Position numbers and translations under genes: made by a program. A stretch of 64,000 nt of DNA, from the NCBI GenBank assembly GCA_019637335.1, contig JAHBVV010000036.1, forward strand, positions 1-64,000, given 5' to 3'. Of this stretch, positions 1 to 64,000 are shown one piece after another (the first letter of the stretch is position 1; every line of letters begins with the position of its first letter). Source of the stretch: Candidatus Hydrogenedentota bacterium (GTDB lineage Bacteria > Hydrogenedentota > Hydrogenedentia > Hydrogenedentales > JAEUWI01). Below the pieces are notes generated by a model. The model saw only the letters and a list, made by a program, of their open reading frames with translations, had not been told where the DNA came from and did no database searches.

Positions 1-2037
<2,037 letters not shown>

Positions 2038-2101
2038 GGGTGGGCTGTCCGTTTCGGCGCGCTGTGACGTTTGACGATATAAGGTCCGACAACACAATCA
2101 A

Positions 2102-2131
2102 GCCCCCGGCGGTGTCGCCACCGCCGGGGGC
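2102..2131. terminator. Bidirectional hairpin terminator between convergent genes
   Basis: Perfect 13-bp stem GCCCCCGGCGGTG / CACCGCCGGGGGC with a TCGC loop. It sits between the stop of the beta-helix gene (2037) and the stop of the slipin gene (2154), which converge on it. The T-tract is weak on both sides. Confidence 0.75.
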
Positions 2132-2153
2132 CTTTCGTGTGCCACAGCCCTCT

Positions 2154-3287
2154 TTACAACAGGTTGACCACGCGGTCCGCCAGGCCCTTTTCGCCCAGCA
2201 CCACGCTGAGCTTGGCGTGGCCCGCGATCTTTTCGAGGACCTCAAGCTCGCGCAGGCGCATGAGCGTCGGGTTGCTCTCGATGAGCTTCGCCGTGTTCGC
2301 CTGGCTGCGCATGGCGGCCGTCTCTTCGCGCCGCGCGATGAAGTTCGCCTCGGCGGCCTTCCTGGCCTCCGTGACCCGGTTCATCAGATCGCGCATATCG
2401 CCCGGCAGGATGATGTCGCGGATACCGACGCTCATGACATCGATACCGAGGGCCTTGGCGCGCTTGCGCGACGCTTCCGCCAGTTCATCCGTGACGGTGT
2501 CCTTCTCCGCCAGCAGCGCATCCAGGGTCCGCGCGCCCACGGTCGCCCGGAGGGCCAGCTGCGCGTCGCGGTACAGCGCCTGAATGGCGTCTTCCGCCAC
2601 CTCGGCAAACAGCCGCGCGTTCACAACCTTGCAGGTCGCCACGACGTTCAGCCGCAGCGTTACCTTGTCCTCGGTCATGATTTCCTGGCCGCCCACGTCA
2701 AGCACCCGCTCGCGCAGGTCGACCATGAGCAGCTTCACCGCACCGGCGCCCTTGAAGAAGGCGTAGCGTCCGGGCTTCAGGATTTCCTGGAAGGTCCCGT
2801 TCAGGTAGAACAGGCCCACATGCCCTTCGGTTACGTCCTGCTTGTTGAAGACGAGTCCCGCGGCGCTGTCCGCCAGGATCGTCTCCAGGTTCGGGTGCTC
2901 AAAGCGCACCTTCTCCGTGGTGATGATCTCCGCCTTGACCTGGTTAAAGGTGTTCGGCAGGGCGTACTGTCCGGCGGCCAGCACGCCGTGGAGACGGCCG
3001 TTTACCGTCACCAGCGCGCGCTCGCCGTCCGCCAGGTCGAGCACCAGCGCCCGGTTGTCCAATACACCGGCCTTCACGATCACATCCAACTGCGGGTGGC
3101 GCACGAATGCGTCCCGCTCCTTTACCAGGTCCACCGTGATCCGGTTCATCGGGTCGAACATGTGGTACACGCCCGGCTCCACGATACCCGTGAATTCGCC
3201 TTCGTCGATGCGCAGGCCGAAGCAGTGCTTCGGGACGTGTACGCGCTTCCACAGGCGGTTCTTGATGTTCTTGATCAGTCGAATCAT
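2154..3287 (-). CDS. Slipin/stomatin-like SPFH (band 7) domain protein
   Basis: The 377-residue product has the SPFH layout of bacterial slipins: a variable N-terminal region with a repeated PGVYHMF / PGRYAFF type motif, a central band-7 core (about residues 180-300, with VDLRERVLDVGGQEIMTEDKV), and a helical C-terminus with EARKAAEANFIARREETAAMRSQ typical of stomatin coiled coils. Such proteins form oligomers on membranes and scaffold proteases or transporters. No clear N-terminal transmembrane helix is visible, so it may associate peripherally, as in the slipin subgroup with duplicated N-terminal domains. An NfeD-type membrane protease, the usual stomatin partner, is not adjacent. The start at 3287 is supported by GAGGAGG eight bases upstream. 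Confidence 0.9.
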   Translation of the reverse strand: MIRLIKNIKNRLWKRVHVPKHCFGLRIDEGEFTGIVEPGVYHMFDPMNRITVDLVKERDAFVRHPQLDVIVKAGVLDNRALVLDLADGERALVTVNGRLHGVLAAGQYALPNTFNQVKAEIITTEKVRFEHPNLETILADSAAGLVFNKQDVTEGHVGLFYLNGTFQEILKPGRYAFFKGAGAVKLLMVDLRERVLDVGGQEIMTEDKVTLRLNVVATCKVVNARLFAEVAEDAIQALYRDAQLALRATVGARTLDALLAEKDTVTDELAEASRKRAKALGIDVMSVGIRDIILPGDMRDLMNRVTEARKAAEANFIARREETAAMRSQANTAKLIESNPTLMRLRELEVLEKIAGHAKLSVVLGEKGLADRVVNLL

Positions 3288-3401
3288 GGTGTTTCCTCCT
3301 CTATGCTGCGATGTAAACTCTTTATGCCTCGCGAACGCCTAGGGCCAATCTTGTGACTCCGTAAGCCGCGAACAAAGGAAATTCGTATCAGTGCTTGTGT
3401 C

Positions 3402-3481
3402 CGTCATTCCCGCGCACGCGGGAATCCAGTGGAGTTCCACGGTTTGCGTGCCCGCGTCTCTGGAACCCCGCGTTCACGGGC
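3402..3481. repeat. Dispersed palindromic repeat, copy A (degenerate)
   Basis: Starts with the arm CGTCATTCCCGCGCACGCGG and ends with a related arm GGAACCCCGCGTTCACGGG. Arms and spacing match copy B (3541-3627) and copy C (12123-12209), though the right arm is worn. Non-coding. Confidence 0.75.
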
Positions 3482-3540
3482 TGTCGAATTAACTGGTGCG
3501 GACGCCTCAAAACCTACAAGTTTGTGCTGCTGTCCTACAG

Positions 3541-3627
3541 CGTCATTCCCGCGAAAGCGGGAATCCAATGGATTTCGGAGGTTTGTGCGTTCGCGTTGCT
3601 GGATCCCCGCGTTCGCGGGGATGACGG
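3541..3627. repeat. Dispersed palindromic repeat, copy B (intact)
   Basis: Left arm CGTCATTCCCGCGAAAGCGG and right arm ATCCCCGCGTTCGCGGGGAT flank an approximately 40-base spacer. Each arm is itself a small hairpin and the outer ends (CGTCAT...ATGACG) are complementary, so the whole element can fold as one long imperfect hairpin. This architecture is well known in proteobacterial genomes as a non-autonomous palindromic element. A lone right-arm-like piece lies at 3676-3696. Confidence 0.85.
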
Positions 3628-3675
3628 ATCTGCTCATTCCTTCCATAGTGTAGGGTGAGTTCAGTAAGTCGACGG

Positions 3676-3696
3676 CCCCTTTCGCGGGAATGACGG
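3676..3696. repeat. Half copy of the dispersed palindromic repeat
   Basis: CCCTTTCGCGGGAATGACGG matches only one arm of the element at 3541-3627; no partner arm is seen beside it. Confidence 0.6.
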
Positions 3697-4082
3697 TTTC
3701 GTTCGTCTGAATGTTTCTGTCCCTTCGGGGAGCAGGCGGGCATCCGGGGCCACACCGTCCGCGCGGGGCGTTGCTTAAGCCGCACGTTACCCGCGCACCC
3801 GGAGGGGCGCGCGGCCTGTTGGTCCCGCCTTTCATCCGATTCCCGTGCGCGTATGCGCACCGGGCGCGGATGTCCCGCGGTTTCACGTGCGGCGGAATCC
3901 ACACGCCGCAAAGCGCTTTCGATGCCGCCGCCTGATGACCCGCCCATCACAACGCACCCGGGCTCCGAAGAGCCCGAGCCGCCATGAAGCGGCGAAACCA
4001 ACAGGCTGGCTGGCCCGAATGCCGCCCGCTCCCTTCCGGGTGTTTGCTCTGGAGCCCCATGCGGGGCGTCACGCTTTCCAGG

Positions 4083-4156
4083 CGTGTGGGGCGGGAATCG
4101 AACCCGCGACTCTCGGTTCTTCAAACCGATGCTCTAACCAACTGAGCTACCCGTGG
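4083..4156 (-). tRNA. tRNA-Phe(GAA)-like gene with a mispaired acceptor stem
   Basis: On the minus strand the D arm (TAGCTCAGTTGGTTAGAGC), anticodon arm (TCGGT-TTGAAGA-ACCGA, anticodon GAA), a 5-base variable region and T arm (GCGGG-TTCGATT-CCCGC) are all canonical, total 74 nt. The acceptor is not: the 5' seven bases CCACGGG pair with the 3' CCCACAC at only three positions, the discriminator is G rather than the A usual for tRNA-Phe, and it is followed by CCT. The 5' acceptor overlaps the encoded CCA of the preceding tRNA-like element. The simplest reading is a tRNA whose 5' end was replaced by recombination, so it is probably non-functional. Confidence 0.6.
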
Positions 4157-4224
4157 CGGAAAGAGCAGGAATCGAACCTGCCACGGCAACGGCAGTTGCC
4201 TGGCGCACCTTGCGCCGTCTTTCC
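4154..4224 (-). tRNA. Short tRNA-like element with encoded CCA, possible Gly(GCC)
   Basis: Reads GGAAAGA ... TCTTTCC + G + CCA, a perfect 7-bp acceptor with encoded CCA. A T arm (GCAGG-TTCGATT-CCTGC), a D-like hairpin (GGCGC-AAGGT-GCGCC) and an anticodon-like hairpin (GGCAA-CTGCCG-TTGCC) are present. Total is only 68 nt before CCA, with a 6-base anticodon loop, a 5-base D loop and no TAGCTC D-arm motif. If the U before the triplet is position 33, the anticodon is GCC (Gly). It may be an unusual tRNA, a decayed one, or a tRNA-like RNA. It abuts the Phe-like element. Confidence 0.45.
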
Positions 4225-5017
4225 CAACCTGACACCAGAGATTCAGAACCCGTACACGGAACGCGGCCGGCCGAGCACGCCGAAGCGATGGGCAAACCGC
4301 GCCGCCGGTCTCGGGGCGTCAGCAGACGAAGCTTGCCCCCTTTCTGGAGGCAAGCTGCCCACCTGGCCATGCGTACCTTCCGGCATTGCGGACCCGATGG
4401 GGAAACTTGATTCAATTGTATGCGTAGCCCTGCGGGCCACCCAGGCCGCGCTCGCGACGCCGTCTTCAGAGCACGGAGCATGCCAAGCTTGTCACCGACT
4501 GGAAGCCTGTGCTCTCAAAGCGTTTTCAATAAAAGAGTTACAAGTCGTATGCGGACCTTGACATGTATGAAGGATGTCTCAAAGCGACGCACAAAAAATA
4601 GCAATATTTAGAAGAAAATATAATATGGAAGAATGGATGAGAATGTGGTGCGGGAGAGGTTCACCAACGAGATTCTTTTCGCCCATTTCCGTGGTCCATG
4701 TTTTTCGACCACGGATTACACCGATGACACGGATGTTCTTCTTCGCGCCAATCTGTTTGTATTCGTCGTACGACAGCTTCGTTGAGGCCAGCGTCTGCGT
4801 TGAGGCCTTCGGGGCGGAGGAATTTCTCTTGGCTGCGGTTCCAAGTACTGTTCCCAGGCGCCCATTCCGCCATTCGGTATGCATGTCTCAATTCCGCGAA
4901 GCGGATGGCACAGCGTTGACCGCGTCCGCCCGTCTCCCACTCGACATCGCGGCGAAAAATTGCCAGAATGTCCGTCAGATGTTTGTGCACGGATCTCCAA
5001 GAGCGAGGAGCAGGGAA
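4225..5017. other. Gene-poor stretch with a short 9-base tandem repeat
   Basis: No convincing gene is seen. At 4710-4736 there are three imperfect 9-base units (CACGGATTA, CACCGATGA, CACGGATGT), a kind of microrepeat frequent in non-coding DNA of some environmental bacteria. The stretch around 4560-4660 is A/T-richer than the rest of the window. The promoter of the downstream oxidoreductase should lie here but no good consensus was found. Confidence 0.5.
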
Positions 5018-6340
5018 ATGGATCGAAGAACCTTCTTACGTACAACCACCGCCGCCGGAATCGCATCAACGCTGCATCCACTTGCCGCCGGGGCCGTTGA
5101 GAAGGCGCCAGCCAGCGAGCGGTTGCAGGTGTGTGTCATGGGTGCGGGCGGGCGCGCCATGGGCCTGCTGAAGACCTTTTCCGAAAGCCCCTACGCGGAC
5201 GTCGTGGCCATCGCCGATATCGACAGCCGGCGTATTCCTGAAGCGGTTAGCGAAGTGGAACAGCGCCAGGGGTCCAAGCCCTGGACGACGGGCGATTTCC
5301 GCAAGATCATCGACGACCCGACGATCGACGCACTGGTCATCGGAACGCCCGACCACTGGCACGCCATCCCCACCATCCTGGCCTGCATGGCGGGCAAGGA
5401 CGTCTACGTCGAGAAGCCGGACGGCCACAACATGGTGGAAGGCCAGCGGATGGTGGCCGCCATGCGCAAGCACAGCCGCATTGTCCAGATGGGATCGCAA
5501 CACCGCGCAACCGAGCGCCTGCAATCGGCCATTGAATATGTCAGGAGCGGCGCATTGGGACGCTGCCTGGTGGCGAAGGCCTGGGAAAGCACGCGGCAGG
5601 GTTCGATTGGCCACATTCCGGATGAAGCGCCGCCCGAAGGCGTCGACTACGACATGTGGCTGGGCGGCGCGCCGAAGCGCCCCTTCAACCCGCGCCGTTT
5701 TCACGGCAACTGGCGCTGGTTCTACGACTATGGCACGGGCGACCTGGGCAATGATGGCGTGCATCGTCTCGACATGGCGGTGGCCCTGCTGAACGCCGCC
5801 TGCGAAGCCCAGGGCGACGAATCCCTCGGTATGCCGCGGAAGATTACGGCCAGCGGCGGCAAGTGGTACTTCGACGACATGCAGGAGTTCCCCGACACGC
5901 TCCAGGTCAACTACGAATACGAAGGGGCATTCCCCAAGTTACTGACCTACGAAATGCGCATATGGTCGCCCTACCCCATGAATGGGCTGGGCGAAGGGGC
6001 CGCCGTATACGGGGACAACGGCTACATCGAAATCGGCAACAACGGCTGGCGGGCCTTCGAAGGCCGCGAGCAGATCAAGCTCGTCGAAGGCGACAGCCAC
6101 GAGCGCCCCCACGTGCAGGATTTCATCGACTGCGTGAAGTCGCGCAACCGGCCCTACTGCGATCTGGAAACCGTAGGCCACCCGGCCTCCGTGCTGTGCC
6201 ACGCCGGCAACATTTCCGCCCGCCTCGGCCGTCAGTTGACGCTCGACGCCGCGTCGGAAACCTTCATAGACGACAACGAGGCCAACGCCCTGCGCACACG
6301 GCCCGAGTATCGCGCGCCGTGGCTATTGCCCGAAGTGTAG
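5018..6340 (+). CDS. Tat-exported Gfo/Idh/MocA family oxidoreductase
   Basis: The 440-residue product begins MDRRTFLRTTTAAGIAS, a Tat signal peptide (RRTFL, hydrophobic core, LAAGA cleavage region), so the enzyme is exported folded with its NAD(P) cofactor. A Rossmann nucleotide-binding segment follows (VMGAGGRAMGLLKTF, near residue 40), then the family EKP motif (DVYVEKPDGHN) and a C-terminal alpha/beta domain with PKRPFNPRRFHGNWRWFYDY and GNDGVHRLDMA. These are typical of the large sugar or inositol dehydrogenase expansions in Planctomycetes and Hydrogenedentes. The substrate cannot be read from sequence. The start at 5018 is chosen because it begins the Tat motif and has GAGGAG upstream; the frame stays open for 444 bases further up without protein-like content. 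It stands alone. Confidence 0.92.
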   Translation: MDRRTFLRTTTAAGIASTLHPLAAGAVEKAPASERLQVCVMGAGGRAMGLLKTFSESPYADVVAIADIDSRRIPEAVSEVEQRQGSKPWTTGDFRKIIDDPTIDALVIGTPDHWHAIPTILACMAGKDVYVEKPDGHNMVEGQRMVAAMRKHSRIVQMGSQHRATERLQSAIEYVRSGALGRCLVAKAWESTRQGSIGHIPDEAPPEGVDYDMWLGGAPKRPFNPRRFHGNWRWFYDYGTGDLGNDGVHRLDMAVALLNAACEAQGDESLGMPRKITASGGKWYFDDMQEFPDTLQVNYEYEGAFPKLLTYEMRIWSPYPMNGLGEGAAVYGDNGYIEIGNNGWRAFEGREQIKLVEGDSHERPHVQDFIDCVKSRNRPYCDLETVGHPASVLCHAGNISARLGRQLTLDAASETFIDDNEANALRTRPEYRAPWLLPEV

Positions 6341-6732
6341 GCGGTTACTATTCATTCGAAGCGTACGGCTGTGCGGCAAAGGTGAAGCAATCCTGCTACG
6401 GGCCGCCTCCACGGGCGATCAAGGACGCTTTGCCCGATCCTGAAAGATTGCTATAACGGGCTTATGGCGGTTGGCGCTACCGGTCCCTTAATTTCTTGAA
6501 ACCGCATAGAACGCAAAGAGCGCAAAAGGCTCTTATTTGAGCGCTTGAAGATTTCGGAGGCTAAAGATCTCTTTCTGCTTCGTACGCTCCGTTCCTTCGT
6601 GTTGGCGATATTTGCTGATTGCGGCCACCGGACAACCTACGCCGATTAAGCCCAGCATTGTTGACTACGCCCCCCTGTCCGGCTAAGCTGCTCGTATCCA
6701 GTCCCTAGCGAATTCTATAGCGGGATATACCC
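6341..6732. other. Intergenic stretch, no gene seen
   Basis: No reading frame with protein-like content and no RNA gene was recognised. It holds one short dispersed motif (6501-6529). No sigma-54 type promoter (GG-N10-GC) stands out ahead of rtcR. Confidence 0.5.
6501..6529. repeat. Short dispersed motif upstream of rtcR
   Basis: The core GAACGCAAAGAGCGCAAAA matches GAACGCAGAGGGCGCAAAG at 8343-8361, and both are preceded by a CCGC-A motif. The two copies bracket the rtcR gene in the same orientation. Confidence 0.5.
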
Positions 6733-8334
6733 ATGGCGAAAAAGAAAAACGTGGTAATCGGGTTTCTGGGAACGATCCTGGATCGGGTGGGGCGTTCGGA
6801 GAAGCGCTGGGAGAAGTGGCGGCCTTCGGTGGATCTCTGCCGTCAGGCGGGGCTGCCCGTGGCGCGGCTGGACCTGTTGACGGAGCAGGCGCACTACCGC
6901 ACGGCGAATCGGGTGCGGCGGGATATTCAGGAGGCGTCGCCCGATACCGAGGTGACCTTTCACGACGCCCACTGCGATGACCCGTGGGACTTCGTGGAGG
7001 TCTACGCGATGCTGCACGACTTCGCGCGAAGCTATCCCTTCGATACGGACAAGGAGGAGTACCTCGTCCACCTGACCACCGGTACGCACGTGGCGCAGAT
7101 TTGCCTCTTCCTGCTCACCGAGGCGCGTTATATCCCCGGGCGCCTGGTGCAGACGAGTCCCGGGCGCGGGGCGGCGCCGCGGAGTCCGGGGAACTACGAT
7201 ATTATCGACCTGGACCTCTCGAAGTACGATCAACTGGCCAAGCGCTTCAAGCAGGACCAGCGGGATGACGTTTCGCTGCTGAAATCGGGCATCCAGACAC
7301 GAAACGCGGCGTTCAACGCGCTCATCGACGAGGTGGAGCAGGTGGCGGTGCACAGCCGTCAGCCGATCCTGCTCAGCGGGCCCACGGGCGCGGGCAAATC
7401 ACAACTGGCGCGCCAGATCTACGCGTTAAAACGGCTGCGGCAGCGCCTGCAGGGGCCGCTTGTTTCGGTGAACTGCGCCACGCTGCGCGGGGACACGGCG
7501 ATGGCGACGCTGTTCGGCCACAAACGCGGCGGATTCACGGGGGCCACCACGGACCGGCCGGGTTTGCTGAGGACCGCGAACAAGGGGCTGCTCTTTCTGG
7601 ATGAAGTGGGGGAGTTGGGCATGGACGAGCAGGCGATGCTCCTGCAGGCCATTGAAGAGAAGCGTTTCCTTCCCGTGGGCGCGGATGTGCCGGTGGAGAG
7701 CGATTTTCAACTGATTTGCGGGAGCAACCGTGACCTGGTTGCGCGGGTGGCGGAGGGGCGTTTCCGGGAGGATTTGATGGCGCGGATTAATCTGTGGTCT
7801 TTCCGCCTGCCGGGGCTACGAGAGCGCAAGGAGGATATTGCGCCGAACATCGACTACGAATTGGATCAGACGGCGCAGCGGCGGGGGAGCCATGTGCAGT
7901 TCAGCAGGGAGGCGCTCAGCCAGTTCCTGAAGTTCGCCACGGGGCCCGAGGGGCAATGGAACGGCAATTTCCGCGATCTGGGGGCGGCGATCACGCGCAT
8001 GGCGACGCTGGCGCAGGGCGGGCGCATTACAGTGGCCGAAGTGCAGCGGGAACTCGACCGCCTGCGGCGCGATTGGAATCCGCCGCGGCGCGATGAGGCC
8101 AGTGAACGGTTGGAGCACGTGCTGGGAGCCGAGGCCGTGGAAGAGATTGACCCCTTTGATCGGGTACAGTTGGCGGAGGTGATCCGTGTGTGCCGGGAAA
8201 GCCGGAATCTCTCCGAGGCGGGGCGGAAGTTGTTCGCGGTGTCGCGGACGAAGCGGAAATCGACCAATGACGCGGACCGGTTGGGGAAGTATCTGGCGAA
8301 GTTTGGGTTGGATTGGAAGAGGGTGGTTGGGTAG
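6733..8334 (+). CDS. rtcR: RtcR-type CARF-domain sigma-54-dependent activator of RNA repair
   Basis: 533 residues in the RtcR order: an N-terminal CARF-like sensor domain (about 1-185, with HLTTGTHVAQICLFLL), an AAA+ sigma-54 interaction ATPase (about 190-430) and a short C-terminal DNA-binding region. The Walker A motif is GPTGAGKS near residue 215 and the sigma-54 contact loop is GGFTGA near residue 266 (GAFTGA in most family members). Walker B is LLFLDEVGEL near 287. In characterised bacteria RtcR is held inactive by its CARF domain until an RNA-derived ligand is sensed, and then switches on rtcBA (RNA ligase and RNA 3'-phosphate cyclase). Neither rtcB nor rtcA nor another RNA-repair gene is next to it here, so its target is unknown. 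A fragment of a second RtcR tail lies just downstream. Confidence 0.93.
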   Translation: MAKKKNVVIGFLGTILDRVGRSEKRWEKWRPSVDLCRQAGLPVARLDLLTEQAHYRTANRVRRDIQEASPDTEVTFHDAHCDDPWDFVEVYAMLHDFARSYPFDTDKEEYLVHLTTGTHVAQICLFLLTEARYIPGRLVQTSPGRGAAPRSPGNYDIIDLDLSKYDQLAKRFKQDQRDDVSLLKSGIQTRNAAFNALIDEVEQVAVHSRQPILLSGPTGAGKSQLARQIYALKRLRQRLQGPLVSVNCATLRGDTAMATLFGHKRGGFTGATTDRPGLLRTANKGLLFLDEVGELGMDEQAMLLQAIEEKRFLPVGADVPVESDFQLICGSNRDLVARVAEGRFREDLMARINLWSFRLPGLRERKEDIAPNIDYELDQTAQRRGSHVQFSREALSQFLKFATGPEGQWNGNFRDLGAAITRMATLAQGGRITVAEVQRELDRLRRDWNPPRRDEASERLEHVLGAEAVEEIDPFDRVQLAEVIRVCRESRNLSEAGRKLFAVSRTKRKSTNDADRLGKYLAKFGLDWKRVVG

Positions 8335-8362
8335 CCGCGAAAGAACGCAGAGGGCGCAAAGA
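8334..8362. repeat. Short dispersed motif downstream of rtcR
   Basis: GAACGCAGAGGGCGCAAAG immediately follows the rtcR stop codon and matches the copy at 6501-6529 upstream of the gene. Confidence 0.5.
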
Positions 8363-8472
8363 TGAGTCGGCTTTGCTGTTTCACGGGCGGAGCGGAACGT
8401 GTGCTTGACGCGGATAGGGTTGGGAAGGAACTGGAACAGATTGGGCTGGATTGTGGGCCGGCACTCAAATAG
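8362..8472 (+). pseudogene. Remnant of a second RtcR C-terminus
   Basis: An ATG-started 36-codon frame ends with DADRVGKELEQIGLDCGPALK. This aligns with the last residues of the intact RtcR upstream (DADRLGKYLAKFGLDWKRVVG). The DNA also matches (GACGCGGAT...TTGGGAAGGAACTGG against GACGCGGAC...TTGGGGAAGTATCTGG). It is most simply the tail end of a duplicated or replaced rtcR copy. The first 13 codons do not resemble RtcR. A function as a small peptide is possible but unsupported. Confidence 0.6.
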
Positions 8473-8527
8473 AATGCACTTTTCTGGTGATTCAAGGACT
8501 TGAACTAAATGAGAAGGTAACACAGCA

Positions 8528-9028
8528 ATGGCCACGTTTAGGGAGCTGGCGGCGGACACTGCCCCGGCCGGTATGCTCTTCGATATAGCGCATCAGTTGG
8601 TATGGTACGAGAGCGATGGCTTTACGGAACACCTCGAGCGTTTGTCACGGGAAGCGCGGCTGGTATTCGTTTTGTGGAACTTCGACAACGAGATTCACAA
8701 CGGCGGCTTTGACCAGTTCTTCTTCAATTCCCTCGGCGACCAGTGCGAGGAGATTCTGGGCTATCTCGACGAGGTCGGAGCGGAAAACTGCCACCGGATG
8801 CTGCGTTCGGCGATGTCGCAATTTCCGGGCGGAGAAGTCCCGGCGGACCGTCTCAAGCGACAGGAGGTGCTGTTGAAGATTACGGAATCGAAGTCGGTCA
8901 GCGACGCATTCAACGCGCTAGATGGCGAGTTTTACCGATACGAAGACGGATTGAGCGATTTGCTGGAGGAGTTCATTCGGAAACATCCGGATGTAACGGT
9001 GGAGAATCTTGATGCGTCGGGCAAGTAG
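8528..9028 (+). CDS. DMP19-family (DUF4375) protein
   Basis: The 166-residue acidic product carries the family signature FDNEIHNGGFDQFFFNSLGD near residues 55-75, and a helical C-terminal half. The founding member, DMP19 of Neisseria, is a DNA-mimic protein that binds a nucleoid or repressor protein; many other members are uncharacterised and sit in toxin/immunity or accessory loci. It follows the rtcR region by about 190 bases on the same strand, but nothing shows co-regulation. The start at 8528 has GAGAAGGT at a reasonable distance. No signal peptide or membrane segment is visible. Confidence 0.8.
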   Translation: MATFRELAADTAPAGMLFDIAHQLVWYESDGFTEHLERLSREARLVFVLWNFDNEIHNGGFDQFFFNSLGDQCEEILGYLDEVGAENCHRMLRSAMSQFPGGEVPADRLKRQEVLLKITESKSVSDAFNALDGEFYRYEDGLSDLLEEFIRKHPDVTVENLDASGK

Positions 9029-9274
9029 CGGGAGGTACCTATGTGCGATTTAACAAGGGACCGGCGCGTCAGGAACGGAAAGACAACTCGAAGCCTCGGA
9101 GCTTGAAGGGGGCGCCTGGTGAGTCTTCATGGACGTGGAGACTTAAAACACCGCATGGCGGAATCCCGGGATATATTAAGAAAGGCGCGGCGCGCTTCAA
9201 ACGGTGTCACGGGACCCCCCCGGAGGTGAGGCGCTGCGGTCGTTGCGCCGGCGCGAGAGAAAAGGAGTGCGGGC

Positions 9275-10264
9275 ATGCGGGTTGCGGTGTTCAGTTCGAA
9301 AACGTATACGCGGCGGTTCTTCGACAGCCACAATACGCGGTTCAAGCATGAGTTGGTGTACCTGGAGCCGAAGCTGACCGAGCGTACGGCGGTTCTGGCG
9401 GAGGGGTGCGACGCCGCCTGTGTCTTTGTGAACGACGAGCCGGACGCGGGGGCGCTGGCGGCCCTGGCGTCGCGCGGGGTGCGGCTCCTGGCCCTGCGCT
9501 GCGCGGGCTTTAACCATGTCGACCTGGCGGCGGCCGAGCAGCACGGGATCACGGTGGTTCGCGTGCCGGCCTATTCGCCCCATGCGGTGGCGGAGCACAC
9601 GCTGGCGCTTATGCTGGCGCTGAACCGCCGGATTGTGCGGGCCTACAACCGCGTGCGGGACGGGAACCTGGAGCTGGAGGGGCTGCTGGGCTTCGACTTC
9701 CACGGGCGCACCGCCGGGATTATCGGGACGGGCAAGATCGGCGCGCGTGTGGCCACCGTCATGCAGGCGCTGGGGTGCCGCGTTCTGGCGCATGATCAGC
9801 GCGAGGATCCGGAACTTGTTGCGGCGGGTGTGAAGTATACGGATCTCCCGGCGCTCTACCGCGCTTCGGATGTAATTTCGCTGCATTGCCCGCTGACGCG
9901 GGAGACGCGCCACCTGATCGATAGCGAGGCGATCGCGCAGATGAAGTGGGGCGTGATGCTGATCAATACCAGCCGCGGCCGTCTGATCAACACGGCGGAC
10001 GTAATCGCCGGGCTGAAGTCGGGCCAGATCGGCTATTTCGGCATCGACGTGTACGAAGAGGAAGAGTCGCTCTTCTTCTCGGATCTTTCCGGCGAGATTA
10101 TCCAGGACGATGTCTTTGCCCGCCTGCTGACCTTTCCCAACGTGCTGGTCACCGGTCACCAGGCGTTCTTCACGGAAGAGGCCCTGTCCAACATCGCGGA
10201 GACGACCCTGGGCAACATCACCCAGTTTGAAGCGACGGGCGCCTGCGATAATGCGGTGCGGTAG
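9275..10264 (+). CDS. ldhA: D-lactate dehydrogenase-type 2-hydroxyacid dehydrogenase
   Basis: 329 residues with the full D-isomer 2-hydroxyacid dehydrogenase fold. The catalytic-domain segment [15 protein letters not shown] is followed by the NAD-binding GTGKIG (near residue 150), the SLHCPLT loop, [10 protein letters not shown] with the substrate Arg, the GIDVYEEEE Glu region, and the GHQAF motif with the catalytic His. The segment [14 protein letters not shown] with [11 protein letters not shown] is characteristic of the LdhA (fermentative D-lactate dehydrogenase) branch, which reduces pyruvate to D-lactate with NADH. It points to a fermentative or redox-balancing capacity. The start at 9275 is backed by AAAAGGAG. 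It has no operon partner. Confidence 0.9.
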
Positions 10265-10639
10265 GGGTTTGGGGTTGGGCGCACACTGATGCGATTTGTC
10301 GCGGGTTGCCGCTCGTAGGCGTTGTGGCGCAGGCGAACATGCCACATTGCGGCGTGCGTTATGGATGATAATAGACGGCGGCTTCGCCGCCTGGCAGGCG
10401 GGGACGCCTGCGCTCCCAGCCTTTGACGCTTCCTTGTTTGGGAATGGCGTAATCTGGTTTGTGTGAAGCAGTTGTGGTAATGCAGTGTCCCAAACTCTTG
10501 AGCGTAGACTGGGGCGCTCAAAGGCGTGCGGATTGGGACACGCGGGGCCGAATACGCGCCGGGGTGGGATGCGTAACCTCCGTTTTCAGGCAGCGCGGAG
10601 TTAAGGCTGGACGAGGAATTGCGCCGTTGCTATTCCGCC
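10265..10639. other. Intergenic stretch with adjacent hairpins
   Basis: No gene recognised. It contains GGCGGC-TTC-GCCGCC (10377-10391), GCAGGCG-GGGA-CGCCTGC (10394-10411) and a nested inverted repeat at 10485-10541. The genes on both sides (ldhA rightward, msr leftward) converge here, so some of these may terminate transcription, although no T-tracts follow. Confidence 0.6.
10485..10541. repeat. Nested double inverted repeat
   Basis: The outer arms GTGTCCCAA (10485-10493) and TTGGGACAC (10533-10541) are perfect complements. Between them TTGAGCG (10498-10504) and CGCTCAA (10515-10521) form a second perfect stem. The element can fold as a two-tier hairpin on either strand. Purpose unknown; terminator, regulatory RNA or element end are options. 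Confidence 0.6.
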
Positions 10640-11926
10640 TTACGGCGATTTCTTCTTATCGGCCTCCAGCATTTTCTTGAGCTTCTGGACCTTCGGCACG
10701 GCGTTGAACTGGATGTAGGGCTGGTTCGGGTTGTGCTTCAGGTAGTCCTGGTGGTAGTCCTCGGCGGTAAAGAATTCCGTGAGGGGCTCGAGGGTGGTGA
10801 CGATGGGACGGCTGAACTTGCCGGAGGCGTTCAGCTGGGCGATGTAGGCTTCGGCGCGGGCTTTTTCTTCTTCGTCCTGGTAGAAGATGGCCGAGCGGTA
10901 CTGCGTGCCGGTGTCGGGTCCCTGGCGGTTGAGGGTGGTGGGGTCGTGGGTCGTAAAGAAGACCCGCAGCAGCTGGCCGTAGGTGAGTTTGGCGGGGTCG
11001 TAGATGATTTCGATGGCCTCGGCGTGGCCCGTGGTTCCAGTGGTGACGGCCTTGTAATTGGCGCGGGCCGGGTCGCCGCCGGTGTAGCCGGAGATTACGG
11101 CTTTCACACCGTCGAGCTCCTCGAACACGCCCTCGGTGCACCAGAAGCAGCCGCCGGCGAAGATGGCTCTGGCCTCGCCCGGCTCATTGGCCAGGGGCAC
11201 ATCCTTCTCCGGTAGCGGAAGCCAGGGGGTGTCGTCCTTTTGGTCTTTTGCGGGGGTATCGTTCGCGGCCACGGCCACCTCCTCGATAAGGGTGTTCAGC
11301 TGGTCCTTGCTGGTGAAGCCCAGCGCCTCGGAATTCATGCAATAGCGCAGGCCGGTCGGGTCGGGGCCGTCGTTGAAGACGTGGCCCAGGTGCCCGCCGC
11401 ACCGCGCGCAGAGGGTTTCGGTGCGCACCATGCCATAGGAGGTGTCCTCCTCGTCGACGATGTTTTCCTTCGCGATGGGCGCGTAGAAACTCGGCCAGCC
11501 CGTGCCCGATTCGAACTTCGTGTTCGATTCAAACAGCGGCAGGTTGCAGCCGGCGCAGGTGTAGACGCCCTCATCCTTGTTTTTGAGCAGGGCGCCGGTG
11601 AAGGCGCGCTCCGTGCCCTTTTCCCGGAGGATGTGGAATTGCGCAGGGGTGAGCTCCTTCTTCCACTCCGCGTCGCTGCGGAATTTCGCCGGAATGCGCA
11701 CGGGATCGCCGAGGGTTCCGTCCGCGCTGAAGAGGCGCACGGTGACGTCGCCCTGGACGTCCGTATTCTTCACGGAGCGTTTGCTGTGGGAGCCCTCACT
11801 CCCGCGGACAGGTTCGCCCGCGGCGCCCGCCGGGGTGGAGGCCCCGGGCAGGAAGTACTGGGCGGCGGCAAAGGCCAGTACGGCGAGTCCCGCGCCGATG
11901 GTAAAGAAGGTGTTTGATCGTTTCAT
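10640..11926 (-). CDS. msrAB: Bifunctional peptide methionine sulfoxide reductase MsrB-MsrA, membrane-anchored or exported
   Basis: The 428-residue product has an N-terminal hydrophobic segment ([20 protein letters not shown]), then an MsrB domain (about 60-215) and an MsrA domain (about 255-415). MsrB shows the zinc-type CAGC and CARCGG pairs and the catalytic RYCMNSEAL. MsrA has the GGCFWC active site and YHQDYL. MsrB reduces the R- and MsrA the S-epimer of methionine sulfoxide. The order B-A is the reverse of the Neisseria PilB arrangement (thioredoxin-A-B). The N-terminal helix places it outside the membrane, protecting envelope proteins from oxidation. The start at 11926 is preferred because it begins the signal/anchor segment; an earlier in-frame ATG at 12001 adds non-conserved residues. 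Confidence 0.92.
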
Positions 11927-12060
11927 GGCGTTGTTTCCATGGGGTTGTGTGGAGCGCTGCATTCCATGCACTATTCTATATTCCGTGCGCCGGAGGGTCA
12001 ATGTCGGGAAGGGTTTGCGGCTTGGACCGCGCCCCCCCGGCCATGGGCGGCTGGTAATAC

Positions 12061-12272
12061 TTTAGCCGTCTAAAAGTAAAGCGTTCGCCGATACGAGATG
12101 CCTTACTTACACTGGATGTATTCGTCATTCCCGCGAAGGCGGGAATCCAGAGGGTTTCCGAGGTTAACGTTGCATGGTCTCTGGATCCCCACTTTCGTGA
12201 GGATGACGGTGTTCGATCACCGATAGCCGCCACCATTGGGTGCGACGAGGGTGACTACTTCAGACGGCTAAA
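12061..12272. repeat. MITE-like element with 11-bp terminal inverted repeats
   Basis: TTTAGCCGTCT (12061-12071) and AGACGGCTAAA (12262-12272) are perfect inverted copies 190 bases apart. Inside them lies copy C of the palindromic repeat. No target-site duplication is obvious. It could be a small non-autonomous element or a chance pair around a repeat. Confidence 0.5.
12123..12209. repeat. Dispersed palindromic repeat, copy C
   Basis: Left arm CGTCATTCCCGCGAAGGCGG, right arm ending GGATGACGG, 87 bases overall, the same size as copy B at 3541-3627. The right arm carries several substitutions (CACTTTCGTGAGG). Located in the divergent gap between msr and a lipoprotein gene. Confidence 0.8.
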
Positions 12273-12317
12273 GAATTGCGGTGGCTGAAACCATTGGGGC
12301 ATGGGAGGTTTGGCGTC

Positions 12318-12857
12318 ATGGGCGGATTGCGGAATGTTCTCATCGCGGCGGCGGTGCTTGCCGCGCTGGCGATAGCGCTGACCGCCGGCTGCCGGCTCGC
12401 ACTGCAACACCGCGCGGTGTATCCGGGCGGCCTCACATTTGTCGGCGCCGCCGATGGCCTTTTCGGATCGCGCTATCACCGCGTGTACCTGTGGCGGGCG
12501 CCGCACGGCACGGACACCCTCCCGGCGTTCACGCTTCACGTGGAGGAGCGGGCGATGCCCCTGGCGTCCCTCACGCCCGAACTGCTCGGGGGCGCGCACG
12601 GCTCGCCCGGCGAGGGCGCGCTCTACGACAGCCGGGGGGCCTTGCTGCAGTACCGGTTCGAGAACGGGCGCCTTACCTGGCTGTCGATCGACGCCGGCGC
12701 CATGCCCGCGGGGCAGCCGCCCGGCGGGAACGTGATGCGCGGCGAATTCGGGCTTTCGAAGGGCGCGGGGAGCGCGGTGGCGCTGCCGGTTTCGCTCTCC
12801 ACCCTGCGCGCCGCGCTCGGGACTCCGGATCGGACGATGTTGCACTTTGCGCAGTAG
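12318..12857 (+). CDS. Putative lipoprotein of unknown function
   Basis: The 179-residue product starts MGGLRNVLIAAAVLAALAIALTAGC, a lipoprotein signal peptide with lipobox LTAG-C at residue 25. The mature part has beta-rich segments (LTFVGAADGLFG, RVYLWRAPHGTDTLPAFTLHVEE, RFENGRLTWLSIDAG) and no family I recognise. The start at 12318 is chosen over an in-frame ATG 42 bases upstream because GGGAGG lies nine bases before it and the signal peptide begins there. It stands alone between two leftward genes. Confidence 0.7.
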   Translation: MGGLRNVLIAAAVLAALAIALTAGCRLALQHRAVYPGGLTFVGAADGLFGSRYHRVYLWRAPHGTDTLPAFTLHVEERAMPLASLTPELLGGAHGSPGEGALYDSRGALLQYRFENGRLTWLSIDAGAMPAGQPPGGNVMRGEFGLSKGAGSAVALPVSLSTLRAALGTPDRTMLHFAQ

Positions 12858-12949
12858 ACGAGTCGCGCGGCGGTGGGGAGGGATAGCAATTATCCAGTCT
12901 TACATGGCCCGAAGAGGCGAAGGGTGAAAACGCCGCTTGCAACTTGCGA

Positions 12950-14245
12950 TCAAACACGAAGCTCGTACTCAATATCCACGACCAGCCACTCCTCGCCGTA
13001 TCTCCGCAATATGTACCCGTCAATGGCGAGGCCGCGCTCGGTCGTTACCGACATTTTTCCCGTGCGATAGTCTTCTTCTACCACGGCCGAATCCATCTTT
13101 GGGATATGCTCGGTTTTTGATTGCGGAATAGCGTTCAGCGTTATTTCCAGCGCCTTTTTCATCCCGTCCGCATGAGTAATACCGGCGGGCCGTTCTTTTG
13201 GGAGATACGGGGCACTGAGTTCGCGCCAGGCGGCGAGGCTCTCCTCTGTGCCAATTCGATTGATAGCGATGACCGCGAGCGATCGGCGCTTGTGACTGAG
13301 ATCGGGATTGCGTGCGGCCTCCATCAGGTAGGGTATCGCCTCATTGCCGCCCAATTCCGCCACGGCGAATGGAAATCTTCGGTCGATGGGGTCATTTGCA
13401 AATGGAACTGGAGTCTGCTGGTAGATACGCGCCAGGTGCGGAAGCGCCGCCGTTTCCTTGCTCAGGGCGAATATTCTGTAGAGAACATGGTCCTGGTAGT
13501 CAAGAAAGCAGGGCAGTTGAGCCGCGAGGTCGAGCGCCGCGTCTGAGAGCTCCTTGCGCGCATCGGGCGTCAATTGTTCCCACAATTCGGATAGGGGTTT
13601 TCTCCGCATGCGAAGCACTTCAAGGTGGTATTCGCCACTGCCTTCCTGGGGAGGGCCAAAACGAACCGTCTTGGTAAGCGGAACGCCGGGTTCCAAGAAG
13701 GCGAAGGCGCGTGTAGAGTGGGTCTGCTCGTCTGTCCCTGCGCTAATGCTGAATGCATACCAACCAGGCGGTAGCGTGTGAATAATGAGCTGGTCTTCGG
13801 GCGCATCCCGGTCTGCCCGTATGTTATGGCTATTCCACTGGTGGCCGTCGGGGAAAATCTGAGTCACGTACATAATGGGAAGCGGTTTCCCGAACCGGTC
13901 TTCCGCCTGAAAAGTCAGCGGACTCTCGGGCAGGAGAATGACGCGTTGGGGGGCCTCGTCGGATACCACGGGGGTCGCGGGAAGCAGTTGCCAGCTCATG
14001 CCCGGAGCGGCGATCCAGCAATTGAGGGGCACGTCATAGCGCCCGCTGCCGCTATCCAGCGATACTGGATTGATCTCGCCTCTCCGCCGGGACACTTTGT
14101 GGACGGCTATTTTCTTTATTGGGTTGCCCACAGCATCATCGACTTGAACCGGCGCCGTGCGCTCGACCGCCAGCGCGGTCTGGGAGATCGCGGCGGTGAC
14201 GCTTGCCAGCATCAGCACGATCAGAAACTGACTACCTGTCCGCAA
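12950..14245 (-). CDS. Secreted protein with C-terminal HEAT-like helical repeats
   Basis: The 431-residue product, starting at a TTG, opens with a signal peptide (RTGSQFLIVLMLASVTAAISQTALA). The first half is beta-rich with short carbohydrate-binding or Ig-like segments (PVQVDDAVGNPIKKIAVHKV, LTFQAEDRFGKPLPIMYVTQ). The second half is helical with HEAT-like pieces (ELGGNEAIPYLMEAARNPDLS, RRSLAVIAINRIGTEESLAAW). The TTG start at 14245 is preferred because AGGAGG precedes it by six bases; this leaves a 14-base overlap with the upstream gene, whereas an ATG at 14326 would overlap by 95 and lacks a signal peptide start. It is translationally coupled to the gene at 14232-15005. Function unknown. 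Confidence 0.7.
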   Translation of the reverse strand: MRTGSQFLIVLMLASVTAAISQTALAVERTAPVQVDDAVGNPIKKIAVHKVSRRRGEINPVSLDSGSGRYDVPLNCWIAAPGMSWQLLPATPVVSDEAPQRVILLPESPLTFQAEDRFGKPLPIMYVTQIFPDGHQWNSHNIRADRDAPEDQLIIHTLPPGWYAFSISAGTDEQTHSTRAFAFLEPGVPLTKTVRFGPPQEGSGEYHLEVLRMRRKPLSELWEQLTPDARKELSDAALDLAAQLPCFLDYQDHVLYRIFALSKETAALPHLARIYQQTPVPFANDPIDRRFPFAVAELGGNEAIPYLMEAARNPDLSHKRRSLAVIAINRIGTEESLAAWRELSAPYLPKERPAGITHADGMKKALEITLNAIPQSKTEHIPKMDSAVVEEDYRTGKMSVTTERGLAIDGYILRRYGEEWLVVDIEYELRV

Positions 14246-15005
14246 AGCGCTCCTCCTGTTCCAGAATATCTTGCATGGGTTCCGCCGCACGCAATTGCTC
14301 ATCAAGCTTCGCAATTTGGGCTCCAATTGTAGCGTGGTACTCGGCGGAGATGGTCTTGGCTATGGACAAGGCGCGCGCACAGTCCTGGCGAGTCACTCGA
14401 GCCATCAGCAGCTCTACAACTCGTTTTCGCAACTCAATATCGTCTGAATCGTAATAGGTATTGAGGATCTGATCGACTTTCGGGCGGTGCCTGTCGCCAA
14501 GTCGCTGCAACCAGGAGGCCGAGAGCAATCGCAACAGCGGGTTTTCCTGATTGGCAAGGTTGAGCAGGAGCTCCGTGGCCTTGGGGGCGTTGTACTTTGT
14601 GAAAACGGCCAAGTAATTGTGCGTCGATCGTGTGGAGCGCAAGCGGCCCGTTTCGCCCTGAAGCGTGTCGTAGAAGAGCGATTCTCGGACCGTACTCGCT
14701 TCCGCCAATGGACAAATACAAAGCAAGACGGTAAACGCATGTTGAAACGATGACCAATCGGGCGCACTTCGCAACCGCAGCACAATGGGAATAGCTTCAG
14801 GCCCCCAGCGACCCCAGGCGGATTGCGCATCCTGGAGATCGCCTTTTGTCGGGAAAAAGGAGAGCGACCGTGCAACCTCCTCGATTCGCGGTTGAAACCG
14901 GGGATCAGCGCGATCTTTCCATCCCTCGGGAAACGATGGATAGAAACCCGCACCGGCCATCAGGGGTGGGAAGACAACGCAAAGTGTAAGACAGAGCAAA
15001 CGCAT
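14232..15005 (-). CDS. Secreted HEAT-repeat-like protein
   Basis: 257 residues with a signal peptide (MRLLCLTLCVVFPPLMAGAG). The mature protein is almost entirely helical with HEAT-like pairs (GRWGPEAIPIVLRLRS, ATELLLNLANQENPLLRLLSASWLQRLGD, ELRKRVVELLMARV). HEAT arrays normally bind proteins. It is the first gene of a two-gene unit with 12950-14245. The start at 15005 is chosen for the signal peptide and a CAGGGAG motif; the in-frame ATG at 15035 adds ten residues without protein-like content. No enzyme motif is seen. Confidence 0.7.
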   Translation of the reverse strand: MRLLCLTLCVVFPPLMAGAGFYPSFPEGWKDRADPRFQPRIEEVARSLSFFPTKGDLQDAQSAWGRWGPEAIPIVLRLRSAPDWSSFQHAFTVLLCICPLAEASTVRESLFYDTLQGETGRLRSTRSTHNYLAVFTKYNAPKATELLLNLANQENPLLRLLSASWLQRLGDRHRPKVDQILNTYYDSDDIELRKRVVELLMARVTRQDCARALSIAKTISAEYHATIGAQIAKLDEQLRAAEPMQDILEQEERFADR

Positions 15006-15059
15006 GCTGGTACTCCCTGAGGAGATACAGGACAACTACCTTTCGCTATCATACAAGAA

Positions 15060-15099
15060 AACGCCGCAGGGTTCCCGAGATTTTGAACCCTGCGGCGTT
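15060..15099 (-). terminator. Rho-independent terminator of xylA
   Basis: Perfect 15-bp stem AACGCCGCAGGGTTC / GAACCCTGCGGCGTT with a 10-base loop. In the leftward direction it is followed by TTTTCTTG, which fits an intrinsic terminator 20 bases after the xylA stop codon. Confidence 0.88.
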
Positions 15100-15118
15100 A
15101 CTAAGACACCAATAAATT

Positions 15119-16432
15119 TTAAACGATATACTCGTTCAGCAGGTTTTCCAGGTATTCCTGCTTCCCGCTGCGGGGTTGGGGTTCGCCGTTGGCGAAGGTA
15201 TAGGCCTCCATATCCTCGAGGGTCAATGCGCCGGACTCGATGCTCTTTCCGAAGGGCGTGTCCCAGCCGGCGTAGCGCTTCTGGCGGGCCTTTTCGAATT
15301 TGCCGTCCTTGAGCATGCTGGCGGCGGCCTTGAGGCCGCGGGCGAAGGCGTCCATCGCGCCGATGTGCGCGTGGAAGAGATCCTCGGGGTCGATGGACTG
15401 GCGGCGGAGCTTGGCGTCGAAGTTGAGGCCGCCCGCCTTGAAGCCACCGGCCTTGAGGATGGTGTACATCGCCAGCGTGGTCTCGTAGAGGTTGGTCGGG
15501 AACTGGTCGGTGTCCCAGCCGAGTAGCTCGTCGCCGCGGTTGGCGTCCACGGAGCCGAGGAGGCCGTTCGCGGCGGCGTATTCGAGCTCGTGGAGGAAGG
15601 AGTGGCCGGCCAGGGTGGCGTGGTTTGCCTCGATATTGAGCTTGAGGTGGTCCACGAGGCCATACTTCATCAGGAAGGCGTGGCAGCTGGCGGCGTCGAA
15701 ATCGTACTGGTGCTTGGTGGGCTCTTTGGGCTTCGGCTCGATGAAGAACTGGCCCTTGAACCGGATCTTTTCCTTATACTCGACGGCCATGTGCAGGAAG
15801 CGCGCGAGGTGGTCGAGTTCCCGGCCCATGTCGGTGTTGAGGAGGGTCTCGTAGCCCTCGCGGCCGCCCCAGAAGACGTAGCCCTCGCCGCCGAGGTACT
15901 TCGTGACTTCGAGGGCCTTCTTCACCTTGGCGCCGGCGTAGGCGAAGATGGCCGGGTCCGGATTGGTGGCCGCGCCGGACATGAAGCGGCGGTGCGAGAA
16001 GAGGTTGCACGTGCCCCAGAGGAGCTTGATGCCGGTTTCCTTCTGCAGCTTCTTCGCCTGCTTCGCCACCTTGTCCAGGCGCTTCTGCGACTCCAGGATG
16101 GTCTCGCCCTCGGGCGCGATGTCGGAATCGTGGAAGCACCAGAAGCGGACGCCGAGCTTCGAGAAGAACTCGAAGGCCGCCTCCATCGTCTGCTCCATCA
16201 TCGCGTCCTCGCTCGCGGCCTTGTCGTAGCTGCGGATCATTGTCGGCCCGCCGAAGGGGTCGTTGCCGAGGCCCTTGAAGGTGTGCCAGTAGCACACAGC
16301 GAAGCGGAAGTGGTCCTCCATCGACTTGCCGAGGATTTTCTGGCTCGCCTTGTAGTGCTTAAAGGCCAGCGGGTTCTTGCTGTCCGGGCCTTCGTATCGA
16401 ATTTTCTTGATGCCGGGAAAAAATTCCGCCAT
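15119..16432 (-). CDS. xylA: Xylose isomerase
   Basis: 437 residues, the length of the long (class II) xylose isomerases. Catalytic and metal motifs are in place: FWCFHDSDIAPEG with the active-site His near residue 103, WGGREGYETLLNTD, FFIEPKPKEPTKHQYDFD with the metal Glu, LNIEANHATLAGHSF and SVDANRGD. It interconverts D-xylose and D-xylulose with two divalent metal ions in the cytoplasm, the entry step to the pentose phosphate pathway. No xylulokinase or xylose transporter is adjacent, so the pathway must be completed elsewhere. The start has GGAGAG upstream and the gene ends in its own terminator, indicating a single-gene transcript. Confidence 0.97.
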   Translation of the reverse strand: MAEFFPGIKKIRYEGPDSKNPLAFKHYKASQKILGKSMEDHFRFAVCYWHTFKGLGNDPFGGPTMIRSYDKAASEDAMMEQTMEAAFEFFSKLGVRFWCFHDSDIAPEGETILESQKRLDKVAKQAKKLQKETGIKLLWGTCNLFSHRRFMSGAATNPDPAIFAYAGAKVKKALEVTKYLGGEGYVFWGGREGYETLLNTDMGRELDHLARFLHMAVEYKEKIRFKGQFFIEPKPKEPTKHQYDFDAASCHAFLMKYGLVDHLKLNIEANHATLAGHSFLHELEYAAANGLLGSVDANRGDELLGWDTDQFPTNLYETTLAMYTILKAGGFKAGGLNFDAKLRRQSIDPEDLFHAHIGAMDAFARGLKAAASMLKDGKFEKARQKRYAGWDTPFGKSIESGALTLEDMEAYTFANGEPQPRSGKQEYLENLLNEYIV

Positions 16433-16558
16433 GGTGTTTCTCTCCTCCGTATACAGGAAACTGCGGTTGGCTTGGGGAAGCGTAGCACTCCGGCGCGTGT
16501 TTTTGCCAGCGGGCGGGGGCGAGGATATGGAAGCGGCGATGTGGCGTGGTGATGCCCA

Positions 16559-16606
16559 TCAGGGGAGATTCGCTCCAAATACGGTCAGAATCTCTATGGT
16601 GGTTCA
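16559..16606 (-). pseudogene. Detached C-terminus of the ParE-like toxin after a TGA codon
   Basis: Reading through the toxin stop codon gives T-T-I-E-I-L-T-V-F-G-A-N-L-P before the next stop. ParE/RelE-family toxins normally end in such a beta strand (IEILTVFHGAR-like). With it the protein would be about 95 residues, the family norm. So the TGA at 16604-16606 looks like a nonsense mutation near the end of a once longer toxin. Confidence 0.65.
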
Positions 16607-16846
16607 GATTACCCGGTACAGGAAGCTGTGCTTTCGGTAGACAACCCGCCGGATGCCCTCCCCATACTCCGGTGTCGGCGTCCCGGAATCTGGAAACTCG
16701 CAAAGTAGTCTCTCCAGCCAGTCCTTGATGTTTTGGAGGTACGCCACAACGAACGGCGCGGAAAGGTGTTGTTCGTAAAGATAGTCTGCGATCTCTTCCA
16801 TGCGCTCGCGGGCTCGGGGAGAAAAAACTATCTGTCGCTCATTCAT
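16604..16846 (-). CDS. ParE/RelE-superfamily toxin, probably C-terminally truncated
   Basis: The 80-residue product has the ParE-type fold signature: FSPRARERMEEIADYLYEQHLSAPFVVAYLQNIKDWLERLLCEFPDSGTPTPEYGEGIRRVVYRKHSFLYRVI. Family members poison gyrase (ParE) or cleave mRNA on the ribosome (RelE) and are neutralised by the partner encoded just upstream. The two genes overlap by eight bases (16839-16846), the standard antitoxin-toxin order. The frame stops after YRVI, before the last beta strand that the family normally has; the missing strand is still readable downstream. The toxin may therefore be inactive or weakened. Confidence 0.8.
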   Translation of the reverse strand: MNERQIVFSPRARERMEEIADYLYEQHLSAPFVVAYLQNIKDWLERLLCEFPDSGTPTPEYGEGIRRVVYRKHSFLYRVI

Positions 16847-17051
16847 ACTTTGCGCGAATTTCCCGCATGGCCGTAGTCAACGGGATGCCCTCACCAGCGT
16901 CCAATTGAGCGATCGAAACACCAATGTCCTGCTTAACGCGTTCGTGGTGGAGGAATACTGAGAAGGCCCGCGCAAGCGAATCCATATCGCCACCATACCG
17001 CTCCTCGATGCAACGCTCAAGTTCTGGGTTGTCTATCTGAATATTCAACAT
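16839..17051 (-). CDS. Antitoxin of the ParE-like toxin
   Basis: 70 residues, acidic, starting MLNIQIDNPELERCIEERYGGD and ending in a helix (GEGIPLTTAMREIRAKYE) of the kind that wraps the toxin. Small size, overlap with the toxin start and gene order support an antitoxin role. The N-terminal beta-helix segment fits a ribbon-helix-helix or related DNA-binding fold, through which such antitoxins repress their own operon. I cannot assign it firmly to ParD, RelB or another class. Confidence 0.75.
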   Translation of the reverse strand: MLNIQIDNPELERCIEERYGGDMDSLARAFSVFLHHERVKQDIGVSIAQLDAGEGIPLTTAMREIRAKYE

Positions 17052-17162
17052 CGAATTATCCTTGCAGATCGCCTGGTAAGGCGCATCCCGTTGCCGCCAA
17101 CAGCGCCCGGAACCCGGATACGTTGTCGCTCCAGGTGATTGTCGTGAAGTGGAACAATTGTT

Positions 17163-17435
17163 TCAAGTCGAACACGAATCTGAAAGAACCGATATGTGAC
17201 GCGCCCGCTTGCCAACCTGCCCGGGTCGCGTCCCCGCCACGGTGGGCGTAGTGTCTGGCGCAACGGGATGTTCGCCGGATTCAATTCGCTCGGCGAGCAC
17301 GCGCAGCGCCAGGGCTTCCGCCTGTGCAATGGCCGCTTCCCGGGTTGGGCCGTATTTCAGCACGCCGGAGAGTTCGAGGACTTCGGCTATCCAGCGTCCA
17401 TCGTCCTCTTGTTCGGTTTCGATCGTGAAATTCAT
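17163..17435 (-). CDS. hicB: HicB-like antitoxin, orphan
   Basis: The first about 55 residues match the HicB antitoxin fold: MNFTIETEQEDDGRWIAEV, then ELSGVLKYGPTREAAIAQAEALALRVLAERIESGEHP. Members bind the HicA mRNA interferase. The remaining 35 residues (PTVAGTRPGQVGKRARHIS...) are not HicB-like and may reflect a frameshift or loss of the original end. No HicA gene is seen on either side. The next 110 bases leftward are open in several frames but give no recognisable HicA. It may be a relic or a solitary regulator. Confidence 0.7.
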   Translation of the reverse strand: MNFTIETEQEDDGRWIAEVLELSGVLKYGPTREAAIAQAEALALRVLAERIESGEHPVAPDTTPTVAGTRPGQVGKRARHISVLSDSCST

Positions 17436-17589
17436 GTGGCAATCTCGCTAATCGAGTGTTCGTTCCCATTCCGGCAGGGATGCCAGCGCTCCATGCAGTT
17501 TACACCCAGGGCAATCGCATTTAAACCTGATCGTGGCGCATGGGCGTATGCTTGTGTCGATTTGGATGCTTTAATCAAGGAAAGTGAGC

Positions 17590-17639
17590 GTGTTGGAGCG
17601 CCGGCATCCTTGCCGGCAGAGATGCCGGCGCTCCAACAC
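17590..17639. repeat. Long perfect hairpin of a 'GGAGCGCCGGCATC' type repeat
   Basis: GTGTTGGAGCGCCGGCATC (17590-17608) and its exact complement GATGCCGGCGCTCCAACAC (17621-17639) form a 19-bp stem with a 12-base loop that can itself pair (TTGCCGGCA). No T-tract follows. It resembles the palindromic intergenic repeats seen in Planctomycete and Verrucomicrobia genomes. Confidence 0.75.
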
Positions 17640-17828
17640 GTTCCTTCTCCATTAGTTCTCCGTGGTTCGTATGGCGATTGGCCCGTACACGAAGTTTAAA
17701 TGTGCTTGCCTTGCGTATACACCAACTTGGCACGGCGGGCCGCCGCGGGGTAGGATAGCGTCCCCGCGGGTTGGGCGTTGTGCCCGGCGTGTTGCGGGTT
17801 CCCTTTTTGCCGCTGAAATCGAGCCCCC

Positions 17829-20387
17829 ATGTCCGATACCCTTGGAGAAAACATCCTTACGCGCTTTACCCCCTCGGCGGCGCGGTCGGTGCAGGAGGCG
17901 ATTGAGGGGACGGGCGGGCGCGAGGTGTTTTTCGCGGGGAGCGTGGATGGACAGGGGCGGGTGGCGCAGGTTCGGGTGTGCGCGCGGGGGCATGAGTCGG
18001 CGGTGCCGGCGCTGTTTGAGTCGCTGGAGGTGCGGGATGTGGTGATCCACAACCACCCGTCGGGGAACCTGGCGCCGAGCGAGGCGGATGTGCAGCTGGC
18101 GTCGATGTACAGCGCGCACGGGCACGGGGTGTACATTGTCGATAATGACGTGACGCGGGTGTATGTGGTGGTGGAGCCGTTTCTGCCGAAGCAGGTGACG
18201 CGGCTGGACCCGCTGGAGCTCCGGGGGATGTTTTCGCCGGGGGGCGCGGTGGGGCGGACGGTGCCGGGCTTTGAGGTGCGCCCGCAGCAGGTGCGGCTGA
18301 TGGAGGCGGCGGCGGCGGCGTTCAACGAGGGGAAGATCGCGGTGGTGGAGGCGCCCACGGGGGTGGGGAAGACGTTTGCGTACCTGCTGCCGGCGGCGCT
18401 GTGGTCGCGGCGGAACAAGGAGCGGATCGTGATCAGCACGCGGACGATCAATCTCCAGGAGCAGATTATCGACAAGGATATCCCGCTGATCCGCAAGGTG
18501 ATCAACGAGCCCTTGGAGGCGTGTCTGGTGAAGGGGCGGGGCAATTACCTGTGCCTGCGCAAGCTGGAGCGGGCGCTTTCGGAGGCGCAGCTGTTTGACG
18601 ACGAGACCACGCAGCACCAGTTGGCGGCGATCGGGGAATGGGCGGAGAAGACGGAGGACGGGAGCAAGACCGATCTGCCGTTCATGCCCGGGCGCGAGGT
18701 GTGGGAGCGGGTCTGCTCGGAGTCGGACAGTTGCAGCATGGGCCGCTGCCCGGACACCAAGCGCTGTTTCGTGGGGAAGGCGCGGCGGGAGATGGGCAAG
18801 GCGGACCTGCTGGTGGTGAACCACCACATGCTGTTTTCCGACATCGCGATCAAGCAGGAGGCGGGTGACTTCACGGCGCAGGCGGTGCTCCCGCACTACA
18901 AGCGGGTGATTTTCGACGAGGCGCACAGCATCGAGGACTCGGCCACGGAGTATTTCGGGATGTCGGCGACGCTCCTGGGGGCGAAGGCGTCGTTCGGGCG
19001 CTTCATCCGCACCGAGCGGGGCCAGGAGCGCGGGCTGCTGCCGACGATCGTGGTGATGTTGATGAAGGAGTGCCCGCAGCTGAGCGTGGACGATTTCCAC
19101 ACGATCCAGAAGCTGGTGGAGGAGCGCATCAAGCCGGCCCTTTCCGAATGCCGGGAGAACGCCGAGGATATTTTCGTCGCGCTTCGGGCTCTCGCGTCGC
19201 TGCGCAGCGGCCAGATCGGGCGGGACATCAAGTGGCGCCTGACGGAGGACGCCCTGCGCGATCCGACGCTGCGGCAGATCCACAACGAGCGGGTCGTGCC
19301 GTTTGCCGACGCCGTCACGAAGCTGATGCAGGACGTGCAGACCCTGCTGCGCCGCCTGCGGGCGATCCCGCCGCGCGACGACGGGGAAGAGGCGCCGCTG
19401 GTGGCGGAGCGCGCGCAATTGCAGGCCTACGCAAACCGTGTCGAGCGCGTCGCCAACGCGCTGCTGGAGACGACGAGCGAGGAGATCCAGGAGAACTCGG
19501 TGCGCTGGATCGAGGTGGACGCGCGGAACGAGCAGTTTGTCCGGGTGGCGCGGTGCCCGCTTGAAGTGGGGGCGCCACTCGCGGAATGGGTCTACGGCAA
19601 CCTGGACACGGTGCTGATGACGTCGGCGACGCTTGCGGTGCAGCGGGAATTTGGGTACCTTTTCCAGCGGTTGGGCCTTGATCAGGTTCGTCCGGAGCGG
19701 ATCGTGTCCGCGATTCTCGATTCCCCCTTCGACTACCGCGAACAGGCGATGCTGTGCCTGCTCAGCGACGTGGTGGATCCCAGCGATCGCGGTTTTCTGG
19801 ACGATTCGGTGGAGGGGATACGGCGCGCGCTCGCGATCTCGCGGGGGCACGCGTTTGTGCTGTTCACGTCGTTCTACGCGCTCGACCACGCGTACAAGCG
19901 CCTGGAGGGGGAACTGCGGCAGGCCGGCATTACGCCGCTGCGCCAGGGCGACGCGGGCCGGAGCCAGTTGCTCGACCGCTTCCGGGCCGATACCGCGAGC
20001 GTGCTGTTCGCGACGGACAGCTTCTGGGAAGGGGTGGACGTTGCCGGGGATTCGCTGCAGTGTGTTATACTCCCGAAATTGCCTTTTCGCGTGCCCACGG
20101 AGCCCATCCAGCAGGCCCGCGCCGAGGCCATCGACGCCCGGAACGGCAACGCGTTCATGGCCTATTCGGTGCCCCAGGCGGTCATCAAGTTCCGGCAGGG
20201 TTTCGGCCGCCTGATACGGCGGCGATCGGATCGCGGGGCCGTGGTGGTGCTCGACCAGCGGGTGCTTACGAAGCGCTACGGCCGGGTCTTTCTGGAATCC
20301 CTCCCGCCGATGCAGATTATCCGCGGGGACCGTGACGCGGTGTTCGAGGCCATGGCGCAGTTCTTTCATCCCGCGGATGGGGAGTAA
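17829..20387 (+). CDS. Fusion of a RadC-like JAB/MPN domain to a DinG/XPD-family helicase
   Basis: 852 residues. Residues 1-115 carry a JAMM-type motif: E32, then H74-N-H76-PSGNLAPSEA-D87, as in RadC-like JAB domains. From about residue 145 to the end is a DinG/XPD superfamily 2 helicase: Walker A EAPTGVGKT (173-182), candidate iron-sulfur cysteines C242, C296, C302, C307, the DEAH box at 363-366, and the C-terminal helicase motifs ATDSFWEGVDV and QGFGRLIRR. DinG unwinds DNA 5' to 3', including R-loops and damaged structures. The usual N-terminal partner in Gram-positive DinG is a DnaQ-like exonuclease, so a JAB domain is unusual. If active, the zinc site would be a peptidase or nuclease-like module in DNA repair. 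The next gene starts 68 bases downstream. Confidence 0.9.
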   Translation: MSDTLGENILTRFTPSAARSVQEAIEGTGGREVFFAGSVDGQGRVAQVRVCARGHESAVPALFESLEVRDVVIHNHPSGNLAPSEADVQLASMYSAHGHGVYIVDNDVTRVYVVVEPFLPKQVTRLDPLELRGMFSPGGAVGRTVPGFEVRPQQVRLMEAAAAAFNEGKIAVVEAPTGVGKTFAYLLPAALWSRRNKERIVISTRTINLQEQIIDKDIPLIRKVINEPLEACLVKGRGNYLCLRKLERALSEAQLFDDETTQHQLAAIGEWAEKTEDGSKTDLPFMPGREVWERVCSESDSCSMGRCPDTKRCFVGKARREMGKADLLVVNHHMLFSDIAIKQEAGDFTAQAVLPHYKRVIFDEAHSIEDSATEYFGMSATLLGAKASFGRFIRTERGQERGLLPTIVVMLMKECPQLSVDDFHTIQKLVEERIKPALSECRENAEDIFVALRALASLRSGQIGRDIKWRLTEDALRDPTLRQIHNERVVPFADAVTKLMQDVQTLLRRLRAIPPRDDGEEAPLVAERAQLQAYANRVERVANALLETTSEEIQENSVRWIEVDARNEQFVRVARCPLEVGAPLAEWVYGNLDTVLMTSATLAVQREFGYLFQRLGLDQVRPERIVSAILDSPFDYREQAMLCLLSDVVDPSDRGFLDDSVEGIRRALAISRGHAFVLFTSFYALDHAYKRLEGELRQAGITPLRQGDAGRSQLLDRFRADTASVLFATDSFWEGVDVAGDSLQCVILPKLPFRVPTEPIQQARAEAIDARNGNAFMAYSVPQAVIKFRQGFGRLIRRRSDRGAVVVLDQRVLTKRYGRVFLESLPPMQIIRGDRDAVFEAMAQFFHPADGE

Positions 20388-20455
20388 CGCATGAATCCGG
20401 CATCTGAAGCTGTATGTGGCGGGGCCGTGGGACGCCCCGCGGCGGACCGGCGCGC

Positions 20456-22063
20456 ATGACGCCCGAGCACGCGAAGCCCACGATTGAGGCGCAGGACGCC
20501 CACTTGCGGCCCTATGGGGTTGGCGGGGACTATATTGGATCCCGCCGGGCGCGACGATCGTTTCGCCTGCTGGTGATCGCGGCCCTCGGGTTTACGCTGG
20601 CGCTCTATTTCGTGGAGCGCTACATGCGCTACGACCTGAACGAGGTGCAGTACCGCATGGCGCTCACGCTCGAGGACGATTCGCAGCGGGCGATCCTGCG
20701 GAACGTGGTGCGGCGGAACGCCGAGCAAAGCGAGGCCCCAACGGCGCGCTATGTCGAAGCCCTTGCGGCCATCGAAGAAGACGATGTAGTCCTGGATCGC
20801 TTTGCGGAAGCGGTGAAGCTGGCCCCGGACAAGGGATCGCTGCTGATCGTTTATGGCTGCCGGCTGTTCCGCCACGGGCAGTACCGGGAAGCCCGCCAGG
20901 TATTCCGCGAGGCCACTCTGAAGACCACCCGCAACGCGCTGCCGAAGTACCTTCAGGCGGCGGCGCAGGCGGCATCGTCCACGGCGGAGGAGGACTTTCG
21001 CACCGCGGCCGCGCTGGTTGGCCGCACGAACGACAGCGGCGAGCCGGTGCTTTTTCCGCAACCCCCATGGCACGACAGCCTCCCGCGCGACGGCCACTGG
21101 TACGCATCGCTGCGGCGGAAACTGGCCGAACGCTGCTGTGAGCCGCTGTACAACTACAAGAACACCCTCATACGCCGCGCGCGGGAGCAGGCCGGCGGGG
21201 GCGACCCGGTGACCTGGGATGCGTGGCTTGTGCAGCTGCAACACCTCGGCGAGCGGCTCCTGGGCAACGCCGGCAGCGAGCGCGAGAACGTGGGGTCCGG
21301 CCAGGCGATCTATGGCCTCCAGATTCAGAAAGACGCGATCGCGGCCCGCATTCACCTGGCCGAAGCGGCCGGTGCGGCGGCGGATGCGCCGTTAATCGAG
21401 CGCCAGGTGCGCGTGGAGGAAGCGCTTGGGCGTCTACAGGCCTTCGAGGAGTATCGCGAGAACTCCGTCAATGAAGCGCGCGCGCGCCTTCGCCAGCCGG
21501 TGCGGCTCGCGTTGCACGCGCTGGCCGCGCTCTGGGGGGCGTGGTTCTTCTGGTGGGCCGTTGGGGGCGTGGTCCACACCGATCGCAACTCCCGGGCGCT
21601 GACCTGTCCGAGGGCCTCGCTGGGCGTTCTCGCGGCCTGGTATTCGATGGTTCTCCTGCTGTTGATTCTCTGTTCCGCCGGCGCCGCGGCGTCCTCGGGA
21701 CTGATGGCGGCGCTTGGCGGGGTCTGGTACCTCCTGATCGCGGCGATCATGTTGTTTTCGCTAGCCTACCCGGCCGCGACACTGCCTCGGGCGCATGCCG
21801 CGTGCCTGGCGCTGGCCTCCGAGGCCGGATACCCGGAGCGTCTGATCGAGGCCCGCGCCTGCCGCCGCCGGGCGTATGTCTCTCTGACCGGGCGCCTGAG
21901 TTTTCGCGCGCTTGGCGGAGCGCTCATCTGCCTATGCGCCTGGTTCATCGGGCACCGGATATTCACGGGACTGTACCCGACGGACATCAAACTGCTGCTG
22001 CCGTCGCTGGATGCCGAGGAGTATCAGCTTCTTTCGGAGGTTTGGAATCTGCTTGAACTCTGA
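20456..22063 (+). CDS. Membrane protein with TPR-like soluble domain, unknown function
   Basis: 535 residues from ATG 20456. One transmembrane helix lies near residues 30-52 (FRLLVIAALGFTLALYFVERY), followed by an about 300-residue helical region with a TPR-like pair (LIVYGCRLFRHGQYREARQVFREATL). Then four or five C-terminal transmembrane helices (ALHALAALWGAWFFWWAVGG, VLAAWYSMVLLLLILCSAG, GVWYLLIAAIMLFSLAYP, GGALICLCAWFIGHRIF). No known family was recognised. It is likely co-transcribed with the helicase fusion upstream. An in-frame ATG at 20414 would add 14 residues; the later start gives a more typical N-terminus. Confidence 0.7.
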   Translation: MTPEHAKPTIEAQDAHLRPYGVGGDYIGSRRARRSFRLLVIAALGFTLALYFVERYMRYDLNEVQYRMALTLEDDSQRAILRNVVRRNAEQSEAPTARYVEALAAIEEDDVVLDRFAEAVKLAPDKGSLLIVYGCRLFRHGQYREARQVFREATLKTTRNALPKYLQAAAQAASSTAEEDFRTAAALVGRTNDSGEPVLFPQPPWHDSLPRDGHWYASLRRKLAERCCEPLYNYKNTLIRRAREQAGGGDPVTWDAWLVQLQHLGERLLGNAGSERENVGSGQAIYGLQIQKDAIAARIHLAEAAGAAADAPLIERQVRVEEALGRLQAFEEYRENSVNEARARLRQPVRLALHALAALWGAWFFWWAVGGVVHTDRNSRALTCPRASLGVLAAWYSMVLLLLILCSAGAAASSGLMAALGGVWYLLIAAIMLFSLAYPAATLPRAHAACLALASEAGYPERLIEARACRRRAYVSLTGRLSFRALGGALICLCAWFIGHRIFTGLYPTDIKLLLPSLDAEEYQLLSEVWNLLEL

Positions 22064-22138
22064 GGCGGTGGAGGTGATCCCCGGGTATCCCGGTGGCGGC
22101 GTTGAAGCGAGAAAAGAGTGATAATCGCCACCGATGAG

Positions 22139-22168
22139 TTGACAGGTTTGCAGATAGCGCGATATAAT
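22139..22168 (+). promoter_or_regulatory. Consensus sigma-70 promoter for the signalling pair
   Basis: TTGACA (22139-22144), an 18-base spacer and TATAAT (22163-22168): both hexamers match the sigma-70 consensus exactly. Transcription should start near 22175, leaving an approximately 105-base leader before the GTG start at 22283. Confidence 0.85.
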
Positions 22169-22282
22169 CATTCTGAATAAGATTAAACTGAGAATTGTGC
22201 GTGGCTGCCTCTTCTTGTATACCGATTTTCCCTCGCCTGATTGCAACGGTGGGCCGACGCGTTCAATCAAGGAGTGCTTCTT

Positions 22283-22867
22283 GTGAGTGATCGTGAACAG
22301 AAAGCCTTTACCACGTTCGAGGCAGCAAAAATCTGCCATGTGACGCACCACAGCATTAAGAACTGGATCAAGCAGGGCCTGATCAAGGCCTCGCGAACGC
22401 CGGGGGGCCACTACCGCATCCTGGAGGACGATCTGGACCGATTCCGCGAGAAATACGACATGTTTCCGCGGGAGAAGGGCCCGTCGCAGCGGCGGGTGAT
22501 GATTGTGGACGACGATCCGGACGCGCTGGCGCTGATGGAGAACATCCTGACGGACGACGGGTTTGAGCTGGTGAAGGTGAGCAATGCCACGGAAGTGGGC
22601 CTGAAGGCGGCGCAGATGGGACCGGATTTGATTCTCCTGGACTTTCTGATGCCGGAGATCAATGGATTTGAAGTCTGCAAGGCGTTGCGTGACAACGAGT
22701 TGACGCGCAGTATCCCGATCATGGCGGTCACCTGCCTCACGAAAGAGCAGGATATCGAGCGGATCTTTGAGTGCGGAGCGGACGAGTACCTGGCCAAGCC
22801 GTTCCGGGTGGATCACCTGCTCGAAAAGGTGCGTGATTTGATTGGGCGCGGCCGCGCCAGCGAGTAA
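22283..22867 (+). CDS. HTH (MerR/excisionase-like) plus receiver-domain regulator
   Basis: 194 residues. The N-terminus has a MerR/BldC-type winged HTH (TTFEAAKICHVTHHSIKNWIKQGL, then SRTPGGHYRILEDDLDRF). A complete CheY-like receiver follows from about residue 72 (MIVDDDPDAL with the acidic pair, LLDFLMPE with the phosphorylatable Asp, VTCLT, and AKPF with the Lys). The domain order, DNA-binding first and receiver second, is the reverse of most response regulators. The GTG at 22283 is chosen because AAGGAG sits eight bases upstream. It is followed after 54 bases by a hybrid histidine kinase that is its likely phosphodonor. Confidence 0.88.
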   Translation: MSDREQKAFTTFEAAKICHVTHHSIKNWIKQGLIKASRTPGGHYRILEDDLDRFREKYDMFPREKGPSQRRVMIVDDDPDALALMENILTDDGFELVKVSNATEVGLKAAQMGPDLILLDFLMPEINGFEVCKALRDNELTRSIPIMAVTCLTKEQDIERIFECGADEYLAKPFRVDHLLEKVRDLIGRGRASE

Positions 22868-22921
22868 CGCCGCCAGGCTCCGGGGCGCGCGGCGGGCGCT
22901 TGCGTTGCCACGGCGGGATCG

Positions 22922-25900
22922 GTGAGAATCGATGCGACGAAAACGCAGCGTAACCCCAGGACGCGAGTAGTCTTGCCGATTTTCAAGCGACAGTCCCGAG
23001 GCGGCATTGAGCGCAAGTTCATCACATCGATCGTCTGGGTCGGTGTGATTCCCATGGTGCTGGCGCTCGCCAGCGGCTATGTGCTCGCCCGCGAGAATCA
23101 GAAGAACGCGGTCCGCCGCAATCTGGAGACGGCGTCGCGCCTGAAGGCGGAAAGTGTGCGCCTGACGCTGCATACGCGCCTGCAGCGGACGCGCCTGGCG
23201 GCGCACGATCCCGAATTGGCCCGCGCCCTGGCCCTGGCATCTGATCCGCAGGCCCGGAATCAACTCGGCGATGTGCTATCGCGCCTGAAGGCGTCGGTTT
23301 CCGCCGAAGGGGGGCTGCGCTCCGATTTCGCCGCCTACACCCGCACCGGCGAATTTATTGCGAGCACCCGCGCGAACGCCCGCCACCAAAATCATCCGGA
23401 ATGGGAAGCCGGGCTCACCGATGCCCAGCCCGCCGGATTCGATTACGAGCAGCACATACTCCGGATCGCCGCGCCCGTGCGCGAACCAGGCGCCGTGCGC
23501 CCGCTGGGCTTTCTCGTCGAGGATCAGGATGTGCGCGATGCGCTGCGCATTTTGCTTCACGAGTTTGGCCCAAGGGAGAGCGCCGGAGACGAAACGGAAC
23601 ACTACGAGGTGCTGGCCCGGGATCCGGCGGGGGAGTACAGGAGCTATTACATCGCGGAACAGCGTGATACGCGTGATCCGAGCACGCTGTCGCGCCTCGC
23701 GGACCGTGAACTGGCGCGGCAGTTGAACGCGTTTCCGCGGCTGGAGTCCGGCGCGTTGATCATCAATGATTTCGCGGGCCCGGCGGGGGCGATTCCGGCG
23801 GTGGTGGCGTACCACCGTATCCACGAAAACTATCCGATCTATCTCGTCGCGTACCGATCAGCCTTTGACGTGTACGAGAGCATTAACGTGGCCGCGTTGC
23901 TGACGCTGGTGCTTTCGAGCCTGATCATCGGCCTGTTCTGCGTTATTGCGTACCGCAACGTGCACAACAATGTTATCCGCCCGGTTTCGCTCCTGAACGA
24001 GGGCGCCCAGATTATCCGGCAGGGCGATCTGGAGCTGAAGCTCGTGATTGGGACGGGGGACGAGATCGAAGAGCTTGCGATGTCGTTCAACAAGATGGCG
24101 AGTGCGCTGCGGACGAACATCAACCAGCTTGAGGAGTCGGAGGAGCGCTACCGCAACCTGATCACCTCGATGCGGGACGGCATCTACCAGACGAACACGG
24201 AGGGGAACATCACGCTGATCAACCCGGCGGGGGTTCATATTCTGGGCCACAAGAGCGCGCCGGCGGTGGTGGGCAGCAATATTCGGGTGCTCTTCCTGGA
24301 TCGCCTGGACTACGCCCGGGTGACGCGTGAGCTGGAGCGCCACCGCTTTGTGGAGCGCATGCGGGTGTGGATGAAGCGGGCCGATGAACGGACGATTTGC
24401 GTGGAGCTTGCGGCGAACCAGGTGTATGACGAGAACGGGGCCTTTGTGGGGATCGAGGGCACGTTCCGGGACGTAACGCAGAACGTGGTGCTGGAGCAGG
24501 AGGCGCGGGAGCGATCCGAGCGCATCGCGGCGATCAACCAGATCGCGAACACGATTAATTCGAGCCTGGAGGCCGGACGGGTCTACGAAAGCATCGTGGT
24601 CGAAGTGCGCAAGCTCATCAATTTCGACTATGCCGAGGTGGTGCTGTTCAGTTCGGAGGACGATTCGATGGAGCGCCACCAGCTCTGGCCGGAAGCGGCC
24701 GGGGGGGGCGCCTCGGCGGATTATGCCGGCGTGGAGCCCCAGTCGGCGCTCTGGGTCGCGCGCGAGAAGAAGGTTCTATGCCTGGACGATCTGCGCGCGG
24801 GCACGTCGCCCTTCGAGCGCGAATTTCCGAAGGAAATCCGCAGTTGCCTGTGCCTTCCGCTGTATGCGACCGAGCGGATCATTGGCACCTTGAAACTGGG
24901 GGCGCGCGAGGTGGGCGCCTTCGGGAAACACGAAATCGAGATTTCCGAGCAGATGACGCCGCACGTGGCTGTGGCCATCCGGAACGCGCAGTTGCTCGAG
25001 AATCTCCAGCATTCGCTCGAAGAGGTGACGCTGGCCCGCGAACGCCTCCACGAGATGAACGACGAGCTGAAGACCCTGGACGAACTCAAGACGAACCTGC
25101 TCTCGAATGTCTCGCACGAGCTGCGCACGCCGCTGGTGGCCGTGATGGGCTACACCGATATGATCCTCAACGGGAAGGTGGGGCCGATTAACGATGTGCA
25201 GACGGAGTACCTGGGCATCAGCCTGCGCAATATCGAAAAGCTGGTGACGCTGATCGAGAATCTGCTCGACTTCTCCCGCCTGCACCGGGGGGCGGAGGAG
25301 CTGGTGTTTGACACGTTTGACATGGTGGACTGCGCGCGCACGAGCATGCAGATTATCAAGCCCGTGTCCGACAGCCGGGACATCCGTCTGGATCTCGTCG
25401 CGGAGGAGCAGCCGGTGCTGGTGGAGGGGGACAAAGGGAAGCTGGGCCAGGTATTCAACAACCTGCTGTCCAATGCGGTGAAATTCAATGACGCGGGGGG
25501 CACGGTTACGGTGTCGATCCGCATTGACGGGAGCCAGGTGACGGTTTCCGTGTCCGACACGGGGATCGGGATTCCGGGGGAGGCGCTGGACAAGATATTC
25601 ACCCGCTTCTACCAGTACGACGCGTCTTCCACGCGGAAATACGGGGGCACGGGGATCGGCCTGGCCATCGCCCAGGACATCATGCGCCTGCACGGGAGCC
25701 GGATTACCGTGACGAGCGAGGTGGGGAAAGGGGCGACGTTTACGTTCAGCCTTCCGCTGAGCATGGCGCAGGACCCGGATCGCGCGAGCGCGGGCCCGAA
25801 TCCGCCGCTGCCAACGGAAACGCATCTGCTGGTGGAACTGGTCACGCAGGACCGCGCGCTGAGCGCGCAGATCCGGAATCTGCTCCTTTCGGAGGGGATG

Positions 25901-26593
25901 GACGTAATCCACGCGGCCTATCCGTCGGTGGCGCGATCGCTTGCGGAAAAGTACAGTCCGGATGTGCTGCTGGTGGACACGGAAGCGGGTCCGCTGGGCA
26001 CGGTGGTGGTCGAGGAAATCCTGAAGGATCCGTCTTCGATCCCGGTTCCGATCATCCTGCTGACAAACGACGAGGACCTGTACGAGAAGTACGAATCGCA
26101 GGTGGCGGCGCGTATACGGCGGGGATTCCGAAAAAGCACGCTGCTGAGCGGCATCCACTACGCGCTTAGCCACGGCGTATCGGGCTTTGAGGAACTGGGC
26201 GACAAGGTGCTCTGTGTCGACGACGACGAAGAGATCGGGATTTTCATAGCCCGCTGTCTGGAAAACGAGGGCTTCGAAACGGAACAGTGCAAATCGGGCG
26301 AGGAAGCGCTGGAACGGGTGGCGAATGGGGATTTCTGGCTGGTGCTGCTGGATATTGCGATGCCCGGGATGGACGGCTGGGAGACGTGCCGCCGGATTAA
26401 ATCGAATTCCGCCATCTCGGGAATAAAGATCTATATGGTTACGGCCAAGCCGATCGACAAGAGCCTGGCGCAGTTGCACGAGTGCGGCGCGGACGGCTAT
26501 CTCATGAAACCCTTCAAGGCCGATGATTTGGTGGGGCTGGTGCAGAGTTACCGCCCGCGGAAGCGCGCGGTTGGGCCGGCGGAATCCGGCTGA
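22922..26593 (+). CDS. Hybrid sensor histidine kinase (HAMP-PAS-GAF-HisKA-HATPase-REC-REC)
   Basis: 1223 residues. Order: transmembrane helix near 33-53, an extracytoplasmic sensor of about 270 residues, a second helix near 323-342, HAMP (about 345-400), PAS (404-525), GAF (about 545-690), HisKA with H732 in SNVSHELRTP, HATPase (NLLSNAVKF N-box, DTGIGIP, GGTGIGLAI), then two receivers. The first receiver (about 970-1085) has LLVDTEAG but lacks the acidic pair and the conserved Lys context, so it looks degenerate. The second (about 1098-1212) is complete (CVDDDEE, LLDIAMPGMDG, VTAKP, MKPF). It should sense an envelope signal and relay phosphate to the adjacent HTH-receiver protein or further partners. 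It starts at GTG. Confidence 0.93.
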   Translation: MRIDATKTQRNPRTRVVLPIFKRQSRGGIERKFITSIVWVGVIPMVLALASGYVLARENQKNAVRRNLETASRLKAESVRLTLHTRLQRTRLAAHDPELARALALASDPQARNQLGDVLSRLKASVSAEGGLRSDFAAYTRTGEFIASTRANARHQNHPEWEAGLTDAQPAGFDYEQHILRIAAPVREPGAVRPLGFLVEDQDVRDALRILLHEFGPRESAGDETEHYEVLARDPAGEYRSYYIAEQRDTRDPSTLSRLADRELARQLNAFPRLESGALIINDFAGPAGAIPAVVAYHRIHENYPIYLVAYRSAFDVYESINVAALLTLVLSSLIIGLFCVIAYRNVHNNVIRPVSLLNEGAQIIRQGDLELKLVIGTGDEIEELAMSFNKMASALRTNINQLEESEERYRNLITSMRDGIYQTNTEGNITLINPAGVHILGHKSAPAVVGSNIRVLFLDRLDYARVTRELERHRFVERMRVWMKRADERTICVELAANQVYDENGAFVGIEGTFRDVTQNVVLEQEARERSERIAAINQIANTINSSLEAGRVYESIVVEVRKLINFDYAEVVLFSSEDDSMERHQLWPEAAGGGASADYAGVEPQSALWVAREKKVLCLDDLRAGTSPFEREFPKEIRSCLCLPLYATERIIGTLKLGAREVGAFGKHEIEISEQMTPHVAVAIRNAQLLENLQHSLEEVTLARERLHEMNDELKTLDELKTNLLSNVSHELRTPLVAVMGYTDMILNGKVGPINDVQTEYLGISLRNIEKLVTLIENLLDFSRLHRGAEELVFDTFDMVDCARTSMQIIKPVSDSRDIRLDLVAEEQPVLVEGDKGKLGQVFNNLLSNAVKFNDAGGTVTVSIRIDGSQVTVSVSDTGIGIPGEALDKIFTRFYQYDASSTRKYGGTGIGLAIAQDIMRLHGSRITVTSEVGKGATFTFSLPLSMAQDPDRASAGPNPPLPTETHLLVELVTQDRALSAQIRNLLLSEGMDVIHAAYPSVARSLAEKYSPDVLLVDTEAGPLGTVVVEEILKDPSSIPVPIILLTNDEDLYEKYESQVAARIRRGFRKSTLLSGIHYALSHGVSGFEELGDKVLCVDDDEEIGIFIARCLENEGFETEQCKSGEEALERVANGDFWLVLLDIAMPGMDGWETCRRIKSNSAISGIKIYMVTAKPIDKSLAQLHECGADGYLMKPFKADDLVGLVQSYRPRKRAVGPAESG

Positions 26594-26635
26594 ACGCCCC
26601 GACACACTGGCCAACGAACGAACAGGAGAATCGAA

Positions 26636-27514
26636 ATGAGTCTGGCATTACTATGCGTGGTGAGCGCGGCCCTTTCGGCCTCGCCGCTCCTGGTGGAAAC
26701 GGATGATTTGGCGGGAATCGCGTCCGCGCTCGTGGTGGACGTTCGCGATGCGGACGCCTTCGCCGCAGGCCACATACCGGGTGCGGCGCACCTGGATTAC
26801 GAGCAGTTGTCGGAGAATCGGGATGGGGTCAATGGACTGCTGAAGCCCATGGATGCCTTAATTCCGATCCTGGCCGACGCCGGGTTGGATCCCGAGCGAA
26901 CCATCGTGGTCTACGGCGCCATGGACGGCGCCACGAGCGTGGTTCCCGCGACGCGGGTATTCTGGGTACTCGAGTACCTCGGCTATCGGGATGTCCGGCT
27001 GCTCAATGGGGGGCTGGCCAAGTGGCGGGCGGAAGAGCGGCCGCTGGAGACCGGCGCGAGCCAGGCGTCTCCGATTGTCCCGGAGCGCCTTTCTACCCTT
27101 GCCCCGCGCGAAGCGCTGTATGCGACCCGCGAAGAAGTGCTGGACGCGCAACGGACGAAGCAGGGGCTCCTTGTTGATCTTCGCGGCAAGAGCGATTTTA
27201 CGGGCGAGACGAAATCGGGTTCCGCGCCGAAAGCGGGGCACATCACGGGGGCGAAGAACCTTCCGGGATCCGAATTCCTGGAGGAACCGTATTTCACGTT
27301 CAAGGCGCCCGAGCAGATTCGCGCACTGGTGGCCGCGGCGTCACCGGAGGCGAATCAACCAGTTATTACGTATTGCAATACCGGGCGCATCGCCACGGTC
27401 GGCTACGTGGCGTACCGTATCGCGGGGTTTGAGGATGTGTCGCTGTATGATGGATCGATGTCGGAGTGGGGCTTGCATGCGGAGTGCCCTATGTCCACCG
27501 GCCCGCAGAGTTAA
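26636..27514 (+). CDS. Exported two-domain rhodanese (sulfurtransferase)
   Basis: 292 residues with a short signal-like N-terminus (MSLALLCVVSAALSASP). Two rhodanese domains follow: a structural one (LVVDVRDADAFAAGHIPGAAHLDY) and a catalytic one with the Cys loop YCNTGRIAT near residue 245. This layout is that of thiosulfate or 3-mercaptopyruvate sulfurtransferases, which pass sulfane sulfur to cyanide or thiols. The active-site loop CNTGRIA differs from the CRxGx[R/T] forms used to tell the two activities apart, so the donor is uncertain. AGGAG lies just ahead of the ATG. The next gene, an aldo/keto reductase, starts 36 bases later on the same strand. Confidence 0.88.
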   Translation: MSLALLCVVSAALSASPLLVETDDLAGIASALVVDVRDADAFAAGHIPGAAHLDYEQLSENRDGVNGLLKPMDALIPILADAGLDPERTIVVYGAMDGATSVVPATRVFWVLEYLGYRDVRLLNGGLAKWRAEERPLETGASQASPIVPERLSTLAPREALYATREEVLDAQRTKQGLLVDLRGKSDFTGETKSGSAPKAGHITGAKNLPGSEFLEEPYFTFKAPEQIRALVAAASPEANQPVITYCNTGRIATVGYVAYRIAGFEDVSLYDGSMSEWGLHAECPMSTGPQS

Positions 27515-27550
27515 CTGCGCGCCGTGGCGTTTTCAGGAAGGAATGAGACC

Positions 27551-28720
27551 ATGAAGTACAGGCGATTCGGCAAGACCGAACTGCGGATACCCGTGATCAG
27601 TTGCGGGGGCATGCGCTACCAGCAGTCCTGGAAGGACAGCGAGCGCCACCTGATCACCGAAGAGAGCCAGCGCGGCCTCGAGGCGTGCATCCGGCGCGCA
27701 GTGGAGCTTGGCATAAACCACATTGAAACCGCGCGGGGTTACGGAACAAGCGAATACCAACTGGGCAAGATCCTCCCGACATTCAAGCGCGACGAACTTA
27801 TCGTGCAGACCAAAGTCGGCCCGGACGCGGATGTGGCGAAGTTCCGGGCGGATTTTGAGGCGTCGATGGATGCGCTCCGGCTGGACTATGTGGATATTTT
27901 TTCGTTCCATGGCGTCAATACGGACGCGTGCCTGGAGAACACGAAGAAGTGCATGGATACCGCGCTCCAGTGGAAGAAGGAGGGGCGGATCCGGGATATC
28001 GGGTTTTCCACGCACGGGCCCACGCGGGTTCTGGTGGAAGCCATACAGACCGATATGTTTGAGCATATCAACCTGCACTGGTATTACATCTTTCAGAACA
28101 ACTGGCCGGCGATTGAGGAGGCCACAAAGCGCGACATGGGCGTGTTCATAATCTCGCCCAATGACAAAGGCGGTCTGCTGTATAAGCCGAGCGAGAAGCT
28201 GGTCGAACTCTGCAAGCCGCTGCACCCGATGGTCTTCAACGGGCTATTCTGTCTTTCGCGCCCGGAAGTGCACACGCTGAGCTGCGGGGTTTCCAAGCCG
28301 GAGGACTTCGACATCCATATGGAAACCGTGCGCCTTATGGACAATGCCGCGGAGTTGATCGCGCCGATCGAAGCGCGGCTTCGGGACGCGCTGGTGGGCG
28401 CGCTGGGCGAGGAGTGGGTGCGTAGCTGGGAGGAAGGGCTGCCGGACTGGGACGAGACCCCCGGGGACGTCAACATGCCCGTCATCCTCCGGCTGTGGAA
28501 CTACGCGAAGGCGTTTGACATGGTGGAGTACGGCAAGATGCGGTACGGCCTCCTCGGCAATGGCGGGCACTGGTTCCCGGGGAAGAAGGCGGAGGCGCTC
28601 GATGTGGAGGCGGTCAAGGCCACCGTGGCGGGCCATCCCTTCGCGGGCGTGATACCCGAGCGGATCCAGCAGGCGCACGAGATGCTCAAGGGGGAGGAGA
28701 AGAAGCGTTTGCAGGAGTAA
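27551..28720 (+). CDS. Aldo/keto reductase family protein
   Basis: 389 residues from ATG 27551 (GGAAGGAATGAGACC before it). The N-terminal TIM-barrel part shows AKR motifs: MKYRRFGKTELRIPVISCGGM, NHIETARGYGTSEYQLGKIL with the catalytic-type Tyr, TKVGPDADV, and DYVDIFSFHGVN with the His region. IRDIGFSTHGP follows. The C-terminal part (DWDETPGDVNMPVILRLWNYAKAFDMVEYGKMRY) is longer than in classic AKRs and is typical of large Planctomycete and Hydrogenedentes groups. It likely reduces a sugar-derived or other carbonyl with NADPH. A short gap suggests co-transcription with the upstream rhodanese. Confidence 0.88.
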   Translation: MKYRRFGKTELRIPVISCGGMRYQQSWKDSERHLITEESQRGLEACIRRAVELGINHIETARGYGTSEYQLGKILPTFKRDELIVQTKVGPDADVAKFRADFEASMDALRLDYVDIFSFHGVNTDACLENTKKCMDTALQWKKEGRIRDIGFSTHGPTRVLVEAIQTDMFEHINLHWYYIFQNNWPAIEEATKRDMGVFIISPNDKGGLLYKPSEKLVELCKPLHPMVFNGLFCLSRPEVHTLSCGVSKPEDFDIHMETVRLMDNAAELIAPIEARLRDALVGALGEEWVRSWEEGLPDWDETPGDVNMPVILRLWNYAKAFDMVEYGKMRYGLLGNGGHWFPGKKAEALDVEAVKATVAGHPFAGVIPERIQQAHEMLKGEEKKRLQE

Positions 28721-28808
28721 TGCAATCCGGCTCATATCCGCGCGGGCGCGGCGCCTTACCTGTCAAACCAGACCTTGCGGCCGAGGCTCCACTGAAAATT
28801 ATTTTAGT

Positions 28809-28831
28809 CTCCTGACACATCCTGTCAGGAG
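28809..28831. promoter_or_regulatory. Palindrome ahead of the DinB-like gene, possible operator
   Basis: CTCCTGACA-CATCC-TGTCAGGAG is a perfect 9-bp inverted repeat, with a TACACT -10-like hexamer at 28840-28845. It could bind a repressor dimer, or be a terminator for the upstream gene; no T-tract follows. Confidence 0.5.
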
Positions 28832-28897
28832 GCCGGTGCTACACTTGCGCCATCACTGAACGGGCAGCAGCCCCCAATCAACGATGGAGAAAGCACC

Positions 28898-29377
28898 ATG
28901 AACCCCGATCCCCTGATTACCCAACTGAAAGCCGTCAAGGAGTACTTCGACCGCTCTACCCGTAACCTCGCCGAGGAGCACGCGAACTTCCGGCCTACCC
29001 CCGAGATGATGACCGCCGCGCAGCAGGTCGCCCACGTCGCGCAGACCTTCGACTGGTTCATCGAAGGAGCGTTTCATCGGCCAGACGGCTTCGACATGGA
29101 CTTCGACAAGCACATGGAGGCCATCAACGCCGTCACGTCGCTCGCGGACGCCCGCGCCTGGTGGGAATCCTCCTTCAAGCGGGCGATCGAGGAAATCGCC
29201 GCGAAATCCGAGGCCGAACTCGACGCGCCGCTTCCCCCCGGCCCCGTCATGGGCGGCAGCCCGAGGTGGGCCATCGTGGGCGCGCTCGACGACCACACCG
29301 CGCATCACCGGGGCGCGCTCTCCGTCTATGCGCGCCTCAATGGGATCGTGCCGCCCATGCCCTACATGGACATGTGA
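28898..29377 (+). CDS. DinB-superfamily protein
   Basis: 159 residues with the four-helix DinB/YfiT-like fold: an N-terminal helix (LITQLKAVKEYFDRSTRNLAEE), the metal His in MTAAQQVAHVAQTFDWFIEG, and the C-terminal DDHTAHHRGALSVYARL with two further His ligands. Many members are metal-binding thiol transferases (bacillithiol, mycothiol or glutathione dependent); others have no known role. The three-His set is intact, so a metal site is likely. A palindrome 70 bases upstream may control it. The downstream hairpin at 29401 may end its transcript. Confidence 0.85.
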   Translation: MNPDPLITQLKAVKEYFDRSTRNLAEEHANFRPTPEMMTAAQQVAHVAQTFDWFIEGAFHRPDGFDMDFDKHMEAINAVTSLADARAWWESSFKRAIEEIAAKSEAELDAPLPPGPVMGGSPRWAIVGALDDHTAHHRGALSVYARLNGIVPPMPYMDM

Positions 29378-29400
29378 TCCCGATACACCGGCGCATTCCC

Positions 29401-29423
29401 GGCTGGCCTCGCCCGGGCCAGCC
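29401..29423. terminator. Weak hairpin after the DinB-like gene
   Basis: GGCTGGCC and GGCCAGCC pair around a short loop, 24 bases after the DinB stop. No T-tract, so intrinsic termination is uncertain. Confidence 0.4.
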
Positions 29424-29452
29424 GGGAAGCCGCATCGCCCGCCCGGGAATGC

Positions 29453-29458
29453 TATAAT
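29453..29458 (+). promoter_or_regulatory. -10 hexamer ahead of the secreted protein at 29486
   Basis: TATAAT at 29453-29458 lies 28 bases before the ATG at 29486. No good -35 element is seen in the GC-rich sequence upstream. Confidence 0.4.
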
Positions 29459-29485
29459 AATCCCAGCTTCCACGATGAGGGTCCG

Positions 29486-30442
29486 ATGTTCCGCCGACGC
29501 GCCGAAAAGCTGTTTCTGTACACGCTCCCGCTCCTGTTCTTCGCGTGCCTGCCCGCCGAAGCGGGGGAGACCGACCAATACCTCACCTGGACCGTCGAGC
29601 TGGAAGATTCCGCGCCCGCCCTCAACGCCTATCTGGACCGCGAGATCCGCGCCTTTGTCGAGAAAATGAACCGGCGCAACGACAAGGTCGACGATCCCGC
29701 GGCGTTCACCGCCGCGTGTTTTCAGCATCTCTTTGGCGGGCTCTTCGCGTCCCGGCTCCGCAACTGGCTCAAGAATGCGGAAGAGGTTGACCGTTTCCCT
29801 TCCGACGGCCTGTCGGACTGGGAATACCAGCGCATGAGCGTGCTCCGCGAGCCCGCCTTCCCGTTCATCCTGCCCATGGCCCAGACCATTCGCGTGGGCG
29901 ACGTCTACCTGGGTATCGACAAGATCGGGCACATGTTCGGATTCGGGCGGCGCTACGTGCAGCGCTACCACCGCCACCGGGACGCCGGAGAGGCCCACGA
30001 CGAGGCCCTCGATCGCGTGCTGGCGTGGGGGCTGCGCCAGGAACTCACCCTGGTCGGGAAACTGGTCGACGGCATCTTCTCCCACGCCGACCTGGAGGCC
30101 AACTACCAGGGGTTTCGCCTCGCCCGCGTCCTCTACCACGGGCCGGACGCGCTCTTCTATCGCGATGGCGATGCGTGGCGCTACCGGGGCGGACTCGATA
30201 TCCGCGACTTCGTCACGCCCGATATGGACGAATCCTACAACACCAATGATTACGCCGGCTGGCGCGCCCGCCTCGTCACCCCCATCGTCGAGGAACGCTA
30301 CGCCCCGCTGGAAGAGACGGATGCCGTGCGGGACCGGTTCAGGCGCTACGCGCGCGACTACGCTCCGAGCCGGTCCAAGCGCTTCGTCGACGCCTGGTTT
30401 GAACGCGACCGCGATGACAGCGGGGCCCTCGCGCGCAAGTGA
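29486..30442 (+). CDS. Secreted protein of unknown function with DKIGH motif
   Basis: 318 residues with a signal peptide (FLYTLPLLFFACLPAEA). The mature protein is mostly polar and helical. Notable is YLGIDKIGHMFGFGRRY near residue 155: a D-K-x-G-H motif occurs in some uncharacterised membrane/periplasmic protein families, and the later segment FSHADLEANYQGFRLARVLYHG may contribute to the same site. I do not recognise the family. GAGGG lies five bases before the ATG. It is followed closely by the Cys-rich gene at 30475. Confidence 0.7.
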   Translation: MFRRRAEKLFLYTLPLLFFACLPAEAGETDQYLTWTVELEDSAPALNAYLDREIRAFVEKMNRRNDKVDDPAAFTAACFQHLFGGLFASRLRNWLKNAEEVDRFPSDGLSDWEYQRMSVLREPAFPFILPMAQTIRVGDVYLGIDKIGHMFGFGRRYVQRYHRHRDAGEAHDEALDRVLAWGLRQELTLVGKLVDGIFSHADLEANYQGFRLARVLYHGPDALFYRDGDAWRYRGGLDIRDFVTPDMDESYNTNDYAGWRARLVTPIVEERYAPLEETDAVRDRFRRYARDYAPSRSKRFVDAWFERDRDDSGALARK

Positions 30443-30474
30443 CGGCCACCGCGCCGCGAACCCACGGAGCTACC

Positions 30475-31068
30475 ATGAACGCCCTTCCCGAGAACCATGT
30501 CCAGATCGACGGTATCCTGGTGGATGTTCCGGCCCTCATGAAGCTCAAGCACTACTGCGACCCCATGCTCTGCCGGAACAAGCGCTACTGTTGCGCGAGC
30601 TACGAGATCACGATCGACCGGGCCGATATGCGCCGCGCGATCGGATTGATGCCGTCCGCCGCCGCGTTTGCGCCCGAGGTGGGGGAGGGGCGCGACCACG
30701 AGAATCCCTTCGAGAAAATCGAAACCGGCCGCTGGGCCATCGATTGTGATGACGAGACCGAGGCCTGCGCCTTTTCCTTTCGCGACAAGCAAGGCTGCGG
30801 CTGGTGTTCCCTCCACGCCGCCGCGCTCGAACTGGGCCTCGACCCCTACCAGCAGAAGCCACAATCCTGCACCATGTGGCCCCTCGCGCTCTCCGAAGGC
30901 GATCCGCCCGTGCTGTCCATTCAGGATGACGTGTACACCTTCCCCTGCGCCTGGAAACGGCGCGGCAAACCCAAAGGCCTGTACCCCGACATCGCGGACA
31001 ACGTGAAAGCCATCTTCGGCGAGGCCTTCCTCGAAAAACTCAACCACGCCATCGCCCGAGATGCATAG
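30475..31068 (+). CDS. DUF3109/YkgJ-like cysteine-cluster protein
   Basis: 197 residues. Cysteines are arranged as VQIDGILV...HYCDPMLCRNKRYCCASYEI near the N-terminus, then EACAF, GCGWCSLHAAALELGL and KPQSCTMWPLAL, ending TFPCAWKR. This order (C-C-CC, then C, CxxC and a KPxSC motif) matches DUF3109 and related YkgJ-type families, thought to bind zinc or an iron-sulfur centre; their role is not established. The protein is cytosolic by sequence. The ATG at 30475 with GGAG upstream is preferred to an in-frame ATG at 30439 that lies inside the preceding gene. Confidence 0.78.
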   Translation: MNALPENHVQIDGILVDVPALMKLKHYCDPMLCRNKRYCCASYEITIDRADMRRAIGLMPSAAAFAPEVGEGRDHENPFEKIETGRWAIDCDDETEACAFSFRDKQGCGWCSLHAAALELGLDPYQQKPQSCTMWPLALSEGDPPVLSIQDDVYTFPCAWKRRGKPKGLYPDIADNVKAIFGEAFLEKLNHAIARDA

Positions 31069-31203
31069 CCAAAGCCAAATGCCTCAGAACGTGGCCCACC
31101 GGTCCCCGACCGCCGTGCCCGGCGCCGCCACAGACGCCACAGTCGCCGCTGCTGTCCCTGTAGTCCCTGCCAAACCCAACTCCATCACCCACAGGAGCCA
31201 CCC

Positions 31204-32178
31204 ATGACCCCCTACCTTATTGGCGTCGAAATCGGCGGCACCAAACTCCAGGTCGCCCTGGGAGATCGCGACGGCCACATTTTCGCCCGCGAGCGCGGCG
31301 ATGTCGACCCCCGGCGCGGCGCCGAAGGCATTCTGGACTGGCTCGACGCCGCCACCCGAAAGATCATCGAAGGCTGCCCGCGCGATGGCCACCCCGGCGC
31401 CATTGGCATTGGATTCGGCGGCCCCGTCGACTCCGCCACCGGCCAGGTGCTCGTCTCCCACCAGATCGAGGGGTGGGAGGGCGTCCACCTCAAAACCTGG
31501 TTCGAAGACCGCTTCAAGCTTCCAGCGTGCGTCGAGAACGACGCCAACGCCGCGGGCTGGGCTGAATACTGCCTCGGCGCCGGCAAGGGAACCCGCTGCT
31601 TTGTGTACTGCAACATCGGCAGCGGTATCGGCGGCGCCCTCGTGGTGAATGGGCAACTCTACAACGGGCAAGGGCTCGGCGCCTGCGAAATCGGCCACAC
31701 CTACGTGCCCGACTGGACCGCCGACGTCCCCGGGGCCGCCGACAAGCTGGAGCACCTCTGCTCCGGCTGGTCCATCACCCGACGGATACAATCCTGGAGC
31801 GATCTCGATCCCGACTCGATACTCGAGCGCCTCGCGGGGGGCGACGCCCGCGCCCTTACCTGCCCCATCCTCGCCGAGGCCGCCCGCCAGGGGGATTCCC
31901 GCGCGCTTGCGGAGATCGGCGCCGTCGCCAACGCGGTCGGGCGCGCCCTCAGCAACGTCGTCACCCTGCTGCACCCCGAACGCATCGCGCTTGGCGGCGG
32001 CGTCGCGCTCATGGGGGACGTCCTCCTGAAGCCGCTCGCCGCCAGCATCGACCAGCACGCCTTCGGCCCCTACCGCGGCCGCTACCAGCTCGTTCCCTGC
32101 GCGCTCGAGGAAGACGTCGTCACCGCCGGCGCACTCCTGCTCGCGCGCGATCTCCTCGATCCGCCCGCGCAACCGTAG
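31204..32178 (+). CDS. ROK-family sugar kinase
   Basis: 324 residues with both ROK nucleotide-binding signatures: VEIGGTKLQVAL at the N-terminus and GIGFGGPVDSATG. The catalytic ENDANAAGWAEY and the phosphate loop NIGSGIGGALV follow. ACEIGHTYV is present, but the zinc-binding CxCGxxGC cluster of most ROK kinases is missing; only HLCSG remains. ROK enzymes phosphorylate glucose, fructose, N-acetylglucosamine or N-acetylmannosamine. No DNA-binding HTH is fused, so it is an enzyme and not a ROK repressor. AGGAG sits nine bases ahead of the ATG. It is the last gene before a tRNA-Ala on the other strand. Confidence 0.88.
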   Translation: MTPYLIGVEIGGTKLQVALGDRDGHIFARERGDVDPRRGAEGILDWLDAATRKIIEGCPRDGHPGAIGIGFGGPVDSATGQVLVSHQIEGWEGVHLKTWFEDRFKLPACVENDANAAGWAEYCLGAGKGTRCFVYCNIGSGIGGALVVNGQLYNGQGLGACEIGHTYVPDWTADVPGAADKLEHLCSGWSITRRIQSWSDLDPDSILERLAGGDARALTCPILAEAARQGDSRALAEIGAVANAVGRALSNVVTLLHPERIALGGGVALMGDVLLKPLAASIDQHAFGPYRGRYQLVPCALEEDVVTAGALLLARDLLDPPAQP

Positions 32179-32212
32179 CCCGCACCCGCGCCAAGGGCCA
32201 TCCAAAAGAAAA

Positions 32213-32247
32213 CCGCCCAAGGGGCGCTTGCGCAAACCCTTGGGCGG
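32213..32247 (-). terminator. Terminator of the tRNA-Ala gene
   Basis: CCGCCCAAGGG / CCCTTGGGCGG, a perfect 11-bp stem. In the leftward direction it is followed by TTTTCTTTT. It lies 13 bases past the tRNA 3' end and may also stop rightward readthrough from the ROK kinase gene. Confidence 0.85.
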
Positions 32248-32259
32248 TGGAATGTTACA

Positions 32260-32335
32260 TGGTGGAGCTGAGGGGGATCGAACCCCTGGCCTCCGCATTG
32301 CGAACGCGGCGCTCTACCAACTGAGCTACAGCCCC
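32260..32335 (-). tRNA. tRNA-Ala(CGC), CCA encoded
   Basis: A full cloverleaf on the minus strand: GGGGCTG acceptor, TAGCTCAGTTGGTAGAGC D arm, CCGCG-TTCGCAA-TGCGG anticodon arm with anticodon CGC (codon GCG), AGGCC variable region, AGGGG-TTCGATC-CCCCT T arm, CAGCTCC-A and CCA. The acceptor carries the G3:U70 pair that specifies alanine. A terminator follows. Confidence 0.95.
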
Positions 32336-32435
32336 GTAACAAGGCGCAAAGAATAGCAAATACGCGGGCGCGTATGCAAGCATTGGGCGCTGTTTTTTGT
32401 TTGAATCTCCAGGCGGCCGGTGCGGCGATTTCAAC

Positions 32436-33008
32436 CTACATATTCGGGATGTTCCGCCCGATCAGGGTAAGGAATTCCTGCCGGGTAATGGGTTCATCCC
32501 GGAAGCTCCCGAGCACGGACGAAGTCGTCATCACCGAGTTCTGCTTTTGGACGCCTCGCATCATGCTGCACAGGTGCTGGCACTCAACCACAACCCCCAC
32601 GCCCTCGGCCTGGGTCTGCCGCATGATCTCCTCGGCGATCTGCGCGGTGAGGCGCTCCTGAATCTGGAAGCGCCGCGCGTAGAAGTCCACGATACGCGCC
32701 AGCTTGCTCAGACCGATCACCTTTTTCTCCGCAATGTAGCCCACGTGGCAGCGGCCGAAGAACGGAAGCATGTGGTGTTCGCAGAGGCTGTAGATCTCGA
32801 TATCCCGGCTGATGATCATGTTGTTGGATTCAGCCTCGAATATCGCCTCGTTCACGATCGCGTTGATATCCTCCCGGTAGCCCGACGTCAGGAATTCATA
32901 GGCCTGGGCCACCCGGTGGGGGGTCTTCAGGATCCCCTCGCGGTCAGGGTCTTCCCCCAGCTCCACCAGGAGCTCACGCACCAGCGCGGCGATTCGGTCT
33001 CGGTTCAT
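32436..33008 (-). CDS. folE: GTP cyclohydrolase I
   Basis: 190 residues matching FolE closely: [21 protein letters not shown], the zinc-binding [12 protein letters not shown] (Cys and His), [23 protein letters not shown] with the catalytic His region, and [11 protein letters not shown] with the second zinc Cys. It converts GTP to 7,8-dihydroneopterin triphosphate, the first step of folate synthesis, as a decamer in the cytosol. It is the last gene of a leftward folate cluster and overlaps folK by four bases (ATGA), implying translational coupling. Confidence 0.97.
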
Positions 33009-33520
33009 TTCAGCAGGGTCTCCTTGAGGCGGCGCGTAAACTCGGGCTCGGGTTTCAGGGCGGCTATCGCGCCCGGGTCGGCTGATTCATTGAGGGGCTC
33101 GGACTGCCCCGGGAGTACAAGTGCTGGCGCGAGTTCCAGCAGGCCCGCCGCAAGAAAGGGGCGGGTCAGGATATCCGGATCCGGAATTTCCAGGCCGCCC
33201 GTTCGGATTATCGCATCGCCAAACAATAGTATATCCAGGTCGAGCGTGCGAGCCGCATACCGATCTTCGGTGCGGATGCGGCCCGCCGCCCGTTCGATGG
33301 CATGCAACAACTCCTGGAGGCGGCCCGGCAGTAGATCCGTTTCCACCGAAAGCACGCCGTTCAGGTAGTCCGGCTGTTCCGGGCGGTCTATCGCCGGCGT
33401 GCGGTAGAACGTCGACACGCCCGTAATCGCGGTGCTCTTGCCCAGCAGCGCGAGCGACGACAGGAGGTTCGTTTCCGGATCGATATTCGACCCCGCGCCA
33501 ATGAAAACAATCGTATACAT
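33005..33520 (-). CDS. folK: 2-amino-4-hydroxy-6-hydroxymethyldihydropteridine diphosphokinase
   Basis: 171 residues with the HPPK signatures: [21 protein letters not shown] at the N-terminus, [26 protein letters not shown], the catalytic [20 protein letters not shown] with the DLDILL motif, and [21 protein letters not shown]. It transfers pyrophosphate from ATP to 6-hydroxymethyl-dihydropterin. It lies between folB and folE in one transcription unit (8-base gap to folB, 4-base overlap with folE). Confidence 0.95.
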
Positions 33521-33528
33521 GGCGTTCC

Positions 33529-33906
33529 TCAGGAGGCGGCATCGGCCCGGGTGCGCGCAATCTCCACCGCCACGCTCCGGGCGAAGCGAAGGGCCCCGGG
33601 CTTGTCCACGGTCACCTGCGCCAGCGCCACGCCGGGCGGCTCCAGGCAGATGCGGGCCACTTCCTCGGCGAGCTTCTCAATGAGGAAAAACTCCGAGGAT
33701 TCCACCATCGCCACAATCTTCTTCTTGATGGCCTTGTAGTCCACCGTATCCTCGATGCGGTCCGATGCGCATGCCTGGCGCAGATCGCAGCGCAGCACGA
33801 CATTGATGATAACGTCCTGCCGGTGGGTGCGTTCTTCGGGGTATATGCCCACAATACAGCGGAGTAGCAGGTCCCGGATATAAATCTTGTCCAAGCGATT
33901 ACCCAT
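33529..33906 (-). CDS. folB: Dihydroneopterin aldolase
   Basis: 125 residues from ATG 33906. FolB features: DKIYIRDLLLRCIVGIYPEERTHRQDVIINVVL, DTVDYKAIKKKIVAMVESSEFFLIEKLAEEVA with the catalytic Glu and Lys regions, and VTVDKPGALRFARSVAVEI. It cleaves dihydroneopterin to hydroxymethyl-dihydropterin and glycolaldehyde. The chosen start overlaps the SDR gene by eight bases; an in-frame ATG at 33942 would extend well into it. Confidence 0.93.
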   Translation of the reverse strand: MGNRLDKIYIRDLLLRCIVGIYPEERTHRQDVIINVVLRCDLRQACASDRIEDTVDYKAIKKKIVAMVESSEFFLIEKLAEEVARICLEPPGVALAQVTVDKPGALRFARSVAVEIARTRADAAS

Positions 33907-34648
33907 ACATGCACCCCCGCAGGTTTCGGCCCCCGTCCACATAGATAACCTGGCCCGTCACGAAACTATTCCGGAGCAGGAACAATACGGACTCCGCCAC
34001 CTGATCCGCGCTGCCATAGGTCTGCAACGCATTCGTGTGCTTGAGGCCCTCCAGGTAGGACGTATCCTTGCCTTCCGGCGGAAGCACCAGGCCCGGCGCG
34101 ACGCCATTCACCCGCACCTGCGGCGCATACTCCACCGCCATCATCCGCGTCAGGTCGTGCAGCATTTTCTTGCTGAGGTGGTACGGCACGTGTTTGCGGT
34201 CGTAATCCCGCACCATCGTATCCAGAAAATTGATCACCGCCCCCGCGCGCCGGGCCTGCGCCAGCCGCCGCGCGAGCAGCGCCGGGGCCAGCGTATTGAC
34301 CTGGATGTTCGGCAGCAGGGTGTCGCCGGAGAGTTCATCCAACGCGCCCTCGGGAAAGATCGAGGCGCTGTTGATCAGAAAATCGATCTCGCCCGCATGT
34401 GAAACCGCGGCGTCCCAGACGGTGTCCACGGCGGCAGGGTCCGCCAGGTCCCCCTGAACGCACCACGCGCGGACCCCGGAGCCCTTCAGATCCTCCGCCG
34501 TCGCCAAGGCCTCGCGTTCCGAAGATCGGTAGTGCAGAACGCAGTGCACCCCCGCGCGGGCGAGCGCCCCGGCCGTGGCGGCGCCGAGCCGTTTTGCGCC
34601 ACCGGTAATCAGGGCAGTTTTTCCAGCAAGATCGAGCAATCCGGGCAA
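33899..34648 (-). CDS. PTR1/FolM-like pteridine reductase (SDR family)
   Basis: 249 residues, classical short-chain dehydrogenase. The cofactor motif is TGGAKRLGAA; TGxxxRxG with Arg is the mark of NADPH-dependent pteridine reductases. NSASIF stands for the NNAS motif, NFLDT for the catalytic Ser region, and YHLSKKML gives the Y-x3-K pair. The position at the head of folB-folK-folE makes a dihydropteridine/dihydrofolate reductase (FolM-like) role likely, perhaps standing in for a missing folA. The start is a TTG with GGAG upstream; no ATG alternative keeps the N-terminal glycine motif. A generic SDR activity cannot be excluded. Confidence 0.82.
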   Translation of the reverse strand: MPGLLDLAGKTALITGGAKRLGAATAGALARAGVHCVLHYRSSEREALATAEDLKGSGVRAWCVQGDLADPAAVDTVWDAAVSHAGEIDFLINSASIFPEGALDELSGDTLLPNIQVNTLAPALLARRLAQARRAGAVINFLDTMVRDYDRKHVPYHLSKKMLHDLTRMMAVEYAPQVRVNGVAPGLVLPPEGKDTSYLEGLKHTNALQTYGSADQVAESVLFLLRNSFVTGQVIYVDGGRNLRGCMYG

Positions 34649-34699
34649 CAGTACACTCCGGTACAGCGCGGCTTTCCCGGCCGCGGCGTGGAAGCGGAA

Positions 34700-35494
34700 T
34701 CAGTTTTCGGGGTAGGGGGGAACCTGCTGGACGCCTTCGAGCACATCGGCGGCCGGCAGGATGATCGGCATTACATTATTCCGGCGCGCCCCCGCCGAGG
34801 CCTCCGCGCTGATCGCGCGCAACACGAACACGCCCACCAGTTTGCCGTCCAGCCGGAACACCGGGCTGCCCTGGGTCGTGCTGGTGGGGTCATTGCCCGG
34901 GATGTAGTAGCGCCGGGGCCGTTCCACGACCGCGTCGATGTACTCAAATGAGGCCGAGAACACGCGGTTGGCCACGCGCCCGAGCCGGTTCAGCGTAACC
35001 ACGCGATCCAGCAGCTGCACTTCGCCGTTCTCTTCCAGGCTCACATGCGCCATCGGGGCTTCGGGCTTCTTCAGCGGGCGAATGAAGGCCAGGTCAAGCT
35101 CCACATCGCGAATAACCACTTCCGCCGGGATCTCGGTGTTATCGTGCATCAGCATTTTCAGATCGTTGATCTGGCTGTCCATCCTGAAATCCTGGCCGCC
35201 GCCCATCATCGTCTTGTAGATGCTGCTCGGATCCGTCGACGAAAGCGCAAGCACGGTGAGGCCGTCCGGGCTGATCACCGTGCCCGTGGCTTCCTCTTTC
35301 GACTCGTTTTCGTTCGTGCTGCCGCCGAACGAGGAGGATATCTTTACCACCATCTGCACCGTCACCACCGCCGCCCGATGGTTCTCCAGAATGGCGCGCC
35401 CGGCCGCGGCGTCCTCGCTGGCCAGCGCGGGCCGCGCCAGCAGCGCCAGCAGGCCCAGCGCCAAAACGGTAGCGGTGCGGTTTTTTGCTCGCAT
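34700..35494 (-). CDS. Exported HtrA/trypsin-like pseudoprotease
   Basis: 264 residues with a signal peptide (VLALGLLALLARPALA). The body follows the HtrA protease core at low similarity: ATGTVISPDGLTVLAL where active enzymes have the catalytic NHV, DVELDLAFIR at the Asp position, and STTQGSPVFRLDGKLVGV where active enzymes have GNSGGP. The His is replaced and the oxyanion loop is altered though a Ser is present. It should be proteolytically inactive and may bind or regulate. The adjacent upstream gene is an intact HtrA protease, so a partnership is plausible. The start at 35494 has AGGAAG and begins the signal peptide. Confidence 0.75.
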   Translation of the reverse strand: MRAKNRTATVLALGLLALLARPALASEDAAAGRAILENHRAAVVTVQMVVKISSSFGGSTNENESKEEATGTVISPDGLTVLALSSTDPSSIYKTMMGGGQDFRMDSQINDLKMLMHDNTEIPAEVVIRDVELDLAFIRPLKKPEAPMAHVSLEENGEVQLLDRVVTLNRLGRVANRVFSASFEYIDAVVERPRRYYIPGNDPTSTTQGSPVFRLDGKLVGVFVLRAISAEASAGARRNNVMPIILPAADVLEGVQQVPPYPEN

Positions 35495-35547
35495 GGGTTC
35501 TTCCTCTTTCGGTTCGGGTCGCAATGCAGCCAGGAACGCGGTCCGGT

Positions 35548-37584
35548 CTAGGACGCCGGGTTCCACTGCGGTTCAATTTCGATGAACAAGGTGTGAATGC
35601 CGCGCAGGACCTTGAATACCACCGTGTCCGGTTTCGCCTCTTCCACCGCCTCCAGCACCGCCCGAACCGCCTCCACATCGGCCGCCGGCTGTCCGTCGAT
35701 CGAGAGCAGCAGGTCGCCAACCGAGAGCTGGCCCAGCGCGGCCCAGCCGCCCGATTTCACTTCGTCGACCAACACCCCCACCTGATCGGTCCTCCAGCTT
35801 TCCTGCGCCTTGTCGAAGAACGTGATGTCCCGAACGGTGAACTCGAAGGCCTCGTTCCGGTACTTCTTCATTTCGCGGTCGAGCTTGGGGGCCAGCACGA
35901 GTTCCACGGGCAACGAGAGCTGTTCGCCGCCGCGCCGAACGCGCAGCGATATCGTGTCCCCGCTCCGATATTGCCGGATCAGGGTCGGCAATTCCTCGTA
36001 ATGCTCCAGGGCCGACGCCGTAAGCGGCTGGTCGTCCACCGCCAGGATGAGATCGCCGACCAGCAGGCCGGCGGATTCCGCCGTGCTGTCGTTGTACACG
36101 TGCGTCACCCGAAATCCCTTCAGATCATCGCCGCCAAGCAGGCGCGCGATGTCCCGCGTGATCACCTGCGCTTCCACCGGAAGCCACGCCTTCTTCACTT
36201 CCAGCCCGGGATCCTGCAATTCCGTGATGCCCACTTCGATCACGGTAAGGTACTGGCCGTTCTTGCGCTCGAAATTCGTCAAGGTCGGCGTCGGCCCACT
36301 CGCGCCCTCGGTGACTTTCTCGGTCAACGCCACCAGGTCCGAAACATTCTTAATCGGCTCGCCGCCCACCGACACAATGACGTCGTTGCGCTGGATTTGG
36401 GGCTTCGACGCGCCCGCGGGGCCGCCGGGGCGCACCGAGGTCACCAGCACGCCGTCCGTCGTGTCCCGCTTCAATTCCTTCGAAATACCGATCGAAAGGT
36501 CGCGCACCGTCAGGCCCCAGGGCTTCAATTCCACCTGGTCCGGCAGCATGGGCTCCCGCTCGATCGGCGTGATGTTAATGTCCAGCTCGGATCCGCCCCG
36601 CAGCACCCGCGCCACCACGGGCTGGCCGATCGGCAGGTCCGCGACGAGCTGATTAAAGTCGGGCAGTTGTTCCGCAAATCGAACATCGATTGCGACGCCG
36701 TTGAGCGAAACCAGCAAATCGCCCGCCTGAAGTCCGGCGGACGTTGCGGGCGAATCCTTCAATACGCCGCTCACCAGCACGCCGCGATCATGGCCGCTTC
36801 CCTTGAGACGCGGCTGCGCATCCAACCCCAGCCATGCGCGAACGACCTTGCCCTCCGCGATCAGCTTGGCCGCGACCTCTTTTGCCAGGTTTCCCGGAAT
36901 GGCGCCGCCCAGGCCCATGCCGATTTCGTTAATGCCGATGATCTCGCCGTCCAGATTCACCAGCGGGCCGCCGGAATTGCCCGGGTAGATCGCCGCGTCG
37001 TGCCCCAGCCAGCGCACCAGCGCGCCCACGTCCTCGCCGTCCATTTCCATGCCGCCCCAGCGCCGCACGGAATCCGGCATGATCATTTCGGTGTTGCTGA
37101 TGATACCCAGCGTTACCGATTGCGACAGGGCGCGCGGGCTGCCCATGGCCAGCACCTGATCGCCCACCTGCACGGCGCTGGAATCGCCAAAGGCCACGGT
37201 CGGGAACTCCCGGGGGGCCGCCGGCCGCAATTTGATGATCGCCAGGTCGGTCAGCGGGTCCTTGCCCACCAGATCCGCATCCATCTCCGTCTTGTCTGAG
37301 AAAATGCACTTAATCCGGGCCGCATGCCCCGCCACGTGGTGGTTCGTGATGACATGCCCTTCCGGCGTAATCACCACGCCGCTGCCGGAGATCTCATACT
37401 TGTTCTCCCGGCCCTCGCGATAATAGGTTTCCACCACGTGGATCTGGACCAGCGCCGGCTTCACCTTCGAAATCGCGCGATCCACCGCCGCACGCAAGGC
37501 GCTCGGCGGCGTATCCGCGGGGGCTACCGAACAAATCAGGGCCGCCAATACGACAAATCCGGTATACACGTGTTGAGTCTTCAT
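35548..37584 (-). CDS. HtrA/DegP-type serine protease with several PDZ domains
   Basis: 678 residues with a signal peptide (MKTQHVYTGFVVLAALICSVAPA). The protease core has the complete triad: H83 in VITNHHVAG, D113 in DPLTDLAI, S204 in YPGNSGGPLVN. At least three PDZ-like modules follow (near residues 245-335 with GLQAGDLLVSLNGV, 380-450 with IQRNDVIVSVGGEPI, 530-590 with LLVGDLILAVDDQPL, plus a last one ending LSVGDLLLSIDGQPAADVE). That is more than the two in DegP. It degrades or chaperones misfolded envelope proteins. It heads a leftward run that continues into the pseudoprotease and folate genes with gaps of about 50 bases. Confidence 0.92.
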   Translation of the reverse strand: MKTQHVYTGFVVLAALICSVAPADTPPSALRAAVDRAISKVKPALVQIHVVETYYREGRENKYEISGSGVVITPEGHVITNHHVAGHAARIKCIFSDKTEMDADLVGKDPLTDLAIIKLRPAAPREFPTVAFGDSSAVQVGDQVLAMGSPRALSQSVTLGIISNTEMIMPDSVRRWGGMEMDGEDVGALVRWLGHDAAIYPGNSGGPLVNLDGEIIGINEIGMGLGGAIPGNLAKEVAAKLIAEGKVVRAWLGLDAQPRLKGSGHDRGVLVSGVLKDSPATSAGLQAGDLLVSLNGVAIDVRFAEQLPDFNQLVADLPIGQPVVARVLRGGSELDINITPIEREPMLPDQVELKPWGLTVRDLSIGISKELKRDTTDGVLVTSVRPGGPAGASKPQIQRNDVIVSVGGEPIKNVSDLVALTEKVTEGASGPTPTLTNFERKNGQYLTVIEVGITELQDPGLEVKKAWLPVEAQVITRDIARLLGGDDLKGFRVTHVYNDSTAESAGLLVGDLILAVDDQPLTASALEHYEELPTLIRQYRSGDTISLRVRRGGEQLSLPVELVLAPKLDREMKKYRNEAFEFTVRDITFFDKAQESWRTDQVGVLVDEVKSGGWAALGQLSVGDLLLSIDGQPAADVEAVRAVLEAVEEAKPDTVVFKVLRGIHTLFIEIEPQWNPAS

Positions 37585-37796
37585 GAATGATCCTAGCGTG
37601 GTTCCGCCAATTCTTGTGATCCGGACCCTGGGCTGCCGCCGCGCCTTACACCATGCCCGACCGTTGCCCGGCATCGGGTCATCGGTGTTCTATTCGCCCG
37701 AGAAGAGATTCTATGTAACGCCGTGCGCCGGCGGCAATACGGCGCTACGGGCGCCGGCCGGATGTCCCTGCATACTACCATACCCGCCCCCCGCGC

Positions 37797-38504
37797 TCAA
37801 CGCCCCGAAGCGCCGTCAAGATATCGCGCCACGAACGGTGGCTGCGGCGTTTCATAGTGCCGCGGCTCGCCGCTGTAGGGATGGCGGAAGTCCAGCGAAC
37901 GCGCGTGCAGCGCCACCCGTTTCTCGCCGTATTTCGCCACGCCATACTTGCGATCCCCGAGTATGGGCAGCCCGTTTTCCGCCAGGTGCACCCGGATCTG
38001 GTGCTTGCGGCCCGTCATCAGGCTGATCTCCAGCAGCGACACCCCGTTCCGGCTGGCCAGCAGGCGGTAGGCGGTGTGGGAAAGCTTGCCCCGGGCCGCG
38101 TTGGGCGTCGAACGCACCCGGTGTACCCCTTCTTCGATGAGGTAGGAGCTGAATACCCCCTCCGGCGCGCGCGGTTCCCCCTGCACCAGCGCCAGATAGC
38201 GCTTCTCGACCTGATCCCACTGCCCCTGCAACGCGCGCTTCGCCGCTTCGCTCCGCGCAAACACCAGAATGCCCGATACCTCCCGGTCCAGCCGGTGCAC
38301 AATGAAGATCCGCTCGCGGGACTTCGGGTTTCCATGCCGGACATAATCGTTCAGGCGGTAGTACGCCGTTTCACGCCGTTCGTTCGCCGTGGCCACCGTC
38401 AGCAGGCCCGGCGCCTTGTCGACCACCACGATATCCCGGTCCTCGTGAAGAATGATCAACCCCCTGGGCTGGTGGGATTTGCGGGGAGCGCGGGAAGCGG
38501 GCAT
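37797..38504 (-). CDS. RluA-family pseudouridine synthase
   Basis: 235 residues from ATG 38504. The family core is present: DIVVVDKAPGLLT, the catalytic VHRLDREVSGILVFARS with the active-site Asp, RKHQIRVHLAENGLPILGDRKYG and ALHARSLDF. It isomerises specific uridines in rRNA or tRNA to pseudouridine. No S4 RNA-binding domain precedes the catalytic core, as in RluA/TruC-type enzymes. The frame continues upstream to 38645 but those residues are proline-rich and not conserved, so the shorter start is preferred. It is divergent from the PhyH gene. Confidence 0.92.
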   Translation of the reverse strand: MPASRAPRKSHQPRGLIILHEDRDIVVVDKAPGLLTVATANERRETAYYRLNDYVRHGNPKSRERIFIVHRLDREVSGILVFARSEAAKRALQGQWDQVEKRYLALVQGEPRAPEGVFSSYLIEEGVHRVRSTPNAARGKLSHTAYRLLASRNGVSLLEISLMTGRKHQIRVHLAENGLPILGDRKYGVAKYGEKRVALHARSLDFRHPYSGEPRHYETPQPPFVARYLDGASGR

Positions 38505-38663
38505 CGGGCGGGCCTTCGGTGGCGGGAGCACAAAAAAGGGTGGCGAAAGCGGTAGTATAGCACATGCTGGCGGGCCCTGCGCGCATGCGCCAAATAGATT
38601 GAAGGGGGGCGGTAGCTGCGCGTATGATACCGCCCCCAACCGCAACGCAGGAGGTTATCGCCG

Positions 38664-39575
38664 ATGAACACCCAAGTGACGCTCAGCACGCACCAGCACG
38701 AAATCCCCGAAGGGATGCTCGCGCCGCTCCGCGACAGCGCGGACCTCCTGGCGGACCCGGACGCGCTCCGCGCGCGCATGGAGGAGGACGGCTACCTTTA
38801 CCTGCACAACGTCCTTGATCGCGACGCGGTGCACGCCGCCCGCATGGAAGTTATCACGAAGCTGGGCTCGGTCGGCGAATTCAAGGAGCCCTTCGAGGAT
38901 GGAATCAGCACGGGGACCAGCCAGCGCGGCGAATTGATCTCCGATCTTGGGGCCTTCTGGCAATCCATTTGCGAGGGCCGGGCGGTCCGCGCCGTGACCC
39001 ACGCGGGCCCCATCAGGGAGATCATGGAAACCTACTTCGGCGAGCCGGTCCGCGCCTATGACTTCCTCTGGTTGCGCACCATGCATCCGGGCCGGGCCTC
39101 GGCCTTCCACTTCGACCACGTTTACATGAACCGCGGCACCGATCGGCTCTGCACGGTCTGGACCCCGCTCGGCGATGTCGCCCTGGAGGAAGGCCCCCTG
39201 CTCCTCGTCGAGGATTCACACCGATGGACCGACCTGCACGACCAGTTCCGCGGGCTGGACGTCGACAAGGACAAGAGCCGCCCGGGCCACGTCACCCTCG
39301 ATCCCGTGAGCCTGGCGCGCGAGCGCGGCGTACATCTGCTGACCGCCGAATTCAAGGCCGGCGACGTGGTAATCATGCCCATGTTCATGCTGCACGGCTC
39401 GCTCGATAACCGGAGCCCGCGCGCGCGTGTCCGCATTTCGTGCGACACGCGCTACCAGCCGGCCGCTGAGCCCGCCGATGAACGCTGGGTGGGGGAGAAC
39501 CCCATCGCCCACGGCCAGGGTTACTCGTCCATGGGCGGCGCCAAACCCGCCACCAGCGACCCGCTCTTCCGCTGA
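38664..39575 (+). CDS. Phytanoyl-CoA dioxygenase (PhyH) family protein
   Basis: 303 residues of the Fe(II)/2-oxoglutarate dioxygenase fold. The HxD metal motif is in ASAFHFDHVYMNRGT, the distal His in MFMLHGSLDNRSPRARVRISCDTRYQ, with the Arg that binds 2-oxoglutarate following. The N-terminal half has LRARMEEDGYLYLHNVLDRDAV, common to the family. Large PhyH families in Planctomycetes and Hydrogenedentes are uncharacterised and probably hydroxylate small molecules. AGGAGG is placed nine bases before the ATG. Nothing in the flanking genes tells the substrate. Confidence 0.88.
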   Translation: MNTQVTLSTHQHEIPEGMLAPLRDSADLLADPDALRARMEEDGYLYLHNVLDRDAVHAARMEVITKLGSVGEFKEPFEDGISTGTSQRGELISDLGAFWQSICEGRAVRAVTHAGPIREIMETYFGEPVRAYDFLWLRTMHPGRASAFHFDHVYMNRGTDRLCTVWTPLGDVALEEGPLLLVEDSHRWTDLHDQFRGLDVDKDKSRPGHVTLDPVSLARERGVHLLTAEFKAGDVVIMPMFMLHGSLDNRSPRARVRISCDTRYQPAAEPADERWVGENPIAHGQGYSSMGGAKPATSDPLFR

Positions 39576-39588
39576 AACCACGGCGTCC

Positions 39589-39822
39589 TCAGTCGTCGGC
39601 GATCTGATACTCCGCAATGACCCGCTTGGCATCCGCCTCGCGAATTGCCTTGTCCATCAGGTCATTGTCGATCGTTTTGGTCGATGTGCCCCGGAGATTG
39701 AGGACTTTTCCGACCTCCTTCTCCTTCTTCACCGTGAATTTCAGCTTCTCGAACATTGCGGTCCGCATTTCCGCGGTGAGTCCGCCGCCCTTCTGCGTGA
39801 TGGTGAGAAGATACTTGGCCAT
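39589..39822 (-). CDS. Small conserved protein, paralogue of the upstream gene
   Basis: 77 residues, MAKYLLTITQKGGGLTAEMRTAMFEKLKFTVKKEKEVGKV and on, highly charged and predicted alpha/beta. It resembles the 75-residue product at 39876-40103 over its first half (KY-ITxKGG-LT-FEKLKxxVKKEK against KY-ISFTKRGGIT-LLSKLKIKIVKEK). The start at 39822 is fixed by AGGAGG and the matching N-terminus. No known family was recognised, no membrane segment. It ends 13 bases from the convergent PhyH gene. Confidence 0.72.
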   Translation of the reverse strand: MAKYLLTITQKGGGLTAEMRTAMFEKLKFTVKKEKEVGKVLNLRGTSTKTIDNDLMDKAIREADAKRVIAEYQIADD

Positions 39823-39875
39823 CGATGTCCCTCCTGCGTTCAGCGCGCCCGCGGGGCGTCGCCGGCCGTGTGTGA

Positions 39876-40103
39876 TTAAATGGCGGAAACCTGGGCGTGG
39901 CTCATTTCCTTCGAAAGGTGAAACTTCCGCAGCGCCGCCGTCAGATCGTCCGTCTTGAGTCCATTCGGTCCGGTCACGGTCCACGTAACGGAGGATCCCT
40001 GGGCCTTTTCCTTGACAATCTTAATCTTGAGCTTCGACAGCAAATCCTCGAGCTGCTTATCCGTAATTCCACCCCGCTTGGTAAAAGAGATTTCGTATTT
40101 CAT
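39876..40103 (-). CDS. Small conserved protein, first of a tandem pair
   Basis: 75 residues, starting MKYEISFTKRGGITDKQLED. A ferredoxin-like or double-psi small fold with beta-alpha-beta pattern is suggested by KIKIVKEKAQGSSVTWTVTGPNG. GGAGG is upstream of ATG 40103. It forms a two-gene unit with its diverged paralogue 53 bases downstream. The pair shows a clear protein-level match but dissimilar DNA, so the duplication is old. Function unknown. Confidence 0.72.
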   Translation of the reverse strand: MKYEISFTKRGGITDKQLEDLLSKLKIKIVKEKAQGSSVTWTVTGPNGLKTDDLTAALRKFHLSKEMSHAQVSAI

Positions 40104-40198
40104 TGTTCGTGTTTCCTCCAACATGCGGCTGCTACTGCGCTAAGACTACCAGATTGAGCGTACGGAGTAAACACGAAGTAACGGTATTCGCGCTGGGG

Positions 40199-41104
40199 TT
40201 ACCGGCCTTCGGGGGCATTCACATTCCCCAACCGGCGGCGCGTAAACCAGCGCAAAAGCACGCCGTGCCGCGGCGAAAACACGGCCGCAAGAAGAAAGAG
40301 CACGCCGCTCACGGTTGCCATGGCGCCCGCCACCGCGCCATCCAGCCACGCCGCGAGCGCGTAGCCGCCCAGCGCGCTCGCCACGCCGCACGCCACCGAT
40401 AGCAGCAACATGTGCGATAGGCGATCCGTCAGCAGATACGCCGTATTCGGGGGAACCGTGAGCATCGCAACCACGAGGATCGCGCCGACGCTCTCGAAGG
40501 AAGCCACCGTGGTCAGCGACACAAATCCCATCAGGAGATAGTGCCAGAACACGACATTGATGCCTATCGACGCGGCGAGCCCCGCGTCGAACGTGCAGAT
40601 TTTCAATTGCTTGTAGCAGAGCACCACGAAAAACAGGTTCGCCAGGCAGACCAGCCCGGTCAACCAGAAGGCCCTCGGCCCCAGCGTGTGTCCGCCCCAC
40701 GACACCGTGTCCAGCGGCGTGAAAATGATCTCGCCATACAGCACGCATTCGACGTCCAGGTCGACCATGCCCGTAAAGCGGCTGACCAGGATCACCCCAA
40801 TTGCGAACAGCCACGTAAACGTCACCCCGATCGCCGCGTCCGACTGCAGCTTGCCGAAGCGGTTGAGCAAGTCCGTCAAGAATGCCGTCAGCATGCCCGC
40901 CGCCATCGCGCCCGCCAGCATCGGCAGGGTGTTCCTGCTGCCGGTCATCAAGAACGCAATGACAATACCCGGCAGCACCGCGTGGCTGATGGCGTCGCCC
41001 AGCATGGAAAGGCGGCGCAGCACCAGAAAACAGCCCACCAGCGCGCACGCCGCCGCCACGAGGCTTCCCGTGAGCATGATCCAGATAGCGTCCATGCTCA
41101 GCAT
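40199..41104 (-). CDS. Metal ABC transporter permease 2 (Mn/Zn, TroD/ZnuB-like)
   Basis: 301 residues with about eight transmembrane helices. Family landmarks: VAAACALVGCFLVLRRLSMLGDAISHAVLPGIVIAF near the N-terminus and SFESVGAILVVAMLTVPPNTAYLLTDRL near residue 220. It forms the membrane channel with the other permease. The start ATG at 41104 overlaps the upstream permease stop (ATGCTGA), indicating translational coupling. It is the last gene of a four-gene importer operon. Unlike its partner permease it has no metal-sensing tail. Confidence 0.9.
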   Translation of the reverse strand: MLSMDAIWIMLTGSLVAAACALVGCFLVLRRLSMLGDAISHAVLPGIVIAFLMTGSRNTLPMLAGAMAAGMLTAFLTDLLNRFGKLQSDAAIGVTFTWLFAIGVILVSRFTGMVDLDVECVLYGEIIFTPLDTVSWGGHTLGPRAFWLTGLVCLANLFFVVLCYKQLKICTFDAGLAASIGINVVFWHYLLMGFVSLTTVASFESVGAILVVAMLTVPPNTAYLLTDRLSHMLLLSVACGVASALGGYALAAWLDGAVAGAMATVSGVLFLLAAVFSPRHGVLLRWFTRRRLGNVNAPEGR

Positions 41105-42447
41105 TTGGAGTCCCTCGCCGCCGCGTCCGGCGCCGCCGGAATCTGCTGGCCGTGCGGATCCGTATCCTCGCCCGCCAGCTCCTGGAGCAGGCGCCGCTCC
41201 AGATCGGGCGTCAGGATATGCTCGATTTCCTCCGCGTCGTCGTGCACGTGATCCGGCGCGATCTCCAGTTTCCTCATCAGGTAGAGTTCCCAGAGCCGGT
41301 GCAGCCGCGTGATCCGCTCGGCCTCCGCGACGCCCGTTCCGGTCAACACGTACATGCCCTCGCGCGCCTCCTCCACATAGCCCCGGCTGACAAGCCGCTT
41401 CAGCGTGCGCTGAAGAAACCCCATCGGCATATCCCGGTGCTGGAGGAGCTCGCTCGGCGAAAGTGGCGCCGACCAGTTTTGCGCCCGCTCGCCGAACTTG
41501 TACATGGTGCGCAGTACATTTTCCCGCGCGATCCGGCGGCGAAACCGCTGCAAGCGCAACAGGCGCGCCGCCGCGCCCCGCCGCGGCGCGAACAGGAAGG
41601 AGATAATGAAGATCGTTGACACCGCAATCACCATCCACGGCCCCGTCGGCATGCTTGGCCCGAGAAAGCTCGCGTAGGCCCCCGACGCGCCGCTCACCGC
41701 GCCGAACAGCACGGCGAGCACCAGCATGATCGAGAGCCGGTCCGTCCAGTAACGCGCGGCCGCCGCCGGGGTCACCAGCATGGCCGCCATCAACACCACC
41801 CCGACCGCCTGGAGCCCGATACAGACGGCCAGCACCATCATGGCGGCAAGCGCGAACTCGATCAGGCGCACGGGCAGTCCCAGCGCGCGCGCGAAATCGG
41901 GATCGAACGATACGATCTTGAATTCCTTGTAGGCGGTCAACACCATCACGCACATCAACGCGCCGATCCCGCCCAGGAGGTAGACATCCCGCTTCACCAG
42001 CGCGGCCGCCTGGCCGAAAAGAAAGGTGTCGAGCCCCGATTGCGCCGCGTTTCCCGAGTTCTGAATGTGCGTCAGCATCAGAATGCCGAGGCCGAAAAAT
42101 ACCGAAAGCACCATGCCCAGCGCGCTATCTTCCTTGCAGCGGGTCCGCGCCACGATCCATTCGATCGCCAGCGCGCCCGCCCAGCACGAAAACGACGCCC
42201 CAATCAAAACCGGCAGGGGGGCCTTCGTTCCGGTGATGAGAAAGGCCGCGCACACCCCCGGCAGCGCCGCGTGCGCGAGCGCGTCGCCCAGAAGCGACCG
42301 TTTGCGTAAAAACGCGAAACACCCGAGCAGGCTCGCCGCAATCCCCAGAATGACGCAGCCGGCCAATACGTAAGCGACATTGACGCTTGGAAAGGTGAAG
42401 AAGGCGAGCCAGGGCGCCAGGCCGGTATCGCTGCTCTCGGCGGGCAT
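41098..42447 (-). CDS. Metal ABC transporter permease 1 with fused DtxR-type metal-binding domain
   Basis: 449 residues. Residues 1-290 are the permease (CVILGIAASLLGCFAFLRKRSLLGDALAHAALPGV; QAVGVVLMAAMLVTPAAAARYWTDRL). The C-terminal 150 residues are soluble: a winged-helix-like part (LSPSELLQHRDMPMGFLQRTLKRLVSRGYVEEAREGMYVLTGTGVAEAERI) and the DtxR/MntR dimerisation/metal domain (RLHRLWELYLMRKLEIAPDHVHDDAEEIEHILTPDLERRLLQEL). In free DtxR proteins that second domain binds Fe or Mn. Similar permease fusions are known in TroC-like proteins; here it probably couples transport to cytosolic metal level. Operon member. Confidence 0.9.
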   Translation of the reverse strand: MPAESSDTGLAPWLAFFTFPSVNVAYVLAGCVILGIAASLLGCFAFLRKRSLLGDALAHAALPGVCAAFLITGTKAPLPVLIGASFSCWAGALAIEWIVARTRCKEDSALGMVLSVFFGLGILMLTHIQNSGNAAQSGLDTFLFGQAAALVKRDVYLLGGIGALMCVMVLTAYKEFKIVSFDPDFARALGLPVRLIEFALAAMMVLAVCIGLQAVGVVLMAAMLVTPAAAARYWTDRLSIMLVLAVLFGAVSGASGAYASFLGPSMPTGPWMVIAVSTIFIISFLFAPRRGAAARLLRLQRFRRRIARENVLRTMYKFGERAQNWSAPLSPSELLQHRDMPMGFLQRTLKRLVSRGYVEEAREGMYVLTGTGVAEAERITRLHRLWELYLMRKLEIAPDHVHDDAEEIEHILTPDLERRLLQELAGEDTDPHGQQIPAAPDAAARDSKC

Positions 42448-42465
42448 GCTGATCCCTTCTTCCGG

Positions 42466-43263
42466 TTAGTCCGCAACCTTCCGGGCGCGCCACTCGCGTT
42501 CCCGGAGCCGCTCCGTAACTTCGCTGAGCAGGTGGAGCCGCCCGCCATAGGTCGTGTTTAGATTTTCCGCCGTGAACACCGTTTCCACCGGGCCAAACGC
42601 CACCGCCCGAAGGTTCAACAGCAGCACCGAGTCAAAATAATCGGGCACACTGTGCAGGTCGTGGTGCACCACCACCACCGTGCAGCCCTGCTCCTTCAGC
42701 TCCCGCAACAGCGCCACAATGGCCTTCTCCGTCGTCGCGTCCACGCCCGCGAAGGGCTCGTCCATCAGGTAAACGCGCGTTTGCTGTGCGAGCGCCCGCG
42801 CAAGAAACACCCGCTGTTGCTGGCCGCCCGAAAGCTGGCTGATCTGCCGCCCCGCAAACTCCGCCATGCCCACCTTCGAAAGGCACTGGTGCGCGATCTC
42901 GCGATCGCGGTGGCGCGGCCGCCCGAAAAGCGACAGGTGGCCGTAGCGCCCCATCAGCACCACGTCGAGCGCCGTCGTCGGGAAATCCCAATCGACGGAC
43001 TCGCGCTGCGGCACGTACGCCACCGACTGCAAGGCGCGGGGCGACGTCTGCCCGAAAATTTTTACGTGGCCCGAGGCCAGCGGCACCAGCCCCATGATCG
43101 CCTTGATCAGCGTGCTCTTCCCCGCGCCGTTGGGGCCCACGACTCCGATTAACTCTCCCTCGGGAAACGCCAGATCGATGTCCCACAGCACGGGGCGGTG
43201 GTGGTAGGCCACGGTCAGATCATGCACCTCGATCGGGGGCGGGTCACTCGGCGGCATCACCAT
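42466..43263 (-). CDS. Metal ABC transporter ATP-binding protein (Mn/Zn)
   Basis: 265 residues with the complete ABC set: Walker A GPNGAGKST, Q-loop YVPQRESVDWDFP, signature LSGGQQQRVFLARAL, Walker B VYLMDEPFAGVD and the H-loop VVVHHDL. The QRESVDWDFPTTALDVVLMG segment is typical of the TroB/MntA branch for manganese or zinc uptake. It overlaps the substrate-binding-protein gene by 20 bases and precedes permease 1 by 18 bases. The exact start is uncertain, as ATG codons at 43263 and 43257 are both possible. Confidence 0.93.
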   Translation of the reverse strand: MVMPPSDPPPIEVHDLTVAYHHRPVLWDIDLAFPEGELIGVVGPNGAGKSTLIKAIMGLVPLASGHVKIFGQTSPRALQSVAYVPQRESVDWDFPTTALDVVLMGRYGHLSLFGRPRHRDREIAHQCLSKVGMAEFAGRQISQLSGGQQQRVFLARALAQQTRVYLMDEPFAGVDATTEKAIVALLRELKEQGCTVVVVHHDLHSVPDYFDSVLLLNLRAVAFGPVETVFTAENLNTTYGGRLHLLSEVTERLREREWRARKVAD

Positions 43264-44206
43264 TTCCCTGTAATCCCTTCACGATGGTGTCCACGTTGTG
43301 CTGGAACATGCCGGTGTACGTTCCCGCCGCCGAATCCGGCGCCCCGAGCGCGTCGGAGTACAACTCGCCGCCCAGGCGAACCGTATGGCCTTCGCCCTCC
43401 GCGCCCGCGATGAGCGCCTCGATGGATCGGTGCGAGACCGACGACTCCACAAACACCGCCGGTATCTTGCGCTCGACGACCAGTTGAACCAGCCGGTTCA
43501 GGTCCTGCAGGCCATACTCCGACGCCGTGCTGATCCCCTGTACGCCCACCACCTCCATACCGTAGGCGCGACCGAAATACCCGAACGCGTCGTGCGCCGT
43601 CACCAGCACCCGCCGCGCCTCGGGGATCCGCGCGATCTCCGCGCGCGCATAGTCATCCAGCGAGGCCAGCGTTTGCTGGTAGGCCGCCGCCCGCCCGTCC
43701 AGATACGCGCGGTGCAAGGGAAGGCGCTCCACCAGCAGTTCCTGAATTCGCGACGCCACCTGACGCCAGAGGCTCGCGTCAAACCAGACGTGGGGGTCGT
43801 ACGCGCCGTCAAACTCCGGCGGTTCCCGCAGCAGGGCGGGGTCTATCTTGTCCGTCACCGCGTACACCGGCGTCCGGCTCGCCATGCGGACCAGCACGTC
43901 CGTCATCTTGCCTTCCAGATGGAGCCCGTTATAGAGGATCAAGTCCGCATCGCTCAGGCGCCCCAGATCGCCCTGCGACGCCTTGTAGGTGTGCGGATCA
44001 ATGCCCGGGCCCATCAGCGCGGTCACCGACACATAATCCCCGCCGATTTCCGCCACGGTATCCGCGATGATCCCGGTCGTGCAGGTTACACGCAGGATCC
44101 CGGGCGCCGGCCTGTCCTCCCGGGTGGCGCCCTCGGGGGCACACCCCGACGCGATGGCGGCAAGTAGAAACACAGCGGCGGCGCGTAAAGTGCGATAGCA
44201 ATGCAA
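43244..44206 (-). CDS. Metal ABC transporter substrate-binding lipoprotein (TroA/ZnuA-like)
   Basis: 320 residues; lipoprotein signal peptide with lipobox IASGC. Cluster A-1 binding-protein features: CTTGIIADTVAEIGGDYVSVTALMGPGIDPHTY with the first metal His, NGLHLEGKM with the second, YDPHVWFDASLW with the third, and LVTAHDAFGYFGRAYGMEVVGVQGISTASEYG, which is the TroA-type signature. VFVESSVSHRSIEAL follows. There is no long His-rich loop, so manganese is at least as likely as zinc. First gene of the operon; the sequence upstream holds a possible operator. Confidence 0.93.
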   Translation of the reverse strand: MHCYRTLRAAAVFLLAAIASGCAPEGATREDRPAPGILRVTCTTGIIADTVAEIGGDYVSVTALMGPGIDPHTYKASQGDLGRLSDADLILYNGLHLEGKMTDVLVRMASRTPVYAVTDKIDPALLREPPEFDGAYDPHVWFDASLWRQVASRIQELLVERLPLHRAYLDGRAAAYQQTLASLDDYARAEIARIPEARRVLVTAHDAFGYFGRAYGMEVVGVQGISTASEYGLQDLNRLVQLVVERKIPAVFVESSVSHRSIEALIAGAEGEGHTVRLGGELYSDALGAPDSAAGTYTGMFQHNVDTIVKGLQGNGDAAE

Positions 44207-44694
44207 GTGTAATGCCTCCTTTCCCAGCGGCGCCCGGGGCGTTTTCAGGCTCGGGCGCGCGTGATACGACAGTCGACCCGATCAGGGTAGCATACAATTA
44301 ACGCGCATGCAACATATTTTGAAGCATACCTAAAAATATTATCGCAACCTCAAAAAACGCCCCCGTACCAGGGGGAAAAGGCCCGCGCGTAGGGAATGCC
44401 TGAACCACGGCGTCATGTCACCGCAGAGAAGTTGTGGACGCGATGCCTGGGTATTCGAAGCCCGACGCCGGAATCGTCAGGCAGCCCGGCGCGCCCCGCT
44501 TCGGGAATGCACGCCGCAACATCCCCATGGCGCCTTCATGCAAACCAGGTTGCAGCGTGTCGATACAAGGTAGCGCCAAAGGCTGGGAGCGCAGTCCGAA
44601 GACGCGCCGTGGCGGGCGTCCCCGACTGCCGGGCGGCGAGGCCGGCGTGCATTTTCATCCCCGATCGGTCCCCCAACGCGCCATGTGCGGCTGC
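44207..44694. other. Intergenic leader of the metal importer; no gene seen
   Basis: The part next to the importer (44280-44350) is AT-rich and carries an imperfect palindrome. The rest up to the anti-sigma gene stop has no protein-like frame or RNA feature that I can support. Confidence 0.5.
44307..44327 (-). promoter_or_regulatory. Imperfect palindrome upstream of the metal importer, possible metal-repressor operator
   Basis: The minus strand reads ATGCTTCAAAATATGTTGCA and one more T. The outer ATGC/GCAT arms and inner CA/TG pairs match across the centre; five internal positions do not. A second AT-rich half-site-like TTTAGGTATG lies beside it. Operators of Fur, Zur or DtxR/MntR type have this size, but the match to any of them is weak. 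Confidence 0.35.
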
Positions 44695-45987
44695 TCAGGA
44701 ACCCGGATTGGGCAGGCTCAACGCGCTCACGGTAAACGCCGTGGTTGCGTTGCCCGTCGAATAGTCCGGCTCCAGCTTGATGTGCAGCACATCCAGGCCC
44801 GGAAGCGGTCCCCCCGGCAACGGCAATTCGACGCGGTTTGCGCCGGCGCGGCCAAGCACGGCGCCGTCCAGCACGTCCAGCATCAGGAGGTTGCCGCCCC
44901 CATCGGAGACGTGCAGGAAGTAGCTGCAGCGCTCGCCGGACTGGCTTCCGCCCGCCCACTCCAGTATCACCGATTCAATCAAGCCGTTGTCCCGGTTCTG
45001 CACCCAGTAGATCGGTTCCGCCGAAAGCGACTGGCCCGGAGAATCGCCGCGCTCAAGCGTCTGCCGGAAAAGCGCCATGGCGGCGGGATCCGGCACAATG
45101 GCGTCCGCCCAGGCAATCAGCGGGGCGACATCGACCGCAATGGGGGCGCCCGGCGCCTCGCCGCGCGCGATCGTGAGTTGTTGCCCCGCGGAAACCGCCG
45201 CCTTGCCCTGCCCGTTGCGCACGAGCACATACCCCGACGCCACGGTCAGTACCGTGCTGTCCGGCAGCGCGTCCACCAGGAAGGACGTCCCGACCACGAG
45301 GATCTCGCCCGCGGGCGTGTCCACGCTGAACTTGCGCCGGTCCCGGCCAACATCGAAAAAGGTCTCGCCGCGGTCCACCCGGATGCGCCGGTTGTCTTCC
45401 ACCAGGAGTTCGCTCCCGTGGTTTACCTTTACCAGCGAAGCGCCGATCAGGGCGAACGCCAGACGCCCGTCCGACAGGGTCTCGAAACGGTCTCCGGGCG
45501 CTACAAGCGACTTGAGCGCCGCGCGCTCGTACTCGTCGTCCCCGGCCGACATGCGCAGGACCCCGTTGCCGTCGCTGAACGCCACCATCCCCACCGGATT
45601 GGAAACCGCGCGCGCGGTTTCCGTGTTTCCGTTGTACAGAAATGCCGTAACCACCAGCACGATCGCCGCCGCCATCCCCAGAACGGCCCAGGGCAGGTTG
45701 TTGCCCCGCGGGCGGGTGTGCTGTGGATCCGTCGGGTGCGAATGCATGTGCGGCGCGGGTTCCATCTCGGGTAAATGCGCCAGCACGCGCGTACGGATCC
45801 CCCAGACCAGCCGCTGGTCGGACAGGGCCTCCACCATCCGCTCCGTACAGGCCCGCTGTTCGCCAATCTCGCGGCGGCAGCCGCCGCACGACGAAAGATG
45901 CTCTTCGAGGATGCGGGTCTCCGCTCCTCCGAGCTCTCCGTCAATGTAGGCCTGGAACAGGCTGTTTACTTGCGAACATGAGGCCAC
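44695..45987 (-). CDS. Anti-sigma factor with zinc-finger and FecR-like domain
   Basis: 430 residues. The N-terminus is an anti-sigma zinc-binding domain (YIDGELGGAETRILEEHLSSCGGCRRE: H-x3-C-x2-C). One transmembrane helix follows near residues 100-120 (LPWAVLGMAAAIVLVVTAFLY). A FecR-type beta domain comes next (VNHGSELLVEDNRRIRVDRGETFFDVGRDRRKFSVDTPAGEILVVGTSFLVD), and a C-terminal beta-rich domain may bind carbohydrate or another ligand. The 22-base overlap with the sigma gene shows coupled synthesis. It should hold the ECF sigma factor at the membrane until an envelope signal releases it. Confidence 0.9.
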   Translation of the reverse strand: MASCSQVNSLFQAYIDGELGGAETRILEEHLSSCGGCRREIGEQRACTERMVEALSDQRLVWGIRTRVLAHLPEMEPAPHMHSHPTDPQHTRPRGNNLPWAVLGMAAAIVLVVTAFLYNGNTETARAVSNPVGMVAFSDGNGVLRMSAGDDEYERAALKSLVAPGDRFETLSDGRLAFALIGASLVKVNHGSELLVEDNRRIRVDRGETFFDVGRDRRKFSVDTPAGEILVVGTSFLVDALPDSTVLTVASGYVLVRNGQGKAAVSAGQQLTIARGEAPGAPIAVDVAPLIAWADAIVPDPAAMALFRQTLERGDSPGQSLSAEPIYWVQNRDNGLIESVILEWAGGSQSGERCSYFLHVSDGGGNLLMLDVLDGAVLGRAGANRVELPLPGGPLPGLDVLHIKLEPDYSTGNATTAFTVSALSLPNPGS

Positions 45988-46562
45988 GAGCCACCTTGCT
46001 CCTTTTCGTACTCTTCGGACAGCACTTCGCGCAACTGGCGGGCCGCGCGGTGCAATATCCCCCGGATTTCATCCCGGGACTCCCCGGTGAACTGGCTGAT
46101 TTCCTCGTAACTCAATTCCTGAAGGTACCGGAGCATCACCGGCAACCGGTACCGCTCCGGCAGCGTGTCAATCGCGCGCTGCACCTTCGCATAAAGATCT
46201 TCCCGCGCCAGGAGCGCGTCCGGCCCCTTCCGCGCCTCCTCCATCGTCAGCGTCCGCCGGTGCGGGAGGGGCGTCTCGTGGTTGAGACGCCCGCGATTCT
46301 TCCGGAGCCAGTTCGCGGCCGTCCGCGTCGTGATTTCGCGAAGCCATGGACCCAGCTTGTTCGGATCCTTCAGACGGCGAAGTCCCCGGTAGGCGGCCCA
46401 GAACGCCTCCTGCGCGACGTCCTCCGCCGCGCCGTAGCGCCCCACGTAATAGTGGGCCGTCGCGTACACCGATGCCTCGTAGCGTTCCACCAGATCCCCG
46501 AAGGCATCGGTGTCCCCTTCGAGACACCGCAATACCAGGGCCGCATCGCTCAGAGGTCGCAT
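45966..46562 (-). CDS. ECF-type RNA polymerase sigma factor
   Basis: 198 residues with sigma region 2 (DAFGDLVERYEASVYATAHYYVGRYGAAEDVAQEAFWAAYRGLRRLKDPNKLGPWLREITTRTAANWLRK) and region 4 (RAIDTLPERYRLPVMLRYLQELSYEEISQFTGESRDEIRGILHRAARQLREVL). Both are canonical for extracytoplasmic-function sigma factors, which direct RNA polymerase to stress or surface-response promoters. The downstream overlapping anti-sigma factor is its obvious regulator. The sequence ahead (46563-46712) should hold an autoregulated promoter, but I could not pick one out. Confidence 0.95.
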   Translation of the reverse strand: MRPLSDAALVLRCLEGDTDAFGDLVERYEASVYATAHYYVGRYGAAEDVAQEAFWAAYRGLRRLKDPNKLGPWLREITTRTAANWLRKNRGRLNHETPLPHRRTLTMEEARKGPDALLAREDLYAKVQRAIDTLPERYRLPVMLRYLQELSYEEISQFTGESRDEIRGILHRAARQLREVLSEEYEKEQGGSWPHVRK

Positions 46563-46712
46563 GATTCACCATTCAAGACATGCCGGCCAGCCGACCCTGC
46601 AGCAGGAATCCCGATTAAACTTTCTGTAGTAGGGGTGGCCTGACTGACGAATTTTTGCACAAATCGTTCCTTTTTGGTGCAGTTGCGTCTCGCGACGATG
46701 CAAACAGCGCCA

Positions 46713-47807
46713 TTAGCTGCGAAGCACACTGCCCAAATCCTCCGGTCCGGACCCACCACCCAGGGCGATGATAGCCTCGGACCCGTGCCCCGCCGCCTGA
46801 AGCGGTCGTACGATATCTTCCCGAAGCCGGGGCACGTAATAGTCTAACACGTTCCCCTGACCCGTCAAGCAAAAGGCGCCCGCCCCGGCCGGAATCAGCG
46901 CCGCCTGGCAGCGCGCCAGCGATATGGTCTCGTCTCCCGCCGATATTTCCATCGGCCCGTCGCACGGCAGAATCACGTGGAACGAATGGCCCCCGGTTGA
47001 ATGCCGACGCGAACCCGACACCGGCAGCAACGCGCTGGCGAAATAGCGGCACGCGCCAAGCAGCGTCACGGGACCGTCGGGGCCCGCATAGGTCAGGGGA
47101 CGGGCCGCCCCGCCATGCGACGCACCGGGATCCGTTACCCGCGCGGCCTTGTCGAGATGGAGTTCCCGCGGTCGCCCCTGGCTGTCGGCCCGGTTCCAGT
47201 CGTGAATTCGGTAGGTCAGATCGCTGTTCTGCTGGATCTCGGCAAGCAGGATGCCCGCCCCGATAGCGTGCACCGTGCCCGCCGCAACGAACGCGGTCGT
47301 GCCTGCGGGCGCCGGAAAGCGGCGCAGCAGCGCTTCAGGATTCCCTGCCCGGGCCGCCTCGAAAAAAGCGTCCGGGGAGACGCCCGGCGCGAGGCCGCAG
47401 ATGAGTTCGCTCCCGGGGTCCGCCGCAAGCACGTGCCACATCTCGGTTTTGCCGGCGTCGGGTTCGCCGAGCGCGGCCGCCGCCTCATCGTCCGGATGCA
47501 CCTGCACCGAAAGCGTTTCCACCGCGTCGAGCACTTTCAACAGCAGGGGGAAGCGCCCGTGGGGCGTGGGCCGCGCCGTGTCGCCCAGGAGACGCGCGGG
47601 ATCCGCTTCCAGCAGCGTGTGCAGCGTCTGTCCCCGCCATTCACCGTTCGCGATGGGGCTTTCGAAGCTCGCGTGGTCGGATACCAACCACGCCTCGCCA
47701 ATCGGCGCGCCGGCCGGCGCGGGCATCCCCAGCACCGTGCGCAACCGATCGCCCCCCCAGATGCGCTCAAAGAAGCCCGGCTCAAACGTAAACAGGGATT
47801 GCGTCAC
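46713..47807 (-). CDS. manA: Mannose-6-phosphate isomerase, class I
   Basis: 364 residues. Zinc and catalytic motifs are intact: RIWGGDRLRTVLG, LSVQVHPDDEAAA with the metal His, DAGKTEMWHVLAADPGSELICGL, AAGTVHAIGAGILLAEIQQNSDLTYRIHDWNR with the second metal His and the catalytic Arg. It interconverts mannose-6-phosphate and fructose-6-phosphate, feeding GDP-mannose for glycan synthesis or mannose use. Short, as in the Bacillus-type family. A GTG at 47807 with GAGGA seven bases upstream is preferred over the TTG five codons earlier. Confidence 0.94.
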   Translation of the reverse strand: MTQSLFTFEPGFFERIWGGDRLRTVLGMPAPAGAPIGEAWLVSDHASFESPIANGEWRGQTLHTLLEADPARLLGDTARPTPHGRFPLLLKVLDAVETLSVQVHPDDEAAAALGEPDAGKTEMWHVLAADPGSELICGLAPGVSPDAFFEAARAGNPEALLRRFPAPAGTTAFVAAGTVHAIGAGILLAEIQQNSDLTYRIHDWNRADSQGRPRELHLDKAARVTDPGASHGGAARPLTYAGPDGPVTLLGACRYFASALLPVSGSRRHSTGGHSFHVILPCDGPMEISAGDETISLARCQAALIPAGAGAFCLTGQGNVLDYYVPRLREDIVRPLQAAGHGSEAIIALGGGSGPEDLGSVLRS

Positions 47808-47856
47808 CGTGGGTCCTCGCAAGTTCTGCGGCGGGCGCGCCTACTACATTGCTCGA

Positions 47857-48792
47857 TTACGCGATTGGGCCAAGCAGCCTCAGGTACCACGCGAGCAATT
47901 CGGGGCCGTAAAACAGGTAGACCATACCCGCCACGGCCAGGTACGGCCCGAAGGGGAGGTAGTGATGCCCGAGCGTAATGTCTTCGTCGCTGCCTTCGCC
48001 TTCGGCATCGCCCGCCTTCGCGGCGTCGCGATCGCCCGCGTCGGATGCTTCCGCGCCTTCGGCGGGCTGCGCGGAGAATCGGAAGTACAGCAGCACCGCG
48101 ACGCCGATCAGGCTACCCAGCACCGACGCCAGCATGATCGTGCCCAGCACGCCCTTCCAGCCGATGAACGCCCCCAGCATCGCCAGCAGCTTCACATCGC
48201 CGAATCCCATCCCCGGACGCTTCAGCACGAGCACGGTGATGCGATCGAGCGCGTACAGTATCGCAAAGCCAAGCACGATGCCCGCAAGCGCGTCAAACGG
48301 ATGCAAAACGCGCAGCCCCGACGCTTCGCCCAGAAACATAGCCAGCACCGAGAGTCCCAGGCCCACCGGTACGCCCGGAATCGTGATCTCGTCCGGTATG
48401 GTCCAGTCGGCCAGATCCTGAAACGTAACGACGACCATCGCCGCCGCCAGCAACATGTAAATCGGGCTGGCCAGCGTCATGCCGAAGCGGAGATACACCA
48501 GCAGGAAGAGCACGCCCGTCAGGGCCTCGACCAGGGGGTACTGCCAGGAAATCGGGGCCTTGCAATGGCGGCACTTCGCCCCGAGGAGCAGCCAGCTCAG
48601 CAGGGGAATATTGTCAAACCACTGAATCGCGTTCATGCACTTCGGGCAGCGCGAGCGCGGGCTCACCACGGATTCCCCGTGCGGCCAGCGGCCCACGCAC
48701 ACGTTGCAAAAGCTCCCGACCAGCAACCCCATGATCAAGGATACCGCCATAAAAAGATTGTTCAGCGGGGTCAAGAATTCATCCACAGGCAT
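47857..48792 (-). CDS. Prepilin (type IV leader) peptidase
   Basis: 311 residues, multispanning. It has the N-terminal cytosolic zinc pair (CPKCMNAIQWFDNIPLLSWLLLGAKCRHC), the methylase-associated domain common to PilD/GspO, then the aspartic peptidase motifs DLADWTIPDEIT and GMGFGDVKLLAML (GxGD). It cleaves leader peptides of type IV pilins and type II secretion pseudopilins at the inner membrane and N-methylates the product. It carries an insertion of about 30 acidic residues (AEGAEASDAGDRDAAKAGDAEGEGSDED) between the last helices. No pilin or secretion gene lies beside it. Confidence 0.93.
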   Translation of the reverse strand: MPVDEFLTPLNNLFMAVSLIMGLLVGSFCNVCVGRWPHGESVVSPRSRCPKCMNAIQWFDNIPLLSWLLLGAKCRHCKAPISWQYPLVEALTGVLFLLVYLRFGMTLASPIYMLLAAAMVVVTFQDLADWTIPDEITIPGVPVGLGLSVLAMFLGEASGLRVLHPFDALAGIVLGFAILYALDRITVLVLKRPGMGFGDVKLLAMLGAFIGWKGVLGTIMLASVLGSLIGVAVLLYFRFSAQPAEGAEASDAGDRDAAKAGDAEGEGSDEDITLGHHYLPFGPYLAVAGMVYLFYGPELLAWYLRLLGPIA

Positions 48793-48882
48793 GGTCGCTG
48801 GCGTCCTCTCCTCGGTTAAGGCACTGGAGTATACGTGCAACCCCCGCACAGGCGCAAACTCGGAAGCGCCGCCGGCCGCCGG

Positions 48883-49947
48883 TCAGTCCAAGGGCTTGCT
48901 CGTAAGCAGCCCGATCCCCCGCCCTTTTTCCCCGACCGCGTTGTAAAACAGGTAGAACGTGTCGTTTCCCGGGTTATGAACCAGCGAAACCTTGTGCGCA
49001 TGCTCCGCGTCCAGCCCCGCCGGGTGGCCGCCCGCGCGGTAGAGCGGCTCCGGATAAATGGTCCAGCGCTCAAGATCCCGCGAAAACGCCGCCATGATGT
49101 GGGCGTGGCCCCGCCCTACCCCGAAAAAAATCATGGTCCAGTGGTCACCGTCCCGATACACCTTGGGATCGGAGGAGAAGACTTCATTGAAACTGCCGTC
49201 CGCTCCCACGGGGACCACCGGATTCGCCGCGTGCCGACGCCACGTCAGCAAATCATCCGATCGCGCCAGGCCCGTCTGCTCAATCCGGCCGTTCGCCGCG
49301 TTGTAGAAATTGTAGAACGATCCCGCGTGCTCCACCAGCCAAGGCTGGTAAATACAGTCCTTTTCCCATTCGCCCACATCCTCCTGGTGAACCGAGAGAA
49401 TCGGGTCGTCTATCGCGCGCCGCCACGTGAGGCCATCTTCGCTGATCGCCACGCCCTCGTAGCCCGGCCGCAATTCGTACCCCCCCTGGCGCGGATACGC
49501 CCCGTAAAGCGACCAGAATTTCCCGTCCCGACGCTTCAGGACCCGCGGCGCCTTCAAGTCGTAGCTGGTGTAGAGGTAGGCCCCCAGCACCACGCCGCCA
49601 TGGTCGAAGGATCCCTCCGGGCCATAACCCATGGCGAGCCGGTAGTCCGACCAGTGGATCAGGTCCGCACTTTCCGCGATGAAGCTCTGGTAACCGTTTC
49701 CATCGAACCCGATGAAACTCATGTACCACAGCGGATCGCCGGGCAACTGAAACACCGTGGGCACATCGGTCATTTTTACCCCCGCAAAGCCGGGGATTTC
49801 CGGAGCGGGGGGGATCACGTGGTCGGGGTAGTAATGCCAGCCGCGAAACGGCGCCGACCAGGCCTGGACCGCCTCCGGATTAATCTCGCCGGCGGATGCG
49901 CCAATCAGACCGATCAGGATCAAGAATATCGCCAGTACACGCACCAT
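48883..49947 (-). CDS. Secreted five-bladed beta-propeller protein, glycosidase-like (GH43/GH32/GH130 type)
   Basis: 354 residues with a signal peptide (VLAIFLILIGLIGASAG). The mature protein has five-bladed propeller repeats: DPLWYMSFIGFDGNGYQSFIAESADLIHWSDY, LYTSYDLKAPRVLKRRDGKFWSLYGAYP, GYEGVAISEDGLTWRRAIDDPIL, FYNFYNAANGRIEQTGLARSDDLLTWRRHAANPVV, SSDPKVYRDGDHWTMIFFGVGRGHAHIMAAFSRDLERWT. The SxDL-xWx pattern is common in glycoside hydrolase clans J and F and in GH130. Catalytic residues cannot be assigned, so a polysaccharide-trimming or binding role is inferred only. ATG 49947 has GGAG five bases upstream. Confidence 0.82.
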   Translation of the reverse strand: MVRVLAIFLILIGLIGASAGEINPEAVQAWSAPFRGWHYYPDHVIPPAPEIPGFAGVKMTDVPTVFQLPGDPLWYMSFIGFDGNGYQSFIAESADLIHWSDYRLAMGYGPEGSFDHGGVVLGAYLYTSYDLKAPRVLKRRDGKFWSLYGAYPRQGGYELRPGYEGVAISEDGLTWRRAIDDPILSVHQEDVGEWEKDCIYQPWLVEHAGSFYNFYNAANGRIEQTGLARSDDLLTWRRHAANPVVPVGADGSFNEVFSSDPKVYRDGDHWTMIFFGVGRGHAHIMAAFSRDLERWTIYPEPLYRAGGHPAGLDAEHAHKVSLVHNPGNDTFYLFYNAVGEKGRGIGLLTSKPLD

Positions 49948-50004
49948 CAATCTCCAGTGGGGCGCGGACCGGCTGAAGTCGGTGCTCCCCGAGAGGTTCC
50001 AGGG

Positions 50005-51678
50005 TCAATCCGTGGTCCGCCCCGCCATAAACGCGTCCCAGAGGTCCTTCCGGATAAACGTCGGCATGAGCACGCCGGGGCGCAGCCCATGCATCTCGAC
50101 ATGGTACTCGTTCTTCAACCGCGACTGCACCGCGGGCGCGGTCTCCGGGCTCGCGAGAATAATATCCGCGTCGCAGTTCTCCGGCAGGTTCGGCCAATAC
50201 CCGACGTTCGGATAGGCCCGGAAATACCACGGCAGCGGCCAGTAATCGCCGCCCGGGCGAAACACGTTGATGTGCAACTGCTCACCGCGCGGGTGCACCG
50301 CCTCAATCCCGTCCACGCGATCCGTCAATCGCCGTATCGCCGAGCTCGTGTGCGCGTACACATACGGATTCCGCACATCCGCGCCGTAGGTGAAGATCCC
50401 GCGCCACGTCTGGCCCGCCAGCTGGATGCACCCCGCCGCCAGCACCAGGGCAACCGCGGCGCGCCACCACACCGCCCGCGACGCCCCGAGCAGCCGCCAC
50501 GCCCCCAGCCCCGCCAGCAGGCACAGCGGATGCAGAAAGATAAGCAGGTTCCACGGGGTCTTGTAGGGAATGATGGAAAAGCCAACGAGTAAGAACAGGG
50601 TGTAGGTCAGGAGAAAGCGCTGAAGGAAGATGAGATCCGGCGTATACACCGTGCTGCAGTAATAATCCCCATCGGAGCTAGAATGCGCTCTACGCATACC
50701 CAGTGGCCGCCAAGTGCAGGTGATGCCGCCAACCAGCGCGAGCCCGAGGATCAGCCCCTCGCTCCACCGGGGGCCCGCCTCGCGGTAGTAGTAGCCCAGC
50801 AGCCAGAGGTAGTAATACCACGGGTGCTCGTGCAATCCGCTGCTCCCGTGCCCCTCCGCGCGGCCCAGATACGTCGTGTACGTCAGGATCGAGTCCAGTG
50901 GACCTCGCGCGTGCGTAAAGAACGACGAGAAGAACAGCACCGACACCGCCAGGGCCATCCCCAGCGCCGCCGCCAGGTGCTGGAAGTTCAAGCCCACAAA
51001 CCAGGAATGTGGCGCCGGCTTCTCGCCTGAGTTCTCTCGGCGAAGCTGCCGGGCTGTTCCCACGCCGCCACCCGCGATCCAATCAAGAAACCAACTCGCC
51101 ACCAGCGCGCCCAGCATCGCCACAACCACCAGGACACCCGTCTCCTTGGTCGCGTGCAACAGCCCCAGGAACGCCCCGGCGGCCAGGGCCCAGCCGATCC
51201 GGCGCGATCGCGGATAGTGAAATCCACACCACACCAAGCCCGCCGCGAAGAATACAAACAGGGTCTCCTGAATATAGTAGCGGCTGTAATACACGAGGCC
51301 ATGCGACAGCCCCACCAGCAGCGCGCCCAGCAGCGCCGCGCGGCGGTCGATGGGGGAGAGGATCAGCCAGGAAAGCAGCACCAGCCCCAGACCAAACGCG
51401 GCCGGCACGAGCCGGATCGCCGTCTCGCCCATCTCCACTTTCGAAGTTACCCCGCCCGCCCACAACACCGGCAACGTCAGGTAGTACAACGTCGGGCCGT
51501 GGTGCTCATACGGGTCATACGCGTACTCCCCGGTCTCCAGCAACACCCCCGTCTTCATCGCCTGGTTCGCCTCATCCCCGTGCATGACGCGATAGTCGAG
51601 ATCATAAAAGCGCAACACCGCCGCGCCGGCCAGCACAAGCAGCAACAACCCGATTTCTATAATCCGTAAGCCCTTCAA
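50005..51678 (-). CDS. TIGR03663/Agl23-like membrane protein (GT39/GT83-type glycosyltransferase fold)
   Basis: About 557 residues, with ten or more transmembrane helices and the conserved loop YRVMHGDEANQAMKTG after the first helix. HGDEA with the following DPYEHHGPTLYY is the hallmark of TIGR03663, related to dolichyl- or undecaprenyl-linked sugar transferases of the ArnT/Pmt class. The C-terminal soluble domain (PLPWYFRAYPNVGYWPNL) is also family-like. It probably transfers a sugar across or at the membrane. The start is uncertain: TTG 51678 has GGAG five bases ahead, while a GTG at 51738 would add 20 residues. It follows the propeller protein gene on the same strand. Confidence 0.82.
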   Translation of the reverse strand: MKGLRIIEIGLLLLVLAGAAVLRFYDLDYRVMHGDEANQAMKTGVLLETGEYAYDPYEHHGPTLYYLTLPVLWAGGVTSKVEMGETAIRLVPAAFGLGLVLLSWLILSPIDRRAALLGALLVGLSHGLVYYSRYYIQETLFVFFAAGLVWCGFHYPRSRRIGWALAAGAFLGLLHATKETGVLVVVAMLGALVASWFLDWIAGGGVGTARQLRRENSGEKPAPHSWFVGLNFQHLAAALGMALAVSVLFFSSFFTHARGPLDSILTYTTYLGRAEGHGSSGLHEHPWYYYLWLLGYYYREAGPRWSEGLILGLALVGGITCTWRPLGMRRAHSSSDGDYYCSTVYTPDLIFLQRFLLTYTLFLLVGFSIIPYKTPWNLLIFLHPLCLLAGLGAWRLLGASRAVWWRAAVALVLAAGCIQLAGQTWRGIFTYGADVRNPYVYAHTSSAIRRLTDRVDGIEAVHPRGEQLHINVFRPGGDYWPLPWYFRAYPNVGYWPNLPENCDADIILASPETAPAVQSRLKNEYHVEMHGLRPGVLMPTFIRKDLWDAFMAGRTTD

Positions 51679-51744
51679 ATCAACTCCAGCCTCGTTCCAA
51701 TCCAATGCCAACCGGAATCCACCAACCCCGTCATCCACCCCTCA

Positions 51745-51772
51745 TTCCGCCTGCGGCGGACGCGCCGCACCC
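51745..51772. repeat. Short palindromic repeat, copy 1
   Basis: TTCCGCCTGCGGCGGACGCG and CCGCAC follow. The core CCGCC-TGC-GGCGG is a hairpin. Related copies lie at 51855-51888 and 52614-52647, each at the end of a discoidin-like gene. Confidence 0.75.
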
Positions 51773-51854
51773 AGAAACTCGTTCCCACGGTCCCCCGTGG
51801 GAATGCGTTCCGTTCCGCTCGGCGGAACAACGCCAGCAAAAAACACCCTTCACT

Positions 51855-51888
51855 CTTTCCGCCTGCGGCGGACGTGCCGCACCTTCAC
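51855..51888. repeat. Short palindromic repeat, copy 2, spanning a stop codon
   Basis: CTTTCCGCCTGCGGCGGACG then TGCCGCACCTTCAC. The TCA in it is the stop codon of the gene at 51885-52562, so the repeat and gene end are fused. Confidence 0.8.
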
Positions 51889-52562
51889 TCTTCCCCCAAC
51901 TCCCGCCCCCAGACCTCGATCTCGACATAATGATTGAAATCACCATCCGAATTGCCCCGGCTGTAGAAGCGCACATACCGCGCCGGCGCCCCCTTCGCGT
52001 CGAACAGACGCCCGTCGCTGTTGTCGATGTACTCGTTGTCCTCGCCCTGGCCCAGCCCGCTCGAATTGTCAAAATCGTTGTTAAACAGCGTCGTCACGCC
52101 TGTTTTGAACTCGGGATCATCGGAAATCTGACCGATAACATCGAAATACACCCGCGCGCCCGCGTGAAAGTGCCACACCAGGATGGCGTACAGGTCGTGC
52201 GTCGCCCCCAGGTCGATCTGCACCCACTGCGTCCCCCCCGGCAGCTCCACCAGGCTCGTTTTCGCGAATTCCTTGTCCCCGTCGACGATCTCCGCCAATT
52301 CCCCCACCAGCGGCGCCGCGCTCGACCTCACCGGCTTGCCCCGCGACACCACCCGCGTGCCCTTGGGCGCCACATACGGCTTGCGGTCCTGGTAGACACT
52401 CGCCTCCAGCTTCGGGCTCCAATACGAGATCACCGTGCCCCCGTAAAACGGCTCCGGAAGTTCAAACGACAACACCTCGTCATCCGCCCCCGCGGCCGTA
52501 TCCGCCGGCGCGGACCCGCAACAAAGCGCGGCAACAACAAGAACATGAGGGAGAACACGCAT
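51885..52562 (-). CDS. Secreted discoidin-like protein, paralogue 3 of 3
   Basis: 225 residues with a signal peptide (VLPHVLVVAALCCGSAPA). The mature part is one F5/8-type C (discoidin-like) beta sandwich: LVELPGGTQWVQIDLGATHDLYAILVWHFHAGARVYFDVIGQISDDPEFKTGVTTLFNNDFDN through PARYVRFYSRGNSDGDFNHYVEIEVWG. It shares about two thirds of its residues with the next two products upstream. Discoidin folds bind sugars or surfaces. No catalytic domain is attached. The stop codon lies inside a short palindromic repeat also found at the end of the neighbouring paralogue. Confidence 0.82.
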   Translation of the reverse strand: MRVLPHVLVVAALCCGSAPADTAAGADDEVLSFELPEPFYGGTVISYWSPKLEASVYQDRKPYVAPKGTRVVSRGKPVRSSAAPLVGELAEIVDGDKEFAKTSLVELPGGTQWVQIDLGATHDLYAILVWHFHAGARVYFDVIGQISDDPEFKTGVTTLFNNDFDNSSGLGQGEDNEYIDNSDGRLFDAKGAPARYVRFYSRGNSDGDFNHYVEIEVWGRELGEE

Positions 52563-52613
52563 ACTTGACTCCAGAACACCACAACAACTGAACCCGTCAC
52601 CCACCGCCTCACC

Positions 52614-52647
52614 CTTTCCGCCTGCGGCGGACGTGCCGCACCTTCAC
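52614..52647. repeat. Short palindromic repeat, copy 3, spanning a stop codon
   Basis: CTTTCCGCCTGCGGCGGACG then TGCCGCACCTTCAC, identical to copy 2 over its length. It covers the stop codon of the gene at 52644-53300. Confidence 0.8.
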
Positions 52648-53300
52648 CCGCCCCAGACTTCCACCTCGATAAAATGGTTAAAATCATTCGCCGTGTTGCC
52701 CTGGCCATACACCCGCACATAACGCCCCCGAACCCCCTTGGCATCGATCAGGCGGCCCTTGTTGCTTTCGACGTACTCCTTGTCCTCGCCCACGCCCAGA
52801 CCGGCGGAATTGTCGAAATCGTTGTTGTAAATCGTTGTCACGCCGTCCTTGAATTCCGGATCGTCCGAAACTTGCGCAACCAGGTCGAAGTACACGCGGT
52901 TCTCCTCATGAAAATGCCACACCAGCACCGCGTAAATGGCTTTGCGCTCTTCCAGGTCCACCTGCACCCACTGGAGCCCTTCGGGCAACTCCACCAGCTT
53001 CGACTTCGCGAAGGCCTTGTCCCCATCGGTCAGCTGCGCGAGTTCCCCGAAGTTTGCGGGCGCGCTCGCGGTTACGGGTTTACCCCGTGAGACAATCGCC
53101 GTGCCCTTTGGCGCAAGAAAGGGTGGCCTGTCCTTGAAATCGGGTTCCTCGAAGTTCGGGCTCCAGTGTGGAACCGGCGTTCCGCCGAACGATGCCTCGG
53201 GAAGCTCGATATTGATCGCCTCCATCTCCTCCGCCGCCGCGGGGAAACAGCCAATCAATCCCAACGCCATCGCCCATACCAGGATTCGTGCCGCACGCAT
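52644..53300 (-). CDS. Secreted discoidin-like protein, paralogue 2 of 3
   Basis: 218 residues, signal peptide with possible lipobox-like LIGC (MALGLIGCFPAAAEE). The discoidin-like domain is very similar to the 53419-54087 product (LVELPEGLQWVQVDLEERKAIYAVLVWHFHEENRVYFDLVAQVSDDPEFKDGVTTIYNNDFDNSAGLGVGEDKEY). AAAGGAGG is a strong ribosome site before ATG 53300. It is the middle of three tandem copies. The strong conservation of the surface strand and the shared N-terminal ELPEASFGGTPVPHWSPNFEEPDFKDRPPF suggests selection on the binding face. Function unknown. Confidence 0.82.
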   Translation of the reverse strand: MRAARILVWAMALGLIGCFPAAAEEMEAINIELPEASFGGTPVPHWSPNFEEPDFKDRPPFLAPKGTAIVSRGKPVTASAPANFGELAQLTDGDKAFAKSKLVELPEGLQWVQVDLEERKAIYAVLVWHFHEENRVYFDLVAQVSDDPEFKDGVTTIYNNDFDNSAGLGVGEDKEYVESNKGRLIDAKGVRGRYVRVYGQGNTANDFNHFIEVEVWGG

Positions 53301-53360
53301 GCCAATGCCTCCTTTGCCCGGCGCTGCCGCCGTCGGTTTCGTTCCGTCCATGATAGCAAA

Positions 53361-53388
53361 AAGCCCCCGGCCGCGCGACCGGGGGCTT
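53361..53388 (-). terminator. Terminator after the first discoidin-like gene
   Basis: AAGCCCCCGG / CCGGGGGCTT, 10-bp stem with an 8-base loop, followed leftward by a five-T run. It ends the transcript of the gene at 53419-54087, so the paralogues are separate units. Confidence 0.85.
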
Positions 53389-53418
53389 CTATCGAACTTG
53401 GTCTACTTCAGGGCGAGA

Positions 53419-54087
53419 TTACTTGCCCCAGACTTCCACTTCGATAAAGTGGTTGAAGTCGTTCGCCGTGTTGCCCTTGCCATAAACGCGGACGTAGCGG
53501 CCCTTGGCGCCCTTGGCGTCGATCAGGCGGCCCTTGTTGCTCTCAATGTATTCTTTGTCCTCGCCCACGCCCAGGCCGGCGGAGTTGTCGTAATCGTTAT
53601 TGTATATGGTCGTGACGCCATCCTTGAACTCGGGATCGTCCGAAACCTGCGCCACCATGTCGAAGTACACGCGGTTGCCCTCATGGAAGTGCCACACCAG
53701 CACCGCGTAGATGCTCTTGCTCTCTTCCAGGTCCACCTGCACCCACTGAAGGCCTTCCGGCAGCTCGACCAGGCTCGTCTTCGCGTAGTCCTTGTCGCCG
53801 TCCGTCAGCTGCTTCAGTTCGCCCAGTGTTGGGTTCGCGCTGCCGGTCACCGGCTTGCCGCTGGAAACGATCGACGTGCCCTTCGGCGCCATGAACGGCG
53901 GGCGATCCTTGAAATCGGGCTCTTCCAGGTTCGGACCCCAGTAATCCAGCGGCGTGCCGCCGAAGAAGGCCTCCGGAAGCTCAATTTCGATGGCTTCCAA
54001 GTCCTCCGCCACCGCGGAAGGAGCCACCATCCCGCCGAGCAACGCCAACGCCGCCACGGCGCATACTGCAAAACGCGCTTTACTCAT
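53419..54087 (-). CDS. Secreted discoidin-like protein, paralogue 1 of 3
   Basis: 222 residues with a signal peptide (FAVCAVAALALLGGMVAPSAVA). It carries the same discoidin-like sandwich as the two genes downstream (LVELPEGLQWVQVDLEESKSIYAVLVWHFHEGNRVYFDMVAQVSDDPEFKDG...GRYVRVYGKGNTANDFNHFIEVEVWG). AGGAGA is seven bases before ATG 54087. It is the only paralogue with a canonical terminator and without the CCGCC-TGC-GGCGG repeat at its end, so it may be the parental copy. The strongly anionic surface (GEDKEYIESNKG) could bind metal, as discoidin domains often do. Confidence 0.83.
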   Translation of the reverse strand: MSKARFAVCAVAALALLGGMVAPSAVAEDLEAIEIELPEAFFGGTPLDYWGPNLEEPDFKDRPPFMAPKGTSIVSSGKPVTGSANPTLGELKQLTDGDKDYAKTSLVELPEGLQWVQVDLEESKSIYAVLVWHFHEGNRVYFDMVAQVSDDPEFKDGVTTIYNNDYDNSAGLGVGEDKEYIESNKGRLIDAKGAKGRYVRVYGKGNTANDFNHFIEVEVWGK

Positions 54088-54303
54088 TTCATTCTCCTTA
54101 GATACAGCCAGGGTCGTAACAAGGCAGGCCTTGTTGGTTAACCGGTTACCGCGTATACACGCATTCGCTAGTTTATCAAATTCCCGACGCCCGGTGCACT
54201 TGCCGCTGCGCCGCAAACGGAAGCGGACGCCACCAGGACAGACGAAATCCAGCGCGATTCATTCATCCCCGCTTGTTCGCGCCGCGCCGGATTGCTCTGT
54301 GGA

Positions 54304-56484
54304 CTACACCCGCACCGTCTCGGGACGGAACAAAGACTCCACCACCAGCGCCGCGCGGTCGCGTATCCCGTGCAGCATCACCACCTTCGGCTCCAGGCGC
54401 GCGATGATCGCCTCCGCCTGCCGCCGGATCTCGTCTTCGCGCGCCAGCAAATCGTCGCACTCCGCCTGCACACTGTTAATCGCGTTGTTCACCTCGGCCT
54501 CCACGGCGCCGTGGAAGCTTTCCGCGCGCTGGTCCAGGTACTCCGAAACCGTCTTGATAATCGGCTCCGCGGGGTTGCCCTGATGGTCTTTCCCGCCCTC
54601 GATCAGCATGTTCATCACGTTCTGGCGGATCACCGGCTCCAGCTTCTTGAGCCAGCGGTCCTCGCTCCACGCGAGCCGGGTAAGAAAACCGCCCACCGCC
54701 CCAAACAGCGCGCCGATACCCGCGCCGATCGCCGTGCCGATAACCGGCACCACCGTCGTGCCCACCGCCGCGCCCGCCGCCACGCCGACCAGCGCCCCGC
54801 CCGTCCCGAAGACCATGTAACTGCGGGCCATGGAGGTTTCCAGTGTAAAGCCTTCCAAGCCAGCGGGTTGCGTCATCTGAACGCGCAGTTCGCGAATCGC
54901 GCCGAGCTTGTCGGAAATATCCTGCCGGGCCTCCTGCTCGGTCGCCTCCACAATGGCCATAATGCGCGCGGTCGCCGCCGACACGAACTCGTCCACCTGG
55001 TGCTCGGTCTGCGCCGAGAGCGTCTTGAATTTCTGCCGGCGCGCCGTTTTCAGGTTGTTGTTGGTCCGCAGCCAGGCCAGCAGCGGGCTGATGATTTGGT
55101 CCTGGATGGCCGTTTCGGTGATCTCCACCCGGAACCGCTCCGCGTAGCCCGCATAATGCCCATCTTTTGTTTCCCCGCCGCGGCTGCGGATCCGGAAGCG
55201 CTCCAACACCAGCGCGCTGCTCGCGCGGATCTCGTCCAGGCGCCGCAACAGCGCCTCCCGGTTCCGGCGCAAATCCTCAAACTTCGTCGGATCCTTCGCC
55301 AGCTTCAGTTCATTCTCCAGCCCGGCAACGTACTCTTCCGCGCGCTCGCCCACAAACCGCACCGCCGTCTCCAGCACCGCCCCGGCCTTGTTTTCGTTCA
55401 GCAGGTAGTCCATCAGCCGCTCCCGAAGGTGGGGGAGCCGGCTCTGGCCCATCAGAAAGGCCGACAGATCCCGCGCGGGATCGTCGCTGCCGCCAATCCG
55501 GTCCATGATGCTCGTCGGAATCGATACCTTGTTGTCGTCCTGCACCGCCTCCAGCGTCGTATAGCCCTGATCCAGCTCCAGCGCCCGAAGCGCACGGTAG
55601 CCCGACAGAAAGAAAATCTCGGAATCCTCCGGGATGTCGTGCCGCGCGAAGGCCTCAATCAGGCTCTTCGCCGGACCCCGCGCCCCGCGCACGTCAATCT
55701 CGCTGGTCTCCAGCTTGTCCGCCTTGTTCAAAACGAAAAACACCCGACGACCGCGCCACTTGATGATGCGCTTGATAAAATTCAGGTCGTGGATGTTGCC
55801 CGCGAAGCTGCTGTCCACGAACGAAATCACCAGGTGGCTCCGCTCGATGATCCCGTACGTGATTTCCTGCCGCGTCTCCGAAACGCTGTGCACACCCGGC
55901 GTGTCCACGAAAACAATATCCTCCTCCAGCACCTCCGAAGGCAGGGATATGTGCAAATCCTCTATCTTCTCGCGCAACGGCGCCAGGTGGGGATACGTCT
56001 CGTCCGCCATCACCGTCACCAGCGGCTCCAGCGTCCGCCGCATCCAGTCCGGTTGGTGGCCCTCGTAGCGGATGTGCACCCGGTGGCCGTCTTCCGCCGT
56101 CTCGAACGAAGACGGCACATCCTGAAGCGCCGATCGCAGCGCCTCCAGCTCATGCCCGGAAATCGCTTCGCTCAGGCCCATCGACAGCGACATGGCCTCG
56201 CCGCGCTGGATGAACGCCAGCTTCGACGTGCATTCCTCCACGTCCATCGGCAGGTAGCCCGCGCCCAGAAACGCATTGATCGCCGTGGACTTGCCCACGT
56301 TGAACGTACCCAGGAACACCACCCGGTACTTGCCGTCCTCCACGCACTGGCGCTGGTAGAAAAGCGACTTCTCTTCAAACTTCTTGTTGCCCCGGAAATC
56401 CGGGTCCTGCCGCACAAAGGCCCCCAGCGCGTCCATCGAGGAAAGCGCCCAGGCGCGGCTCTCTTCCAGATCCCTAAACTTCAT
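54304..56484 (-). CDS. Bacterial dynamin-like GTPase, large member
   Basis: 726 residues. GTPase motifs: G1 GTFNVGKSTAIN near residue 65, G3 VDTPG near 195, G4 NKAD. A long helical middle domain follows, then a glycine-zipper membrane segment (GGALVGVAAGAAVGTTVVPV, then GTAIGAGIGALFGAVGGFL, near 585-620) and a C-terminal coiled coil. This is the layout of bacterial dynamin-like proteins that remodel or fuse membranes. The start at 56484 has AAGGAG before it; the frame extends further but overlaps the other GTPase. Such proteins often act as heterodimeric pairs, matching the adjacent gene. Confidence 0.88.
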   Translation of the reverse strand: MKFRDLEESRAWALSSMDALGAFVRQDPDFRGNKKFEEKSLFYQRQCVEDGKYRVVFLGTFNVGKSTAINAFLGAGYLPMDVEECTSKLAFIQRGEAMSLSMGLSEAISGHELEALRSALQDVPSSFETAEDGHRVHIRYEGHQPDWMRRTLEPLVTVMADETYPHLAPLREKIEDLHISLPSEVLEEDIVFVDTPGVHSVSETRQEITYGIIERSHLVISFVDSSFAGNIHDLNFIKRIIKWRGRRVFFVLNKADKLETSEIDVRGARGPAKSLIEAFARHDIPEDSEIFFLSGYRALRALELDQGYTTLEAVQDDNKVSIPTSIMDRIGGSDDPARDLSAFLMGQSRLPHLRERLMDYLLNENKAGAVLETAVRFVGERAEEYVAGLENELKLAKDPTKFEDLRRNREALLRRLDEIRASSALVLERFRIRSRGGETKDGHYAGYAERFRVEITETAIQDQIISPLLAWLRTNNNLKTARRQKFKTLSAQTEHQVDEFVSAATARIMAIVEATEQEARQDISDKLGAIRELRVQMTQPAGLEGFTLETSMARSYMVFGTGGALVGVAAGAAVGTTVVPVIGTAIGAGIGALFGAVGGFLTRLAWSEDRWLKKLEPVIRQNVMNMLIEGGKDHQGNPAEPIIKTVSEYLDQRAESFHGAVEAEVNNAINSVQAECDDLLAREDEIRRQAEAIIARLEPKVVMLHGIRDRAALVVESLFRPETVRV

Positions 56485-57310
56485 GGAGGGCTCCTTCCTG
56501 AACCGCGATAAACGACGACGCCAGGGGCATCTGCAATACCGCGTCGATGCCCGGTCGCGGGGCCCGGCGGCAACACGCCGCCTCAAACTCGTACAGCGCG
56601 AGACGAAGCGCGTCAAATCCCGCGTCGCACAGTTCGCGCACCCGCGGCTTCGTCCGGCACCGGTACTCGTTGCGCGGTTCCCGGCGATAGAGCTCGAGAC
56701 GGGCGGATAGCGTCAGAAAACGCGGCGCGGGGTGGATGCCGTATTCCTCCATCCGCGAAACCGCCTTGTGCTCGATCCGCTCGATTTCCCCCGCGTTCAG
56801 GTGATCCGCCTTGTTCGCCACCACCAGAATCGAATCCCCGAACTGTTCCTGGTGGTACGCGATGAAATCCATCGTATGCTTCGCCGCCCAATACTCGATG
56901 TCCGTCACCACCAGCAGCAGCGCGTCCTCCTGGTTCGCCAGCCCCGCGATCTCCACCGACTCGCATGTATCGCTCGACATTCCCGCCGTATCCACCAGCA
57001 CGAGGTTGTTGAAGGGCGATCGGACACAGCCCGCCGCCAGCGCCTTGTACTGGGCGCTATGCTCGTCCGCCTTCCGGACGTGCAGAAACTCGTCGTGCGT
57101 GCGCGGCGTCAGGCCCCCGTCCTTGCGGTGCAGCGCCGCGAACCGATCATGGCTGTCTGTAACCCGCGTGATGAAGGTAGGCAGCGCCCGGCCCTCTTCA
57201 CGGCTGCACGGCAGCACTTCCTGCCGCAACAACGCATTGAGCAGCGTGGACTTGCCCGTATTGAAATCCCCGACGGCAAATACGCACGGGGCCCGATCCA
57301 GGTCCTGCAT
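56474..57310 (-). CDS. Dynamin-like GTPase, small partner
   Basis: 278 residues, essentially only a GTPase domain: G1 VGDFNTGKSTLLNALL near residue 15, LVDTAGMSS as G3, VVANKADHLN as G4, and ALRLALYEF at the end. It overlaps the large dynamin-like gene by 11 bases, so the two are translated together. In Bacteroidetes and cyanobacteria similar small-large pairs are known in which one subunit lacks the membrane part. An in-frame upstream extension to 57433 is Arg-rich and not conserved. It is divergent from the acyl-CoA dehydrogenase gene. Confidence 0.85.
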   Translation of the reverse strand: MQDLDRAPCVFAVGDFNTGKSTLLNALLRQEVLPCSREEGRALPTFITRVTDSHDRFAALHRKDGGLTPRTHDEFLHVRKADEHSAQYKALAAGCVRSPFNNLVLVDTAGMSSDTCESVEIAGLANQEDALLLVVTDIEYWAAKHTMDFIAYHQEQFGDSILVVANKADHLNAGEIERIEHKAVSRMEEYGIHPAPRFLTLSARLELYRREPRNEYRCRTKPRVRELCDAGFDALRLALYEFEAACCRRAPRPGIDAVLQMPLASSFIAVQEGALHEV

Positions 57311-57697
57311 GGAGGTCCATTTCCTTTCCAGACGGCGCCCCCGAAGCGGGGAGCGGGCGCATCCCCGGCGCGCGCCTCGGCGCGCCGCCCGGGAATTCCT
57401 GCTTTTCACCGTTCGACGGATAATAGCCACCACGGCCCGGCCCGCGCAACTCTTGCGAAGTCAACCGCTTCCCGAATAAGCATCGCGCCATGCGTCCTTC
57501 CTGACATCGACCGATGGCCTTCCGGAATCCAATCTCCAGCCCCTTGGAAGAAGGTGGCGTTGCATGGGAGGTTGTGGTATGCTCCGGGCTGTAGTTATTG
57601 CACAGGTTTGTTCGCATCCCGCGGCAGCATGCGCGCACGGCGCGCGATTCGTTTGAGGCACAATACCTACCGGTCGTTAGGTAGCAAGGAGTCGGGT

Positions 57698-59632
57698 ATG
57701 GCAGCCAATCAGTCCGCTAAAGATCAGGCCATGGAACTCGCCGAAGCCGCGCGGGAAACCGAATGGCGGTTTCCAAGCTTTACCGCCGAGCTGTTCCGGG
57801 GAAATTTTCGGTGGGATTTGCTGCACCCGTATCCGAAACAGGATGCCGACGACAAGCGCGTTGGCGACGAGTTGATTGAAAAAGTCCGCGCGGTGCTGGA
57901 CCAGCATCTGGATCCCATTCGGGTGGACGAGACCGGAGAATATCCCCAGGTTGTTTTGGATGAACTGGCGAAGATCGGCATCTTCGGCATGAAGATCGAC
58001 AAGAAATACGGTGGTCTTGGCCTGTCCCAATGGAACTACGGCCGCGTGCTCAGTTTCATCGGCAGCTACTGCCAGTCCACCGTCACCTGGGTCTCCGCGC
58101 ACCAGAGCATCGGTGTGCCGCAGCCGCTGAAGCTCTTCGGTACCGAGGAACAGAAGCAGAAGTTTCTCCCGCGCCTTGCGAAGGGCGAGATCTCCGCGTT
58201 CGCCCTTACCGAGCCGGACGTTGGGTCGGATCCCGCGAAGATGACGACCACGGCCACGCCCTCGGAGGACGGTAGCTACTACCTGATTAACGGCCAGAAG
58301 CTCTGGTGCACGAACGGCCCCGCCGCAAGCATGATGGTGGTCATGGCGAAAACCCCGCCGATCATCAAAAATGGCCGCGAGATACCGCAGATCTCCACGT
58401 TTATCGTCGAAGCGGACTCCCCCGGGTTTTCCGTCGCCCACGAATGTTCGTTTATGGGCCTCAGGGGCATCTCCAATGGCCTGCTTTTGTTCAACAACGT
58501 GAAGGTCCCGGCCGAGAACATGATTGGCAAGCCTGGACAGGGCCTCAAGATCGCTCTGACCACCCTGAACGCGGGCCGTCTCGGCATTCCCGCCGCCTCC
58601 GCCGGCTCCTGCAAGAAATACCTGCTTGATTGCGAGGAGTGGGTGAATGCGCGCGTGCAGTGGGGCGTTCCCATTGGCCAGCACCAGTCCATTGCGCGAA
58701 AAATCGCCAACATGGCGGCCGACACCTTCGCCATGGAGAGCCTGGTCTACGTCGCCTGCTCTTTCGCGGACCGTAAGAACGCGGACATCCGCCTCGAAGC
58801 CGCCGCCGCGAAATACTTCTGCACGGAAACGACCTCCAGATTGCTCGACGATTTCCTCCAGGTTCGAGGCGGGCGTGGCTTTGAGTCCGACACCTCGCTC
58901 TACCAGCGCGGCGAGAAGCCGGTCTCGGTACACCGCACGCTCCGGGACATGCGCGTCGGCCGGATCTTTGAGGGCTCCTCGGAAGTCATGCACCTTATCA
59001 TGGCCCGCGAGGCGATGGACACCCACTTCAAGCTCATGATGCCGCTGCTCCAGCCAAAACCCGAACAGCAGGGCAAGAAACTGCACTACCTGATCCGGGC
59101 CGCGAAGTTCTACGCCGCCTGGTATCCGAAGCTCTGGCTTCCCTCCGCGATCGACTTTGACGTCAAGCACCTGAACACCGTTAACCGCGAGCACCTGGCC
59201 TACGCCGCGAAGGCCAGCAAGCGACTTGCGCGAACGCTCTTTCACACCATGGGCAAGTACAAGGAAAAGCTCGAATTCGAGCAAATTCTCCTCGGCAACT
59301 TCGTGGATATCGGCGTCGATCTCTTCGTGATGGCGTGTGTTCTGGCCAACGCGGACCAGCGCCTCGCCGGTAACCGCGATGACCAGACGCCCCAGGAACT
59401 TACCGACCTCTTCTGCCGCAACGCCCGCAAGCGCATTGAAGACAACTTCCGTGCCGTGAAGCACAACCACAACAGGGTCTACAACAAAGTCGGAAGTTCG
59501 CTCATGGCCGGCAAGTACCGCTGGCTCGCCCGCGACGTCTTCGAAGATCTCCCGCGCGGCTACCGCGACTTCGAAAGCAACCAGCCGGTCGTAACCTCCA
59601 GCGAGGACGCCCGCGCCGCCATGGCGGAATAG
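57698..59632 (+). CDS. Acyl-CoA dehydrogenase family protein with C-terminal extension
   Basis: 644 residues from ATG 57698 (AAGGAG upstream). Residues about 60-440 are the acyl-CoA dehydrogenase core: LDELAKIGIFGMKIDKKYGGLGLSQW, ISAFALTEPDVGSDPAKM, INGQKLWCTNGPAASMMVV, QVRGGRGFESDT and RDMRVGRIFEGSSEVMHLIMAREAMD with the catalytic-Glu region. The remaining 200 residues are a helical domain (KFYAAWYPKLWLPSAIDF...) as in ACAD9/VLCAD-like enzymes, which dimerise and attach to membranes. It should oxidise long-chain or aryl acyl-CoAs. The open frame runs 966 bases further upstream, antisense to the GTPase gene, and is rejected. Single gene. Confidence 0.9.
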   Translation: MAANQSAKDQAMELAEAARETEWRFPSFTAELFRGNFRWDLLHPYPKQDADDKRVGDELIEKVRAVLDQHLDPIRVDETGEYPQVVLDELAKIGIFGMKIDKKYGGLGLSQWNYGRVLSFIGSYCQSTVTWVSAHQSIGVPQPLKLFGTEEQKQKFLPRLAKGEISAFALTEPDVGSDPAKMTTTATPSEDGSYYLINGQKLWCTNGPAASMMVVMAKTPPIIKNGREIPQISTFIVEADSPGFSVAHECSFMGLRGISNGLLLFNNVKVPAENMIGKPGQGLKIALTTLNAGRLGIPAASAGSCKKYLLDCEEWVNARVQWGVPIGQHQSIARKIANMAADTFAMESLVYVACSFADRKNADIRLEAAAAKYFCTETTSRLLDDFLQVRGGRGFESDTSLYQRGEKPVSVHRTLRDMRVGRIFEGSSEVMHLIMAREAMDTHFKLMMPLLQPKPEQQGKKLHYLIRAAKFYAAWYPKLWLPSAIDFDVKHLNTVNREHLAYAAKASKRLARTLFHTMGKYKEKLEFEQILLGNFVDIGVDLFVMACVLANADQRLAGNRDDQTPQELTDLFCRNARKRIEDNFRAVKHNHNRVYNKVGSSLMAGKYRWLARDVFEDLPRGYRDFESNQPVVTSSEDARAAMAE

Positions 59633-59745
59633 CACAACAACACATCAGCATGTAAACAGGAATTCAGGCGTTTCCGGCACGGCGCACCTTCGGCAAATGT
59701 AGGACAGCCGTCCGGGCTGTCCACCGCGCCGAAGGCGCCGGGGAT

Positions 59746-59767
59746 CGCGGACATTGGAATGTCCGCG
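59746..59767. repeat. CGCGGACA-type hairpin
   Basis: CGCGGACATT-GG-AATGTCCGCG, a perfect 10-bp stem, related to the hairpins at 59958-59977 and 62829-62848. Confidence 0.65.
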
Positions 59768-59835
59768 GCAGAGGAAGCCCGCGTCCACGCGGAAGCTCGA
59801 CGTTTCTTGGTGTGCCCGGCGCCAGTGGGCGCAGC

Positions 59836-59924
59836 CGGGCTCAGGCTCCCGCTCCTCCGCGCCCGCTCGGAACCTGCGGCGGCGTTGCCGCGGAATGCCC
59901 GCGATCCTGGCGCGCCTGCGGCGC
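59836..59924. repeat. Dispersed non-coding repeat, copy 1
   Basis: Begins CGGGCTCAGGCTCCCGCTCC and runs to CGGCGC. It matches 62626-62714 at all but about 8 of 89 positions. Each copy is followed within about 35-115 bases by a CGCGGACA hairpin. Confidence 0.85.
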
Positions 59925-59957
59925 GCTGGACAGCCGAGACGGCTATCCTACATTCTT

Positions 59958-59977
59958 CGCGGACACGACTGTCCGCG
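59958..59977. repeat. CGCGGACA-type hairpin
   Basis: CGCGGACA-CGAC-TGTCCGCG, perfect 8-bp stem, followed by ATCCTGC as in the copy at 62829-62848. Confidence 0.65.
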
Positions 59978-60102
59978 ATCCTGCAAGTCGCACACATCCC
60001 AATCAGGAATTGACGTATCTCCGGCAGCTGTGTCGCTTCGTTGCATTGTGGCGAGAATATGAACCTTACCCCGCGGGCTATCGTATCAACCGTCAGAGCC
60101 AC

Positions 60103-60131
60103 TTGACAGAATTCCGTCGCTCGCGTAGGCT
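60103..60131 (+). promoter_or_regulatory. Promoter of the first LRR gene (duplicated segment)
   Basis: TTGACA (60103-60108), 17-base spacer, TAGGCT (60126-60131). The surrounding about 75 bases, from GAACCTTACCCC at 60061, are nearly identical to 63166-63239 ahead of the second LRR gene. Confidence 0.7.
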
Positions 60132-60207
60132 GGAATCAAGGCTGAATGGCGTTGATGCGGCGTGCGCGCCAGAAAAGTCGGCAGATACTTTGGAGCACTT
60201 ACCTCTT

Positions 60208-62535
60208 ATGAGAAATCGACTCGTGTGGGCAACTGGTTTTTTCACGTCAATCTGCGCACTCGCGGCGACGGCGGACCCGGTGCACTTCCCAGACACCGCG
60301 CTGGAAGTGGAGATTCGCAATGCGCTGGGTTTTCACGAGGGCCCCATCCAGCGGGATCACCTCGCGCGCCTGACCAAAATCTCCCTGTATCAAACCTCCG
60401 TCCGGGATCTCACCGGCCTTGAGCACTGCACCAATATCACGGTGCTATACGCCCTGTCGAACAAAATCGAGAACATTCAAAGCCTCGCGGCAATGCCCCA
60501 GTTGAAACAGGTTTGGCTTAACAACAATACGATTACCGACCTTTCGCCACTGTTGAAGCTCCCTTATCTCCGGGACTTGTCCATTGCCGGCAACCCCATA
60601 GATGACCTGACCCCAATCGCCGAGATGGTTACCCTTCGGCGCCTCAATATTGGGGGGGTCGCCATCCGCGATCCAGGTTTCCTTTCCGCGCTTGTGCATC
60701 TGGAGGACCTCTATATCGCGCGCACCGGGCTGAAAAACCTGGATTTCGCGGCGGAGATGCCCAAGCTCGAAAGGCTGCTGGCGTCCGACAACCAGATCGA
60801 GAGCCTCGAGCCCTTGCGCGGTCTCGAACACCTGAAGCAGATCGAGCTGAAGAACAACCGCATCGGCGATCTCAGCCCCCTGGCGGGCCTGTCCAACGTG
60901 TGGTGGCTGGAGTTGACCGGAAACCACCTCGGCACGCTGGAGGGTCTTCCCGCATTTCGGGACGACGCCAAGGTGCTGCTGTATGACAATCTGATTTCGG
61001 ACCTGGGCCCTCTTGCCCGGGCCTGTGCGAGAGGCAGGAATATCATCATTGAGCTGGGCCTGAACCAGCTCGATCAGGACGCTTTCTGCACGCACATCCC
61101 CGAACTCGAGAAACGGAGGAATCGGGTGGTGTACCGCCGGAAGTCGCCCGACGACAGATCGATTCCCTTTCCAGACCACGACCTCCTTTGCGAAGCCGCG
61201 CAGCGGGAGGACGGCAGCCTGATCCTTGCCGCGGTGAACCGGGGCGCCACGGACGAAGAACTTGCGGAGGCGTTTGGCTTGCCCGCGGGCGGGGCCAGGG
61301 AGATTCCGGCCGCCGCCATACAATTCGCGGACGCCAACCTGGAGCGGGTAATTCGGGAGCAGATCGACAAGCCCGCCGGCGCGATGCTACCCGAGGACGT
61401 GGCTTCGATCCGACGCCTGCAGGCCACGGGCAAGGACATCTTTGACCTCACCGGCCTGGAGCACCTTAAAGGCGTCGAAATGATGGCGTTGCAGTCCAAC
61501 CATATCCGCGACTTGACGCCCCTGGCGGCGCTACCCCAGTTGCAAACGCTGTTTATCTCGCACAACCAGATAACGGACCTCAGCCCGCTGGCCGCACTGA
61601 AAAACTTGAAGCAGCTGGCCGTCGATTTCAATGCCATCGAGCGCATCGAGCCCATCGTCCATCTACCCGCGCTTCGAGAGCTGCACCTGACGGGCAACCC
61701 GATTGCCAGCTTGGATTCGTTGCGGGAGTTGCGCGCGCTGAATGACCTGTATATTCGCGGCATTGGAGCGACATCGCTCGAATTCCTCGCGGGGCTCACC
61801 AGCATGCGGAAGCTGGACGCCGCCGACAACCAGATTACCTCGCTTGTACACCTGCGCGGCCTGCGCGGCCTGGTGGAGATAAACCTCGCCGGGAATCGTG
61901 TGACGAGCCTCGAACCCATTGCGCAACACGAGAAACTCTACCGGCTGGACCTCCGGAACAATCGGCTCACCTCGCTCGAAGGGATGCCCGGTTTCTGGCG
62001 TGAGGCGACCATCCTGCTCCACGGCAATGAAATCTCAGATATTGCGCCAATTCTAGACGCGACCGGTCAAGGAGACCCGGTCTGCATTGAACTCGGCCGC
62101 AACCACCTCGGGCCCGAAGCCTTCTGCCGGGATATCCCCGAACTCTTCGCACGGGGCCATGACGTCGTCTATGCGTACAACCTTCCCGATTCGGTCCGCT
62201 TCCCGGACGCCGCGCTGGTGTGCGGCGCGATGGAACGGGAAGACGCCGAAACTATCCTCGCGTCCGTAAACGGCGGGGCCAGCGACAGCCAGCTGCGGGT
62301 ACGTCTCGCGCGCCAGGACACCCCGCCCCGCATGGACCTGGCCGCCACAGCAGGGACACCCGATCAGCTGGACAGCCCATCGGCCACCCTGGCCGTCTCG
62401 CTGGCCGAAACCCAGTTCAACATCTCCGTGGAATCCTCCGGCCTCGACCTGAAAAGCCTCCTCGGCGTCATCGCCGTCCTCGGCGCGCTGGCGATGCTGG
62501 TGATCGCGCTGAAGATCCCCCGAGTTTCGCGGTAG
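60208..62535 (+). CDS. Surface leucine-rich-repeat protein with C-terminal membrane anchor
   Basis: 775 residues with a signal peptide (MRNRLVWATGFFTSICALAATA). Two long LRR blocks (about 25-300 and 385-640) of the internalin-like SDS22 type (NNNTITDLSPLLKLPYLRDLSI; SHNQITDLSPLAALKNLKQLAV). Each begins with a cap segment (VHFPDTALEVEIRNAL and IQFADANLERVIREQI) and ends with a matching one (IIIELGLNQLDQDAFCTHIPEL and VCIELGRNHLGPEAFCRDIPEL), so the protein arose by internal duplication. The end has one transmembrane helix (LLGVIAVLGALAMLVIALKI). LRRs of this type bind proteins. Start: ATG at the signal peptide; the frame is open further up. Confidence 0.88.
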   Translation: MRNRLVWATGFFTSICALAATADPVHFPDTALEVEIRNALGFHEGPIQRDHLARLTKISLYQTSVRDLTGLEHCTNITVLYALSNKIENIQSLAAMPQLKQVWLNNNTITDLSPLLKLPYLRDLSIAGNPIDDLTPIAEMVTLRRLNIGGVAIRDPGFLSALVHLEDLYIARTGLKNLDFAAEMPKLERLLASDNQIESLEPLRGLEHLKQIELKNNRIGDLSPLAGLSNVWWLELTGNHLGTLEGLPAFRDDAKVLLYDNLISDLGPLARACARGRNIIIELGLNQLDQDAFCTHIPELEKRRNRVVYRRKSPDDRSIPFPDHDLLCEAAQREDGSLILAAVNRGATDEELAEAFGLPAGGAREIPAAAIQFADANLERVIREQIDKPAGAMLPEDVASIRRLQATGKDIFDLTGLEHLKGVEMMALQSNHIRDLTPLAALPQLQTLFISHNQITDLSPLAALKNLKQLAVDFNAIERIEPIVHLPALRELHLTGNPIASLDSLRELRALNDLYIRGIGATSLEFLAGLTSMRKLDAADNQITSLVHLRGLRGLVEINLAGNRVTSLEPIAQHEKLYRLDLRNNRLTSLEGMPGFWREATILLHGNEISDIAPILDATGQGDPVCIELGRNHLGPEAFCRDIPELFARGHDVVYAYNLPDSVRFPDAALVCGAMEREDAETILASVNGGASDSQLRVRLARQDTPPRMDLAATAGTPDQLDSPSATLAVSLAETQFNISVESSGLDLKSLLGVIAVLGALAMLVIALKIPRVSR

Positions 62536-62625
62536 AGCGGGGGGGTGGCGGGGGTAAGGGCACGTACGGATGAACTGGGATGAGTAAAAGAACAGGTGGC
62601 TTATCTAGTATTCCCCAAGTATTCC

Positions 62626-62714
62626 CGGGCTCAGGCTCCCGCTCCTCCGTGCCCGCTCGGAACCTGCGGCGGCGTTGCCGCGGAATGTCCGCGAGCCTGG
62701 CGCGCCTTTCGGCG
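62626..62714. repeat. Dispersed non-coding repeat, copy 2
   Basis: Near-identical to 59836-59924 in the same orientation. With the promoter segment it suggests that the spacer and the LRR gene were duplicated as a unit. Confidence 0.85.
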
Positions 62715-62828
62715 CAGTACACAGGCGGGACGCCCGCCTCCGGCGCGTCATGGACCTGTCCCACTTTCCTTTCGAGGTGGTTTTGGTGGGGGGGGGTAGG
62801 GGAACTCTTCGAGGTGGGCTCACGTTGT

Positions 62829-62848
62829 CGCGGACACGAATGTCCGCG
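62829..62848. repeat. CGCGGACA-type hairpin
   Basis: CGCGGACA-CGAA-TGTCCGCG, perfect 8-bp stem, followed by ATCCTGC as at 59958-59977. Confidence 0.65.
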
Positions 62849-62900
62849 ATCCTGCGATTACGGTCTTGATAGTTCCGATGAATTACGAGCGCAATGAAGC

Positions 62901-63077
62901 GGGCCTTCAGCCCTCAAAGCCTATTGGCTTCCTTTACCTGGGTCGATGACCCAGGCTGGTTTGAAATAGGGCCTTCGGCCCTGAATATGGATTCCTCAGC
63001 GCCGAAGGCGCCGATCATACCCGCTTGGGCCGCAGGCCCAGGCGGAATGGCTGTGATTTCGTTCAGGGCTGAAAGCC
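62901..63077. repeat. Cluster of short hairpins with mostly 3-base loops (REP-like)
   Basis: Six small palindromes in 177 bases: GGGC-CTTCA-GCCC (62901-62913), CCTGGGTC-GAT-GACCCAGG (62937-62955), AGGGCC-TTC-GGCCCT (62968-62982), GCGCC-GAA-GGCGC (62999-63011), TGGGCC-GCA-GGCCCA (63026-63040) and GGGCT-GAA-AGCCC (63065-63077). The GGGCTGAAAGCCC form resembles REP sequences mobilised by TnpA-REP transposases; no such gene is in the window. Confidence 0.7.
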
Positions 63078-63208
63078 CGCATCATCCGAACTGCAAAAAT
63101 CAAAGCTTTTCTCGCTGCCCAATAGCCTCGGCGCGGCAATATCAGCGCTTCATGCTACGTAAACGTGAACCTTACCCCGCAAGCATTCGTCTTAACCGCC
63201 AGAGCCAC

Positions 63209-63237
63209 TTGACAGAATTCCGCCGCTCGCGTAGGCT
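63209..63237 (+). promoter_or_regulatory. Promoter of the second LRR gene (duplicated segment)
   Basis: TTGACA (63209-63214), 17-base spacer, TAGGCT (63232-63237), the same hexamers and spacing as at 60103-60131. It lies about 210 bases ahead of the ATG, so the leader is long. Confidence 0.7.
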
Positions 63238-63448
63238 GGGGACTGGAGACTTTTTCGTGGCGGCCATCCCGGCGGCGAGAAAAGGGGCCCAGCGGCAGAC
63301 CATCAGGGAGATCGGTAATCCCGTGAATACGGCAGAGCAATCCGGCAGGCGGCGCGGCATCGCCACGCAAGACGAATCGCGGGCACGTTTCGCGAGCGCC
63401 ATTAAGACCCTTTTCCAGCACCCACACTCTTCCATGGAGGCATGAGGC

Positions 63449-64000
63449 ATGATCGTGCGATGCATAGCGGCGGCGGCTTTGCTCGGGGGCGCCTTCGCGC
63501 AGGGCCAGGAAATCCTGACTTTCCCCGACCCGGCCCTCGAGAAGGAGGTTCGCGGCCGTCTGGGCATTCGCGAGGGCGATATTGAGGCTGTTCGGGCGCA
63601 GTCCCTGCGGGAGATCTACCTTCACCAGGGAGACGTTAAGGATCTCTCGGGCCTGGAACGCCTGCAGGGCCTGGACACGATCTTCCTGAATCCGGGAAAG
63701 TTGGTCGACTACGAACCGCTGGCCTCCCTTACGAAACTTCGGGTCTTGAACCTGCATCCCGGGCCGCCGATCCCCGGGGCTGTGCTTGCCCGGATGACGG
63801 GACTGGAGGAACTGCGATTCATCGGCCACGAGATCAAGGACATCACCCCCCTGGCGAAACTGGGGAACCTGCGCGAGCTCTGGTTGAAAAGCAACCCGGT
63901 CTCGGATCTGACTCCGCTTAGCGGGCTGGCCAACCTGGAGACCCTCTACATCGACGAAGGGGCATTCGAGGACCTGGCGCCGCTGGCCGGATTGACCAAC
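63449..64000 (+). CDS. Second leucine-rich-repeat protein (3' partial)
   Basis: 184 codons are visible before the window ends. The product starts with a signal peptide (MIVRCIAAAALLGGAFAQG), then a cap like that of the first LRR gene (LTFPDPALEKEVRGRLGIREGDIEAV) and repeats such as YLHQGDVKDLSGLERLQGLDTIFL, RFIGHEIKDITPLAKLGNLREL and WLKSNPVSDLTPLSGLANLETLYI. The order of cap and repeats parallels residues 20-200 of the first LRR protein, so the two are paralogues. GGAGG lies about eight bases before the ATG. The far end and any membrane anchor are outside the window. Confidence 0.85.
   Translation, partial: MIVRCIAAAALLGGAFAQGQEILTFPDPALEKEVRGRLGIREGDIEAVRAQSLREIYLHQGDVKDLSGLERLQGLDTIFLNPGKLVDYEPLASLTKLRVLNLHPGPPIPGAVLARMTGLEELRFIGHEIKDITPLAKLGNLRELWLKSNPVSDLTPLSGLANLETLYIDEGAFEDLAPLAGLTN

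What the first reader, a model, noticed from the sequence alone, without database searches (positions are those of the whole stretch)
17829..20387. JAB/MPN metalloenzyme domain fused to a DinG-type helicase
A full JAMM motif (E32, H74, H76, D87) precedes a complete FeS helicase of the DinG/XPD family. RadC and DinG are both linked to DNA repair, but their direct fusion is not something I know as described. Suggests a repair enzyme in which a zinc site acts next to the unwinding fork.
Basis: partly seen in the sequence, partly recalled or inferred. Interest (0 to 1): 0.7.

Follow-up and report, generated by a model that had tools for sequence, protein, structure and literature searches.

The report
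RadC-type metal domain on DinG helicase
This gene encodes a DNA-unwinding helicase with a small zinc-enzyme domain fused to its front; the combination was already catalogued in 2025 as 'RadC-like DinG' with no known function, and here it proves to be the only helicase of its family in nearly every member of one bacterial phylum, with its metal site kept intact.

Summary
Window 17829-20387 (+) encodes an 852-residue protein with a RadC-like JAB domain (E32, H74, H76, S84, D87; an exact HxH-x10-D JAMM spacing) in front of a complete Fe-S DinG/YoaA helicase. The claim that this fusion is undescribed is wrong. It is the published 'RadC-like DinG' subgroup (Cheng 2025, PMC11981726), and RadC-DinG/RAD3 fusions had earlier been used to argue that RadC is a nuclease (PMC5512222). 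Its function is still untested. What I add: (1) the gene is in 62 of 68 genomes of the host phylum (Candidatus Hydrogenedentota), and is the only helicase of this family in the 20 genomes checked; (2) the JAMM residues never vary there, and within the genus the JAB domain changes more slowly than the helicase; (3) a separate true RadC and no HolC are present; (4) a LexA box derived for the phylum lies before lexA and recA but not before this gene, so it is probably not SOS-induced; (5) a Fusobacterium homologue keeps the domain but has lost all four metal residues. Most likely: a constitutive 5'-3' helicase whose N-terminal metal site hydrolyses a substrate on the same DNA. Nuclease versus peptidase is undecided.

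The parts
17829..20387 (+). RadC-like DinG gene, 852 aa plus stop
   Evidence: homologues in 62/68 genomes of the phylum
17862..18179 (+). N-terminal RadC-like JAB/MPN+ domain (about residues 12-117)
   Evidence: Pfam PF04002; AlphaFold2 model pLDDT 88; PDB match RadC 2QLC E 2.3e-5, then JAMM deubiquitinases
17922..17924 (+). E32, JAMM glutamate
   Evidence: invariant
18048..18056 (+). H74-N-H76, JAMM histidines
   Evidence: invariant
18078..18089 (+). S84 to D87 of the JAMM motif
   Evidence: S84 and D87 invariant
18246..20378 (+). Fe-S DinG/YoaA-type helicase (about residues 140-850)
   Evidence: NCBIfam YoaA 582 bits and DinG 485/414 bits; full model best PDB match EcDinG 6FWR E 7.7e-42
18369..18374 (+). 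Walker A K181-T182 (EAPTGVGKT)
   Evidence: K181 invariant in 35-sequence alignment
18552..18767 (+). Fe-S cysteines C242, C302, C307, C313 (span)
   Evidence: C302, C307, C313 invariant and C242 nearly so; all four kept in Fusobacterium
17436..17828 (+). upstream intergenic stretch, no LexA box of the phylum's type
   Evidence: against lexA/recA controls

Best explanation
It is a RadC-like DinG: the sole XPD/DinG-family helicase of its host, vertically inherited and probably expressed independently of LexA. The helicase core moves 5'-3' on single-stranded DNA and opens blocked or branched replication and repair intermediates, as YoaA and DinG do. The N-terminal JAMM domain holds a catalytic zinc and hydrolyses something carried on the same DNA. 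By its position, its RadC kinship and the exonuclease of ExoDinG, I think a nucleic-acid substrate (strand end, flap or modified nucleotide) is likeliest, ahead of a DNA-bound protein. Shown here: domain make-up, intact helicase and metal residues, constraint on both domains, phyletic pattern, no LexA box. Inferred: helicase polarity and substrate from the family; zinc and hydrolysis from the motif. The nuclease over peptidase choice is a weak inference.
For: JAMM residues invariant in about 37 distinct homologues. Within the genus dN of the JAB domain is 0.04-0.12 against 0.08-0.17 for the helicase, so the metal domain is kept at least as strictly as the motor. All helicase and Fe-S residues are intact. 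Single copy and only PF13307 helicase in 20 genomes; 62/68 genomes of the phylum. A separate true RadC gene is in most of the same genomes, so the fused domain is not a stand-in for RadC. SaDinG carries a real exonuclease at the same N-terminal place, with ssDNA contacted by both motor domain 2 and the exonuclease, and ExoDinG is also not LexA-regulated, like this gene. RadC is reported to lack the ubiquitin-tail groove and to be fused to nucleic-acid proteins.
Against: No JAMM enzyme is known to me to cut nucleic acid; those characterised are (iso)peptidases, and after RadC the structural matches are mostly deubiquitinase-type. The Fusobacterium homologue has lost the metal site but kept the domain, so in at least one lineage the domain works without catalysis. 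No partner gene points to a substrate; neighbours are pgi, a TPR protein and a two-component pair.
Confidence: 0.42

Rival explanations
1. The JAMM domain is a peptidase or isopeptidase that removes protein bound or crosslinked to DNA in the path of the helicase, a bacterial counterpart of DNA-protein crosslink proteases.
For: Every JAMM enzyme with known chemistry that I know of cleaves peptide or isopeptide bonds; PDB matches after RadC are BubCD, CSN5, Rpn11 and PfJAMM1; deletion of S. aureus ExoDinG sensitises to mitomycin C and formaldehyde, so DinG-type helicases meet such lesions.
Against: Its closest JAB kin, RadC, is reported to lack the groove for a ubiquitin tail. The fused domain is minimal (about 106 residues). 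No ubiquitin-like gene was seen nearby, though I did not search the genome for one.
Confidence: 0.25
2. The domain is mainly a non-catalytic docking or DNA-guiding module; the metal, where present, is structural or a relic.
For: In Fusobacterium vincentii the domain is a true homologue (19.7 bits, best of 2000 shuffles 1.5) yet E32, H74, H76 and D87 read S, R, T and E while the helicase stays intact. pExoDinG is a published parallel of an inactivated N-terminal enzyme kept on a DinG.
Against: In Hydrogenedentota all JAMM residues are invariant and the domain changes more slowly than the helicase, which suits an active site. Only one Fusobacterium sequence was available, and its place in the tree is unresolved.
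Confidence: 0.22
3. It is a YoaA orthologue working at the clamp loader through HolC, and the N-terminal domain is incidental.
For: Best NCBIfam match is YoaA (582 bits).
Against: The score is under the YoaA cut-off of 680. HolC is found in 0 of 60 relatives with the control ringing in E. coli and Caulobacter.
Confidence: 0.05

Closest known systems
RadC-like DinG (Cheng 2025, PMC11981726, section 3.8; model protein from Desulfuromonas soudanensis)
   Same: N-terminal RadC-like domain with E-H-H-D, YoaA-like four-domain Fe-S helicase, no HolC in the genome
   Different: Host is Candidatus Hydrogenedentota; whether the paper's Table S1 includes this phylum is not known to me (it was not read). 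No direct sequence comparison with the Desulfuromonas protein was possible here.
RadC (PF04002; structure 2QLC)
   Same: JAB fold, HNHPSG...PS..D motif, E before the first long strand; best PDB match
   Different: Fused domain scores 22-37 bits against 130-150 for true RadC in the same genomes. In my reading of the alignment the RadC 'PR' arginine and the 'DH' histidine are replaced (A61, N106), and R53 is invariant instead (R49 nearly so).
YoaA
   Same: Nearest named helicase family by score
   Different: Below the family cut-off; no HolC; extra JAB domain; no LexA box
ExoDinG (S. aureus DinG, 8ZEF/9II8)
   Same: Catalytic domain fused at the same N-terminal position of a DinG helicase; not LexA-regulated
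   Different: DEDDh exonuclease instead of a JAMM domain
JAMM/MPN+ peptidases (PfJAMM1, Rpn11, CSN5)
   Same: JAMM metal site
   Different: Act on ubiquitin-like tails; not fused to a helicase

Membership tests
RadC-like DinG | N-terminal RadC-like domain on a DinG-like helicase | tested here: met
RadC-like DinG | Conserved E, H, H, D centre | tested here: met
RadC-like DinG | Intact motor motifs and four Fe-S cysteines | tested here: met
RadC-like DinG | No HolC homologue in the genome | tested here: met
   0 of 60 relatives, controls ring
RadC-like DinG | C-terminal alpha7 helix in motor domain 2 | tested here: inconclusive
   The full model shows a C-terminal helix 835-846, but I could not align it to the published alpha7
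RadC proper | NCBIfam RadC equivalog score over cut-off | tested here: not met
   21.7 bits against 180
RadC proper | Pfam PF04002 gathering score | tested here: met
   25.7 against 22.1 bits
YoaA | NCBIfam equivalog cut-off and a HolC partner | tested here: not met
   582 against 680 bits; no HolC
ExoDinG | N-terminal DEDD exonuclease domain | tested here: not met
   No exonuclease domain matched in the N-terminal part
JAMM/MPN+ metalloenzyme | E ... H-x-H-x10-D metal motif on a JAB fold | tested here: met
JAMM/MPN+ metalloenzyme | Zinc bound and hydrolysis shown | not testable with these tools
   needs purified protein
SOS-regulated dinG/yoaA | LexA box in the promoter | tested here: not met
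   box STGAA-N6-TTCAG before lexA (9/11) and recA (12/15 with at most 1 mismatch), but 1 of 48 loci of this gene with at most 1 mismatch

The most novel reading that the evidence does not exclude
The protein is a helicase-coupled JAMM metalloprotease that strips covalently bound proteins from DNA ahead of the replication machinery, a bacterial DNA-protein crosslink repair enzyme in one polypeptide, which in Fusobacterium has decayed to a non-catalytic form.
Probability: 0.17. Interest if true: 0.75.

Novelty: new member of a known kind. Interest (0 to 1): 0.33.

Why it matters
RadC is one of the commonest bacterial proteins without a known biochemical activity, and its fusion to a helicase is one of the few hints about its substrate. 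A phylum in which this fusion is the only helicase of its family, with a strictly kept metal site and no LexA control, plus a natural metal-dead version in Fusobacterium, gives a clean active/inactive pair for testing what the domain does.

Tried and rejected
Novel architecture: rejected, it is published. Mobile or phage origin: a viral scan and a phage search found only helicase-part matches, and the locus sits in a partly conserved chromosomal neighbourhood. Anti-phage system: PADLOC matches are generic DinG/Csf4 helicase matches, and the CRISPR-associated Csf4 model is far below its cut-off (96.6 against 400 bits). SOS induction: tested with a box derived from the phylum's own lexA, checked on recA, and not found. 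Wider phyletic range: no fusion with the JAB profile in 195 genomes of the phylum of a Myxococcota record (two weak hits in frames of 228-291 aa, too short to be fusions) or 132 of the Zixiibacteriota one, the latter without a positive control. Desulfuromonas could not be reached. One origin for Fusobacterium and Hydrogenedentota forms: the tree leaves it open. The original paper behind the nuclease hypothesis was not read; it is cited through PMC5512222.

Full report
OBSERVATION. The ORF at 17829-20387 (+) is intact and encodes 852 residues. Pfam places RadC-like JAB PF04002 at residues 31-98 (25.7 bits, cut-off 22.1), DEAD at 160-216 and Helicase_C_2 at 665-827. NCBIfam gives YoaA 582 bits (cut-off 680) and DinG 485 and 414 bits, all under their cut-offs.

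HOST AND DISTRIBUTION. The nearest named records are Candidatus Hydrogenedentota MAGs. The gene is found in 62 of 68 genomes of the phylum, typically once per genome, as a frame of about 850-1000 aa where contigs are complete. Four genomes of one family (f7) lack it. In 20 relatives the C-terminal helicase family PF13307 occurs at most once per genome and always at this gene, so this is their only helicase of the XPD/DinG type. One search shows a separate, true RadC in most of these genomes (130-150 bits, against 22-37 for the fused domain). HolC, the YoaA partner, is absent from 60 of 60 with working controls. A JAB-profile search gave no fusion in 195 genomes of the phylum of a Myxococcota record or 132 of that of a Zixiibacteriota record.

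CONSTRAINT. E32, H74, N75, H76, S84 and D87 are invariant in 30 sequences, in a 14-row alignment and in a 19-row alignment; overlap removed, that is about 37 distinct genomes. Within the genus, dN in the JAB domain is 0.12, 0.08, 0.08 and 0.04 in four comparisons, against 0.14, 0.16, 0.17 and 0.08 for the helicase; dS is near saturation, so I compare dN only. The metal domain is therefore kept at least as strictly as the motor.

STRUCTURE. The JAB domain alone models at mean pLDDT 88. Its best PDB matches are RadC 2QLC (E 2.3e-5), then BubCD, CSN5, Rpn11 and PfJAMM1; TM-scores are moderate (0.4-0.6). The whole protein models at 86.8, pTM 0.79, with EcDinG 6FWR as best match (E 7.7e-42) and SaDinG ExoDinG next.

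REGULATION. I derived the phylum's LexA box from lexA upstream regions: CTGA-N8-TCAG in 9 of 11, against at most 3 in 50 shuffles. The same box with at most one mismatch lies close to the recA start in 12 of 15 readable cases. In the host genome the exact box has 5 sites, none for the reversed control. Upstream of this gene, 400 bp in 48 loci (about 37 genomes), there is one match with at most one mismatch, at chance level, and none near the gene in the window. So the gene is probably outside the LexA regulon, unlike E. coli dinG and yoaA, and like the ExoDinGs of Staphylococcus and Bacillus.

NEIGHBOURHOOD. In many relatives the order is RadC-like DinG, pgi (my reading of its sequence), a TPR membrane protein, a MerR-type response regulator; the window has no pgi at this place. 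No neighbour suggests a substrate.

A METAL-DEAD RELATIVE. A Fusobacterium vincentii record (filed as a plasmid but 2.1 Mb, so apparently a chromosome) encodes a homologue aligned over query residues 12-832. Its N-terminal domain scores 19.7 bits with the JAB profile, against 1.5 for the best of 2000 shuffles, and E32, H74, H76 and D87 read S, R, T and E, while K181, D363 and the four Fe-S cysteines are kept. A profile comparison also aligns it along its length (E 1.1e-4, probability 56). This is one sequence, and the helicase tree does not resolve whether it shares the fusion event. It parallels the published pExoDinG, an inactivated exonuclease kept on a DinG. I have not seen it described, but the review's supplementary table was not read.

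WHAT IS KNOWN. Cheng 2025 (PMC11981726, section 3.8) defines RadC-like DinG, lists the same four residues, models Zn, notes YoaA likeness and the absence of HolC, and states that no research has been done on it. The 2017 polyvalent-protein paper (PMC5512222) reports that RadC-DinG/RAD3 fusions had led to the hypothesis that RadC is a nuclease, and that RadC is unlikely to have the ubiquitin-tail groove. The window protein meets the subgroup's features that I could test.

MECHANISM. A 5'-3' Fe-S helicase core is inferred from family and intact motifs. Zinc binding and hydrolysis by the JAMM site are inferred from invariance. ExoDinG shows that a catalytic domain at this place can share a strand with motor domain 2. 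I therefore favour action on the same DNA: nuclease-like 0.42, peptidase on DNA-bound protein 0.25, non-catalytic docking 0.22. The Fusobacterium case is the strongest evidence against a purely catalytic role; the constraint in Hydrogenedentota is the strongest evidence for one.

VERDICT. Real, correctly read, but a new member of a described and uncharacterised subgroup. Interest is moderate to low.

Noticed in passing
L119:4980-7448 (Fusobacterium vincentii NZ_CP084075.1): Homologue with a degenerate JAB domain: all four JAMM residues replaced, helicase and Fe-S residues intact. The gene before it is a DUF1456 protein. The record is filed as a plasmid but is 2.1 Mb.
   Followed up: partly
L124-L137 (lexA) and L148-L164 (recA), own-genome sites L143-L147: LexA box of Candidatus Hydrogenedentota is STGAA-N6-TTCAG; one exact site in the host genome lies near a weak RecA-like (possibly ImuA) frame and an apparent Y-family polymerase frame (L145).
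   Followed up: partly
window 20388-20413: Relatives carry pgi (glucose-6-phosphate isomerase) between this gene and the TPR protein; the window has only a 26-base gap. Whether pgi lies elsewhere in the genome was not tested.
   Followed up: no
window 16604-16846 and 17163-17435 (-): A ParE-type toxin ORF (PF05016) and a small HicB-like/DUF7387 ORF (below cut-off); no partner antitoxin was looked for.
   Followed up: no
window 10640-12001 (-): SelR (MsrB) and PMSR (MsrA) domains in one protein, a common fusion.
   Followed up: no
L043:6001-8581: The homologue is split by an apparent frameshift in this MAG (probably an assembly error or a pseudogene).
   Followed up: no
genomes G012, G020, G025, G030 (family f7): One family of the phylum has no match to this protein at all, in genomes of 3.1-3.4 Mb; three of the four are over 90% complete.
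   Followed up: no
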